From: Dehalococcoidia bacterium
Lineage (GTDB): Bacteria; Chloroflexota; Dehalococcoidia; Lucifugimonadales; Lucifugimonadaceae
NCBI GenBank assembly: GCA_029936155.1
Contig: JAPYUK010000004.1
Coordinates: 5,541-51,084 of the forward strand
Direction of reading: 5' to 3'
DNA length: 45,544 nucleotides
The notes beneath the pieces were generated by a model. It was given only the letters and a program-made list of their open reading frames with translations, made no database searches and was not told where the DNA came from. A program made the position numbers and the translations under genes. Shown piece by piece: positions 1-45,544 of this stretch (within the stretch, counting starts at the first letter, position 1; each line of letters begins with the position of its first letter).

Positions 1-300
1 GGACGAAATTGCTCGGTTCCTCTTCATTCGGGAAGGGGTTAGGGGCCGTGTCACAAACATGCGAGGTTAAGTGCGGCCTCGGCACACCCGGCTCACACGG
101 CAGACTGAAGTTCGCTACCTAGCCGTTCTACGATGTCCGGAGCCAAAAGTACAACGTGGCGCGCTACCAAGTTCGCCTCGGATGCCCGGATCTAACGAAC
201 ATGACCCGCAAACTTGTAACAATCGCATCAGCACTCTTCGGCTACACAAAAAACAGTAGCCTGCATATTCGCCCGCTCGATTAAATAACGAACCGCTAGG
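1..300. other. Non-coding left edge
   Basis: No convincing gene is seen in the first 300 bases. Short open frames here have no family resemblance and no ribosome binding site. The stretch ends in the putative promoter of the sugar kinase that starts at 313. Confidence 0.5.
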
Positions 301-312
301 TAAACTCGATCG
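301..312 (+). promoter_or_regulatory. Putative leaderless -10 element of the FGGY kinase
   Basis: TAAACT is followed by exactly six bases (CGATCG) and then the ATG at 313. No Shine-Dalgarno lies at normal spacing. The same arrangement precedes the MOSC, fmt and ffh genes, and the ffh copy matches this one at 10 of 12 positions. Inference: a -10 hexamer placing the transcript start at the start codon. No clear -35 is seen. Confidence 0.4.
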
Positions 313-1782
313 ATGCCTACTCACTATCTGTCCATCGACGTTGGGTCGTCATCTGTTACCGCTGTGGTTGTCGACATAGAGTCGAAGTCGGTTGTCGGGG
401 CGTCCAGCGCGCCGAACACAGCTGAGATCACTTCAGTAAATGACAAGAAGATCGGTCGATCTGAGTGGGATCTTGAGCGGATGGCAGAGCTTGCCGTTGC
501 CAACGCCGCGAATCTCATCGAGCGCGAGAATGCGCGGCCCGCGGCCATAGGAATTACCGGCCAGCAGCAAGGACTTCAGCTTCTCGACGCCGACCTCAAA
601 ACGGTCGGCAAGTTCATATCGTGGCAAGACCAGCGATCGAAAGATCGTCTACCCGGCGAGCAACACACCTATCTCGATGCCATGGGCGAACGGGGTGGAG
701 CAACTATCGAAGAAAACGGCCTTCCGGCATTTGATAGAACTGGATGCCCAATCGTCACAGGCTATACGGCTCCAAATCTGTTCTGGCTTGAAATCAACAA
801 CGAGCTACCGACCGACATCGCCAACATTCACGCCACAACCGCTCCCGAATTCGTCGTATCTCGACTGACCGACACACGCCCAGTCACCGATCCTACCAAC
901 GCCGTGAGTTGGGGTGTTTACGATCTGAAAAAGATGGGTTGGAACTACGATCTGATCGACTCGCTCGGCCTCGATAGAACACTTTTCTCTAACCTCGCCT
1001 ACTCCTGCACACCCGCCGGACAGCTCACCACTGCGATGGCCGAAAAACTCGGCGTCGCCGACGGAATTCCAGTTTCGGTTGCTTCAGGCGATCACCAGTG
1101 CAGCTTCGCCGGAACCGTCACCGACTACCGGAACACCGTCGCTGTGAACGTCGGCACAGGCGGCCAGGCATCGGTCTATGTCGATCAACCAACCCCTCGA
1201 GGATGGCTAGAGTTGAGACCGTATATCCAGAGCGGGTACCTGCTTGCCGGGGTCGGAGTCGTCGGCGGTCGCACGTTCCGAACTCTCAGAGATTTCTTCA
1301 ATAATGCCAGCAAGAGCATCTCTGGTTACGAGCTTGATCCTGATGTCCTCTACGACAGGCTGGTCGAGCTTGCAGCCGAAGTGCCCGCTGGTGCAGAAGG
1401 CATGGCATTTGACCCGCTGTTCACCGGATCACGAAGCAACCCTTTGGCAAATGCAGCTATTCGTGAAATTACTCCCGGTACATTCACACCCGGCCACATG
1501 GCTCGATCGCTCTTCGAGGCGATGGCGTTGCATCTGGCCGACTCGTATCGAGAAGCTGCAAAACTTGGGGCAGGCGAACGATCGATACTGGTGGGATCGG
1601 GCAACGCCATCAAGCTGAATCCCGTGCTCAGGGACTCGTTGGAAGCCGAGTTTGGCATGCCCTTACAACTCGGAAGCAACAACGAAGAAGCAGCAATAGG
1701 AGCGGCTCTGTGTGCGGCCGTTGCCGATGGTGCTTTCACCTCGATTACCGAGGCCAGTGCTTCGTTTTCTTCTGGCAACTGA
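313..1782 (+). CDS. FGGY-family carbohydrate kinase (sedoheptulokinase/xylulokinase-like)
   Basis: This is a sugar kinase of the FGGY/ASKHA fold, 489 residues, the usual length. The N-terminal phosphate-binding loop IDVGSSS lies at about residues 8-14. The substrate-side signatures GQQQG (84-88) and SWQDQR (103-108) follow. The catalytic-base segment SGDHQCSFAG (258-267) contains Asp260, and the ATP-domain signature NVGTGGQAS lies at 279-287. The QQ and WQD spellings, and the stretch around residues 140-158, look closer to sedoheptulokinases than to classical xylulokinases, so the substrate may be a ketoheptose or ketopentose; this is inference. The ATG at 313 has no good Shine-Dalgarno but has TAAACT six bases upstream. 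The gene converges on a zinc alcohol dehydrogenase 25 bases away, which might oxidise a related polyol or sugar. The cytoplasmic product would phosphorylate a sugar with ATP. Confidence 0.85.
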   Translation: MPTHYLSIDVGSSSVTAVVVDIESKSVVGASSAPNTAEITSVNDKKIGRSEWDLERMAELAVANAANLIERENARPAAIGITGQQQGLQLLDADLKTVGKFISWQDQRSKDRLPGEQHTYLDAMGERGGATIEENGLPAFDRTGCPIVTGYTAPNLFWLEINNELPTDIANIHATTAPEFVVSRLTDTRPVTDPTNAVSWGVYDLKKMGWNYDLIDSLGLDRTLFSNLAYSCTPAGQLTTAMAEKLGVADGIPVSVASGDHQCSFAGTVTDYRNTVAVNVGTGGQASVYVDQPTPRGWLELRPYIQSGYLLAGVGVVGGRTFRTLRDFFNNASKSISGYELDPDVLYDRLVELAAEVPAGAEGMAFDPLFTGSRSNPLANAAIREITPGTFTPGHMARSLFEAMALHLADSYREAAKLGAGERSILVGSGNAIKLNPVLRDSLEAEFGMPLQLGSNNEEAAIGAALCAAVADGAFTSITEASASFSSGN

Positions 1783-1807
1783 GACACTAGGCAACGAATA
1801 ACTAGTC

Positions 1808-2818
1808 CTAGTTGTGGGGCTTGATAACGAACTTCACGCCTTTGCCTTCTCCGGAATCGACTATCGCCTGCGGCACGTCTTGCAACTCGTAGCGACCTGA
1901 TATCACGCCACTCAAATCGAGTGTGTCGATCTCCGCAGGTGTTCGCGCAAACACATCACCGCGGCCGAACGCACCCTTCACTGTGATCTCTCGGTAGTGC
2001 ATATCGTACAAATCGACTGGTAGCGGCGCACCCTCGGGAGCCACACCGATGATCAGAACCTGACCACGGGGGCGGACCACCTCGACACACTTAGCCACAA
2101 GTTCGGGCCTACCCACAACCTCGGCCGCGATGTTTGCTCCATAACCACCGTTGTGATCTTTCATGAAATCTCCAAGATCGCCCTCGGCAGGATCGTGAAG
2201 CAAGTCGGCCCCGAACTGTCGTGCCATCTCCCGGCGGGCGGCGACTGGCTCCGACATGACCATCCGTTCAACGCCACGCCGTTTCAAAAACGCCAGCGTA
2301 AACAATCCCATAATCCCCCCACCAATTACAACTCCAATACCGTTTTTGCCGTCGTCGATGCGCATCATCTCGGCACCTGACAGGCAGCATGATGCTGGCT
2401 CGGTCAAAGCAGCTTGTTCGAGATCAAGGGAGTCGGGAATCTTGACAGCCGACTGCGAAGGCGCAGTAGCATACTCGGCAAACATTCCAGACGTGAGATC
2501 TGCATTTTCGCAGCGAGACTCCGACCAGGTTGTACACGCTGTACAAACGCCACAATGACTTGTGGTGTTCATTACGACGCGATCGCCGATACGACTTTTG
2601 TCGACGCCCTCACCAACTTCGACGATCACCCCTGAGCCTTCGTGGCCGAGCACCTTTGGTGGGGTCGAGGGAAACAACCCCTGAGTGATGTGCACATCGG
2701 TTCCGCACACGCCGATTGTGTCGACTTTTACAACGACCCGGCCGGGCCGAGCTACGGGATCGGCCACCTGATCGAGAGTGAACTTGTCGCCACCGTGCCA
2801 GGTCATCAATCGCATCAT
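1808..2818 (-). CDS. Zinc-dependent medium-chain alcohol/polyol dehydrogenase
   Basis: This is an MDR-superfamily, NAD(P)-dependent dehydrogenase of the threonine/sorbitol dehydrogenase type, 336 residues from the ATG at 2818. Catalytic-zinc ligands are visible in GVCGTDVH, GHEGSG and LTEPASCC. The structural-zinc lobe has four cysteines spaced C-x2-C-x2-C-x7-C within CGVCTACTTWSESRC, so that site is intact. A Rossmann nucleotide loop (GGGIMG) sits mid-protein. The frame is open five codons upstream from a TTG, but the ATG pair at 2818/2815 is the better start because family members begin there; no strong ribosome binding site separates the two. It is convergent with the sugar kinase, and a joint role in sugar or polyol catabolism is plausible. 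The exact substrate cannot be read from sequence. Confidence 0.85.
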   Translation of the reverse strand: MMRLMTWHGGDKFTLDQVADPVARPGRVVVKVDTIGVCGTDVHITQGLFPSTPPKVLGHEGSGVIVEVGEGVDKSRIGDRVVMNTTSHCGVCTACTTWSESRCENADLTSGMFAEYATAPSQSAVKIPDSLDLEQAALTEPASCCLSGAEMMRIDDGKNGIGVVIGGGIMGLFTLAFLKRRGVERMVMSEPVAARREMARQFGADLLHDPAEGDLGDFMKDHNGGYGANIAAEVVGRPELVAKCVEVVRPRGQVLIIGVAPEGAPLPVDLYDMHYREITVKGAFGRGDVFARTPAEIDTLDLSGVISGRYELQDVPQAIVDSGEGKGVKFVIKPHN

Positions 2819-2966
2819 GTGTGTTGGTCTCAATCAGATGAGGGGTGATAGTGCGAACAATCTACTCTCATTCGGTGTTTGTTGGGCGCGCTGATCGTCA
2901 AACAATGCACTCCAACTTACCAACCCATATAGGGCCATAGCTCAGGTGATAGGGATGATGCTGAAG

Positions 2967-3000
2967 CCGTCTCCCAGGGGGAGAGAGTTGGGGGGGGGGC
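2967..3000. repeat. CTC/GAG-type intergenic repeat, copy 1
   Basis: CTCCC-AGG-GGGAG inverted core followed by a run of G. It resembles the element at 44948-44979, which has the same layout of a CCCTCT-like arm, a G-rich arm and then TTGGG. It lies 20 bases beyond the stop of the first lipoprotein gene and may act as its terminator. Confidence 0.4.
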
Positions 3001-3020
3001 TACGGGCAACCTGTGACTAA

Positions 3021-4019
3021 TTACGCGCCAACATCGCATGTTTGAAGCGCCGCAAGAACGTCGTCGGTTATTTCGGAAACATCGCCCGAGCTAGTCGCGA
3101 TCACTGCGTTCGCCAGATCAGCCGGGTCAAGCTCGCCAGAGAGACAAGTCAGTTGCTCAATGGTGAGCTCGCTCTCGGGGATTGAGGTTGCGCTCGGCTC
3201 TACCGCTGACTCGATAGTAATCGGACCAGCGCCATCGCCGATACCGCCACCTGATTCGACAGGATTGGCAATCGCTGCACCACACTTCGCGAGTGCTTCC
3301 TGAAGTTCAGGATTAGGCGTACGGGTCGGGTTACGTAACAGATCAAGAGCGCCCTCACCCAATTCTTCAGTCAAGCATCGCTGGAAAGAACCAACGTCAC
3401 CGAATCCGCCCCGGGCACCACCGCCAATGCCACCGCGACCGCCGCCGCCCAAGGCACCACCGAAAGTTCCTAACAATCCAGCAATATCAACACCACATTC
3501 ATCCAGTGCCGCCGTTAATTCTTCGGAAATGCCAAATCCGCCACCACCGCTAAAGTCGGCGCCAAAATCTTCACCAAGTTCTTCGGTCAAACACTCTTGA
3601 ACAACAGGGTCGCCAAATGGCCCATCGGCAAGTCGACCCAGAAAATCGCCGCCGCCAGGAGGTCGCCCGCCTTGTTCAGCACCGCACGCCCCAAATGCTG
3701 CGGTCAGCAGCTCGCCATCCACTTCGCGAAGTAAGCTTCGATCGAACCCGTCTGAAATATCCAGCCCGAGCTCTTCAGCGAGACATACCTGAACAGCCTC
3801 AGCGCTGATCGCGGCCTGACGGGTGTTTGCCGTTCCGTTTGCGCTGTCGCCGGCCTGGCTAGCGCTTGGTGTAGGCGCCACAGTAGGTACAGCCGTAGGA
3901 GTCGGCGGCTCAGCAGTTGGCTTGGGCGCGGTCCCTCCGCATGCCGTGGCGACAACCGCCACCATCAGCACAATCGAGATAAGGGCCGTAGTGCGTTTAG
4001 GCTCGGAAATTCGGGACAT
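3021..4019 (-). CDS. Lipoprotein with four two-cysteine repeat modules
   Basis: Secreted lipoprotein of 332 residues, function unknown. A short basic N-terminus and hydrophobic segment (about 10-26) end in a lipobox-like VVATAC with Cys27 as the likely lipidation site. A Pro/Thr/Ala linker runs to about residue 55. The mature part holds four degenerate modules, each opening with C-L-x-x-E-L and closing about 31-36 residues later with A-L/F-x-x-C: Cys79/112, 143/175, 215/246 and 292/328. The first three opening motifs read CLAEELG, CLTEELG and CLTEELG. Glycine-rich spacers separate modules 2 and 3. The paired cysteines probably form disulfides outside the cytoplasmic membrane (inference). The next gene upstream in the same direction has three similar modules, so the two likely arose by duplication. 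I do not recognise a named Pfam family. The start is the ATG at 4019; a GGAACC-like site precedes it. Confidence 0.8.
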   Translation of the reverse strand: MSRISEPKRTTALISIVLMVAVVATACGGTAPKPTAEPPTPTAVPTVAPTPSASQAGDSANGTANTRQAAISAEAVQVCLAEELGLDISDGFDRSLLREVDGELLTAAFGACGAEQGGRPPGGGDFLGRLADGPFGDPVVQECLTEELGEDFGADFSGGGGFGISEELTAALDECGVDIAGLLGTFGGALGGGGRGGIGGGARGGFGDVGSFQRCLTEELGEGALDLLRNPTRTPNPELQEALAKCGAAIANPVESGGGIGDGAGPITIESAVEPSATSIPESELTIEQLTCLSGELDPADLANAVIATSSGDVSEITDDVLAALQTCDVGA

Positions 4020-4140
4020 TCAGGTTCCAATTACCAAAGAAACTAACGATGGAAAACCAGCCAGCGACGCCCCGGGCAGGCGTGTGGACAGGTTACATAC
4101 TATCCACAACTTCTACAGGAAATGTGAAGATTCACCCCGG

Positions 4141-5310
4141 CTACTCGATAACCTTGAGCAGATCGGTACAGGCCTCGAGCGATTCGAGAGTATTTTTACC
4201 TTGACACATCAGAACCATGTTGCCCGCCACGACATAGTCAAAATATTTTGGAAAGCCACACCTGCCGACGGAATGACCACCACCCGAATCACAACGTCGA
4301 CGATCTGACAGTCCTTCTGTCCAGCGCTGATCGTCGGCGTATAAGGAAGCATTCGCACCTGTTGCTTCGTCGGCGAACTCAACTCCGACTTCTCGGGCAG
4401 CTTCGTGGCTGAAGTAGAATCTAGCTTCGTACTCAAGGCGACCGTAAGGATCGGCGCCGTAGAAGCCGTAGTGAACTGAACTTGCTCCGTTTAGATCACG
4501 CACGTCATATGACTTTGAGGTTTTGAACCCGGCCAATTCGAGATCCGCAATTTTGTACGAACGCTCGGTGTCTGCGATTTTTGAGAGCATCTCATCGACC
4601 GGAAGCTTCAGCTGGCAAACATCGATCGCTACGGCGAAATCCTGCACAACTTCTCTTGACAGCTCGCCGCCGTATCCCTCGGCAAACAACTCACCAAGCT
4701 CCCCAACCATGCACCCTTCCTGCCGAGACGAATAGCCCATAGAGCCGTGGCCAGAATCAGAACCTTCACCTTGGCCCAAGCTTGTTAGCGCGCCCAACTC
4801 TGCCGGAGTCAGACACTCAACGAAGCCCTGCAAGGCAATCTGCGTACCTTCGCTCTGAGGTTCGCCTGTACCAATCATCAATTCGGACAGTGTGCCGGTT
4901 GGGATGTCATCGAGAAGCGACGCCACACAAGCCAGAGACGATCCACTGATCTCTCCAAGGGTCTCCTGAATCTGACCAGCAATAAACCCCGCCACAAGCT
5001 CGTTCGAGAAGCAGTTGGAAAGAGCTAACTGCTCCGATTCGACCGGCTCCTCGCCGGCGGCAAGTTCTTTCAGGCGATCTTCGCCAAGTCCGCCAGCCAG
5101 GCAATCGTAGTCAGCGGTCGGAATTTGTGACACGAACGCATCGAAATCACTCTCGGGATTCGCTGTGATTATCGCTATCTGCGGAAGAGGAGTTGGGGCG
5201 ACTGTTGAGGTAGGCGGCACAGCAGTAGGCTCAGTGGTGGCACTCCCACAGGATACGAGCACGATCGCCAATAGCATCCCGACCAGCATCACAAACCCAC
5301 GATTGTTCAT
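4141..5310 (-). CDS. Lipoprotein with three two-cysteine modules plus a C-terminal AGNMV/MCQ domain
   Basis: Secreted lipoprotein of 389 residues. The signal peptide ends at IVLVSC, giving lipidated Cys21, followed by a Thr/Pro linker. Three modules like those of the downstream lipoprotein follow: Cys70/100 (opening CLAGGLGEDRL), Cys128/166 and Cys200/232 (opening CMVGELGELF). A separate C-terminal domain, about residues 245-389, contains AGFKTSKSYD (260-269), YGFYG, a FYFSHEAAREVGVEFA helix and YVVAGNMVLMCQ (359-370). This domain recurs in the small lipoprotein at 44419-44934. The ATG at 5310 is preceded by GAGG seven bases upstream, a normal ribosome binding site. It lies 121 bases upstream of the first lipoprotein gene and is probably co-transcribed with it. 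A role in binding or envelope structure is possible, but nothing in the sequence fixes the function. Confidence 0.8.
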   Translation of the reverse strand: MNNRGFVMLVGMLLAIVLVSCGSATTEPTAVPPTSTVAPTPLPQIAIITANPESDFDAFVSQIPTADYDCLAGGLGEDRLKELAAGEEPVESEQLALSNCFSNELVAGFIAGQIQETLGEISGSSLACVASLLDDIPTGTLSELMIGTGEPQSEGTQIALQGFVECLTPAELGALTSLGQGEGSDSGHGSMGYSSRQEGCMVGELGELFAEGYGGELSREVVQDFAVAIDVCQLKLPVDEMLSKIADTERSYKIADLELAGFKTSKSYDVRDLNGASSVHYGFYGADPYGRLEYEARFYFSHEAAREVGVEFADEATGANASLYADDQRWTEGLSDRRRCDSGGGHSVGRCGFPKYFDYVVAGNMVLMCQGKNTLESLEACTDLLKVIE

Positions 5311-5351
5311 TTCGTCCTCATACAGCCCATCAAAACTTCAGGTGCATAAGA

Positions 5352-5822
5352 CTACTTGCGATCGTTCACGAAAACCGCGATCTCGCGCGGATTCATCCGT
5401 CCCAGCTGAGTTGTTGCGTATAGCGAGGCTGCGATCTCACCGCCCGGCCTAAGAATAAACTCGGTAGGTTGCATGATCGTCTCGCCCTTGCGTTCACCTG
5501 GCACTGCTCCGAGTACTTCGATACCGCCAGCTGTCACGCCGAAACCAACCGGGAACGTAATCGGTCCACCTGAAGTGATCTTTCGCGCACCAGCCTCAGG
5601 ATCTGTGCTGGCAGCAACAACTTTGATGCCCAAGCGGGTCAGCAACTTGTACTGCTCCTGCGTCGCGTCCAACTGACGCACGCAGTAACCTCACCAACCG
5701 CCTCGGTAGAAAAACGCGTACACCCACGAGTCGGTCCAATCGTCGGGTAACGAGATCGACTCGCCGCGTGGAAGCGAGATTTTCAGATCTGGAAACTTGT
5801 CACCTGGCATTAGCATCGGCAT
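5352..5822 (-). CDS. Peroxiredoxin-like (AhpC/TSA, redoxin fold) probable selenoprotein with in-frame UGA
   Basis: Read through the TGA at 5691-5693, this frame encodes 156 residues of a thioredoxin-fold peroxiredoxin-like protein. The N-terminal part, MPGDKFPDLKI to AFFYRGGW, is followed by the UGA as residue 44 and then GYCVRQLDATQEQY. Cysteine homologues of this family carry FYRGxWCxxC at this point, so UGA replaces the first, catalytic cysteine (U-G-Y-C). The C-terminal part has LGIKVVAASTD and the sheet-forming FPVGFGV segment expected of the fold. A hairpin fitting a bacterial SECIS begins five bases after the UGA. AGGAG sits nine bases before the ATG at 5822, in frame with the downstream part, which supports one continuous gene. 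The predicted role is thiol/selenol-dependent reduction of peroxides or disulfides. Without recoding, the gene would give a 43-residue stub. It follows a broken FMN-oxidase-like gene. No sel genes are in the window. Confidence 0.75.
5658..5693 (-). promoter_or_regulatory. UGA codon and SECIS-like hairpin
   Basis: Reading on the minus strand, the UGA (5693-5691) is followed by GGTTA, then the arm CTGCGTGCGTC, the loop AGTTG and the arm GACGCGACGCAG. The arms pair over eleven base pairs with a single bulged G. The apical loop starts 16 bases after the UGA and has G as its second base. Published bacterial SECIS models ask for a loop roughly 16-37 bases after UGA with a G in its first two positions, so this fits at the short limit. 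Seen directly: UGA position, pairing, loop. Inferred: SelB recognition. Confidence 0.7.
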
Positions 5823-5869
5823 GAAGCGGCTCTCCTGTGTATCGACTTCTGGTAGCTGTTGGCGCGGTT

Positions 5870-6510
5870 CTACTGCCCGTTGGATTCGTTCCGCTTGGAA
5901 ATCGATGCACGGATCGACTCGGGCACGCCAATCTTAGGCTCGTGCAATGAGTCTAGCTCGGGCGTGCCGTGAACAGCTCTACACGGGATTACACCACCCC
6001 TGCAGTCAAGATCGAGATCGTCCGGCTCTTCGACCCTTACGCATGCGCGAGCCTTGGCGGATATTTCTTCGATCTCCATGCGAATCACCGATGTCTGGAC
6101 GAACTCCGAGTTCTGGGCTTCGTCTCACCTGCCAGGCGTGATGTGCCCGACCAGCAACTCCATGCCACGAAGTTTTCGACCACATCGGTAATCTCTGTAT
6201 TGGTGCAGAAAATGACGGCGGAGCGATAGTTGATCGAGTGGTGAAAGTGCGATTGTGCGGCAACGATTCCGTCGAGGTGAGTTACTTCAACCGTCAAAGG
6301 CCGGCCGCTGCCCACAGCCCGAGCCATTCCGGCTCCGGTTGAGCCCTGAAGAATTAGCGAATCGGCATCACGAACGTAAAGTGTCGGAATTACAACGATG
6401 CCATGTTCAGTTTCAAATCCAACGTGGCAGAGGTGCCCGGCATCGAGAATAACGTTGACCGAAATGCCGGTGAACAATCGATTTTTGGTTCGCTGCCATT
6501 TTCTTTGCAA
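5870..6510 (-). pseudogene. Broken pyridoxamine 5'-phosphate oxidase-like FMN-binding protein
   Basis: The N-terminal part (from about 6510) reads as a split-barrel FMN-binding protein of the pyridoxamine oxidase-like type: VILDAGHLCHVGF, IVVIPTLYVRDAD, LTVEVTHLDGIV and SHFHHSINYRSAVIF. After TEITDVVE the homologous sequence moves to another frame (LRGMELLVGHITPGR). This is explained by one missing base in the A run at 6173-6176. A TGA at 6125-6127 then occupies the position where family members usually have Trp (PGR-W-DE). Downstream, the frame continues normally through EEISAKAR, a VEEPDDLDLD segment and the GGVIPCRAV strand to a TAG at 5870. With both lesions repaired the product would be about 214 residues, the family length. 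So it is either a young pseudogene or a stretch with assembly errors. The start is uncertain; TTG at 6510 is the first good candidate, just after leuS. Confidence 0.7.
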
Positions 6511-6526
6511 GACGAAGTGGAACTGC

Positions 6527-9034
6527 TCAATTCGCTGGCCTGACGACGATATTCACGAGTCGCCCCGGTACGTAAATCTCTTTCACAATAGCCATGCCTT
6601 CGAGGTGGCGAATGACGTTCTCGGCGGATTTAGCAGCAGCGATCGCGCTAGCCTCGTCGATACCCGCTGGAACTTCGATCTGGTCACGAAGTTTGCCTTG
6701 GACCTGAATCGCCAGCGTAATTGTGTCGCTCGTGGTTAATGACTCATCGAACTCCGGGTTAAGCGCGAGATGAATTGAGCCGGAGTGTCCGGTTCGCTCC
6801 CACAGTTCCTCAGCAATATGTGGAGCAAGTGGGGCAGTGTGCAGCAGCAGCCGATCAACACCAGCACGCCACGAAGCGGCAGAAACATCGCCAGAATCGT
6901 GACTTCGCATCAGCTTTGTGGTGAACTCCATCAACGCCGCGATAGACGTGTTGAATTTGAACAGTTCCATATCGGCCAGAACCCGCTGGGTGGTCAGGTG
7001 AGACGCCCGTTCAAGATCGCGCTCAGCCTCGTCACTGCCGGACGAACCAAGTACCGATTCATCGCGCTGAGCAACATCCCAAATACGGCCCAGCCAGCGC
7101 GTGATTCCATTAATTCCAGAATCCGACCAGTCGCCACCCTGATCCCATGGCCCCAAAAACATTAGGTAGCAACGAAGCGTGTCGGCACCGTGTTTTTCAA
7201 CCACCGGGTCGGGTGGAAGCGGGTTCGACCTCTTCGAGATCTTCTTACCGTCCTTGATCAACATTCCCTGATTAGTGAGCTTGGTGTAAGGCTCGTCAAA
7301 ATCGACATATCCGAGATCGCGCAGCGCCATGTTGAAGAATCGAGAGTAGAGAAGGTGCATCACTGCATGCTCAGAACCGCCCTGGTAGGCAGTCACTGGC
7401 GCCCACGCACGGATCTGATCGTCATCGAAAGGGTCTTCACTCGGATTTGGACTCGCAAATCGAAGGTGGTACCAAGATGAACACACGAACGTGTCGAGAG
7501 TGTCGGTCTCACGCTTCGCAGCCTTGCCGCAGTCGGGGCAAGTTGTGTTCAGGAAGTTCGGGTCCTTGGTAAGTGGTGACTTTCCATCGGCCTCGAACTT
7601 CAAGCTATCAGGTAGCAATACAGGAAGGTCTTTTTCAGGGACCGCCACCGTTCCACAGTCGTCGCAGTAGACGATCGGAATCGGCGTGCCCCAGAACCGT
7701 TGGCGCGAGATCAGCCAGTCACGCAGATGATACGTGATTGTGCGTTCGCCCCACTTGTTCGCCTCGATCTTGTCGGCGATTGCATCGAAACCCTCACGAC
7801 TCGGCAGGCCATCGAACTCGCCCGAATTGACCTGCGTTCCAGCCGGAATCCATGCTTCATCCAGCTCGCCACCACCCCAGTCGGGCGGCGATATGACAAC
7901 GCGAATTTCCAGATCGTACTTCTTCGCAAATATGAAATCACGCTGATCGTGCGCCGGAACACCCATCACCGCACCTGTTCCGTAAGTCGCCAGCACGTAG
8001 TCGCCAATCAGCACCGGAACTCGTTCACCGTTCAGCGGGTTGATACAGTAGGCGCCCGTTGCAATACCGGTCTTCTCACGTTCGGTCGATGTACGGTCGA
8101 TCTCGGTCTGGAGTGCAGCATTCGCCACGTATGCCTCGACCGCCTCTTTCTGGCTGGGTTGTGTCAGTTTTCTGACCAGCGGATGCTCCGGAGCCAACAC
8201 CACGAACGTCACGCCATAGACGGTGTCTATTCGAGTCGTAAACGTATCGATTTGCTCGCCCGATGCGAACTCGCTTACATCAAAACCGATCGTCGTTCCC
8301 GTCGAACGTCCGATCCAGTTCGTCTGCATCGTCTTGATCTTCTCGGGCCAATCGATCTGGTCAAAATTGAGAAGTTCGTCTGCATATTTAGTGATTGCGA
8401 AGTACCACTGCGGAAGTGCGCGCTTGACCACGATCGTGCCGCATCGCTCGCAAACGCCGTCTTTCACCTGCTCGTTGGCGAGCGTGGTCTGATCCTTAGG
8501 ACACCAGTTCACTTGGCCGTCCTTGCGATACGCCAGGCCGTTCTTCAAGAACTGCAGGAAAAAATACTGGTTCCACTTATAGTACTCGGGATCCGACGTT
8601 ACAAGCTCTCGGGTCCAATCGTACGACCCACCCATCTCACGGAACTGACGCCGCGAGTTTTCGATGTTCAGGTAAGTCCACTCACGGGGATCCTCGCCAT
8701 GTTCTATCGCTGCGTTTTCGGCGGGTAGACCGAACGAGTCGAACCCCTGCGGGTGCATGACGTTGTAGCCCTGCATTCGCTTGAAACGTGCATAGGCGTC
8801 CGACCCGCTGTACTGGAACCAGTGCCCCATGTGGATGTCGCCAGACGGGTACGGGAACATCACCAGCGAGAAGAAGTTTTCCTTGCCTTCGACGTGATCC
8901 GCGGCATTATAAATGCCGTCTTTCTCCCACTTCGCCTGCCACTTCTTTTCGATATTGGCAGGCGTGTAGCGTTTGGAATCATTACCCGCCTCTCCCCTAT
9001 CTGAACCTGATCGACTTTTACCCGTTGTAGTCAA
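6527..9034 (-). CDS. leuS: Leucyl-tRNA synthetase
   Basis: Class I aminoacyl-tRNA synthetase that charges tRNA-Leu in the cytoplasm, 835 residues, normal length. The HIGH signature appears as HMGH at residues 68-71 after SLVMFPYPSGD, and the KMSKS loop as KISKR at 598-602. Four cysteines in a WCPKD...CERCG segment and again in CDDCG and CPDCG resemble zinc-binding knuckles. The CP1 editing domain lies between them (DTVYGVTFVVLAPEHPL, GTGAVMGVPAHDQRD with the editing Asp). A C-terminal anticodon-binding helical domain (HTAPLAPHIAEELW) and a LeuS-specific tail complete it. The start is a TTG at 9034 preceded by GGGAA; no closer ATG keeps the conserved N-terminus. The gene ends 16 bases before the decayed FMN-oxidase gene. 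Confidence 0.97.
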   Translation of the reverse strand: MTTTGKSRSGSDRGEAGNDSKRYTPANIEKKWQAKWEKDGIYNAADHVEGKENFFSLVMFPYPSGDIHMGHWFQYSGSDAYARFKRMQGYNVMHPQGFDSFGLPAENAAIEHGEDPREWTYLNIENSRRQFREMGGSYDWTRELVTSDPEYYKWNQYFFLQFLKNGLAYRKDGQVNWCPKDQTTLANEQVKDGVCERCGTIVVKRALPQWYFAITKYADELLNFDQIDWPEKIKTMQTNWIGRSTGTTIGFDVSEFASGEQIDTFTTRIDTVYGVTFVVLAPEHPLVRKLTQPSQKEAVEAYVANAALQTEIDRTSTEREKTGIATGAYCINPLNGERVPVLIGDYVLATYGTGAVMGVPAHDQRDFIFAKKYDLEIRVVISPPDWGGGELDEAWIPAGTQVNSGEFDGLPSREGFDAIADKIEANKWGERTITYHLRDWLISRQRFWGTPIPIVYCDDCGTVAVPEKDLPVLLPDSLKFEADGKSPLTKDPNFLNTTCPDCGKAAKRETDTLDTFVCSSWYHLRFASPNPSEDPFDDDQIRAWAPVTAYQGGSEHAVMHLLYSRFFNMALRDLGYVDFDEPYTKLTNQGMLIKDGKKISKRSNPLPPDPVVEKHGADTLRCYLMFLGPWDQGGDWSDSGINGITRWLGRIWDVAQRDESVLGSSGSDEAERDLERASHLTTQRVLADMELFKFNTSIAALMEFTTKLMRSHDSGDVSAASWRAGVDRLLLHTAPLAPHIAEELWERTGHSGSIHLALNPEFDESLTTSDTITLAIQVQGKLRDQIEVPAGIDEASAIAAAKSAENVIRHLEGMAIVKEIYVPGRLVNIVVRPAN

Positions 9035-9173
9035 AATTCATTCCCAGAATCACTCGTGATCACCTTTATTTGCGTTCATTCGCAAAGAGCAATCAATCCA
9101 ACTTAACCCGCGCGCGTCACACGAGACAAGTGGTGAATTTTAGCAATCGTTTCGAGTGATGGGTTGAATTTGT

Positions 9174-9530
9174 TCAATCCAACGACGGCACTAGCGCCCA
9201 TTTCCAGCGTACGTAGATGAGCGACATGACGATCAATGCTCCCCATGGCATGGTAAACGTAACGAGTACCACCGGAATTAGCGGGAGCATGCAAATAACG
9301 AAGACTACGAGTGTGATTTTCCGTGTTCGGCCAGACGAACGCCCCAATATTTCCGTGTACCTCACCAACCCCACGCCAGCCAGCGTGGAGATCAAGGCAA
9401 AGCCAGCGATTTTCAAGGTCTCAGCAGAGCTCTGGGTACCAAATGATGGATGAAACGCCACGACGCCAATGGTGACGACCAAAATGATCAGCCACCCGGT
9501 GATTAGTAGATCTCTAACGCTAGAATGCAT
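9174..9530 (-). CDS. Small four-helix membrane protein, unknown function
   Basis: Predicted integral membrane protein of 118 residues starting MHSSVRDLLITGW. Four hydrophobic segments are visible: ILVVTIGVVAF, an ALISTLAGVGLV segment, TLVVFVICMLPLIPVVLV and a WGALIVMSLIYV segment. A basic loop (SSGRTRK) separates the second and third, suggesting a cytoplasmic loop. I do not recognise a named family. The frame is open a little further into the upstream MOSC gene, but the ATG at 9530 avoids that overlap and sits 10 bases after the MOSC stop codon, so co-transcription with MOSC is likely. No catalytic motif is visible. Confidence 0.6.
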   Translation of the reverse strand: MHSSVRDLLITGWLIILVVTIGVVAFHPSFGTQSSAETLKIAGFALISTLAGVGLVRYTEILGRSSGRTRKITLVVFVICMLPLIPVVLVTFTMPWGALIVMSLIYVRWKWALVPSLD

Positions 9531-9540
9531 AGCAACCAGG

Positions 9541-10326
9541 CTAACCAACAACCACCGAATCACCAACAGAAATTACGGCTTCGGAATCCTGTGGGATCAG
9601 CTGTATAGCAAATGTTGGAGTTTCGTTGTTATTCGCCACGATCAGACTTTTCATGATGTCGTGATCACGTTCGCCAGTGGCTGGATTTGCATGTGTGACG
9701 AGGCATCGTGGCACCAGTAGCTCGATCTTGTATTTGCTGTTTCCGATCTTCACGCTGCCTGACCAGGACAACTCATTCCACGCCTCAACGCCTTCAACAA
9801 CGATGTTGGAGCGGAATCTTCGCCCATCCACTTCAGACCCCATCGAAGCTCCGAGTGCATCGAGTGATTCCTTGCTGAAGAGAGTTATGCCGCCAACTTC
9901 GAAATCATGGAACAGACTCTGCCTACCGTCTCCAATCAGGTTTAGCGGGGCTCTTTCGGGATTGCCTACGAGCGGGTTGATTTCGAGCGATGTGACGTAC
10001 TCGCCAATCGCCTCGCTCAAGTCGGAACGGTCTTCCTCAGAGTCTATCGAACCCTCGGCGAAGATTTCGTTTTCATATTTCAACGAGAGCATGCGTGATT
10101 CATCGTCGAACCTCAGCTCAAGAAGCGCGATGCCGGGCGTGTTCACGAGTCCTACGAAGTTGATCTTCCGCCGCCATGACCAGTCGTCCGGAGCACCCTG
10201 GTTAGCGAATCTAAATCCCAGAACACGGTCTCCCTTCACAACCCCGTTCACCACCCGCAACTCATCAAGTCGCTCGGGCGTAAACGATTTCACCGGATAT
10301 CTATACAGCTCTGTCACAGTAGGCAT
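9541..10326 (-). CDS. MOSC domain protein (molybdenum cofactor-binding, YcbX/mARC-like)
   Basis: 261-residue protein with the MOSC N-terminal beta-barrel region (TELYRYPVKSF at the start) and a MOSC domain. RFRSNIVVEG at 170-179 and LVPRCLVTHANPATGERD around 204-221 are the family signatures. Cys208 is at the position that binds the molybdenum cofactor in mARC and YcbX. These proteins reduce N-hydroxylated compounds or transfer sulfur to or around Moco. No fused ferredoxin domain is present, so an external electron donor would be needed. The ATG at 10326 lacks a Shine-Dalgarno but has TAAAAT six bases upstream, consistent with leaderless translation. A small membrane protein follows immediately. 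Confidence 0.85.
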   Translation of the reverse strand: MPTVTELYRYPVKSFTPERLDELRVVNGVVKGDRVLGFRFANQGAPDDWSWRRKINFVGLVNTPGIALLELRFDDESRMLSLKYENEIFAEGSIDSEEDRSDLSEAIGEYVTSLEINPLVGNPERAPLNLIGDGRQSLFHDFEVGGITLFSKESLDALGASMGSEVDGRRFRSNIVVEGVEAWNELSWSGSVKIGNSKYKIELLVPRCLVTHANPATGERDHDIMKSLIVANNNETPTFAIQLIPQDSEAVISVGDSVVVG

Positions 10327-10338
10327 ATAAGGATTTTA
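10327..10338 (-). promoter_or_regulatory. Putative leaderless -10 element of the MOSC gene
   Basis: On the minus strand TAAAAT is followed by CCTTAT and then ATG. The spacing is six bases, as before the FGGY kinase, fmt and ffh starts. No ribosome binding site is visible. Confidence 0.4.
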
Positions 10339-10422
10339 CGCTCTGTACGCGATCAACCGGCGGCCTCACCTCCACTTTTCAGCCAATTCATCCCAGCCTC
10401 GCAGAAAACGTGACATTGCCAC

Positions 10423-11358
10423 CTAGAAGCGGGATGCGCCTCGATCGAAGTCGAAGTGGGTTCGCAGGTCGGGATTAGCGAGGATGTAGTCCTTCGAATC
10501 CATCACCAGATTTTCCTGAAGTTGAATCGTCAACCCGCCATCGACCGCCAGTACGTGCCCTGTTATAAACGACGCCTCGTTCGAACACAGGAACCCAACG
10601 GCCTCGGCAATATCCTCGGGTTCACCTGTTCGTCGAACCGGGTAATGCAGCTCGAAAAGATGGAACCCCTCGTCGTTGCCCACCTCGTCCCAGTTCGCAT
10701 TGCCCTTCTCAGTAACGATGTGACCAGGCGCGATTGCGTTCACTGTGATCCCAAGCGGGCCGAAGTCGATCGCCATCTGCTTTGTTAGACCAATCACCGC
10801 GGCTTTTCCCGCGTTGTAGATGAGCGAACGAGGCGCCTGCTGCAGACCATGCACCGATGACATGTTCACAATGCGACCGACGTTACGAGCTGGTGGGTTT
10901 CCGTGTCGACGACCAGCACCTGTCCACGGCGGCTGTTCGTAGTGCGGATCTGTTCCCGACTCTTCCATCGCTGGCACCGAGTACTTGGCTCCAAGATAAA
11001 GAGCACCAACGAGTAGGCCCATTCCAGAGTTCCAGTTTTCTGGCTCAACCTCGACTGCGCTCCCGGCATTATCAGCACCGGCGTAGGCGTTTTGTATCAG
11101 CAAATCAAGTCGACCAAACGACGAAACGGCGGTCTCAACCATTTCTTGAGCAGTTGACTGTTGCGATACATCACCGGCAATGAACTCGGCCTTCCCGCCG
11201 TTGGAGCGAATCTCCTTGACCGTATTCGCCCCGGCTTCCTCATTCACATCGACGATCAGCACGTTGCCGCCATCGGCCGCAATTCGCCGAGCACATCCCC
11301 CGCCAATACCAAGCGCTCCACCCGTAACAATCGCGCCCCGATCATCAAATCTGCCCAT
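10423..11358 (-). CDS. Short-chain dehydrogenase/reductase (SDR)
   Basis: Classical SDR oxidoreductase, 311 residues, about 50 longer than typical. The nucleotide loop TGGALGIGGG is near residues 12-21, and the NAD(H)-preferring Asp-containing LIVDVNEE follows beta 2. The usual NNAG appears as QNAYAG. The catalytic Ser and Tyr-x3-Lys occur in NMSSVHG and YNAGKAAV. The C-terminal GHVLAVDGGLT is the normal family end and is followed by about 30 extra residues. An insertion rich in Pro/Arg/Gly (YEQPPWTGAGRRHGNPP) before NMSS is unusual and accounts for most of the extra length. The ATG at 11358 is preceded by GAGGCG. The gene is divergent from the D-aminoacylase-type amidohydrolase. Substrate unknown. 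Confidence 0.88.
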   Translation of the reverse strand: MGRFDDRGAIVTGGALGIGGGCARRIAADGGNVLIVDVNEEAGANTVKEIRSNGGKAEFIAGDVSQQSTAQEMVETAVSSFGRLDLLIQNAYAGADNAGSAVEVEPENWNSGMGLLVGALYLGAKYSVPAMEESGTDPHYEQPPWTGAGRRHGNPPARNVGRIVNMSSVHGLQQAPRSLIYNAGKAAVIGLTKQMAIDFGPLGITVNAIAPGHIVTEKGNANWDEVGNDEGFHLFELHYPVRRTGEPEDIAEAVGFLCSNEASFITGHVLAVDGGLTIQLQENLVMDSKDYILANPDLRTHFDFDRGASRF

Positions 11359-11509
11359 TTAGGTCGCCTCTGAATATTGTGTAAACGTGTCTTCTCGTTG
11401 ATCGGGCTTATTGTTCCAGAAATAGGTGGTGGATGCCGAATCGACTTGTGCTCGACCATCGCCGAGCCGAGGCGTACCCTGCATCGTTGTAAGCGACGAG
11501 CCAACTCAC

Positions 11510-11527
11510 AGGAGAGCAAATCACTTG
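11510..11527 (+). promoter_or_regulatory. Ribosome binding site and TTG start of the amidohydrolase
   Basis: AGGAG at 11510-11514 lies ten bases before a TTG at 11525. The open frame runs 33 codons further upstream, but that part has no family similarity. The conserved first strand (VFDVIIRGGTVIDG) begins right after this TTG, so it is taken as the start. Confidence 0.55.
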
Positions 11528-13117
11528 GTATTCGATGTAATTATTCGCGGCGGAACGGTAATCGATGGCACTGAAGCACCGCCGGTGCAAGCCGATATCG
11601 GAATCGCCGGTGAGCGAATCACAACTGTCGGTGACATTCCTTCGTCGGCCAGCGATTCGACCCAAACCATCGATGCGACCGGACTCCACGTCTCACCTGG
11701 CTTCATCGACGTCCATTCTCACGCCGACGCCGCGCTCCTGAACGACGGTCAGCACGCTAGCGGCATCAGGCAGGGCGTTACAACGGAGATAATTTCGCCC
11801 GACGGCCTGACGCTCGCGCCACTTTCGGCTGAGAACTACCGGATGTACAGCTGGTACCTGTCCGGGATTCTTGGACTCCCGCCGGAAGGCCTCGACATGT
11901 CGTCGATCGAGGCTGCGCGAAAGAACTATCACCACAAAACTTCGTGCAACGTAGCTACTTTCGCAGGGCACGGACCCATCAGGCTCGAAGCGGCTGGCAT
12001 GAACGATGTGCCGCTCACTGGCAGCAAACTTGATGTTGCAAAAAACCTGCTCCGCGAATCGCTTGAGCAGGGCGCTGTCGGACTCGCCACCGGATTGTCG
12101 TACTACCCAAACAGCTGGTCAGACACCGACGAGTTGTGCGCGTTGATGGAGGTGACGAAAGAGTTTGATCGTCCACTTTCGATCCACCTGCGGAACCACA
12201 ATAAGGACCGTGCATTTGGCGATGGTGGAGTTCCCGAAGCGATCGAAATCGCACGTCGCACCGGAACAAAACTCCACTTTGAACATTTTCGCACTGACGC
12301 TAGTTCGGCGGGACGCGTAGACGAACTCATGGCGCCGATCGACAAAGCGAAATCCGAAGGCGTCGACATCACTCTCGAAACCTACCCCTATCCTGTCGGA
12401 TCATCGTTCCCACAAGCCTTCTTCCCTGGCTACTTCCACGAGGGCGGACCGGAAGAAATGATGAAGACGCTCAACGACGAAGATCGGCGTGCCGAACTTA
12501 TTGATCGGATGAGCGAAATTTCTTACACCGACCCGCATGGCAACGTTTGGACCCACATAAATTCCAATAAAAACAAGCACCTCGAAGGCTGGCTGTTCGA
12601 CGATGTCGCAAAAGAATGGGGAGTCAGCGTCCAAGAGATGATGACCCGGATGATGGCCGAAGAATCACTTGCTTGCGGCATGCGGGTCGCGCCTCCAGAA
12701 AACGTTCATGTTTGGCGACAGATCGAAGAAGATATCATGCAGCTAATGGTTCGCCCCGATTACATGGTCGGCTCCGACTCAATTCCGGTCGGTGGCATGC
12801 CACACCCCCGTGCGCACGGCTGCTTCGCGAGAATGATTGGTCGGCTACGCCGGAGATACAACTACCCAGTCGAACAAGTCGTTCAACGTATGACGCAAAA
12901 TCCTGCCGAACGATTCGGACTCACCGATCGAGGCGTGATCGCTACCGGCAAATTTGCTGATCTAGTCATTTTCGACGAGCAAAACATAAACGACCGTTCG
13001 TCGTTTGAAGATCCCAAGGTTCACCCTGAAGGCGTGCCATTCGTAATTGTGAACGGCAAGTTAGCCGTCGAAAATGAAAAAGTAACGGGCGTCCTCGCCG
13101 GTCAGGCTATTCCGTAG
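11525..13117 (+). CDS. N-acyl-D-amino-acid deacylase family amidohydrolase
   Basis: Metal-dependent amidohydrolase of the D-aminoacylase/dihydroorotase-like type, 530 residues. The N-terminal composite barrel (VIIRGGTVIDGTEAPP) leads to the metal motif PGFIDVHSHADA. GVTTEIISPDG, GHGPIR, IHLRNHNKD and LHFEHFRTD follow at expected positions and supply further metal ligands. The late SDSIPVGGMPHPRAHG carries the catalytic Asp region, and MTQNPAERFGLTDRGVIATGKFADLVIFD closes the barrel in two overlapping family motifs. It hydrolyses N-acyl-D-amino acids or a related N-acylated or cyclic compound in the cytoplasm; the exact substrate cannot be told. The start is the TTG at 11525. It is divergent from an SDR gene, with no clear operon partner. 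Confidence 0.85.
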   Translation: MVFDVIIRGGTVIDGTEAPPVQADIGIAGERITTVGDIPSSASDSTQTIDATGLHVSPGFIDVHSHADAALLNDGQHASGIRQGVTTEIISPDGLTLAPLSAENYRMYSWYLSGILGLPPEGLDMSSIEAARKNYHHKTSCNVATFAGHGPIRLEAAGMNDVPLTGSKLDVAKNLLRESLEQGAVGLATGLSYYPNSWSDTDELCALMEVTKEFDRPLSIHLRNHNKDRAFGDGGVPEAIEIARRTGTKLHFEHFRTDASSAGRVDELMAPIDKAKSEGVDITLETYPYPVGSSFPQAFFPGYFHEGGPEEMMKTLNDEDRRAELIDRMSEISYTDPHGNVWTHINSNKNKHLEGWLFDDVAKEWGVSVQEMMTRMMAEESLACGMRVAPPENVHVWRQIEEDIMQLMVRPDYMVGSDSIPVGGMPHPRAHGCFARMIGRLRRRYNYPVEQVVQRMTQNPAERFGLTDRGVIATGKFADLVIFDEQNINDRSSFEDPKVHPEGVPFVIVNGKLAVENEKVTGVLAGQAIP

Positions 13118-13162
13118 CTTGACCTGCCTATTCAACGCCCACACGCAACCCACACCGCAAGT

Positions 13163-13176
13163 GGGACTTTCGTCCC
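13163..13176. terminator. Short hairpin between convergent genes
   Basis: GGGAC-TTTC-GTCCC forms a five-base-pair stem between the convergent amidohydrolase and VOC genes. It has no T-tract, so termination function is only suggested by position. Confidence 0.25.
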
Positions 13177-13234
13177 TACGCGAGTAATACTGGCTACTGG
13201 CTCTCCGGTCAGTTCCTATCTGATATTTCACTAC

Positions 13235-13627
13235 CTACGGTGCTGCTTTTATTAGCTCGATTCGTATGTCGCCGGGTGCTGAGATGAATGCAATCGAACT
13301 GCCGTTAGGGTTCGGTATCGGTCCTTCTTTCAAAACCGCACCGAGACCCTCAAGCCGGGCGATGTCGGCATCCATGTCGTCGGTATCGAATCCGAAGTGC
13401 TCAAGACCGTAGTGTGGATCGGCGTCGGCTGGGCCCAGAGTTTCACCCGTTCGCTCAGAAGAAATGTTGATCGCGAGGCCGCCCTCTGTCATCGTCTTGA
13501 TGAACCGGTCGCCGACAGGCCGAACGTCATCCGCCACGATCTTCACGTTGAACGCCTTGATGAACCACTCGGCCGTTTTCATGGGATCGCTGGACTTAAG
13601 ATGAATATGATTTACGTTGAACGGCAT
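13235..13627 (-). CDS. VOC (glyoxalase/bleomycin resistance) family protein
   Basis: A 130-residue single-domain VOC protein, made of two beta-alpha-beta-beta-beta repeats and usually dimeric. It starts with FNVNHIHLKSSDPMKTAEWF, with the first metal-ligand His in NHIHL. HYGLEHFGFDTDD carries the second ligand region, and IELIKAAP closes with the Glu of the third. Members catalyse lyase, isomerase or dioxygenase reactions on small molecules or bind them; the substrate is not evident. The ATG at 13627 has GGGGCG upstream. It stands alone on the minus strand, convergent with the amidohydrolase. Confidence 0.82.
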   Translation of the reverse strand: MPFNVNHIHLKSSDPMKTAEWFIKAFNVKIVADDVRPVGDRFIKTMTEGGLAINISSERTGETLGPADADPHYGLEHFGFDTDDMDADIARLEGLGAVLKEGPIPNPNGSSIAFISAPGDIRIELIKAAP

Positions 13628-13718
13628 GTTGTTTTTCGCCCCTGATTTACCCGTGATTGACAGGCAATTCGAATAATTGTTTTTCGACTGCCGAGACTAC
13701 GGTCAAAGATCATGGTCG

Positions 13719-13988
13719 TCAAACGAAAATCAACTCAGTTGCGTCGATATTCTTGCCGGAGGCAGCGGTCACCAAAATCCCGAGATCCTCAGCGACCATG
13801 ACGCGACGCAAATCCGGGTTTCCGATTTCTAGACCCACTGTCGACTCATCGATCCGCTTGCGCGGAGATTTCGAAGTGAATGGCTCGCCATTGAGGGTCA
13901 CTCCTCGACTCTTGATAGCCGACAACCGTGCGCCATCGATAGGCAACATCAACTCCGCCGCAATCGGAATCTTACATGCCCCATCCAC
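13719..13988 (-). CDS. Possible small protein, unknown
   Basis: An 89-codon frame from a GTG; an internal ATG at 13946 is an alternative start. The composition looks protein-like (MLPIDGARLSAIKSRG, then RIDESTVGLEIGNPDLRRV and DLGILVTAASGKN), but I recognise no family and see no strong ribosome binding site. It could be a short gene upstream of the VOC gene or the 3' remnant of a larger one. No neighbour suggests a role. Confidence 0.35.
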   Translation of the reverse strand: MDGACKIPIAAELMLPIDGARLSAIKSRGVTLNGEPFTSKSPRKRIDESTVGLEIGNPDLRRVMVAEDLGILVTAASGKNIDATELIFV

Positions 13989-14182
13989 AGAGCATCGCCG
14001 AAATCAACAACACAAGTTAAGACGCCCAAGATCTACTCATTCGAGACGTAAATAGCCTCTATAGGGAGTAAATTGCGCTGTTACCGACCCGAAAAACCGA
14101 TAAGATTTCGCTCGCAGATCTTATGTATTTTTAGCCCAAAATGCGGTTAAAAGCGTGGAAAGGTCCGGGGGCAATTTCAAAT

Positions 14183-15331
14183 ATGGTTGGTAAGAAAGTT
14201 CTCGTTCTGGGTGGTGGTTTCGGAGGCGTACAGGCTGCCATAAGCGCACGTGCGACACTCGACGCCTCTCATGAGGTGAAGATTGTCGACAGGAATCGGG
14301 TGCCGCATCTGTGTGGAATGAACCCGCTACTCATAGTCGGCGAACGAGACACCAATAAGACGGGCCGTTCTCTTGGCAGGCTCGCCAATCGCGGTATCAA
14401 TTTTGTAGAAGCTAACATCGACCTGATCGACACATCTGCGCAAAACGTTGCGACCTCGGTCGGCACTCTCGACTACGACTATCTCGTCATCGCACTTGGT
14501 GCCGCCTACGACTGGGACGCTGTTCCAGGTGCCAGAGACGCGTACTCGTTCTACGATTTCGACTACGCACGCCACCTTCGTCGTCGACTAAGCCGACTCA
14601 AGCGCGGAAAAATAGTGCTTGCGGCCGCAAAGCCGCCGTACAAATGCCCTCCCGCCCCCATGGAAACTGCCATGATTCTCAACTGGTGGGCCAGAAGAAA
14701 CGGCATTCGTAAAGACATCGACATATCTGTCTACATCCCCGAACCGGGCCCCCTTGGTGTGGCCGGTAAAGAAGCCTCGATGCGCGTGCGGAGCGCACTT
14801 AGTTCACGAGGAATCGAACTGGTCACTTCCGCCGGAGTAACAGAGGTTTCTGCCGACGGGCGAGAAGCGTCGTTTGCCGACGGCAGCTCAACTACTGCGA
14901 CTGTCATCGCTACCGTGCCCGTCCATAAGCTACCCAACGTGGTTGCTGCTTCCGGTATTTCTGGCGGCAAGCCCTGGGTACCGGTCAATAAAGCAACACT
15001 CGAAACGTCATCTCCAAACGTCTTTGCAATCGGTGATGTGAATGTCGTTCCATCCGGCGATTTCGCCATTCCGAAGGCCGGTGTATTTGCCGCCGGCCAG
15101 GGCACCAAGGTCGGTGAGGTGATCGCTAGCCGAATCACCGGTTCAAGTGAGCCAGAGCCTTACGCCGGAGTAGGTTTCTGCTTCATGGCTTACTCCGGCG
15201 GTCGCTCGGCAACAGTCGGTGGTCAATTCCTCGCAGAAGGCGGACCCGATACGATATTGAGCGAACCAACGGTTTCCGGTATGAAGAGTAAAGACCGGTT
15301 CGAGCGAGACTGGCGCAGCTTCAAGATTTAG
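14183..15331 (+). CDS. FAD-dependent pyridine nucleotide-disulfide oxidoreductase, SQR-like
   Basis: Flavoprotein of 382 residues related to sulfide:quinone reductase, flavocytochrome c flavoproteins and type II NADH dehydrogenases. The FAD-binding loop VLVLGGGFGG lies at residues 6-15 and a second dinucleotide-type strand with YDYLVIALGA in the middle. PPYKCPPAPMET contains a cysteine at the position of one redox-active cysteine of SQR-like enzymes. The C-terminal FAD motif NVFAIGDVNVV is present, with PKAGVFAAGQG after it. Electrons would pass from a small donor such as sulfide or NAD(P)H to quinone or cytochrome; which cannot be decided here. The start is the ATG at 14183, because the preceding 14 codons add nothing conserved. 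A small alpha-beta barrel protein follows 56 bases later. Confidence 0.82.
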   Translation: MVGKKVLVLGGGFGGVQAAISARATLDASHEVKIVDRNRVPHLCGMNPLLIVGERDTNKTGRSLGRLANRGINFVEANIDLIDTSAQNVATSVGTLDYDYLVIALGAAYDWDAVPGARDAYSFYDFDYARHLRRRLSRLKRGKIVLAAAKPPYKCPPAPMETAMILNWWARRNGIRKDIDISVYIPEPGPLGVAGKEASMRVRSALSSRGIELVTSAGVTEVSADGREASFADGSSTTATVIATVPVHKLPNVVAASGISGGKPWVPVNKATLETSSPNVFAIGDVNVVPSGDFAIPKAGVFAAGQGTKVGEVIASRITGSSEPEPYAGVGFCFMAYSGGRSATVGGQFLAEGGPDTILSEPTVSGMKSKDRFERDWRSFKI

Positions 15332-15387
15332 CCCTGAATTGAACCCGACTGTACGCGAAGCCATATTTGACGAAAGAGTGATTAAAC

Positions 15388-15687
15388 ATGATTGCAGTAC
15401 GACGAACCTATCTTCCCAGGGCCGGAACCGGGGGTAAGCTCGTCGCGCTGGTCGCCGAAGCTGGCACCGCAATGGAGGCGGCGGGATTTAGAAAGCCGGC
15501 GATCTACAGGGGTTGGCACGGATCGCATGGCATGTTGCAGACCGAGCAGCTTTGGGACTCGATCGCCGACTACGAATCTTCCCGGAGCGCCGTCCGCAAC
15601 ACACCGGGTATCACTGGTATTTTCGATCAAATCTACCCACTACTCGCCGAAACTCACAACACCGAAATTTTCCAGATAGTCGAGTAG
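15388..15687 (+). CDS. Small dimeric alpha-beta barrel-like protein
   Basis: 99-residue protein beginning MIAVRRTYLPRAGTGG. The layout of an initial strand with R-R-x-Y, an amphipathic helix with VALVAEAGTAMEAAG, then strands with IYRGWHG and a second helix (LWDSIADYESSR) resembles a ferredoxin-like dimeric alpha-beta barrel. This is by pattern only. The NIPSNAP-type protein at 33450-33743 shows a similar scheme. It follows the SQR-like flavoprotein on the same strand and may be co-transcribed with it. Function unknown. Confidence 0.6.
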   Translation: MIAVRRTYLPRAGTGGKLVALVAEAGTAMEAAGFRKPAIYRGWHGSHGMLQTEQLWDSIADYESSRSAVRNTPGITGIFDQIYPLLAETHNTEIFQIVE

Positions 15688-15694
15688 GGACCCA

Positions 15695-16525
15695 TCACGC
15701 CTTCGTACCCACGACTTCTACCTGTGAGAACATCAAAAAAGCACCCGATGCTTCGATCCAGTCGAGCCATCCTTGAGAAATCTCACCAAGCTCAGCTTCG
15801 GTAGCGATCCCGTACTCAACCGCTCGCTTCGCAAGATCGGAACGTAGTACCCGCTCGGCCCATTGCTCGCCCCACCAGTTGAGGCCGGCGTCATCCGAAA
15901 AAGTCCACGTAGAAGTAGTAACGACCAGATCGCTGAACCCGGCATCAACATACCAGTGCTTCAGCCGTCGACCCGCATGCGCATCGCCACCATTTCGTTC
16001 GGCGACCCGATAGTAGACATCAAGGAATTTCGACAGGCGATCATCTTGCGGCCAGAATGCCGTCGTGCCCCAGTCGACCTCTCTAACAGCGCAGATTCCG
16101 CCGGGTTTGAGCACTCGTTTAGCTTCGACCAATGCCCGCACCGGCTCCGATAAATGCTGCAGCACCTGGTGGGCGTAAGCCGCGTCGAAGCTCTCGCTTG
16201 CGTAACCCGTGTCGTAGATGCTTCTCACTCCGAATTCCACGTTCGAGATGCCCTTTTCGACCGCCGTTGCACGAGCCTGATCGATCACCGTTTCCGAGCT
16301 GTCGATCCCGAGTACCGAGCCGTCCGGCAAGACGTGCTCCGCCAGATCGACCGTGATCGTTCCCGGGCCGCACCCAAAATCCAATATTCGCATGGGCGAC
16401 TTCAGCTGTGGCAACACGAATGCCGCTGCCTCGCTCGCACGTCGCACAGCATGTGCAGACACCACCGAGGCATGGTGCCCATGCGTGTATTTTTCAGGAC
16501 TTGTATTTGAGATTGGTCCGGTCAT
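15695..16525 (-). CDS. Class I SAM-dependent methyltransferase
   Basis: Methyltransferase of 276 residues with the SAM-binding motif I ILDFGCGPGTITVDLAE, an acidic loop in VLGIDSSETVI (motif II), and the FDAAYAHQVLQHL and ALVEAKRVLKPGG motifs typical of UbiE/type-11 methyltransferases. The C-terminal half is helical and Trp-rich. The open frame runs to 16684, but the ATG at 16525 is chosen because a dispersed inverted repeat (16554-16580) occupies the upstream frame. The preceding Gfo/Idh gene, on the same strand, ends at 16656. Substrate unknown; small-molecule methylation in the cytoplasm is expected. Confidence 0.82.
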   Translation of the reverse strand: MTGPISNTSPEKYTHGHHASVVSAHAVRRASEAAAFVLPQLKSPMRILDFGCGPGTITVDLAEHVLPDGSVLGIDSSETVIDQARATAVEKGISNVEFGVRSIYDTGYASESFDAAYAHQVLQHLSEPVRALVEAKRVLKPGGICAVREVDWGTTAFWPQDDRLSKFLDVYYRVAERNGGDAHAGRRLKHWYVDAGFSDLVVTTSTWTFSDDAGLNWWGEQWAERVLRSDLAKRAVEYGIATEAELGEISQGWLDWIEASGAFLMFSQVEVVGTKA

Positions 16526-16553
16526 TATGTGTTGGTTCTCATCGTAATTAACT

Positions 16554-16580
16554 GTCATCCTGAATCCCATTTCAGGATTT
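16554..16580. repeat. GTCATCCTGAA-type inverted repeat, copy 1
   Basis: GTCATCCTGAA, six bases, then TTCAGGAT: an eight-base-pair inverted repeat. It is related to the copies at 27130, 33930, 40570 and 40687, and sits just upstream of the methyltransferase start. Confidence 0.6.
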
Positions 16581-16655
16581 CTCTCCCCCATTTGCAGCGG
16601 AGGCAAACTGAATACTGACTTCACGCGCTTGCCGCGTCCCCACACCGCCACACCC

Positions 16656-17849
16656 CTAATACGCCGTCCACTCCGCTGGCACATCTACTGGCGCAACCGT
16701 CCGTTTCTCTTCGGCACTCATGATCGTCGCCAGCGTAGCGGCCAGTTCCAATCTACCGTCTTCGCCTGAATACCGAACAGGGGTGCCAGCAAGAATCGAA
16801 TCGATCCAGTGCTCTAGGGCATCTTGGTGCGAAGCATCGTAGTAGTTGTTGTTCGATAACCAAACTCGATCGCTCGGATCTGCCTCATCGACAACCTGGC
16901 TCACTCCCTCTTTGTGAAGCGTCACAGCTGCAACCTGCGGGCGGCCCGGCGGGGTTCCACCACCCTCACCAAAAACAAACAGCGATCCGCCGGAACCATG
17001 GATCTGAACCTGAAAACCGATTCTTGCCACCGCGTCATCGCCCGATTCGATCTGGTTCCACGAACTATTAACGCCGTTATCGAAGCTCCACGCGACATTT
17101 GTAATCGCCTGTCCAGTTGGTCCGCCGGTGCCTGGAATCCTCCTACTGGGAGTCTCGCCTGTTTGAGAGTGAGCTGTGATCGAATCTATATTTGTCGAAT
17201 TTGACCCGGGCGAGGCCGATGCTAAATATCGAGCAGTCGCGAAAAAGTGCGGAGCGTGATCCATGGTCCACGGAAACTGCCCACCGCCAGATAATTTGGA
17301 ATCGATTCTCCAAGGAGCACTAGCCTCGTGGCTTCGCCCACTCAGCCGGTCTGACTCTTCGTCGCGCATTAACCAAGGACCTTTCGTTTCGCGGATGTGC
17401 GTCACAATGCCAATTTCACCTTGCTCGATCGCCTTGCGGGCGACAACTATTGGCCGATGGAACACGTAACTTTCGCCGATCATCAGAATCGTCCCCGCTT
17501 CTCGGTGAGCCGCGATCATTGCATCGGCCTCTGCCAGGGAATGCGCCATCGGCTTCTCGCAGTAAACATGCTTGCCGGCCCTAGCAGCCGCTATTGTCTG
17601 CGCGGCGTGGAGAAACGGTGGAGTAACGAGATCGACGGCGTCGACGTTCGGATCGGCAAGTACTTCGTCGAATGACGTGAACGCCTTCGCTCCAACTTGC
17701 TCGCCAAGCTCGCTAACCCGTTCGTCGTCAACATCGCACACAGCGTAGAGACTGGCGTTCGGAGCCGCCTGCAATCCGTTCATGTGAGCCGGAGCAGCCA
17801 CCATTCCCGTAGCGCCGACGAGAGCGATGCTAAGACGGTCAGATGCCAT
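16656..17849 (-). CDS. Gfo/Idh/MocA family oxidoreductase
   Basis: NAD(P)-dependent dehydrogenase of 397 residues. The N-terminal Rossmann fold opens with ALVGATGMVA in place of the canonical GxGxxG. DAVDLVTPPFLHA and the signature KHVYCEKPMAHS (catalytic-region Lys) follow at typical positions. The C-terminal alpha/beta domain includes HAPHFFATARYL in place of the usual H-x-x-D region. It would oxidise or reduce a sugar, inositol or related compound. The ribosome binding site AAGGAAGGAG lies close to the ATG at 17849. It heads the methyltransferase gene on the same strand. Confidence 0.88.
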   Translation of the reverse strand: MASDRLSIALVGATGMVAAPAHMNGLQAAPNASLYAVCDVDDERVSELGEQVGAKAFTSFDEVLADPNVDAVDLVTPPFLHAAQTIAAARAGKHVYCEKPMAHSLAEADAMIAAHREAGTILMIGESYVFHRPIVVARKAIEQGEIGIVTHIRETKGPWLMRDEESDRLSGRSHEASAPWRIDSKLSGGGQFPWTMDHAPHFFATARYLASASPGSNSTNIDSITAHSQTGETPSRRIPGTGGPTGQAITNVAWSFDNGVNSSWNQIESGDDAVARIGFQVQIHGSGGSLFVFGEGGGTPPGRPQVAAVTLHKEGVSQVVDEADPSDRVWLSNNNYYDASHQDALEHWIDSILAGTPVRYSGEDGRLELAATLATIMSAEEKRTVAPVDVPAEWTAY

Positions 17850-17902
17850 GTGCTCCTTCCTTTGCCACCTGACGCACCTCTTCTTTTCGCGGCAGGAAAT
17901 AA

Positions 17903-18889
17903 CTACGAATTTCGGTTACCAGCAAGCAGCCGCATTGCCTTTGGCACATCGACGACCCACGGACCATCCGTACTCAGCGATGCGTAAATCTTTTGCCCCG
18001 GAAGAAGCTCTATTTCACGCTCGCCATCAAGAGCGATCGTTCCCGGATGCAGGCTGATCTCGATCTGCTCACCGGGTGTGATCACCCGCCAGTCGAGGAT
18101 CTTCACATCAGAAATCATTCCCGGCGCAATCGGAGCGCGCACCGTCGTTGCGTTCTCGCCCGGCTCGCCATCGAGTTGAATGTACAGGCCAATCTCCTCG
18201 TCGATAGAAATCGGCATTAGCCTAGACCCGATCGACGATAGACCTATGCTTGCCGGTTCCGCACGGGTCAGGAACATCGCATGCAGCGTTTTGGTGTCCC
18301 ACACGGCCCTCGCGCCAACAAACACCTGAGACGACACCGCAGCATCTACCAACGCATCGTCTCGCTTCTCGCCGTCGACGTAAATATCAATTCGTTTCGA
18401 TCGGCGGCAGACATCGTCGCGCTCCACCTGCTCAGTCGCCAGTGCACCCGCAGCAATACCGGCAAGCGTGCCTTCGGTGTTGGCTGGGAACACGTTATTG
18501 GTGCCGGTTGAAATCGCCACCAGCGGCACATCGCCACAGCCCTTGGCAGCGACACGGTTCGTGCCATCGCCGCCAAGAGTCACGATGCAGTCGGCACCCT
18601 GCTCCGCCATCGCACGAGCAGCTCGGGTCGAAGCACCTTGATGATCGGCCACCGCCATGTCGACATAGTCAATTGCGATCTGTCCCTCAACATCACTCGA
18701 CCCCGGACGTGCCAATCCCGAGTGGTCGGGCATGATCAATATTCGTTCAGCACCGGTCGAAACGATTCCTGCGAAAACTCGCCGAAGAATGTTTGCCTTT
18801 TCCTGGTTGGAAACTACCCGGCCGTGGGCCACGAGTCGACGGATGTCTTTACCCGCTGCAGGATTTGCGATTATTCCGACCGTGCTCAT
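17903..18889 (-). CDS. acoX: ATP-NAD kinase-like protein, AcoX type
   Basis: 328-residue protein of the NAD kinase/diacylglycerol kinase-like superfamily. It starts MSTVGIIANPAAGKDIRRL and carries the hallmark TLGGDGTNRVAAKG (GGDGT). AcoX proteins of this kind are encoded next to acetoin dehydrogenase genes. Here it follows the E2 gene by 11 bases, which supports the assignment. The role of AcoX is not settled; an NAD-kinase-like or regulatory function has been suggested. The open frame extends 30 codons upstream into E2, but the ATG at 18889 with conserved N-terminus is the start. It is the last gene of the operon. Confidence 0.8.
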   Translation of the reverse strand: MSTVGIIANPAAGKDIRRLVAHGRVVSNQEKANILRRVFAGIVSTGAERILIMPDHSGLARPGSSDVEGQIAIDYVDMAVADHQGASTRAARAMAEQGADCIVTLGGDGTNRVAAKGCGDVPLVAISTGTNNVFPANTEGTLAGIAAGALATEQVERDDVCRRSKRIDIYVDGEKRDDALVDAAVSSQVFVGARAVWDTKTLHAMFLTRAEPASIGLSSIGSRLMPISIDEEIGLYIQLDGEPGENATTVRAPIAPGMISDVKILDWRVITPGEQIEISLHPGTIALDGEREIELLPGQKIYASLSTDGPWVVDVPKAMRLLAGNRNS

Positions 18890-18900
18890 CTGGTGACTGC

Positions 18901-20112
18901 CTAGGCCTTCATCCAGCTCGGGTCGCTCAGCAACTTTGCGATCGAACGAACGAAGTCCGCAGCCGGGGCGCCATCCCATGCCCGGTGATCAAATGCCAGG
19001 TTCAAGTTTGCGATCGAACGAACCACAACCTCGCCATCGACTACCGCAGGCTTTTCTTCTACTGTGCCAATACCAAGTATCCCTATCTCAGGCGGATTCA
19101 GGAGGGGATCGAAAACATCGATGTTGTAGCTGCTAAGGTTGGTGATCGAGAAGGTTCCATTCGTCATTTCGTCGATTCCCAGACTGTTCGACTTCGCCTT
19201 CTTGGCAAGATCACGAACCTCTTGTGCGATTTCAAGAAGTGACTTTTGGTCAGCGTTCTTGATCACCGGAACCAGCAGGCCTTCGGGAATTGCCATTGCG
19301 ATTCCCACGTTGATTTCATCAAGGATCCGAACCTCATCGCCAACAAGATGTGCGTTGGCAATCGGGTTTTCTTTCAGCGCTCGTGCAACGGCTGCAATCA
19401 CGAGGTCTTGATATTGGGGACGAATTCTGTGCTCACGCCACTCGCCAACCAGTTCACGCTGGAACGCCACGGCTTCTGTCACGTCAGCAGTGGTCGAAAG
19501 CGTAACGCTCGGGATTGCCGCACTCTCCGACATGCGGCGTGCGATGGTCCCTCGCAAGCCAGATAACTTAACCAATTCCTTCACCGGAACGACCGATTCT
19601 GGCGGTGGGGCGGCTGCGGCTGGTGCGCTCGTGCCCCCGGCTGGAGCAGCGGCAGCCCTCTTCACATCATCCTCGGTAACACGACCGCTGGGGCCGCTTC
19701 CGGTCACGCCAGCAAGGTCGACTCCCATCTCTTTGGCAAGTCGACGTGCCCTCGGCGTGATAATCTGCTTGCCGCCTCTGGGTGCAGCAGGAGGAGCGGT
19801 GGGAGCCACTGGAGCGGGTGAGGTTGCGGGCCCGGCTGCGACCACGAGGGCCGGTAGATCGGATTCCGAATCGCCAGCTTCAAGCACGTGCCCAAGAATG
19901 GTTCCAACATCGACCACGCGACCTTCTTCAACATCGATTCGCCCCAGAGTGCCATCGGCAGTTGCTTCGACTTCTGCGTTTACCTTGGAAGACTCGATTT
20001 CGACGAGCTGATCGCCCTTGGTAACCGGGTCACCGATCACTTTGAGCCACTTGATGACTTCGCCGTCGTTCATCCCCATGCCCCACTGAGGCAGGATGAT
20101 TGGTGCAGACAT
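18901..20112 (-). CDS. acoC: Dihydrolipoamide acyltransferase, E2 of an acetoin/2-oxoacid dehydrogenase complex
   Basis: E2 component of 403 residues. Order: lipoyl domain (about 2-80, lipoylated Lys43 in EIESSKVNAE), an Ala/Pro-rich linker, an E3-binding domain (about 117-150, with ITPRARRLAKEMG and GSGPSGRVTEDDV), a second Ala/Pro linker, and the catalytic domain. The catalytic motif DHRAWDG is at 375-381 with His376. It transfers an acyl group from the TPP-bound E1 product to CoA in a large cytoplasmic complex. No E3 (lipoamide dehydrogenase) gene is seen in the window. The start is the ATG at 20112 with GGAACGG upstream; the frame is open 37 codons further. Operon order E1 alpha, E1 beta, HAD, small lipoprotein, E2, AcoX. 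Confidence 0.9.
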   Translation of the reverse strand: MSAPIILPQWGMGMNDGEVIKWLKVIGDPVTKGDQLVEIESSKVNAEVEATADGTLGRIDVEEGRVVDVGTILGHVLEAGDSESDLPALVVAAGPATSPAPVAPTAPPAAPRGGKQIITPRARRLAKEMGVDLAGVTGSGPSGRVTEDDVKRAAAAPAGGTSAPAAAAPPPESVVPVKELVKLSGLRGTIARRMSESAAIPSVTLSTTADVTEAVAFQRELVGEWREHRIRPQYQDLVIAAVARALKENPIANAHLVGDEVRILDEINVGIAMAIPEGLLVPVIKNADQKSLLEIAQEVRDLAKKAKSNSLGIDEMTNGTFSITNLSSYNIDVFDPLLNPPEIGILGIGTVEEKPAVVDGEVVVRSIANLNLAFDHRAWDGAPAADFVRSIAKLLSDPSWMKA

Positions 20113-20322
20113 ATATACCGTTCCGTGGTCTTTGGCCGACGTGCGGGCGCGGCGTTCGTCGGCAATGTCTTGTTTGTGATCACATAATGCGATCGCCATA
20201 CGAGACTCTGAAGATGGGATCAAGAATAACGCGCCGGTGGTTAGTTTAGCGCAGATGTGAGCGAGATCGGAAGGTGTGGCAATGTTTGTTCAAGGATGAT
20301 GAGTTCTGCGTTACCACTGAAC

Positions 20323-20541
20323 TCAAAGACAGCAATCCGTTACATTTCCTGCGCTATACCAACTGAACTCCCTCGACCGATCATAATTCGATCTGTTGTA
20401 TCTTCCGATGACCATCAACTCACCAACGGTGAGCTCGGCATCAGCGGAACTCGGACCGACCGTTGGCTCAGGATCATCCGAACATGCAACAACCAACAAC
20501 ATTCCCGTCGTCGCTAGGAGCGGCAACAGGAACTTTGCCAT
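20323..20541 (-). CDS. Tiny putative lipoprotein
   Basis: 72-residue frame with a clear lipoprotein signal: MAKFLLPLLATTG, then MLLVVAC with Cys at residue 20, then an acidic/Pro/Thr stretch. The remaining 40 residues show no family. The end (GNVTDCCL) looks unlike a folded domain, so it may be truncated. It lies between the HAD gene and E2 inside the dehydrogenase operon, an odd place for an exported protein. It may be a lipoprotein remnant or a real short one. Confidence 0.45.
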   Translation of the reverse strand: MAKFLLPLLATTGMLLVVACSDDPEPTVGPSSADAELTVGELMVIGRYNRSNYDRSREFSWYSAGNVTDCCL

Positions 20542-20566
20542 CCTCACGAAAGCGCCCTGCCGGGGC

Positions 20567-21271
20567 CTATATGAGCGCATCGGCCAATTGCGTAAAGTTG
20601 AGCACTGTCACGTCTGGTTTGTACATCTCGTGCGTGTCCTCGAACGGCAGATCGTATCGATTTACATAAGCTCCGCGGAGCCCGCACGTTCTTGCGCCCA
20701 TCACATCGAACGAATTCGCCGACACCATGATCAGCTCGCCTGGCTCCATGCCCAGATTCCGAGCTGCACGTCGATACACACCCGGCTTCGGCTTGAAGTA
20801 CCCGGCCTCTTCGACCGATATCACGCCAGAAAAATCATACTTGATACGGTTCTTCACTAGATGGTCAAGGAACCACGGGTTTCCGTTCGAGAGCGCGACC
20901 AGCTTGTAGCGTTCGCTAAGCTTATCCAGGCCCGCGACCACCTCTGGGAATGGCGAAAGTTCCTGCCACCCTGACATGAACGTATCGGTCTGCTCCGAAG
21001 TAGGGTCGAGCTTGTTCGCCCTCGCCACATAGTCGAACGCCTTCTGAACAGTCTCGAGATAGCCGGAGTGGCCGAGCTCGACCAGCGTATCCTGATACTG
21101 CTCAATACGCTGCCTGTAACGAAGCTGCTGCCACATCGCCGCCGGGTCGATGCCCGACCCACGCCCATCCAGAAAAATCTTCAAATGCGGAGTCAGCGAA
21201 CCGCCTAAATCAAGAACCGTCCCAAACAAATCAAAAGTAAGCACCTTGCAGTTTTCGAAAACAAAATTCAA
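20567..21271 (-). CDS. HAD-superfamily hydrolase, (S)-2-haloacid dehalogenase type II-like
   Basis: 234-residue HAD hydrolase. Motif I FDLFGTVLD has the nucleophile Asp14. RYRQRIEQYQ matches the arginine-containing cap helix of L-2-haloacid dehalogenases. Motif II appears as ALSNGNPWFL, motif III as the Lys in FKPKPGVY, and motif IV as SANSFDVMGARTCG. These are the active-site positions of haloacid dehalogenase type II, so hydrolysis of a 2-haloacid is likely, though the family also includes other phosphatases and hydrolases. The start is a TTG at 21271 with GGAG ten bases upstream. It sits between E1 beta and E2 of the acetoin-type operon, where it could feed a hydroxyacid into 2-oxoacid oxidation (inference). 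Confidence 0.85.
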   Translation of the reverse strand: MNFVFENCKVLTFDLFGTVLDLGGSLTPHLKIFLDGRGSGIDPAAMWQQLRYRQRIEQYQDTLVELGHSGYLETVQKAFDYVARANKLDPTSEQTDTFMSGWQELSPFPEVVAGLDKLSERYKLVALSNGNPWFLDHLVKNRIKYDFSGVISVEEAGYFKPKPGVYRRAARNLGMEPGELIMVSANSFDVMGARTCGLRGAYVNRYDLPFEDTHEMYKPDVTVLNFTQLADALI

Positions 21272-21370
21272 TTTGAGGTAGCTCCGAAGGAGTTGATGGT
21301 GTGCGTGACGATACCTACTAGCCTACTGCCAGAATGCTCGCGACGTTATTCGAGAGTACAACGAACATTT

Positions 21371-21402
21371 GTCATTGCGAGGGGGAGCGACGTCCGCAAA
21401 CA
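21371..21402. repeat. GTCATTGCGAGG-type intergenic repeat, copy 1
   Basis: Begins GTCATTGCGAGG and continues with a GAGCGACGT-like segment, matching the layout at 33845. It lies between the HAD and E1 beta genes. Confidence 0.45.
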
Positions 21403-21417
21403 CCCAACAACCCTGCC

Positions 21418-22404
21418 CTAGGACTCCAGCGTGCGTTTCACCGCTGCTGTGATCTTGGCGACGTCTGGGTAGACCAGCTTTTCGAGTGATGGCGTATAGG
21501 GAATGTGTACCTGTTCGGAGGCTACTTTCTGGATCGGAGCTTGAAGCGACCAAAATCCCTCTTCAGCGACGATCGATGCGATCTCTGAAGCTGCACTGCA
21601 CACCTTGTGAGCGGGATCAGCAATCACAAGTCGACCCGTCTTTTCCACCGAATCGAGAACAGTCTGCTTATCGAACGGAACCAATGTTCTCGGATCGATA
21701 ACTTCAACAGAAATTCCATCTGCCGCAAGTTGATCTGCAACCACAATCGCGTGGTTCACAGCACCCGCAATGCCCACGATAGTCACATCCGTTCCCTCGC
21801 GAACAATCTTCGCCTCGCCGAACGGCACGACCAGTTCGCCCTGAGGCAGCTCAGCGTCGTCTGGAACCTCACCGCGCATGCCAAACAGTGTTCCGTCTTC
21901 GAAAATAATCGTGGGGTCGTCATCACGAACCGCCGACTTAAGAAGACCCTTCATGTCGGCCGGGTTCGATGGCACAACGATCTTGATCCCAGGCATGTTC
22001 ATGAACATCGGATACGAGCGATCCGAATGGTGAGCGGCCGATCCGGCCCCGTAGAACATCGTCGCCCGGTAAACGACAGGCAACGTCGCTTGGCCACCGA
22101 ACATGTACCGCATCTTGGCGGCCTGCGAGATTAATTGGTCCATGCCGACCCACATAAAGCTGGTCAGCGTCTCAACGATCGGGCGCATGCCAACCAGCGA
22201 AGCGCCAATCGCTGCTCCGAAAAATCCGTTCTCAGAAAGCGGGGTGTCCAGCACTCGTTTTTCGCCAAATTCGCCGAGTAGATCGGCGGTGGCTCCGTAG
22301 ACGGCTCGACGAATATCCTCGCCCATGATGAAGACGTTTTCGTCACGCCTCATCTCTTCGGTGATTGCCTGGTTGATTGCTTCTATAAATACGGTCTGTG
22401 CCAT
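21418..22404 (-). CDS. acoB: TPP-dependent dehydrogenase E1 component beta subunit
   Basis: 328-residue beta subunit of an alpha2beta2 2-oxoacid or acetoin dehydrogenase E1. The start AQTVFIEAINQAI, FIMGEDIRRAVYGAT, VLDTPLSENGFFGAAIG and GMRPIVE are characteristic, and the C-terminal transketolase domain has EVIDPRTLVPFDKQTVLDS. It supplies part of the TPP site at the subunit interface. The C-terminus ends FRONT of a repeat-bearing spacer before the HAD gene. The E1 alpha gene precedes it by 82 bases. Substrate (acetoin versus pyruvate or branched 2-oxoacid) is inferred from the AcoX neighbour, not from residues. Confidence 0.92.
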   Translation of the reverse strand: MAQTVFIEAINQAITEEMRRDENVFIMGEDIRRAVYGATADLLGEFGEKRVLDTPLSENGFFGAAIGASLVGMRPIVETLTSFMWVGMDQLISQAAKMRYMFGGQATLPVVYRATMFYGAGSAAHHSDRSYPMFMNMPGIKIVVPSNPADMKGLLKSAVRDDDPTIIFEDGTLFGMRGEVPDDAELPQGELVVPFGEAKIVREGTDVTIVGIAGAVNHAIVVADQLAADGISVEVIDPRTLVPFDKQTVLDSVEKTGRLVIADPAHKVCSAASEIASIVAEEGFWSLQAPIQKVASEQVHIPYTPSLEKLVYPDVAKITAAVKRTLES

Positions 22405-22486
22405 TGTTTTTTACTACCTGCGCGATTTGCGAACTGGGCTAACTGAGAAATATCTGAAAGGTTGAAGTGTTGCTGTGACTACCGAA

Positions 22487-23476
22487 CTAAGGCTGCGGGA
22501 TCGGATTCGCCCACATGTCTTCGAACAGTTCTTCCGGCTCCGGAAACGGACTGTTTCTTGCGAAGTCTGTGGCCCGCTCAACCTCATCTAGCGTCTCGGC
22601 ATTGATCGCATCACACTCTTCACGAGTCGCCACTCCCTGCGAAATGATGCTGCCCTCGAGAATTTCAAGCGGGTCGCGCTTGCGCCAGCTATCGATCTCT
22701 TCCTGGCTGCGGTACTCGCCGCGGCGAACTCGACCCAGACCCAGCGAGTGCTCTTCATATCGGTATGTCAAACCCTCAATAAGCGTCGGGCCCTCACCTG
22801 CTCGCGCCCTCGCAACAGCCGCTGAAGTCGCCTCGTACATCGCAATGGCATCCTGCCCGTCAATAAGCAATCCTGGCATGTTGTAGGCCGAAGCGCGATC
22901 AGAAACATGCTCAACTGCAACGGTTTCGGCGTACGAGGTCGTGACCGCGTACTGGTTGTTCTCGCACAAGAAGATTATTGGCAGCTTCCATACTGAAGCG
23001 AGGTTCATCGACTCGTGAAGCGCGCCCTGGTTCGAAGCTCCATCCCCAAAGAAAGCCAGCGACACGAACTTTTCGCCCTTGATGTGAGCAGCAAGTGCTG
23101 CACCGACGGCTACCGGCACGGAAGATCCGAGAATGCCTGATTCTCCAAGAATGCCGATCGAATAGTCGGCCAGATGCATTGAGCCGCCCTTGCCTTTGCA
23201 GTAGCCATCGATCCGGCCGTAGAGCTCTGCCATCGCCTTGTCGACCCGCCCGCCCTTGGCAATAGGGTGCCCGTGTGATCGGTGGTTCCCGGTGATGTAG
23301 TCGGTGTCTTCAAGCGCAGCACACGCGCCTACCGCTACGGCCTCTTCGCCGATGTATGGGTGAGCCGCTCCGGTAAATTCGCCAGCCGCATGGACCTCCA
23401 TAACCTTTAATTCGAAATTTCGAATCATCCACATGCGACGGAGCATCAATAACAAAAGATCGCGATCGATATCCAC
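22487..23476 (-). CDS. acoA: TPP-dependent dehydrogenase E1 component alpha subunit
   Basis: 329-residue alpha subunit of the E1 complex. The TPP/Mg motif begins GDGASNQGALHE and ends CENN about 30 residues later. TGNHRSHGHPIAKGG and GKGGSMHLADYSIG are family blocks, and YRYEEHSLG precedes the usual phosphorylation-loop region. The open frame extends to 23578, but a GTG at 23476 has GAGGGG six bases before it and starts right at the conserved DIDRDLLLLMLRRM helix, so it is preferred. It is the first gene of the acetoin-type operon. Together with E1 beta it decarboxylates or cleaves the substrate and passes the acyl group to E2. Confidence 0.92.
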   Translation of the reverse strand: MDIDRDLLLLMLRRMWMIRNFELKVMEVHAAGEFTGAAHPYIGEEAVAVGACAALEDTDYITGNHRSHGHPIAKGGRVDKAMAELYGRIDGYCKGKGGSMHLADYSIGILGESGILGSSVPVAVGAALAAHIKGEKFVSLAFFGDGASNQGALHESMNLASVWKLPIIFLCENNQYAVTTSYAETVAVEHVSDRASAYNMPGLLIDGQDAIAMYEATSAAVARARAGEGPTLIEGLTYRYEEHSLGLGRVRRGEYRSQEEIDSWRKRDPLEILEGSIISQGVATREECDAINAETLDEVERATDFARNSPFPEPEELFEDMWANPIPQP

Positions 23477-23488
23477 GGTTAACCCCTC
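23474..23488 (-). promoter_or_regulatory. Ribosome binding site that fixes the E1 alpha start
   Basis: On the minus strand GAGGGG, six bases, then GTG. It is the strongest Shine-Dalgarno in this region and favours a start 34 codons inside the longest open frame. Confidence 0.5.
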
Positions 23489-23691
23489 GGGTTTCTGTAG
23501 AAGACCGATCCGCGCCGCAAGCAGCAGAACGGTAGCCTTCGTAACACACAATTCACCGCCGGCATCAGTTCTGGTCATCTGCTCTAGTCATATGGGGAAA
23601 CAACCTGTTCAGGGGAACAGTGGTTACCAGCGGATTTACGAGATTATAGCCCTCGCAGATTGCTACGTGTGGTCAGTTCAATAGCAAGCGG

Positions 23692-23988
23692 CTACGCAAT
23701 CGCAAGGTAAACGAGTGCCACCAGCACTGCGATGTTCAGCACCACAACAAAAACATACTTGGCAATAAACGAACGCTTCGTAGTCTTGTGCCGAAACCGC
23801 CGCATCGCCCAGATCCCGCCGGGCCAACCTCCAACTAGAGCCCAAACTAGAAGAGTCCCCTTTTTCACTCGCCATTTGCCTTTCGCCGCGCGTCGTTTGT
23901 CCCACCAGATGGCGGCAGCCGATCCGAGGTTGATTACCCCGAGTGACACGGCGGTGAAAAGTGTGAATTGGATTGGCGGTATTTCCAC
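23692..23988 (-). CDS. DUF1294 family small membrane protein
   Basis: 98-residue membrane protein. An N-terminal hydrophobic segment (TLFTAVSLGVINLGSAAAI) is followed by WWDKRRAAKGKWRVKKGTLL. Then come LVGGWPGG and RHKTTKRSF, and a last hydrophobic helix (VFVVVLNIAVLVALVYLAI). The DKRxA, WRV, GGxPG and RHKTxKxxF blocks are the DUF1294 signature. Function is unknown for the family. The start appears to be a GTG at 23988. It lies alone between the dehydrogenase operon and gyrB. Confidence 0.78.
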   Translation of the reverse strand: MEIPPIQFTLFTAVSLGVINLGSAAAIWWDKRRAAKGKWRVKKGTLLVWALVGGWPGGIWAMRRFRHKTTKRSFIAKYVFVVVLNIAVLVALVYLAIA

Positions 23989-24201
23989 GGAGGTTCCAGG
24001 CCGGTAGACAGATCATGCGTCGCAGCGCGTTTTGATCAACTAATTTTATACTCGGCTCAAACTGGGCGATAAGTCTCAAAAAATGGTAGTATTAAGGTCT
24101 CGTTTACAGTTTATGTAGACACACGCGAATCGATCCCGATTCAACCGCTTTTTTCCTGCTCCCAGCTCACGCGATACAAAAGCTCAAGCTGTGCTCTCTG
24201 A

Positions 24202-26796
<2,595 letters not shown>

Positions 26797-26814
26797 GTGC
26801 CATAGGCACATTTT
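26797..26814 (+). terminator. Weak hairpin terminator after gyrB
   Basis: GTGCC-ATA-GGCAC directly after the TAG stop, followed by ATTTT. The stem is five base pairs with a short T-run, so termination would be weak. Confidence 0.4.
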
Positions 26815-27235
26815 CTCTGGCGGGGATTTGGTTGACTGAATCGCTGGTTTGAGCCGAAGAATTGTAATAGCACTGCTAAATCGACCTTTCGAGAAATCGG
26901 AGGGTCGATTCGCGTCTGCGCCTCCCTGTGTCCCGAGCGGAGTCATCGGAGCGAGGGGTCTTGTGCAGGGATGTGCGAACTCCTGAACGGAACTTACGCC
27001 CCCATTGCTAACAGATACCACGCGTTCATCAAACAACATTCTGGGCCCCGTCGAAAGGCCCCGGGGACCGAGGGGGGCGGGCGCGCCGGCCTCACGAGTC
27101 GACCGAGTCACACAAAAAGGGGAGAGAAAGATACTGAAATAAATTCAGCATGACAGTTGGCAGTGACGCCCCGAAGCCTCAACTTCCCGAGTCCGCCAAC
27201 CGCAATAAACCTCTCAGAAAACGTGGCTGAGCCAC
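26815..27235. other. Gene-free spacer with repeat remnants between gyrB and pyrE
   Basis: No credible gene. It holds a CCGAGCGGAGTCATCGGAGC stretch around 26934 that looks like a degraded dispersed repeat, a GC-rich patch near 27045-27090, and a copy of the GTCAT-CTGAA repeat at 27130-27154. gyrB (+) and pyrE (-) converge here. Confidence 0.5.
27130..27154. repeat. GTCAT-CTGAA-type inverted repeat, copy 2
   Basis: On the minus strand: GTCATGCTGAA, TTTA, TTTCAGTATC. It has the same frame as the copies at 16554, 33930, 40570 and 40687. Confidence 0.55.
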
Positions 27236-27814
27236 TTAAACCGCGATGGTAATCTTGCCCTCAGGCGTCGACTCCCACAGCTTGAAGAATGGAATGCCCC
27301 TACGCTCGACCTCGGCGTCTCCGCCCTGGTGACGGTCGAGAATTGCCATCACCAACACCACCTCGCACCCGAACGCCTCAACGGCATCGATAGCAGGGAA
27401 CAACGATCCGCCAGTAGAAATAGTGTCGTCGAAGGCCGCCACTTTCATGCCCGGATGAAGATTGCCTTCGATCTGCTTGCCAGCTCCGTGTTCTTTCTGC
27501 TCAGGTCGAACGAAGAATCCGGTTCGCTTTTTACCTGCCAAATGCGATTGCAACGCCAGTGCCCCAACTATCGGAACCGCAGCAACAGTCGGGCCACCAA
27601 ACGCCTCGGCACCTGCCTCATCGAGAGCAATGCTGAACGCCTGTGAAATCAAGTCAGCGCCTTCAGGATCGGTCGAAAGCATCCGACCATCGAAGTAGTA
27701 AGTACTCTTCTGCCCCGACGACAGCGTGAAGTCGCCAAACCGGAGCGAATCAAGCTCCATAGCCCGGTCATATAAGCGCGTCGCTATTGCGTTGAGATCA
27801 GATCCGTTGGTCAT
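27236..27814 (-). CDS. pyrE: Orotate phosphoribosyltransferase
   Basis: 192-residue type I phosphoribosyltransferase that makes orotidine 5'-monophosphate from orotate and PRPP in pyrimidine synthesis. FGDFTLSSGQKSTYYFDGR is the N-terminal substrate motif. GGPTVAAVPIVGAL and FFVRPEQKEHG (flexible-loop Lys) follow. The PRPP loop reads VAAFDDTISTGGSL. Length is normal. AAGGA lies six bases before the ATG at 27814. It is the third gene of a minus-strand run obgE, nadD, pyrE, separated from nadD by 116 bases that include a partial nadD duplication. Confidence 0.93.
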   Translation of the reverse strand: MTNGSDLNAIATRLYDRAMELDSLRFGDFTLSSGQKSTYYFDGRMLSTDPEGADLISQAFSIALDEAGAEAFGGPTVAAVPIVGALALQSHLAGKKRTGFFVRPEQKEHGAGKQIEGNLHPGMKVAAFDDTISTGGSLFPAIDAVEAFGCEVVLVMAILDRHQGGDAEVERRGIPFFKLWESTPEGKITIAV

Positions 27815-27849
27815 GTGTGTTCCTTATTAGCGATATTAACCGTACGATT

Positions 27850-27924
27850 CACTGCACTCAGCAACCGATTCAGCCACCATGTGGCCTATCGGTTGCCCTT
27901 CCTCAAGAAAACCCCGCACGCGGG
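27850..27924 (-). repeat. Partial tandem duplication of the nadD 3' end
   Basis: On the minus strand this stretch begins CCCGCGTGCGGGG and matches nadD at 27954-28028 without gaps, 27 of the first 30 bases identical. Its open reading (RVRGFLEEGQPIGHMVAESV) parallels the NadD C-terminus (RVRGFVEEGRSVEDLVAIEV). It is in another frame relative to the nadD stop. It is a remnant with no start codon of its own. Confidence 0.65.
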
Positions 27925-27930
27925 CCCTAT

Positions 27931-28542
27931 CTATAGGTACAAACCGTGCGTTCCAATGTAATCAGCGACCTCTATAGCCACCAGGTCTTCAACTGATCGT
28001 CCTTCCTCAACAAACCCCCGCACGCGGGTTCCTGAGACGTTGATCATCGGGCCTTCAAGATACTCTGCCCCGCTAGCCGGATGTGACAGGTCGAATGAAT
28101 CGACGTCGAAGGCCTGTCCCGGCCTGCCGACCGCAACTATCTTCGCCAGCGAAGCAATCTCGCCAGCATCTCGCCAGCGATCCATCGACACCGCCGAATC
28201 CGCCCCCACCACTAAAAACAACTCGATCAAGTCACCAAGTTGCCGCTGAATATCGGTGAGCGTATCGACCGTATAGGTCGAACCCTTACGAACGATATCC
28301 ACATCAGAAGCAGCGAATCCGAGATGGTTTTCCACAGCAAGTTCGACCATGTTGAAACGATCGCTAGCCGAGGCTACTGGCGGATTTTCACGAAGCCACT
28401 GGTCAGAGGTAACTACAAATAGCACCTCATCAAGCCCCAGCGTATCTCGAACAGCGGTAGAAACGGCAAGATGGCCGTTGTGGATCGGATCGAACGTGCC
28501 GCCAAACACGCCCACTCGTTTGGTAATGCGTGAGGTAGCCAT
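27931..28542 (-). CDS. nadD: Nicotinate-nucleotide adenylyltransferase
   Basis: 203-residue adenylyltransferase that forms nicotinate adenine dinucleotide from NaMN and ATP in NAD synthesis. The nucleotidyltransferase motif GVFGGTFDPIHNGHL contains the HxGH. DEVLFVVTSDQWLR and LFLVVGADSA follow at normal positions. The C-terminal ISSTxIR-type motif appears as NVSGTRVRG. The start ATG at 28542 overlaps the obgE stop as TAATG, implying translational coupling. A diverged copy of its last 25 codons lies just downstream. Confidence 0.93.
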   Translation of the reverse strand: MATSRITKRVGVFGGTFDPIHNGHLAVSTAVRDTLGLDEVLFVVTSDQWLRENPPVASASDRFNMVELAVENHLGFAASDVDIVRKGSTYTVDTLTDIQRQLGDLIELFLVVGADSAVSMDRWRDAGEIASLAKIVAVGRPGQAFDVDSFDLSHPASGAEYLEGPMINVSGTRVRGFVEEGRSVEDLVAIEVADYIGTHGLYL

Positions 28543-29831
28543 TATTCCCAATCGAACTCCCAGTCGCCAACAAGCACTGTGTCCCCGACATCGGCACCGG
28601 CATTTTTAAGCGCCTTCGTCACCTTCAGTTGCTCAAGCCGACGATGATATTGGACACGGGCTTCCCAGGTTTCGAGGTTGCTTCCTCGGGCGAGTCGAAC
28701 TGCCTTCTGGTGGACGATACGAAATACACCCTTGCCTTCGCGAACAACAACTTCGGTTGATTTTCGAATGTTGGGTCGCAACACCGGAATCTCTTGGGCA
28801 GGGACTTCAGGAACTGGCTCACCCTGATCGTAGGTCGACCGTAGAAGATGGAACATAGACGTTTTCAGATCGTCAAGCCCGTCATGCGTGGCGGCGGAAA
28901 CGAAGTGCGTCTCAGAGTGCAGCCCACCTACATCGTCGAGCGAATCTTTGATCTCGTCGATCAAAACCGAAACTTCGTCCAGATCCAATTTGTTGATTGC
29001 GAGAATCTGCGGCTTTTTCGAAAGCTCGAGATCGAACTGCGTAATCTCATCGTTAATCGCCTTGATTCGACCCGGCACATCGTCCTCGCTGCCATCGACA
29101 ACGTGAACCAACACTCGGGTCCGCTGAACATGCTTCAAAAACTCGTCGCCCAGACCAATCCCTGTGTGCGCACCCTCGATCAGCCCTGGAATATCGACCG
29201 CAACAAATGCCTGAGGACCGTGCTCTACAACTCCAAGTACCGGCTCAAGTGTCGTGAACGGATAGTTGGCCACCTTAGGTCTGGCTGCGCTAATGGCAGT
29301 CAAAATACTCGACTTACCAGCGTTCGGCATTCCGATCAATCCAACATCAGCAAGCAGCTTCAGATTCAACCTGACTCGACGTATTTCGCCTTCACCACCA
29401 GCTTCAGCCAACAATGGCTCCTGGTGAGTTGACGACACAAAGTGAGCGTTGCCCCAACCACCACGACCGCCCTCAGCGACAATCATCCGCTGACCAGGCG
29501 TACTCAGGTCACCAATGAGCTCTTTGTCTTCCCCATCCACCCACAACCACACTTCGGTTCCAAGTGGAACGGTAACTTCAATCGATTCAGCCTTTTGGCC
29601 ATTCCTGTGATGGCCATCACCTCTGCCACCATTTTTGGCAATAAAGTGAGGTTGCCAGTGAAACTTGGTAAGAGTGTTGATTTCAGCGTCGGCGATAAGA
29701 ACAATGTCGCCGCCGTGGCCGCCATCGCCACCGCCAGGCCCCCCACGCGGGAGAAGTGCCTCTCTTATGAAAGACACAATGCCGTGGCCACCATTACCGG
29801 CTCGGACTTCTATTACTGCGGAATCAAGCAT
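28542..29831 (-). CDS. obgE: GTPase Obg (CgtA)
   Basis: 429-residue ribosome-associated GTPase. The Gly-rich Obg fold at the N-terminus shows FIREALLPRGGPGGGDGG and GGRGDGHHRNGQKAES. The G domain has GMPNAGKSS (G1), a switch region with YPFTTLEPVLG, DIPGLIEGAHTGIGLG (G3) and NKLDLDE (G4). A C-terminal OCT domain (VVREGKGVFRIVHQKAVRLA) is present. The ATG at 29831 has no Shine-Dalgarno; TATAGA lies seven bases upstream on the coding strand, so the transcript may be leaderless. The stop overlaps the nadD start. The genes obgE-nadD probably form one transcript. Confidence 0.95.
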   Translation of the reverse strand: MLDSAVIEVRAGNGGHGIVSFIREALLPRGGPGGGDGGHGGDIVLIADAEINTLTKFHWQPHFIAKNGGRGDGHHRNGQKAESIEVTVPLGTEVWLWVDGEDKELIGDLSTPGQRMIVAEGGRGGWGNAHFVSSTHQEPLLAEAGGEGEIRRVRLNLKLLADVGLIGMPNAGKSSILTAISAARPKVANYPFTTLEPVLGVVEHGPQAFVAVDIPGLIEGAHTGIGLGDEFLKHVQRTRVLVHVVDGSEDDVPGRIKAINDEITQFDLELSKKPQILAINKLDLDEVSVLIDEIKDSLDDVGGLHSETHFVSAATHDGLDDLKTSMFHLLRSTYDQGEPVPEVPAQEIPVLRPNIRKSTEVVVREGKGVFRIVHQKAVRLARGSNLETWEARVQYHRRLEQLKVTKALKNAGADVGDTVLVGDWEFDWE

Positions 29832-29844
29832 GTGGAAATCTATA

Positions 29845-30155
29845 TCGATAAATAATTGTTATTAGTTAACGGTGATATTAGTAAGCAACGTTGGTAAGTG
29901 AACAACACCCTTAGATTGAGTATAAAGCGACTGTTGGTAAACGGTTAGAAACAGCTCAGATTCAGTGGGAATTACTGGTAAGTGTTGGCACTCATGTGGA
30001 GTGTGTAGTTTCGCTTGGTCGACAGAACAAATATGTGGAAAGTAGGACATGGATTTGCACCGGCTTGTACGGTAATTATCCGATATTTTCCACAGAAATT
30101 AACTATGAGTGCAAGAGGGATTCAACAGTCATTCCACAAGCAATTTCAGGTGTTG
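29845..30155. other. AT-rich spacer with short direct repeats and DnaA-box-like sites
   Basis: No gene is seen. [T/C]TGGTAA occurs at 29891, 29934 and 29975, about 42 bases apart (four helical turns). A relaxed DnaA-box match TTTTCCACA lies at 30086, and weaker TTCCACA-type sites at about 29831, 30034 (both reverse) and 30130. It lies near dnaA, so origin or regulatory function is possible but unproven. Confidence 0.35.
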
Positions 30156-30647
30156 CTAAGGAATTTCCATGTAGCTTGGTGGATGACCTAATTTTGTGAG
30201 CATTATTGCTACCTTGCTTCGGTGCTGAGTGCAGTGATTTATTACGTGAAGCAGCATCCCACAGGTGGTTTGTTCGTTTTGGATGCCGTCCGGAAATGGT
30301 CTGGTGTACGGTACATAAAGACGATCGTCTGACTCAAGCGAATTGATGCAGCTGGCGACTTTTTCATCGACCTCTGACTAGTAATATTGGAGGTTCTCAA
30401 GACCTGTAAAACGCTGCGGGAGCTGCTCGACGACACCGGGCGCCTGGTGAGTCTCGCTGTAGTCCCACCAGGCAAAGTGAATCTCAACCACTTCGATCAT
30501 ATGAAACAGCGTGTCTCTCATCGACGGCTGCCGTTCGACCACTATCGAAACAAACTCGTCATGAGTCAACCAACCAATCACGTTGAGCAGATGGTTGGTT
30601 ACTTCGCGTTGATAGTCGTAAAGTTGCTGTATGGCATTAAGAAACAT
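30156..30647 (-). pseudogene. DinB-family protein interrupted by an in-frame amber codon
   Basis: The first 89 codons encode the N-terminal half of a DinB-like four-helix protein (IQQLYDYQREVTNHLL, DTLFHMIEVVEIHFAWW with the first metal His). A TAG follows at 30378-30380 as codon 90. The same frame then runs 73 more codons through SEVDEKVASCINSLES to MLLHVINHCTQHRSKVAIML, a classic DinB C-terminal helix with two more His ligands, and ends at 30158-30156. Total 163 positions is the normal DinB length. So only one substitution breaks the gene; Trp (TGG to TAG) is a likely original residue. No ribosome binding site is strong. It lies 116 bases after dnaA on the same strand. Pseudogene, readthrough or an assembly error are all possible. 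Confidence 0.75.
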
Positions 30648-30763
30648 TGTTGATCTAGTCCGTCATCCCACATTGACGGTAGGAGAAAATGCGCGCAACA
30701 GGGAAACCCGAGATGGAACTAGAATGTGGGGGTCTACTTCGCAGGCCGCGCCCAACAAGCCTA

Positions 30764-32167
30764 CTAGTTCGACGAAGACACGCCAGCCCGGCGTGACCTG
30801 ATCATGATGTCTCGCACGGCAGCAAGTTGATGGCGTATCGAGTCGTCGGTCTCCATCAACTGCTCGAAGCGTTTTTGCGCGTACAACACCGTCGAGTGGT
30901 CTTTGCCACCGAGTGCCTGTCCGACTCGACCTGACGTCAGACGAGCGTCTTCTCGAAGCATGTACATCGCCATTCGGCGTGCCCCGGCAGTGGCCTTGTC
31001 ACGGCGCTTACCAACTATCCGATCGACGGCGACTCCAGTAAATTCCGAGATAGACGACAGGATTCCTTCTACCGAAGCCACGCTGTTTGGTGTCTCAGCC
31101 AGCAGGCTTTTGAGTGCTTGGTCCGCAAGTTCTGTTGTAATCGGGCTTCCGATCAGCTGCGAGTACGCAACCACTCGGTTGAGGGCTCCCTCAAGTTCAC
31201 GAACGTTCTGGTGAGCACGCTGTGCGATCTGATCAAGCACCGCTGGCTCAAGATCTGGCATCTTGCTACGAAGTATGGCGTAGCGTGACTCGTAGTCGGG
31301 TGGTTGCAGATCAACTTCCAGCCCACCGGCGAGTCGAGACTGAACTCTTTCCTGCAGCAGGCTTTTGCTCGCGGGCTCATCACCAGTGACAACAATCTGC
31401 TTGCCTGCCATGTGCAGCTCGTTAAACGTGTGGAAGAAGCCTTCCTGGGTTTGGGGCTTCGAAGTAATGAACTGAATATCGTCCACAAGAAGCACGTCTG
31501 CGCTTCGATAACGTTCACGGAATCTATTGGCCGAGCCGTCTCGGATGGCACTTATATATTCGTTTGTGAATCGTTCACTACTGACATAGAGAACTTTTAG
31601 GCCGCGTTTAAGCAGAATGTGACCGACCGCGTGCAACAGGTGTGTCTTGCCTAGCCCGACCTCAGAGTAGATATATAGAGGGTTGTAGGCGCTGCCAGGA
31701 GATTCAGCCACTTTCGTCGCTGCGGCCTGCGCAAGTCTGTTGGAAGGACCCACAATGAAGGTGTCGAAATTGAAAGAAGCCTTCAGGGGGTAAGACTTCG
31801 CATAGTCCAATTTCCCAGAACTCTGAGTCGGCTCAGAATCCGGTTTTTCTTCCGACTCGTTTACCGGCGATTCGGTGCGCTGAGTTAAGGTCGAACCCTG
31901 GACCTTGAACTCGACTCTGAGCTTCCGCTCAGCGACGCGAGAAACCGTCCTGAGAATGGTTCCCAATAAACGCTTTTCGAGCATTTCTGCTGCGAAAGGG
32001 CTAGGCGTTGAGATCGTGAGGATGTCATCCACTAAACTTACGGGTGAAGTGGGTTTTAACCACGTTTCGTAGTTTGGCCTGGGGATTTCTAGTTGGAGCT
32101 GCCCCAGTGCTGCTGACCAGATTTTCCGTGCGTTATCCGTCGCCAAACCCTCACATAATTTGGGCAC
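30764..32167 (-). CDS. dnaA: Chromosomal replication initiator protein DnaA
   Basis: 467-residue replication initiator. Domain I begins around NARKIWSAALGQLQL; domain II is a short acidic linker (NESEEKPDSEPTQSS). The AAA+ domain has YSEVGLGKTHLLHAVGH (Walker A, with SE in place of the usual GG) and DVLLVDDIQFI (Walker B). Domain IV contains RIVGKRRDKATAGARRMAM and the DnaA-box recognition motif LGGKDHSTVLYA. The start is a GTG at 32167 with AGGG six bases upstream. It is divergent from fmt across a 322-base spacer. It would bind the origin and load the helicase. Confidence 0.96.
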   Translation of the reverse strand: MPKLCEGLATDNARKIWSAALGQLQLEIPRPNYETWLKPTSPVSLVDDILTISTPSPFAAEMLEKRLLGTILRTVSRVAERKLRVEFKVQGSTLTQRTESPVNESEEKPDSEPTQSSGKLDYAKSYPLKASFNFDTFIVGPSNRLAQAAATKVAESPGSAYNPLYIYSEVGLGKTHLLHAVGHILLKRGLKVLYVSSERFTNEYISAIRDGSANRFRERYRSADVLLVDDIQFITSKPQTQEGFFHTFNELHMAGKQIVVTGDEPASKSLLQERVQSRLAGGLEVDLQPPDYESRYAILRSKMPDLEPAVLDQIAQRAHQNVRELEGALNRVVAYSQLIGSPITTELADQALKSLLAETPNSVASVEGILSSISEFTGVAVDRIVGKRRDKATAGARRMAMYMLREDARLTSGRVGQALGGKDHSTVLYAQKRFEQLMETDDSIRHQLAAVRDIMIRSRRAGVSSSN

Positions 32168-32477
32168 AAGTTGCCCTGAACCGGATACACCGATTTACAA
32201 AAAACATCGACCAATGTATGGACTACATAGACCGACGGATTCGGCAGCTGGACGTTGCCTGTGGTGGTGCCGGTCTGAGGGCAACCGTACCATGCTGTGG
32301 GTTGGGGTGTGCAACCCCTCAGTGGGTCAATTGGCTCAAATTCTGAACCAATTTCCCAGCAATATTGTGACATTGTTCACGACTCAGTTTGAACAACCAC
32401 AAAATTTAACATTTGATCCATCACCCAAGCCTTGAACGCGCAGCCGGTTTCAGCGCGCCGCACCCGCCGCGACCTTA
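32168..32477. other. Divergent dnaA/fmt intergenic region
   Basis: No gene. The stretch 32335-32420 is AT-rich. It must hold the promoters of both genes. I find no convincing cluster of DnaA boxes here. Confidence 0.45.
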
Positions 32478-32489
32478 TAAAGTGACTAC
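32478..32489 (+). promoter_or_regulatory. Putative leaderless -10 element of fmt
   Basis: TAAAGT, then GACTAC, then ATG, with an overlapping TATAAA two bases earlier. The six-base spacing matches the FGGY kinase, MOSC and ffh starts. There is no Shine-Dalgarno. Confidence 0.4.
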
Positions 32490-33449
32490 ATGAGAATTGT
32501 TTTCTTCGGATCGCCAGCCGAATCAGCCGACTCGCTTGATTCTTTGATTTCAGCTGGTCATGACATTGCTGCCGTCTACAGCCAGCCCGACCGGCGCGCT
32601 GGTAGGGGGCGCACAAATACGCCAACACCCGTGAAAACGAGCGGGCTCGGTCACGGACTGTCCGTTTTCACTCCAAAAGGCCTGCGAAACAACGATGAGG
32701 AAGTGACGCGACTGACCGAACTTCACGCGGATGTGTTTGTTGTGGTGGCATACGGCCGCATTCTTCCGCCGGAGGTTTTGCAGATTCCACCGATGGGCGT
32801 TGTGAACATCCACCCGTCGTTACTGCCCAGTTATCGAGGTCCAAGCCCGGTCGTTACCGCCATTCTCGAAGGCATCAGCGAAACAGGTGTGACGATCATG
32901 CTTCTGGACGAGGGTATGGACACAGGCCCGGTCCTCGCCCAATCGAAACCGATTAGGCTGTTGGGTACCGAAAGAGGGGCCGAGCTTCAGGGAGCTCTCT
33001 TTAAGGAAGGGGCGAAATTATTGCCTGAAGTACTCCATGGACTTCAGGCTGGATCGATTACGCCACAGCCGCAAGACCATGCGCTGGCGACTGTGACGAG
33101 TCTTCTTGAGCGTGGAGATGGAGAGATCGATTGGGCGGCATCAGCCGAACAGATCGACAGAATGGTTCGCGCCTATGACCCTTGGCCGGGAGCGTTCACG
33201 AGCTGGAACGGTAAAGGATTGAAGATTCTTGAAGTCGCTCTTGTAGGCGGTTCGCCCGTTGGTATAGAAGCCAGTTCGAGGCTCGGAGCCGCCGGGAGCG
33301 TTAGTGTTCCAGAAGGCCGTTTGGTTGTCGCAACGAGCCATGGGCTCCTCGAAATCTTACGGCTCCAACTCGAAGGACGGCAGGCGGTTACTGCAGCCGA
33401 TTTCCTGCGTGGTCAGCCTGATATTGACGGCGGAGTGCTCGGCGGCTAG
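32490..33449 (+). CDS. fmt: Methionyl-tRNA formyltransferase
   Basis: 319-residue enzyme that formylates initiator Met-tRNA using 10-formyltetrahydrofolate. It starts MRIVFFGSPAESADSLDSL; AVYSQPDRRAGRG is the tRNA-contacting loop. VVNIHPSLLPSYRGPSPV is the folate/formyl-transfer signature with Asn, His and the later Asp in LLDEGMDTGPVL. The C-terminal OB-like domain is present. Length is normal. It is convergent with the NIPSNAP-like gene with no bases between the stops. Confidence 0.95.
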   Translation: MRIVFFGSPAESADSLDSLISAGHDIAAVYSQPDRRAGRGRTNTPTPVKTSGLGHGLSVFTPKGLRNNDEEVTRLTELHADVFVVVAYGRILPPEVLQIPPMGVVNIHPSLLPSYRGPSPVVTAILEGISETGVTIMLLDEGMDTGPVLAQSKPIRLLGTERGAELQGALFKEGAKLLPEVLHGLQAGSITPQPQDHALATVTSLLERGDGEIDWAASAEQIDRMVRAYDPWPGAFTSWNGKGLKILEVALVGGSPVGIEASSRLGAAGSVSVPEGRLVVATSHGLLEILRLQLEGRQAVTAADFLRGQPDIDGGVLGG

Positions 33450-33743
33450 TTAGGCCGTTTCTATCTGAACGATATCGCGGTGGGCCAGGTGGCTTCGAAC
33501 ATGATCGACGTTTGCCACCCACCAGTCGCTGCTGTAGAACGCAGCCTCGCATTTCTCGATGTTGTCGACAGAGCCTCCGTATGATCGGATCCATATGAAC
33601 TGCGAGTGCTCTACGTTCACCCACGTGCTCTCAACGGTGATGCCGGCCTCTTCCATAATTGGAACCAGCTTCGGGAATAACTCAAGCCAGTCGTCCAGCA
33701 TTCCCTTGTTGATTGTGTAAGTGCGCAGGTGAGCGATAGCCAT
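33450..33743 (-). CDS. NIPSNAP-family protein
   Basis: 97-residue protein matching the NIPSNAP pattern: LRTYTINKGMLDDWLELF at the start, then ESTWVNVEHSQFIWIRSY and a Trp-containing SSDWWVAN segment. The fold is a ferredoxin-like dimeric alpha-beta barrel. Bacterial members are small cytoplasmic proteins of unknown function. The stop codons of this gene and fmt abut. A short spacer with two repeat families lies upstream. Confidence 0.75.
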   Translation of the reverse strand: MAIAHLRTYTINKGMLDDWLELFPKLVPIMEEAGITVESTWVNVEHSQFIWIRSYGGSVDNIEKCEAAFYSSDWWVANVDHVRSHLAHRDIVQIETA

Positions 33744-33844
33744 TGTTTAAGTGAACCTTGAAAGCTCAAATGGCTTTCCAGATAGTGAAAATCAAGACGC
33801 TGATTCTACCGCCTGAACGAGGTGAAATGGAGGGTGCGCTGCCT

Positions 33845-33878
33845 GTCATTGCGAGGAGTTCGACGACGTGGTGATCAC
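33845..33878. repeat. GTCATTGCGAGG-type intergenic repeat, copy 2
   Basis: GTCATTGCGAGGAGTTCGAC, then GACGTGGTGATCAC. It resembles the stretch at 21371 and lies upstream of the NIPSNAP-like gene. Confidence 0.45.
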
Positions 33879-33929
33879 GTTGAATTGCAAAAACTAGAGC
33901 TGGTTGGTGGTACGTTCAGTCCGCGTCAC

Positions 33930-33960
33930 CCGAGATCCTGAACTTGATTCAGGATCTCGG
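33930..33960. repeat. GTCAT/ATCCTGAA-type palindrome, copy 3
   Basis: CCGAGATCCTGAA, CTTGA, TTCAGGATCTCGG: a perfect 13-base-pair stem with a five-base loop. The core ATCCTGAACTTGATTCAGGAT is that of the repeat family. It lies 43 bases beyond the ffh stop codon and could also act as its terminator. Confidence 0.65.
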
Positions 33961-34002
33961 AAGCAAGAGCGCGCCGGCCTGCCCCAAAAAGTCGCTCGCG
34001 AC

Positions 34003-35340
34003 CTAGCCTTTGAGCATGCCCATCAAAGCGCGCTTGCCGCCAGGACCCGATAGCTTCTTCATCATCTTCTGCATCTGCTTGAACTGATTCAAAAGCTGAT
34101 TCACCTGCGCCGGTGAGGTGCCAGAGCCGTTCGCAATTCGCTTGCGGCGTGAACCGTTGATGATCGTAGGCTCCTGCCGTTCGGCCATTGTCATCGAGTG
34201 AATAATGGCCTCTACCCTCGCCATTTGGCGTTCGTCAATGTCCTTGGGGTTGAACTTCCCACGTAGCGCGCCCATTCCGGGAATCATGCCGAGCATATCG
34301 GTCATCGACCCCATGTTCTTAATAGTCTGGAACTGCTGCAGCATATCGTTGAGGTCGAACTGATTCTTGCGAATCTTCTGCTCAAGTGCCAGCGTTTGAT
34401 CGGTACCAAACTGCACTTCGGCCTTTTCGATAAGCGACTCGATGTCGCCCATACCGAGAATTCGAGAAGCGATGCGATCGGGGTGATAGACCTCGAATTG
34501 ATCAGGCTGCTCACCCACCCCGATGTATTTGATCGGAACACCCGTGGCCGAGCGCATCGAGAGCGCCGCACCTCCACGAGCATCACCGTCCATCTTGGTA
34601 AGCACCATTCCCGAAACACCGATTCGATCGTTGAACTCGCCGCCTGAACGCACGGCATCCTGACCTGTCATTGCATCGAGAACGAGCAACGTTTCTACCG
34701 GCGACGTGGCGTCGCGAATTTCTTCGAGCTCGCTCATCAGATCGTCGTCGATAGCGAGTCGACCCGCCGTGTCTAGAATCAGGTAGTGAATATTTTCTTT
34801 GGCTGCCAGCTTGACCGCTGCCTTGGCAACTTTCACCGGAGTCGAGCTAGAAGGCTCTTCTGAGTAGACAGGAATATTTAGCTGCTTGCCAAGCTGGGTC
34901 AGCTGATCAACAGCAGCAGGACGCTGCAGGTCACAGGCGGCCATCATCGTGGGGTGTTTGTCTTTACGAAGCGAAAGAGCCAATTTTGCTGCCAGGGTCG
35001 TCTTACCGGCACCCTGCAAACCCACGAGCATGATCACGCTCGGGGGCTTGTCGGCACGTGCAAGCTCAGCTGTTTCGCCACCGAGGATCTCGGCCAACTC
35101 TTCGCGAACGATCCGAATGACCGATTGGCCAGGGGTGAGCGATGCGTAGACCTTTGCGCCGTCGACACGCTCTTTGACGGTCTTGACGAATGTACGGGCC
35201 ACTTTGAAGTCGACGTCGGCTTCGAGCAGGGCGAGTCGAACTTCTCGAAGCGCCGCGCCGATGTCTTTTTCAGATAGTTTGCCGCTATTGGTTAGCTTGC
35301 CTAATACTCCGCCAAGCTTGTCGGAAAGTGACTCAAACAT
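34003..35340 (-). CDS. ffh: Signal recognition particle protein Ffh
   Basis: 445-residue SRP54-type GTPase that targets nascent membrane and secretory proteins. N domain, then G domain with VGLQGAGKTTLAAKLA (G1), ILDTAGRLAIDDDLM (G3) and LTKMDGDARGGAALS (G4/G5 region). The Met-rich M domain has MGSMTDMLGMIPGMG, and RRKRIANGSGTSPAQVNQLL is the SRP-RNA-binding helix motif. Length is normal. The ATG at 35340 has no Shine-Dalgarno but has TAAACT six bases upstream. A small single-span membrane protein gene ends 9 bases upstream on the same strand. Confidence 0.96.
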   Translation of the reverse strand: MFESLSDKLGGVLGKLTNSGKLSEKDIGAALREVRLALLEADVDFKVARTFVKTVKERVDGAKVYASLTPGQSVIRIVREELAEILGGETAELARADKPPSVIMLVGLQGAGKTTLAAKLALSLRKDKHPTMMAACDLQRPAAVDQLTQLGKQLNIPVYSEEPSSSTPVKVAKAAVKLAAKENIHYLILDTAGRLAIDDDLMSELEEIRDATSPVETLLVLDAMTGQDAVRSGGEFNDRIGVSGMVLTKMDGDARGGAALSMRSATGVPIKYIGVGEQPDQFEVYHPDRIASRILGMGDIESLIEKAEVQFGTDQTLALEQKIRKNQFDLNDMLQQFQTIKNMGSMTDMLGMIPGMGALRGKFNPKDIDERQMARVEAIIHSMTMAERQEPTIINGSRRKRIANGSGTSPAQVNQLLNQFKQMQKMMKKLSGPGGKRALMGMLKG

Positions 35341-35352
35341 AGTTCGAGTTTA
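35341..35352 (-). promoter_or_regulatory. Putative leaderless -10 element of ffh
   Basis: On the minus strand TAAACT, CGAACT, ATG. It is nearly identical to the sequence before the FGGY kinase (TAAACT, CGATCG, ATG). It lies inside the last codons of the upstream membrane-protein gene. Confidence 0.4.
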
Positions 35353-35682
35353 CATGCGAATCTCGCTGGGAACCGCCTTTTCTAGGCAATCCGAAGCGGT
35401 GTGGCGCGTGCCCCGACACCAGTTCCCGAGTTCGCTTTCCGCTGTAGCCTCAGCAGCTGCCGTTTCGGGAGCGAACAGCGTTGTAATCACTGTAGCCTCG
35501 ATATCCTGAGCGTCGCCCCGCGAAGAAGCCGACGACGCTAGGAACCAGATAATCAACATCAAAACGATGCCCAGCACTACCCAGTATGTAGGGGTAAATG
35601 CAAGCGGGCTCTGCCGATTAGGCCATCTGGTCGATCTTATCGGCTGCTTCGAGCCGTGCTTCTGTCCGCGCCTGAACGTCAT
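35350..35682 (-). CDS. Small single-span membrane protein, unknown
   Basis: 110-residue frame with a basic N-terminus (MTFRRGQKHGSKQP), one strong hydrophobic helix (VVLGIVLMLIIWFLASSA) and an acidic, Ala/Thr-rich tail containing two cysteines (NWCRGTRHTASDC). Positive charges at the N-terminus predict the tail outside. The ATG at 35682 overlaps the end of the CoA-transferase beta gene by 65 bases in another frame. A start after that gene's end would need a GTG inside the membrane helix. No family recognised. It may be co-transcribed with the CoA-transferase pair. Confidence 0.5.
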   Translation of the reverse strand: MTFRRGQKHGSKQPIRSTRWPNRQSPLAFTPTYWVVLGIVLMLIIWFLASSASSRGDAQDIEATVITTLFAPETAAAEATAESELGNWCRGTRHTASDCLEKAVPSEIRM

Positions 35683-36316
35683 CGAACGTCCAGCCCGGAG
35701 CGACTTCACGGAGCACCATCAGCCCGTTCTCACGGTCGATTTCTATCACCGCTATGTCAGTGATGATTTCATCGACACAGCCAGGCGCGGTTAAAGGAAA
35801 TGTGCACTCTTCGACGATCTTCGCTATATCACCATGAGCATTGTGCTCCATTGCGATTACCACTTTTTTAGCGTTTGCTGCCAGATCCATCGCACCGCCA
35901 ATGCTGCCAATCCCACGTTTCGGAACCACCCAATTGGCAAGATCACCGCTTCGAGAAACCTGCAGCGCTCCAAGCACCGTGACATCGATATGCCCACCGC
36001 GAATGAGGCTGAATGATTCAACAGAGTCGAAGAACGCCATGCCTGGAACCAGCTTCGGAAACTTTCCTCCGGCGTCCATCAAGTTTGGATCGCCCTCACC
36101 CGGTGCCGAAAGCTCTTTGAATCCTAGAATGCCGTTTTCGGCGTGATAGAGAAGTTCGACGCCGTCCGGCAGGAAGTCTGCGCACATAGCTGGAATGCCG
36201 ATGCCGAGATTCACGGTGCTTCCATCAACGAGGTCGCGTGCAGCTCGCTTTGCGATGGCGGCTCGATTGAGGCGTGGCGCAGGTTCGTTCCCGGTGATTT
36301 CCGGTTTACTACTCAC
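35618..36316 (-). CDS. 3-oxoacid CoA-transferase, subunit B
   Basis: 232-residue beta subunit of a family I CoA-transferase. NLGIGIPAMCADFLP and HAENGILGF are characteristic; the Glu of ENG is the catalytic residue that forms the CoA thioester. GGHIDVTVLGALQVS and VPKRGIGSIGGAMDLAANA follow as in succinyl-CoA:3-oxoacid transferases. It acts with subunit A encoded immediately upstream. The start is a GTG that overlaps the subunit A stop (GTGA), indicating translational coupling. Substrate could be acetoacetate or another 3-oxoacid such as 3-oxoadipate; not decided. Confidence 0.92.
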   Translation of the reverse strand: MSSKPEITGNEPAPRLNRAAIAKRAARDLVDGSTVNLGIGIPAMCADFLPDGVELLYHAENGILGFKELSAPGEGDPNLMDAGGKFPKLVPGMAFFDSVESFSLIRGGHIDVTVLGALQVSRSGDLANWVVPKRGIGSIGGAMDLAANAKKVVIAMEHNAHGDIAKIVEECTFPLTAPGCVDEIITDIAVIEIDRENGLMVLREVAPGWTFDDVQARTEARLEAADKIDQMA

Positions 36317-37044
36317 GGAAGGTAATCCCCGGTTTCTCGTTGAACGATTCGATCTACATATGTGCTCAACGTTCCAACACGTTCGGAATCGATCCCACCT
36401 ATTCCTACGATCTCGTCGACCTCCACAATCGTCGTTCGAGCCGCGGTCGCCATTGCCGGGTTGAACGCCCTCGAAGTGCCGATGTACTGCAGGTTTCCTC
36501 GAGTATCGGCTTTCTGTGCCCTGATCAAAGCGAAATCCGCGGTCAATGCATGCTCCAACAGATGAGTACGACCGTCGAAATCTCGGTGCTCTTTGCCCTC
36601 GGCAACTGATGTGCCAACACCCGTCGGCGTGTAGAAAGCTGGGATTCCCGCGCCCGCTGCGCGTATCCGCTCGATGAGCGTCCCCTGAGGCACGATGTCT
36701 ACTTCCGCATTGCCCTCTCGCCAGGCCTTTTCGATTTCACTCAGTGGGTTCGTTGTTCCGGGCACTGGGAACGAGCAGGTTATTTTCGTCGCCTGCCCAC
36801 TCTCGAAAAACATGCCCTGATCGATTGGATCGAGATCATCAGGCCAGCCGTATCCCGTTGTTTTCGATATACCGGCAACGTTTCCGATTATCGTGAGATC
36901 ACCGATCCCAAGATCGCGCAAGGCGAGCATTAAGCGTGTTGGCTGGCCTCCGGCGCCACCGAATCCACCGATCATGATCGATGCGCCTGACGGAATATCA
37001 GCTACGGCTTCGGAGAACGAATTGGATATCTTATTAATTGGCAC
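36313..37044 (-). CDS. 3-oxoacid CoA-transferase, subunit A
   Basis: About 243-residue alpha subunit. IPSGASIMIGGFGGAGGQPT is the N-terminal Gly-rich motif, GIGDLTIIGNVAG follows, and AGIPAFYTPTGVGTSVAEGK is the conserved central block. FALIRAQKADTRGNL and the late VEVDEIVGIG close the domain. The start is uncertain: a GTG at 37044 directly precedes the usual PINKISNSFSEAV opening, whereas the longest frame starts at 37119. No ribosome binding site is clear. It is divergent from the GDPD gene. Confidence 0.9.
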   Translation of the reverse strand: MPINKISNSFSEAVADIPSGASIMIGGFGGAGGQPTRLMLALRDLGIGDLTIIGNVAGISKTTGYGWPDDLDPIDQGMFFESGQATKITCSFPVPGTTNPLSEIEKAWREGNAEVDIVPQGTLIERIRAAGAGIPAFYTPTGVGTSVAEGKEHRDFDGRTHLLEHALTADFALIRAQKADTRGNLQYIGTSRAFNPAMATAARTTIVEVDEIVGIGGIDSERVGTLSTYVDRIVQRETGDYLP

Positions 37045-37149
37045 GACGAGTCGGATTGTACGGTCTTTTGGGCGGGCGTCGCATACACTTCGCAAAGTTT
37101 TCGCCGAATATAGCTGCACTTCAACCGATCGAACTCATCGCCTTCAAAC

Positions 37150-37950
37150 ATGACCGCGAAGAAAAAGAAAAACGACTTCATTCTGATCGCCCACCGAGGC
37201 GCCTCCTACGACGCTCCGGAAAATACGTTCGAGGCGTTTGATCTTGCGCTTGACCTAGGTTTCGACAATTTCGAAACCGATGTTCAACTGACTAGCGACG
37301 GCAGGGCGGTGCTAGTTCACGACAATACCCTCGATCGCACTACTGACGGATCGGGTGTTGTTACTGAAACAAGCATCGCCAAGATAAAGTCGCTCAACGC
37401 AGGGCTTTGGTTCGAAGGTCCTGAAGATAGCTTTGGCGTGCACGGACCGATGGCCTATCCCGAGGCATTCGTGCCGACACTCGATGATTTCCTCGAACGT
37501 TATTACGGTAAAGCACACGTTCATATTGAGCTGAAATCTGCACAGCCGGATCTCGCCGCAACTTCTATGAAGTCACTTCAAAAGTGTGGATGGCTCGATC
37601 AGCATACGGGTGATTCTATTGCCCCCGGCCTGACCATCTCGTCTTTCCGATTCGAGCAGCTTGAACGATCGATCGCCCTCATGCCGGACATAGCCCACGG
37701 CTGGCTACTTCAGAAAATCGACAAGGCGTCACTAAAAGCCGCGGTCGATCTCGGGCTCTCGGGTATCTACCCGAACGCCGGCAAGGTAACCGAAAAACAG
37801 ATAAAAAATGCGAACGAAGTCGGACTCGTCGTTCGAACTTGGGGCATTGCTGACTCGAAAGCTGCGCTCCGCCGTGCCTACCGATCTGGCGCGGTAGGCA
37901 CAACCGTTGATTGGCCAGCAAAAGCGCGCGAAGTTATTTCCACGCTTTAA
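37150..37950 (+). CDS. Glycerophosphodiester phosphodiesterase
   Basis: 266-residue GDPD-family enzyme that hydrolyses glycerophosphodiesters to glycerol 3-phosphate and an alcohol. The TIM-barrel active-site motif AHRGASYDAPENTFEAF carries the catalytic His and Arg; FETDVQLTSDGRAVLVHD supplies the metal-binding Glu, Asp and second His. HVHIELKS and the late RTWGIAD are also typical. There is no signal peptide, so it is probably cytoplasmic. The N-terminus is Lys-rich (TAKKKKNDF). It is divergent from the CoA-transferase genes with about 105 bases between starts. Confidence 0.9.
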   Translation: MTAKKKKNDFILIAHRGASYDAPENTFEAFDLALDLGFDNFETDVQLTSDGRAVLVHDNTLDRTTDGSGVVTETSIAKIKSLNAGLWFEGPEDSFGVHGPMAYPEAFVPTLDDFLERYYGKAHVHIELKSAQPDLAATSMKSLQKCGWLDQHTGDSIAPGLTISSFRFEQLERSIALMPDIAHGWLLQKIDKASLKAAVDLGLSGIYPNAGKVTEKQIKNANEVGLVVRTWGIADSKAALRRAYRSGAVGTTVDWPAKAREVISTL

Positions 37951-37981
37951 ACGAACATGGCTCTAAAACCTCCTTCTAACG

Positions 37982-38008
37982 GGATTTTCGCGGAAAGCGC
38001 GAAAATCC
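37982..38008. terminator. Perfect hairpin after the GDPD gene
   Basis: GGATTTTCGCG, GAAAG, CGCGAAAATCC: an eleven-base-pair perfect stem with a GNRA-like loop, 31 bases after the GDPD stop. There is no T-tract, so it may be a terminator, an mRNA-stabilising end or a palindromic repeat. Confidence 0.5.
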
Positions 38009-38171
38009 TCACGTAACACTCACGCTGTTTTGGAGTGGTTGTCCAATTAACCGCTACTTTTCATCGAGTTTCTACGAACCGATGACATTGGAATCGGATA
38101 TCTGGTGCTTCTAAAGGTGTTAGTTATCTGCGGGTCTTTACGTCACCGAGCTTGAGCGGAGTATTTCGAGA

Positions 38172-39023
38172 ATGTTTTACGATACGTCTTCATTTATCAA
38201 ACCGGCACCGCATCTGCGTGACGATCGATTCCACGCACTTGTGATGTTGCTGCCCCGAGAATCGAAGCGACTTCTCGCAAGGGCCGTTTTGCAGATACCC
38301 GAGGTGAAGAGTGTTCTCGACGACGGCTGGTTTGTGGTCTCGCGTGGCGTCACTCCCGCCTACATCCTTGAAGAGCTAACGGGTCAGGTGGCCGACAAGG
38401 GCAATAGCACCGCCGGAATTGTTACAGGCGGGCGGCTTGCCAGCGTTATCGAAGAAGACCGACTAGGCCCGTGGGTGTTCAAAGACGGCGAACTTTCAGA
38501 AACTCCAGCCCAGCAGGCGCTCGGACAGTTCCGCGCACGTGACGTATCTATTAGAGGTGCGAACGCGGTCGATCCCAGCGGAAACATAGCCGTTCTCGCC
38601 GCCGATGCTGGTGGTGGAACAGTCGGAGGAATCTGGGGCACACTCACCGCACGTGGTTCGCATTGGGTGGCACCTGTCAGCCTCGAACGACTCATTCCCG
38701 ATGTGATCGAGGCCGCAAGAGTATGTGGAAACTACCTGTGGGATCTCACGATGGGTCAGGCAGCCGGACTTATGCCGGTCGTGAACGCGCAGATAGTCAC
38801 GGAAATTGAAGCACTCGCAATTCTCACTGGAGTCACAGCAACCCACGTCGCATCGGGTGGTGTTGCGGGATCTGAGGGAGCGGTGATGCTCTCACTATCT
38901 GGCGAAGAATCAGTTGTGCGTGAAGCGTTCGAGCTACTGGAAGCAATCAAGGGCGAAGAGCAGTTCGAGGCTCCCCGGTTGATTCCCTACATCCGAGAAC
39001 CCGAAACCGCGCCGCCGCATTAG
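38172..39023 (+). CDS. Conserved-looking protein of unknown function
   Basis: 283-residue soluble protein I cannot name. It has several Gly-rich segments that look like enzyme loops: WFVVSRGVTPAYILEEL, AGIVTGGRLASV, IRGANAVDPSGN, AADAGGGTVGGIWG, PVSLERLIPDV and HVASGGVAGSEGAVML. There is no signal peptide or membrane helix. The repeated Gly-Gly-x-x-Gly turns and paired acidic residues suggest a ligand-binding alpha/beta fold, but no catalytic motif is recognised. GGAG lies about ten bases before the ATG at 38172. It lies upstream of the two enolase-superfamily genes on the same strand, separated by about 320 bases, so a shared pathway is possible but not shown. Confidence 0.8.
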   Translation: MFYDTSSFIKPAPHLRDDRFHALVMLLPRESKRLLARAVLQIPEVKSVLDDGWFVVSRGVTPAYILEELTGQVADKGNSTAGIVTGGRLASVIEEDRLGPWVFKDGELSETPAQQALGQFRARDVSIRGANAVDPSGNIAVLAADAGGGTVGGIWGTLTARGSHWVAPVSLERLIPDVIEAARVCGNYLWDLTMGQAAGLMPVVNAQIVTEIEALAILTGVTATHVASGGVAGSEGAVMLSLSGEESVVREAFELLEAIKGEEQFEAPRLIPYIREPETAPPH

Positions 39024-39343
39024 TTTTCGACGAGCCACTTCATCGTCCCTCTTCCCGATGTGGCAGGGGGACGATGGGCGTCGACCTCCCCATTTGTGCC
39101 TTCTCTCTGAGGGGGGAGGTTAGGTCTAGGGGGAACGCCAACGTTGAACTGCGTAATTAAATGTTACTGACGTCGCCGATTGATCCTTCCGACTCGCAGC
39201 GGACGCGTATGTTCGACCCACGATCAATATCCCGAACCCAGCCCGACACAACCAACTCTGCGGTAAAGTCTGGCTCAGCAAATTCAAAACCATGCAGTCC
39301 GCCGCCAACAGCCGGTCTATCTATCCAGAAAAAGAAGCAATCA
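39024..39343. other. Spacer before the first enolase paralogue, with hairpins
   Basis: Two imperfect inverted repeats lie here: CATCGTCCC (39041) with GGGACGATG (39068), and CCTCCCC (39085) with GGGGAGG (39113). They may terminate the preceding gene. On the minus strand 39160-39300 has a protein-like open stretch ending in GSIGDVSNI, possibly a remnant; I recognise no family. Confidence 0.4.
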
Positions 39344-40546
39344 ATGAAGATCGAGAAAGTACGACTCCGCCACGTTTTCGGAACGATCCAGACAGATGGC
39401 CTGTTCTGGGAAGAGCGACTCGTCCAGCCGCTCGACGTATATCCAGAGTTCCGAGACATTACGAAGAGGGTTGAATGGAGCAACGAGAAATCGAAGAGCG
39501 AACTCGCCCATGACGCCTACTTCGTGCAGATCGAAACTGATGAGGGCGTAGTTGGTATTGGAGGTCCGATGGACAAGGCCGTTGCCTTCATCGTTGAGAA
39601 CGAACTCACCCGCTTTTTGATCGGACGTGACCCGCTCGCTACTGAGTTCATCTGGGACGTCATGCACCGAGGCTCGGTCCACGGTCGTCAGGGCAACACG
39701 ATGATCGCAATTAGCGCGGTCGACAACGCACTCTGGGATCTCAAAGGACGCTACCTCGACGTCCCGGTCTACTCGATTATCGGTGGCCCCACTCGAACCG
39801 AAGTACCTGCTTACGCATCTATGCTCGGCTACGATGTGCTTGATATGGGCCTGGTCAAAGAGCGAGCGAAACAGAAGCAAGACGAAGGCTACACGGCGCA
39901 GAAGTGGTTCTTCCGACATGGTCCGATGTCGGGTCCAGAAGGACTGAAGAAGAATGTCGAACTTGCCGAAACACTGCGTGACACGCTTGGTGATGACGAC
40001 GACATCATGCTTGATTGCTGGCAGTCGATGGACGTCAACTATGTCATCAAGCTTGCCGAGCGAATCGAGGATCTTCACCCTCGCTGGCTTGAGGAGTGCG
40101 CAATGCCCGATCGCATTGACTCGTATCGCAAGATTCGTGAGGCGACCAACATTCCGCTCTCAGGCGCTGAACACCACTACACCCGTTGGGGCATGAAGCA
40201 ATTCATCGACGCTGAGGCGCTCGATATTCTTCAACCCGACATCTACTGGGCAGGTGGGCTTTCCGAGGTGCTCAAGATCGCTGCTGTCGCAACGACAGCC
40301 GACCTGATCACGATTCCGCACGGCCACTCGACCAACGCCGGGATTCACTTCTCAGTAAGCCAGTCGCCGATCCACACTCCGTATCAGGAGTTTCTAGTCA
40401 AGTGGAACACCGTTCACCAGCACTTCTTAAAGGATGCTGTATCTCCTGAAAACGGTATGATTCACGCCCCTTCAGGCGTAGGAATGGCAATGGATCTCGA
40501 CCCCGACAAGATCGAACGAGAAGACGAACCGAACTTCGGTTCGTAG
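39344..40546 (+). CDS. Enolase-superfamily dehydratase, mandelate racemase/rhamnonate dehydratase-like (paralogue 1)
   Basis: 400-residue enolase-superfamily enzyme with a capping domain (about 1-130) and a TIM barrel. Metal ligands are at the ends of barrel strands: Asp in IMLDCWQSMDV, Glu in RWLEECAMPD and Glu in LSGAEHHYTRWG. Asp in ILQPDIYWAGG and His in TIPHGHST form the acid-base dyad expected of rhamnonate-dehydratase-like enzymes. This set predicts proton abstraction alpha to a carboxylate and loss of water from a sugar acid; the substrate is unknown. The open frame runs back to 39161, but the ATG at 39344 matches the second paralogue's MKI start. It is followed by a near-identical gene 210 bases on, with a MITE-like element between. 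Confidence 0.9.
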   Translation: MKIEKVRLRHVFGTIQTDGLFWEERLVQPLDVYPEFRDITKRVEWSNEKSKSELAHDAYFVQIETDEGVVGIGGPMDKAVAFIVENELTRFLIGRDPLATEFIWDVMHRGSVHGRQGNTMIAISAVDNALWDLKGRYLDVPVYSIIGGPTRTEVPAYASMLGYDVLDMGLVKERAKQKQDEGYTAQKWFFRHGPMSGPEGLKKNVELAETLRDTLGDDDDIMLDCWQSMDVNYVIKLAERIEDLHPRWLEECAMPDRIDSYRKIREATNIPLSGAEHHYTRWGMKQFIDAEALDILQPDIYWAGGLSEVLKIAAVATTADLITIPHGHSTNAGIHFSVSQSPIHTPYQEFLVKWNTVHQHFLKDAVSPENGMIHAPSGVGMAMDLDPDKIEREDEPNFGS

Positions 40547-40569
40547 CTCAGCCGACCGGCTGCGGCATT

Positions 40570-40711
40570 GTCATCCTGAACTTGATTCAGAATCCCTTTC
40601 AATAGAGGATCCTGAGCGAATTTACCATGACCGCACCTGCCCTGACGAAGCTGCTACTGTGATCGCAGCCTTAATCGAACAATGACGATTCTGAATCAAG
40701 TTCAGAATGAC
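40570..40711. mobile_element. MITE-like element between the enolase paralogues
   Basis: Bounded by GTCATCCTGAACTTGATTCA-GAATC at 40570-40594 and its reverse complement with one mismatch at 40687-40711, enclosing about 92 bases with no reading frame. The end sequence is that of the dispersed repeat family. No target-site duplication is obvious. Confidence 0.5.
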
Positions 40712-40755
40712 AATTGAGAGGCTCACAGCTAAGCGACGAGGGCAAACAAAATAAA

Positions 40756-41952
40756 ATGAAAATCACAAACATCAGACTTCGCCAGCTAACTGGGACCATG
40801 GAGGTTGGCGGACCTTTCATGGAAGAGCGGCTCGTAATGCCACTCGACGTATACGAAGAGTTTCGATTGCAAGGTCCACCCGAGCACGGAAACCAGATCG
40901 ATGACACGCACTTACAGATGAGTCAGGTATTCGTTCAAATCGAAACTGACGAAGGTGTAAGCGGAATTTCTGGACCCACGATGCCCGGCGGCACAGCGTT
41001 CCACGTGTGGCAGATGCGGGACTTCCTGATAGGTCGTGATCCACTCGCAACGGAGTTTCTGTGGGACATCATGCACAGGAAGTCAGTTCACGGTCGCCAG
41101 GGCGAGCCCATGATGGCGATCAGCCTGATCGATAACGCTCTCTGGGATCTCAAAGGCAAGTGGTTCAAGCAGTCCGTCTCAACACTCATCGGTGGCGGCG
41201 GACGCGGCTCAATGACCGCCTACGCTTCGATGCTCGGCTACGCCACGCAGGACATGGGACTCGTAAAAGAGCGGGCGCTCGAGATGCAGAGCAGGGGATA
41301 CAAGGCCCAAAAATGGTTTTTCCGGCACGGTCCGATGTCGGGTCCAGCCGGATTTAAGAAAAATGTCGAACTTGCCGTAACACTGCGTGACACACTTGGT
41401 GATGACGACGACATCATGCTCGACTGCTGGCAGTCAATGGACGTCAACTATGTCGTGAAGCTCGCCGAGGCGATCGAAGACGTTCGGCCACGCTGGCTCG
41501 AAGAAGTCGCCATGCCCGACCGCATCGATTCATATCGCAAGATCCGTGAAGCAACGAACATCCCGATCTCCGGTGCTGAGCACGAATACACCCGCTGGGG
41601 ATTCAAGCGATTCATCGAAGCCGAAGCTCTCGACATCATTCAGCCCGACCTTAACTGGGCGGGTGGGCTATCGGAAGTGTTGAAAATCAGCGCTCTCGCC
41701 ACCGCATATGACCTGATTACTATCTGTCACCAGGGTGTATCGCCTCCGGGAATGGCGTGGTCATCTGCGCAGTCACCAATCCACACTCCCTACGTCGAAA
41801 TGCTGGTCAAACATGCCCGAATGAGCTATTTCTTCGACGCTAATGGCGGCCCAAACTTTTCGGATGGAGAATTGACCGTAAGCAAGCACCATGGGCTTGG
41901 ATATGACATCGACGAATCGAAGATCGAGTCCCAGCGGGATATAGAGTATTGA
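40756..41952 (+). CDS. Enolase-superfamily dehydratase, mandelate racemase/rhamnonate dehydratase-like (paralogue 2)
   Basis: 398-residue close paralogue of the preceding enzyme, with long identical tracts such as WFFRHGPMSGP, TLRDTLGDDDDIMLDCWQS and AMPDRIDSYRKIREATN. The three metal ligands (Asp in LDCWQ, Glu in RWLEEVAMPD, Glu in ISGAEHEYTRWG) and the Asp in IIQPDLNWAGG are kept. The loop after the last catalytic strand differs: ITICHQGVSPPGMAWS here against ITIPHGHSTNAGIHFS in paralogue 1, so His is kept but its neighbours change. This suggests a related reaction on another sugar acid. The capping domain also differs (EVGGPFMEERLV, GGTAFHVWQMRDF). The start is the ATG at 40756 with GAGGG upstream. 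Confidence 0.9.
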   Translation: MKITNIRLRQLTGTMEVGGPFMEERLVMPLDVYEEFRLQGPPEHGNQIDDTHLQMSQVFVQIETDEGVSGISGPTMPGGTAFHVWQMRDFLIGRDPLATEFLWDIMHRKSVHGRQGEPMMAISLIDNALWDLKGKWFKQSVSTLIGGGGRGSMTAYASMLGYATQDMGLVKERALEMQSRGYKAQKWFFRHGPMSGPAGFKKNVELAVTLRDTLGDDDDIMLDCWQSMDVNYVVKLAEAIEDVRPRWLEEVAMPDRIDSYRKIREATNIPISGAEHEYTRWGFKRFIEAEALDIIQPDLNWAGGLSEVLKISALATAYDLITICHQGVSPPGMAWSSAQSPIHTPYVEMLVKHARMSYFFDANGGPNFSDGELTVSKHHGLGYDIDESKIESQRDIEY

Positions 41953-41969
41953 ACGCAAGAACAAAATAT

Positions 41970-42053
41970 ATGTCCAGTTGGCACAAGCAGTTACAGCAGC
42001 TGACCGAACAGCGAGAAGAGTTCTTTTCGACGGTTTCACACGAGCTGCTTTAA
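41970..42053 (+). pseudogene. Histidine-kinase dimerisation (HisKA) fragment, plus strand
   Basis: A 27-codon frame reading SSWHKQLQQLTEQREEFF and then STVSHELL before TAA. This matches the linker and H-box (SHEL, phospho-acceptor His) of a histidine kinase and stops right after it. It starts 18 bases after the enolase stop. Its first 18 bases are nearly the inverted repeat of the end of the PAS fragment on the other strand. Confidence 0.6.
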
Positions 42054-42412
42054 CTGCTTGTTCTGAGCGTCGAGATCTCGGCTGACCTCTCGGTCTTTCT
42101 CTGCCTGAACAAGCTCGGTAATATCTCGTCTAATGCCGATGTATCGAGTGATATTCCCCTCGTCATCGAGCAATGGTGTGAGCGGCGTTTCAACCTGATA
42201 GCCCGAACTGTCTTTCCGCCGTACCCACATTCTCCCATTTCAGTGCTTACCCGAGCGAACTTGCTTCCACATCTCTTCGAACTCTGAAGCATCATTCTTA
42301 TCTGACCGCCTGAATGGAGAGCTTTGGCCTACAGACTCTTCTCGAGAGTATCCGCTGTCTCGTACGAGGCTTCGTTCACCCATTCGGTCTATCAGGTGCC
42401 AGTCTCATCCCA
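42036..42412 (-). pseudogene. Degraded PAS-domain fragment of a sensor kinase, minus strand
   Basis: The minus strand reads a PAS/PAC domain in pieces: TEWVNEASYE, then, after a one-base deletion near 42352-42363, SGYSREESVGQ and DASEFEEMWKQVRSGKH. A TGA at 42240-42242 follows where PAS domains usually have Trp (KH-W-NGRMWVRRKD). Then come YQVETPLTPLLDDEG and YIGIRRDITELVQAEKDR to AQNKQLKQLV. The original gene would have continued into a HisKA domain, which is absent on this strand; a related fragment lies inverted on the plus strand. Two stop codons lie near its 5' end. It begins immediately after the thioesterase stop codon. Confidence 0.65.
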
Positions 42413-42416
42413 GCCC

Positions 42417-42923
42417 CTACAGGTGCTGAAACAGTCCTGTCGGATCGGCCCACTTGTTCGGAACCCTAAGAGAAAGCACGGTTGCATCACACGTTAGAAC
42501 GCCATCGTGCGAATACAGATCGACCGCAAAAATCGTTTTCTTCGCCGTCTTGTCTGCTAGCCGCGCTCGCGCGGTAATCGGGCCGTCTACTCGAGTTGGT
42601 TTTCGATAGTTCACGGTCATCGAACCCGTTGCGTACCAAATCTTCTCGCCCTCACCCACCTCACGGCCTTCCGATCGGTATGCATCTGCAATCGCAGAAC
42701 ACACACCGTGGCAATCGATAACCGCAGCGATCGTCCCACCATTCATAACATCTGGAGGCATCGCAGCGTGGTGGGGTTCGGGCTGAAAAATGCATACAGC
42801 CTCGTTGCCGTCCCAAAAGGACTTAATCTGCAGCCCTTTATCGTTCCACGCACCGCAGCCATAACAGTGGTTGCCGTGAAGACCGTCTTGAAAGTAAGTG
42901 CGTTCTAGTTCACCCTGGCTCAT
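42417..42923 (-). CDS. Hotdog-fold acyl-CoA thioesterase (PaaI-like)
   Basis: 168-residue thioesterase-superfamily protein. HCYGCGAWNDKGLQIKSFWD is the typical opening with a Cys pair. FQPEPHHAAMPPDVMNGGTIAAVIDCHG carries, in two overlapping parts, the H-x(n)-NGG-x-x-A helix region with the catalytic Asp. ATGSMTVNYRKPT and LADKTAKKTIFAVDLY complete the hotdog sheet. It would hydrolyse a small acyl-CoA in the cytoplasm. The frame is open to 42992, but GGAG lies six bases before the ATG at 42923 and decides that start. It is divergent from the MFS transporter. Confidence 0.82.
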   Translation of the reverse strand: MSQGELERTYFQDGLHGNHCYGCGAWNDKGLQIKSFWDGNEAVCIFQPEPHHAAMPPDVMNGGTIAAVIDCHGVCSAIADAYRSEGREVGEGEKIWYATGSMTVNYRKPTRVDGPITARARLADKTAKKTIFAVDLYSHDGVLTCDATVLSLRVPNKWADPTGLFQHL

Positions 42924-43085
42924 ACTGCTCTCCGAAACCATAGTTGTTCGACCGGTTTTCGTGATCCGCCTGACGTTTCTGGCGACATGCACAGGATACC
43001 GAGTTCTATCACAACTCGAAGGCAGTTCGAGTGCTCATTGCTTACATAGACGAATCTTACGCCACAGAGAGCACATCAAATTCGT

Positions 43086-44300
43086 ATGTTCAAAGCTAGA
43101 ACCCGATCACGAGCGCTAATGCTCGTATCTGCGGCCACATTCTTTTCGCTTTCTGTCTGGTTTTCCACTAACGCGATATCCGGCGCGCTTGAAGTCGAAA
43201 AATCGATCGACGAATCCTCGATGGCGATCCTGACAATTGCCGTACAGCTTGGCTTTGTATTCGGGACACTCCTGATCGCGTTCACGAACCTCTCCGATCT
43301 CGTCAACACACGAACTCTCTTCGCAGTCTCAGCTGTACTTGCCGCTGCCACAAACCTGCTCGTGATCCCTCTCGAATCGCCCCCCGCACTCATCGCCGCA
43401 AGATTCGCAACCGGAGCGTTTTTAGGCGGTGTCTACCCACCGGCGATGAAGGTCATCTCTGGCTGGTACACAAAGGGTCGGGGGTTTGCGCTTGGAACGA
43501 TGGTTGGCGCTCTCACGATCGGATCCGGGTCTCCGCATTTATTGCGATCAGTCTTTTCAGAGAACTGGCAGGCAGTGATCGTCGGCAGTTCGATTCTCGC
43601 AACCGTCGGTGGGCTCATCTTGAAATTCTTGGTTACTGATGGTCCAGACGATGTAAAAGGAGCCAAGTTTAACCCTCGTTACCTCGTTGGCGCACTCACT
43701 GAACGAGGTCCAAGACTCGCCCTGACCGGGTATCTCGGTCACCAGTGGGAGCTCTACGCAATGTGGGCGTGGATCGGTAGTTACATGCTGTACGTCGTGG
43801 GCGATCAGTCGCTTATCGGAGATCGACTCGACCTCGCTAGCGGGCTGACATTCTTGGTGTTCACCGTCGGTGCTGTAGCAAGCTCGTATGCGGGTGTCTG
43901 GTCCGAGAAGATCGGACGAACTGCCGTCACGAGCATCGCAATGGTCATCAGTGGCGGAGTTGCTGCGTTTATCGGTTTTATTCCAGTTGAAATGACCGTG
44001 CTGATCGTGATTCTTGCGATGATCTGGGGTGCGTCGGTTATCGCCGATTCGGCACAGTTCTCGACTGCTATGACCGAGCTTAGCGACCCGGCCTATCGAG
44101 GCACAATGCTCACGTTTCAGACAGGCGTTGGGTTCGCTCTGACGGCGGTTTCTATCTGGCTTCTACCGATGGTCAAAGACTCTTCTGGCTGGGGCTGGGC
44201 GTTCGCTATGCTGGCACTCGGCCCTGTGGTGGGAACGGTCGCAATGCTTCGACTTCGATCGCTTCCCGAAGCGTCCAATTTGGCAGCAGGAAAACGCTAG
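43086..44300 (+). CDS. MFS transporter
   Basis: 404-residue major facilitator superfamily protein with about twelve hydrophobic segments, for example SAATFFSLSVWFSTNAI, TIAVQLGFVFGTLLIAF, LIAARFATGAFLGGVYPPAM and AFAMLALGPVVGTVAMLRL. The cytoplasmic loop after helix 2 (TNLSDLVNTRTLF) replaces the canonical GxLaDRxGRR, and the second-half loop SEKIGRTAVTSI keeps it. It transports a small solute in the membrane; direction and substrate are not readable. No good ribosome binding site precedes the ATG at 43086. It is divergent from the thioesterase and upstream of a lipoprotein gene, 118 bases apart. Confidence 0.88.
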   Translation: MFKARTRSRALMLVSAATFFSLSVWFSTNAISGALEVEKSIDESSMAILTIAVQLGFVFGTLLIAFTNLSDLVNTRTLFAVSAVLAAATNLLVIPLESPPALIAARFATGAFLGGVYPPAMKVISGWYTKGRGFALGTMVGALTIGSGSPHLLRSVFSENWQAVIVGSSILATVGGLILKFLVTDGPDDVKGAKFNPRYLVGALTERGPRLALTGYLGHQWELYAMWAWIGSYMLYVVGDQSLIGDRLDLASGLTFLVFTVGAVASSYAGVWSEKIGRTAVTSIAMVISGGVAAFIGFIPVEMTVLIVILAMIWGASVIADSAQFSTAMTELSDPAYRGTMLTFQTGVGFALTAVSIWLLPMVKDSSGWGWAFAMLALGPVVGTVAMLRLRSLPEASNLAAGKR

Positions 44301-44418
44301 AATTTTGCTAAGGTGAGCGCCGTCGACTCAGCGGAACTACTTATTGGCCTTCTGGCCATCTGGCACTGCTAGGGTCTGATCTGAGCGACACGGCAATTAC
44401 TTACGGCAGGCGATACCA

Positions 44419-44934
44419 GTGCGACTTAACAAATTCCTTCCTATTCTCGTTCTATCTTTATTCGCGCTCCTCACGCTCACAGCGTGTGGCTCTGGAGATA
44501 CAGAAACTGCGTCTGAAACCGACAGTGATACTGTCTCAACGACTAAGGATGGTGGAGAGACAATCCCAACGTTTAGAATCGACGAAACTTTCACAATAGA
44601 AAACTTTCAGTCCGCTGGGTTCAAGCTGAGTAAAGAGTTCGACACTGAGACAGTGCCGCTTGCCACGAACGTCTATTACGGTTTTTCGGGCGGACGTGAT
44701 ATCGAGATTCGAAAGTACGCCTCGCATGCTGACGCTATCTCAGCCGGTGTCGAATCGGCACTTACCGTCCTTGGCAGGTCGCCAAACTCCAACGCCGGTG
44801 GAGGAATCATCACGTCGACTGGAAACCGAACCAGCTACCACGCCTATCTGGTTGCTGGAAACATGGTCATGCTCTGCCAGACCGACATCACAGTCTGCGA
44901 AACGCTAGTAACCACAGTCCAGAGCGGCGGCTGA
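44419..44934 (+). CDS. Small lipoprotein sharing the AGNMV/MCQ domain
   Basis: 171-residue secreted lipoprotein starting with a GTG. The signal (LPILVLSLFALLTLTAC) ends in a good lipobox with Cys23, followed by an acidic Ser/Thr/Asp linker. The globular part aligns with the C-terminal domain of the lipoprotein at 4141-5310: AGFKLSKEFD (66-75), YYGFSGG, RKYASHADAISAGVESA (98-114), and YLVAGNMVMLCQ (143-154). Cys153 and Cys160 may pair. It lacks the two-cysteine repeat modules. So the domain occurs both alone and joined to repeats in one genome. Function unknown; probably anchored outside the membrane. Confidence 0.8.
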   Translation: MRLNKFLPILVLSLFALLTLTACGSGDTETASETDSDTVSTTKDGGETIPTFRIDETFTIENFQSAGFKLSKEFDTETVPLATNVYYGFSGGRDIEIRKYASHADAISAGVESALTVLGRSPNSNAGGGIITSTGNRTSYHAYLVAGNMVMLCQTDITVCETLVTTVQSGG

Positions 44935-44947
44935 GAGCAGCGGGAAG

Positions 44948-44979
44948 CCCTCTTCCAGCGGGACAGGGTTGGGTGAGGG
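44948..44979. repeat. CTC/GAG-type intergenic repeat, copy 2
   Basis: CCCTCTTCC-AGC-GGGACAGGG, then TTGGGTGAGGG, an imperfect inverted repeat 13 bases beyond the third lipoprotein stop. It is similar to the element at 2967-3000 and may terminate transcription. Confidence 0.45.
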
Positions 44980-45544
44980 ATAACTCAGCAAGTAGTCATT
45001 TGTGCGATGGTCCAAGGTCAATAGCAACCGAAAGCTTCTCCCTCGAACAACATCCCATTAAATCCAGACGCGAAAAGACCTGCATCACTCCGGGTCTCTT
45101 CAACAAATGAACCGTGTCAGATTCATTTTGACGGGCTATTTAGCCAGAGTGACTAAGCGGCCTGGTTGTGATCGTCGCTCGAGTGGGAGGTATTCACTAC
45201 TTGTGCTGATCGACCAGCCCGGGCTTTCTCCGAGATCTGACCTCGTAAGCCCTCGGGGCACACGGTGGCCTCGTCACCAGCGCCAACTACCAATCCTAAG
45301 CCACCCCGTGCTGGGATGATCGTGTTACCAGCTGAAGTGTTTTTGATGCTGATGAGCGTCATTGTCTTGCCCGTATTGCCCTGAAACCCTGTTTGCCCGT
45401 GGGTCTCGTCAGTGCATGTCTGCCTGATATCCACAACTTTAGGGATGAACCGAGCGGGTTGGCTCAGAGCTAGCTACACAACGCGGCTGTGAGCTATCAC
45501 CCACATCCGTTAGCCAGCCGGGTCATTGGGGTGAACCATTTAGC
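44980..45544. other. Right-edge region without a firm gene
   Basis: No strong gene is seen. A minus-strand frame, 45153-45362, could encode 69 residues (MTLISIKNTSAGNTII, then GLGLVVGAGDEATV) with GGGC upstream of its ATG; the pattern vaguely recalls small phage or cargo proteins, but I recognise no family. The rest looks non-coding. Confidence 0.35.
45153..45362 (-). CDS. Possible small protein near the right edge
   Basis: 69-codon frame from the ATG at 45362. The first half alternates hydrophobic and small residues (TLISIKNTSAGN, GLGLVVGAG), as in a short beta protein; the tail is polar. No family, no strong ribosome binding site and no supporting neighbour. It may be spurious. Confidence 0.25.
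   Translation of the reverse strand: MTLISIKNTSAGNTIIPARGGLGLVVGAGDEATVCPEGLRGQISEKARAGRSAQVVNTSHSSDDHNQAA

Follow-up and report, generated by a model that had tools for sequence, protein, structure and literature searches.

The analysed stretch of 45,544 nucleotides, referred to here as the window, carries on its minus strand a short redoxin-like gene that lies between leuS and a gene for a DUF6810 protein, with a decayed-looking gene separating it from leuS (Table 1). The window's genome (G000) is that of a Lucifugimonas-type SAR202 bacterium and is available as a draft of 2.07 Mb (84 contigs, 89% complete). SAR202 bacteria occur throughout the ocean. Candidatus Lucifugimonas marina JH1073 (CP046147.1) is placed by NCBI in the SAR202 cluster of Dehalococcoidia.

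Table 1. Features of the window that are discussed in the text.
Feature	Position	Strand	Basis
Predicted selenoprotein gene, 156 aa with Sec44, AhpC/TSA-like	5352..5822	-	translation; PF00578 and PF08534 matches
In-frame TGA, putative Sec codon (residue 44)	5691..5693	-	TGA in 82, Cys in 5 distinct loci
AGGAG, likely ribosome-binding site, 9 nt 5' of ATG	5832..5836	-	sequence
SECIS hairpin (predicted), 11 bp with one bulge	5658..5685 (loop 5674-5670)	-	fold, codon bias, pairing in relatives
Downstream neighbour, DUF6810 protein	4141..5310	-	PF20650 E 8.6e-42
Upstream gene leuS (leucyl-tRNA synthetase)	6527..9034	-	PF13603 E 8.3e-66
Decayed-looking Pyridoxamine-5'-phosphate-oxidase-like gene	5823-6510	-	PF12900; 141-aa ORF 6085-6510

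The gene opens with an ATG at 5822-5820, meets a TGA at 5693-5691 (residue 44) and ends with a TAG at 5354-5352. It comprises 157 codons including the stop, and its single in-frame TGA, at codon 44, is embedded in the motif FYRGGW-U-GYC-x-RQL. The original prediction, which left the strand unstated, had described one redoxin-like frame broken only by this TGA and an AGGAG ahead of the ATG; the latter is found at 5836-5832, and the former is borne out by the translation and by a Pfam match across the TGA. Using the read-through protein, the AhpC-TSA match that spans the TGA (PF00578) reached E 3.8e-15 and 56.4 bits against a gathering cut-off of 26, and the Redoxin match (PF08534) reached 31.1 bits against a cut-off of 26.6; both models also matched all 22 of the 22 aligned family sequences at E 0.001. 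In a comparison of the window with its relative L057, differences numbered 7, 6 and 19 at codon positions 1, 2 and 3 in the 38 codons before the TGA and 21, 18 and 57 in the 111 codons after it, a concentration at third positions that argues for coding constraint on both sides of the TGA.

The leuS/DUF6810 flanking arrangement is common to the window and its nearest relatives: leuS lies upstream of the selenoprotein gene also in L057-L061, and the DUF6810 gene adjoins it in L057, L058 and L059 (L182 being the same genome region as L059), with a partial match in L060. The decayed-looking gene that sits between leuS and the selenoprotein gene in the window has a homologue in L060 that forms one 228-aa ORF, whereas in the window the similarity continues in a different frame, where a TGA (6125) stands in place of a Trp codon, offering a contrast to the conserved Sec TGA. 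Among the stops of 26 large ORFs in the window TAG is the commonest (18/26), followed by TGA (5) and TAA (3). A mechanical scan listed 86 other in-frame TGAs in the window, and no second convincing case was present among the 40 that were viewed.

After removal of duplicates, TGA was found at the Sec codon in 82 distinct loci (window included) and Cys in five (L076, L087, L093, L098 and L126), a count that was drawn from L023-L052 and L057-L136, leaves out duplicates and matches that lack the motif region (L042 and L073 among them), and does not represent a population ratio, as the loci kept are those most like a Sec protein and the motif allowed only Sec or Cys at that position. A Cys in homologues at the position of residue 44, which the original prediction had proposed to look for, is thus present in these five loci. 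The 82 TGA loci consist of the window, its Chloroflexota relatives and four Alphaproteobacteria MAGs, and the TGA is kept in the complete genome record CP046147.1 (L059) of the cultured Ca. Lucifugimonas marina JH1073.

A match at E 0.001 was obtained in 57 of 100 related genomes. In this search of close relatives, 37 of the 40 rows at E 1e-20 or better, counted by hand, had a TGA inside; two of the remaining three cover only the part after the TGA, and the third, G027:C43:48450, is full length without a stop. The locus L211 (G027:C43:47907-48911) holds two adjacent copies of the family; a TGA is present in the first, and the second has no internal stop. A contig scan with an alignment as query confirmed 259 relatives, of which the best 80 were kept, while the same scan with a single-protein query confirmed none. 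The best 80 of the 259 comprise Chloroflexota, whose titles, where more specific, mostly name Dehalococcoidia or SAR202, and four Alphaproteobacteria MAGs (L075, L080, L083, L131). In an even sample of the phylum, matches at E 1e-20 were present in 21 of 301 genomes; those in G146, G197 and G375 are without an internal stop, and the G146 and G375 matches have Cys. No match to the selenoprotein gene was obtained in g5, g6, g7 and g9, four genera of the same family whose genomes are small (0.7-1.5 Mb).

In a tree of 83 rows, rooted at the midpoint, six of the seven Cys rows (two of them identical) form a cluster with support 94/90 that is nested in a fork where 21 Sec rows stand beside 6 Cys rows, and the seventh is on a very long branch. 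The Sec/Cys label requires 2 changes on this tree compared to 6.8 in shuffles. The grouping suggests a Sec-to-Cys change within the family, subject to the midpoint rooting and the long branch of the seventh Cys row. The four alphaproteobacterial Sec rows, which come from Alphaproteobacteria/Hyphomicrobiales MAGs, also group together, so that a transfer of the Sec form between phyla, or a binning error, is possible.

The bases that follow the UGA fold as originally described: eleven pairs with one bulge start five bases past it, and the loop AGUUG begins 16 nt after it. This hairpin has a predicted energy of -18.2 kcal/mol for 38 nt, and none of 200 dinucleotide shuffles was as stable (z -3.3 to -3.7). 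The G expected early in the loop also agrees with the published bacterial model, which, in the accessible part of PMC13188914, specifies a loop of 3-9 nt, an upper stem of 4-16 bp, a G in the first two loop bases, a distance of 16-37 nt from the UGA and an MFE of -7.5 or lower; the window hairpin lies within these limits for loop, stem, G, spacing and energy.

Codon usage in the relatives points to the same element. The sixth codon after the TGA is CAG in all 82 Sec genes, compared to 312 of 464 Gln codons elsewhere in them (p 4e-13), and the seventh is a TTA or TTG Leu codon in 75 of 82, compared to 182 of 1152 leucines elsewhere (p 5e-47); both p values are nominal, the sequences being related and “elsewhere” referring to the captured gene parts. 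As these bases form the hairpin loop, the CAG and TTR codons appear to be conserved at the RNA level. The five inner stem pairs are formed in 347 of 375 cells in the 75 TTR genes and in 366 of 410 in all 82 Sec genes, but in just 9 of 25 cells in the five Cys genes. When 52 distinct TTR sequences are considered, pairing is seen in 237 of 260 cells, compared to a mean of 205.7 and a maximum of 217 in 2000 shuffles, which take no account of kinship among the sequences. Most of this excess is due to pairs 14-28 (67 of 75 vs 32.9 expected; types GC, TA, CG and TG) and 17-25 (68 vs 60.8). Pair 13-29 (50 vs 28.4) is also above expectation, pairs 15-27 (64 vs 62.2) and 12-30 (36 vs 38.6) are not, and pairs 18-24 and 16-26 show hardly any variation. 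At the protein level, RQL is found in all 82 Sec forms and RHL, with His for Gln, in four of the five Cys forms. The family would also be a clear example of a recoding signal in RNA that limits which residues can stand near the active site of an enzyme.

Seven Sec relatives have CTA or CTG instead of TTR, and the same stem is not formed in them. General hairpin measures were less discriminating: a crude hairpin scan separated only weakly, a score of at least 7 being reached at 72% of the 82 Sec codons, in 48% of the 574 controls taken upstream and at 2 of the 5 Cys codons. The MFE threshold was passed by 79 of 82 Sec stretches and also by 51 of the 82 upstream ones. The Rfam model SECIS_1 was uninformative, matching neither the window's genome nor any of 14 control genomes. 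A Moco-II match from Rfam at 5300-5900 was rejected, its 14.7 bits being below the gathering score of 35.

Regarding the Sec machinery, for which the original prediction had proposed a search of selA to selD and had named the absence of selB, selC and selD as contrary evidence, the outcome was divided: selA (509 bits against a curated cut-off of 267.9) and selB (322 bits against 242.25) are present in the window's genome without stops, while the search of this draft, which is 89% complete, found neither selC nor selD. For selC, 70 of 289 first-look candidates were scored in G000, using a covariance model built on seven tRNA-Sec genes, each from a different family of the order. With this model a tRNA-Sec of at least 73 bits was found in 45 of 60 genomes, including 16 of the 18 other genomes of the same genus, and none of this strength in G000, G001 or G003. 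The genome G001 (same genus, 96% complete) contains a full-length TGA gene and showed no tRNA-Sec above 33 bits among 70 scored of 230 first-look candidates.

The same-genus tRNA-Sec genes (L189, L194-L197, L202-L204, L206) have the anticodon UCA and follow a thioredoxin-like gene. In all nine of the same-genus loci examined, selC is preceded by a pair of genes that by sequence encode an oxidoreductase and a thioredoxin. In G000 the match to the first of these two genes covers 40 of 297 query residues and then runs into base 1 of contig C22, so that selC of the window's genome would lie past the contig end, which explains its absence fairly directly. The anticodon loop is CTTCAAC in the same-genus tRNA-Sec genes and CTTCAAA in the seven model sequences from other families; a typed tRNA-Sec pattern picked up the selC genes of seven further families in this order and none in the window's genus. 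Among the rejected candidates, an RF01852 match at G000:C81 proved to be tRNA-Ser(GCT), and L179 and L180 were likewise discarded as tRNA-Sec. A strong tRNA-Sec was present in 19 of 23 genomes with the selenoprotein gene (E 1e-20 or better) and in 26 of 37 without it, as counted by hand; the two go together only loosely.

A selD above cut-off was found in 35 of 40 genomes, including 17 of the 18 others of the same genus, and was absent in G000, G003 and G022-G024. The best hit in G000 (92.9 bits) is an unassigned protein of SelD/HypE/ThiL type. In relatives, among them G013 of the same genus, its counterpart is found alongside a true selD. L053 was rejected as selD because it is below the selD cut-off and scores higher on the HypE and ThiL models, and L054 because it is above the thiL cut-off. 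All 37 above-cut-off selD hits in the 40 genomes hold one in-frame TGA. Read-through of the selD of L181 (G013:C1:286000-290000, minus strand) gives TCAG-U-AGK, which corresponds to the UxxK form of SelD listed in the accessible part of PMC13188914; a Sec-site motif search in ten SelD loci and L181 matched none of them. mazG, by sequence the neighbour of selD in G013, gave no match in G000 in a search run without a positive control, and this is the sole local hint regarding the absence of selD.

The conserved TGA, the Cys homologues, the SECIS constraint and the Sec machinery, observed computationally as selA and selB in this genome and as selC and selD in the majority of same-genus genomes, support the proposal that the UGA is read as selenocysteine, and the window gene is very probably a genuine selenoprotein of the peroxiredoxin-like UxxC type. 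A defect confined to one genome, such as a nonsense mutation, a pseudogene or a sequencing error at a Cys codon, might be suspected in a draft contig from an 84-contig assembly, the more so as the neighbour at about 5823-6510 looks decayed and has an in-frame TGA at a Trp position. However, the same TGA is found in 81 other distinct loci, including the complete record CP046147.1, and the differences after it remain biased to third positions; its conservation across loci refutes such a defect, which retains a negligible probability.

The UGA could also be recoded in another way, as Cys or Trp by a change of the code or by plain read-through. This would fit the failure to find selC and selD in the window's assembly and the status of TGA as a minor stop in the large ORFs, but TGA does end five of them and a wholesale code change is unneeded. 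In addition, selA and selB are present here, tRNA-Sec (anticodon UCA) and selD occur in most of the genus, a constrained hairpin is what SelB-dependent decoding predicts, and the other residue at this codon, in a motif that allowed only Sec or Cys, is Cys. We consider such recoding highly unlikely. It is equally improbable that the gene is a relic, giving a 43-residue fragment in a species that is losing Sec decoding with selC and selD gone. Neither of these two nor mazG was found in G000, and G003 of the same genus is also without selC and selD hits, yet coding constraint extends to both sides of the TGA, the SECIS is intact, selA and selB are free of stops, and in G000 a contig end truncates the gene found ahead of selC in all nine same-genus loci examined.

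For the gene as a selenoprotein, we infer that SelB with Sec-tRNA(Sec) would bind the hairpin just past the UGA and decode it as selenocysteine. The predicted product would be a 156-residue thioredoxin-fold protein with a Sec44-x-x-Cys47 pair, which most likely reduces a substrate that may be either a peroxide or a disulfide. The pair would close to a Sec-Cys selenenylsulfide, to be reset by thioredoxin or a small thiol.

Further candidate Sec redoxins were observed in the window's genome and in related ones. The window's genome has a second Prx-like gene with the motif VVFYRAYW-U-TFC (L209, G000:C3:82400-84800, TGA at locus position 1149), and similar genes are present in L215 (G013) and L213 (G003). 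L210 (G046:C1:2005400-2009000, minus strand) contains three adjacent Prx-like genes in the same orientation, and all three have a TGA that lies in a FYR-x-[FY]-[WF]-U-xx-C motif. On balance we lean slightly towards a broader reading, in which SAR202 bacteria would be widely, though not universally, selenium-dependent, with expanded Sec redoxins (the present family and the W-U-xx-C family with its three-copy set) and a UGA-containing selD, and in which the SECIS loop would fix RQL in Sec forms and conversion to Cys release it (RHL in 4/5). This reading is made less probable by the four small-genome genera without a match to the gene. Those of their genomes that were searched for tRNA-Sec gave none of at least 73 bits, and G022-G024 no selD above cut-off; a loss of selenium use accompanying genome reduction in these genera is possible.

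No account combining SAR202 and “selenoprotein” was found in the open-licence full text literature. The main text of the SAR202 cultivation paper, which in its accessible part reports that light inhibits and kills SAR202 (PMC10444878), contains no word beginning with “selen” and no “peroxiredoxin”. “Chloroflexi” is absent from the main text of PMC2398784, and both “Chloroflexi” and “SAR202” are absent from PMC9312934 and PMC13188914. The original description of a lineage with few noted selenoproteins does not fit the wider Chloroflexota, for which the accessible parts of the sources give a 2006 count of three selenoproteins in Chloroflexi (PMC1794560), Sec formate dehydrogenases of Dehalogenimonas together with selCDAB (PMC13390414), and Sec formate dehydrogenases in Anaerolineales and deep-sea Dehalococcoidetes (PMC4959059, PMC5736913). 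As described there, these enzymes share the phylum and Sec decoding with the window protein, but belong to anaerobic metabolism and are not redoxins. SelA and SelB have also been reported in many symbiont bins of a sponge-symbiont study (PMC5649159, accessible part). As far as searched, the UxxC subfamily in SAR202, including the cultured Ca. Lucifugimonas, and its codon evidence are new. If SAR202 bacteria depend on Sec redox enzymes, selenium supply may affect them, and gene callers that take UGA for a stop will cut such genes.

The profile of the family alignment matches by sequence the solved structures of a Prx (6q5v, E 4e-12), an AhpC (5uka, 2e-11) and ResA (3c71, 8e-10), which points to remote similarity only. 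In the alignment to 6q5v, Sec44 falls on the Thr of TPVC and Cys47 on its Cys, and the classical peroxiredoxin motif PxxxTxxC is absent from the window protein, with RGGW-U-GYC in its place. In view of this alignment, the proposed location of the UGA at the catalytic cysteine calls for caution. The Sec form of the classical motif is given as PxxxTxxU in the accessible part of PMC13188914. The Sec peroxiredoxin PrxU is, like the window protein, of AhpC/TSA type, but its Sec is the last residue of TxxU, where Cys47 of the window protein aligns, Sec44 being on the Thr; the PrxU model of NCBIfam gave 22.5-23.6 bits against a cut-off of 270. Three other NCBIfam entries, SelL-related (NF040769), TUGYCR (NF053656) and WAxxUGC (NF041054), describe thioredoxin-fold redox proteins like that of the window, the latter two with U in the motif name. 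The window protein scored 12.5 bits on SelL_rel against a cut-off of 120, and of 22 members one was matched by TUGYCR (best E 0.011) and two by WAxxUGC (best E 0.001). The score of the window protein stays below the cut-off for every NCBIfam model.

The UxxC kind of redoxin has precedent. According to the accessible parts of the sources, publications on Prx-like selenoproteins with UxxC go back to 2005 or earlier. For the Sargasso Sea, 22 sequences were assigned to an already-known family (PMC1088965); the GOS survey counted 225 “Prx-like 1” selenoproteins (PMC2398784), the Prx-like family was noted in Deltaproteobacteria and a Clostridia species (PMC1794560), and a Prx-like thiol:disulfide oxidoreductase with UxxC is included in the reviews PMC9312934 and PMC13188914. 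Compared by description rather than by alignment of sequences, the window protein, which combines PF00578 with UxxC, would belong to the Prx-like UxxC proteins so defined, sharing with them, as far as they are described there, a PF00578-type domain, a Sec in UxxC and a bacterial origin.
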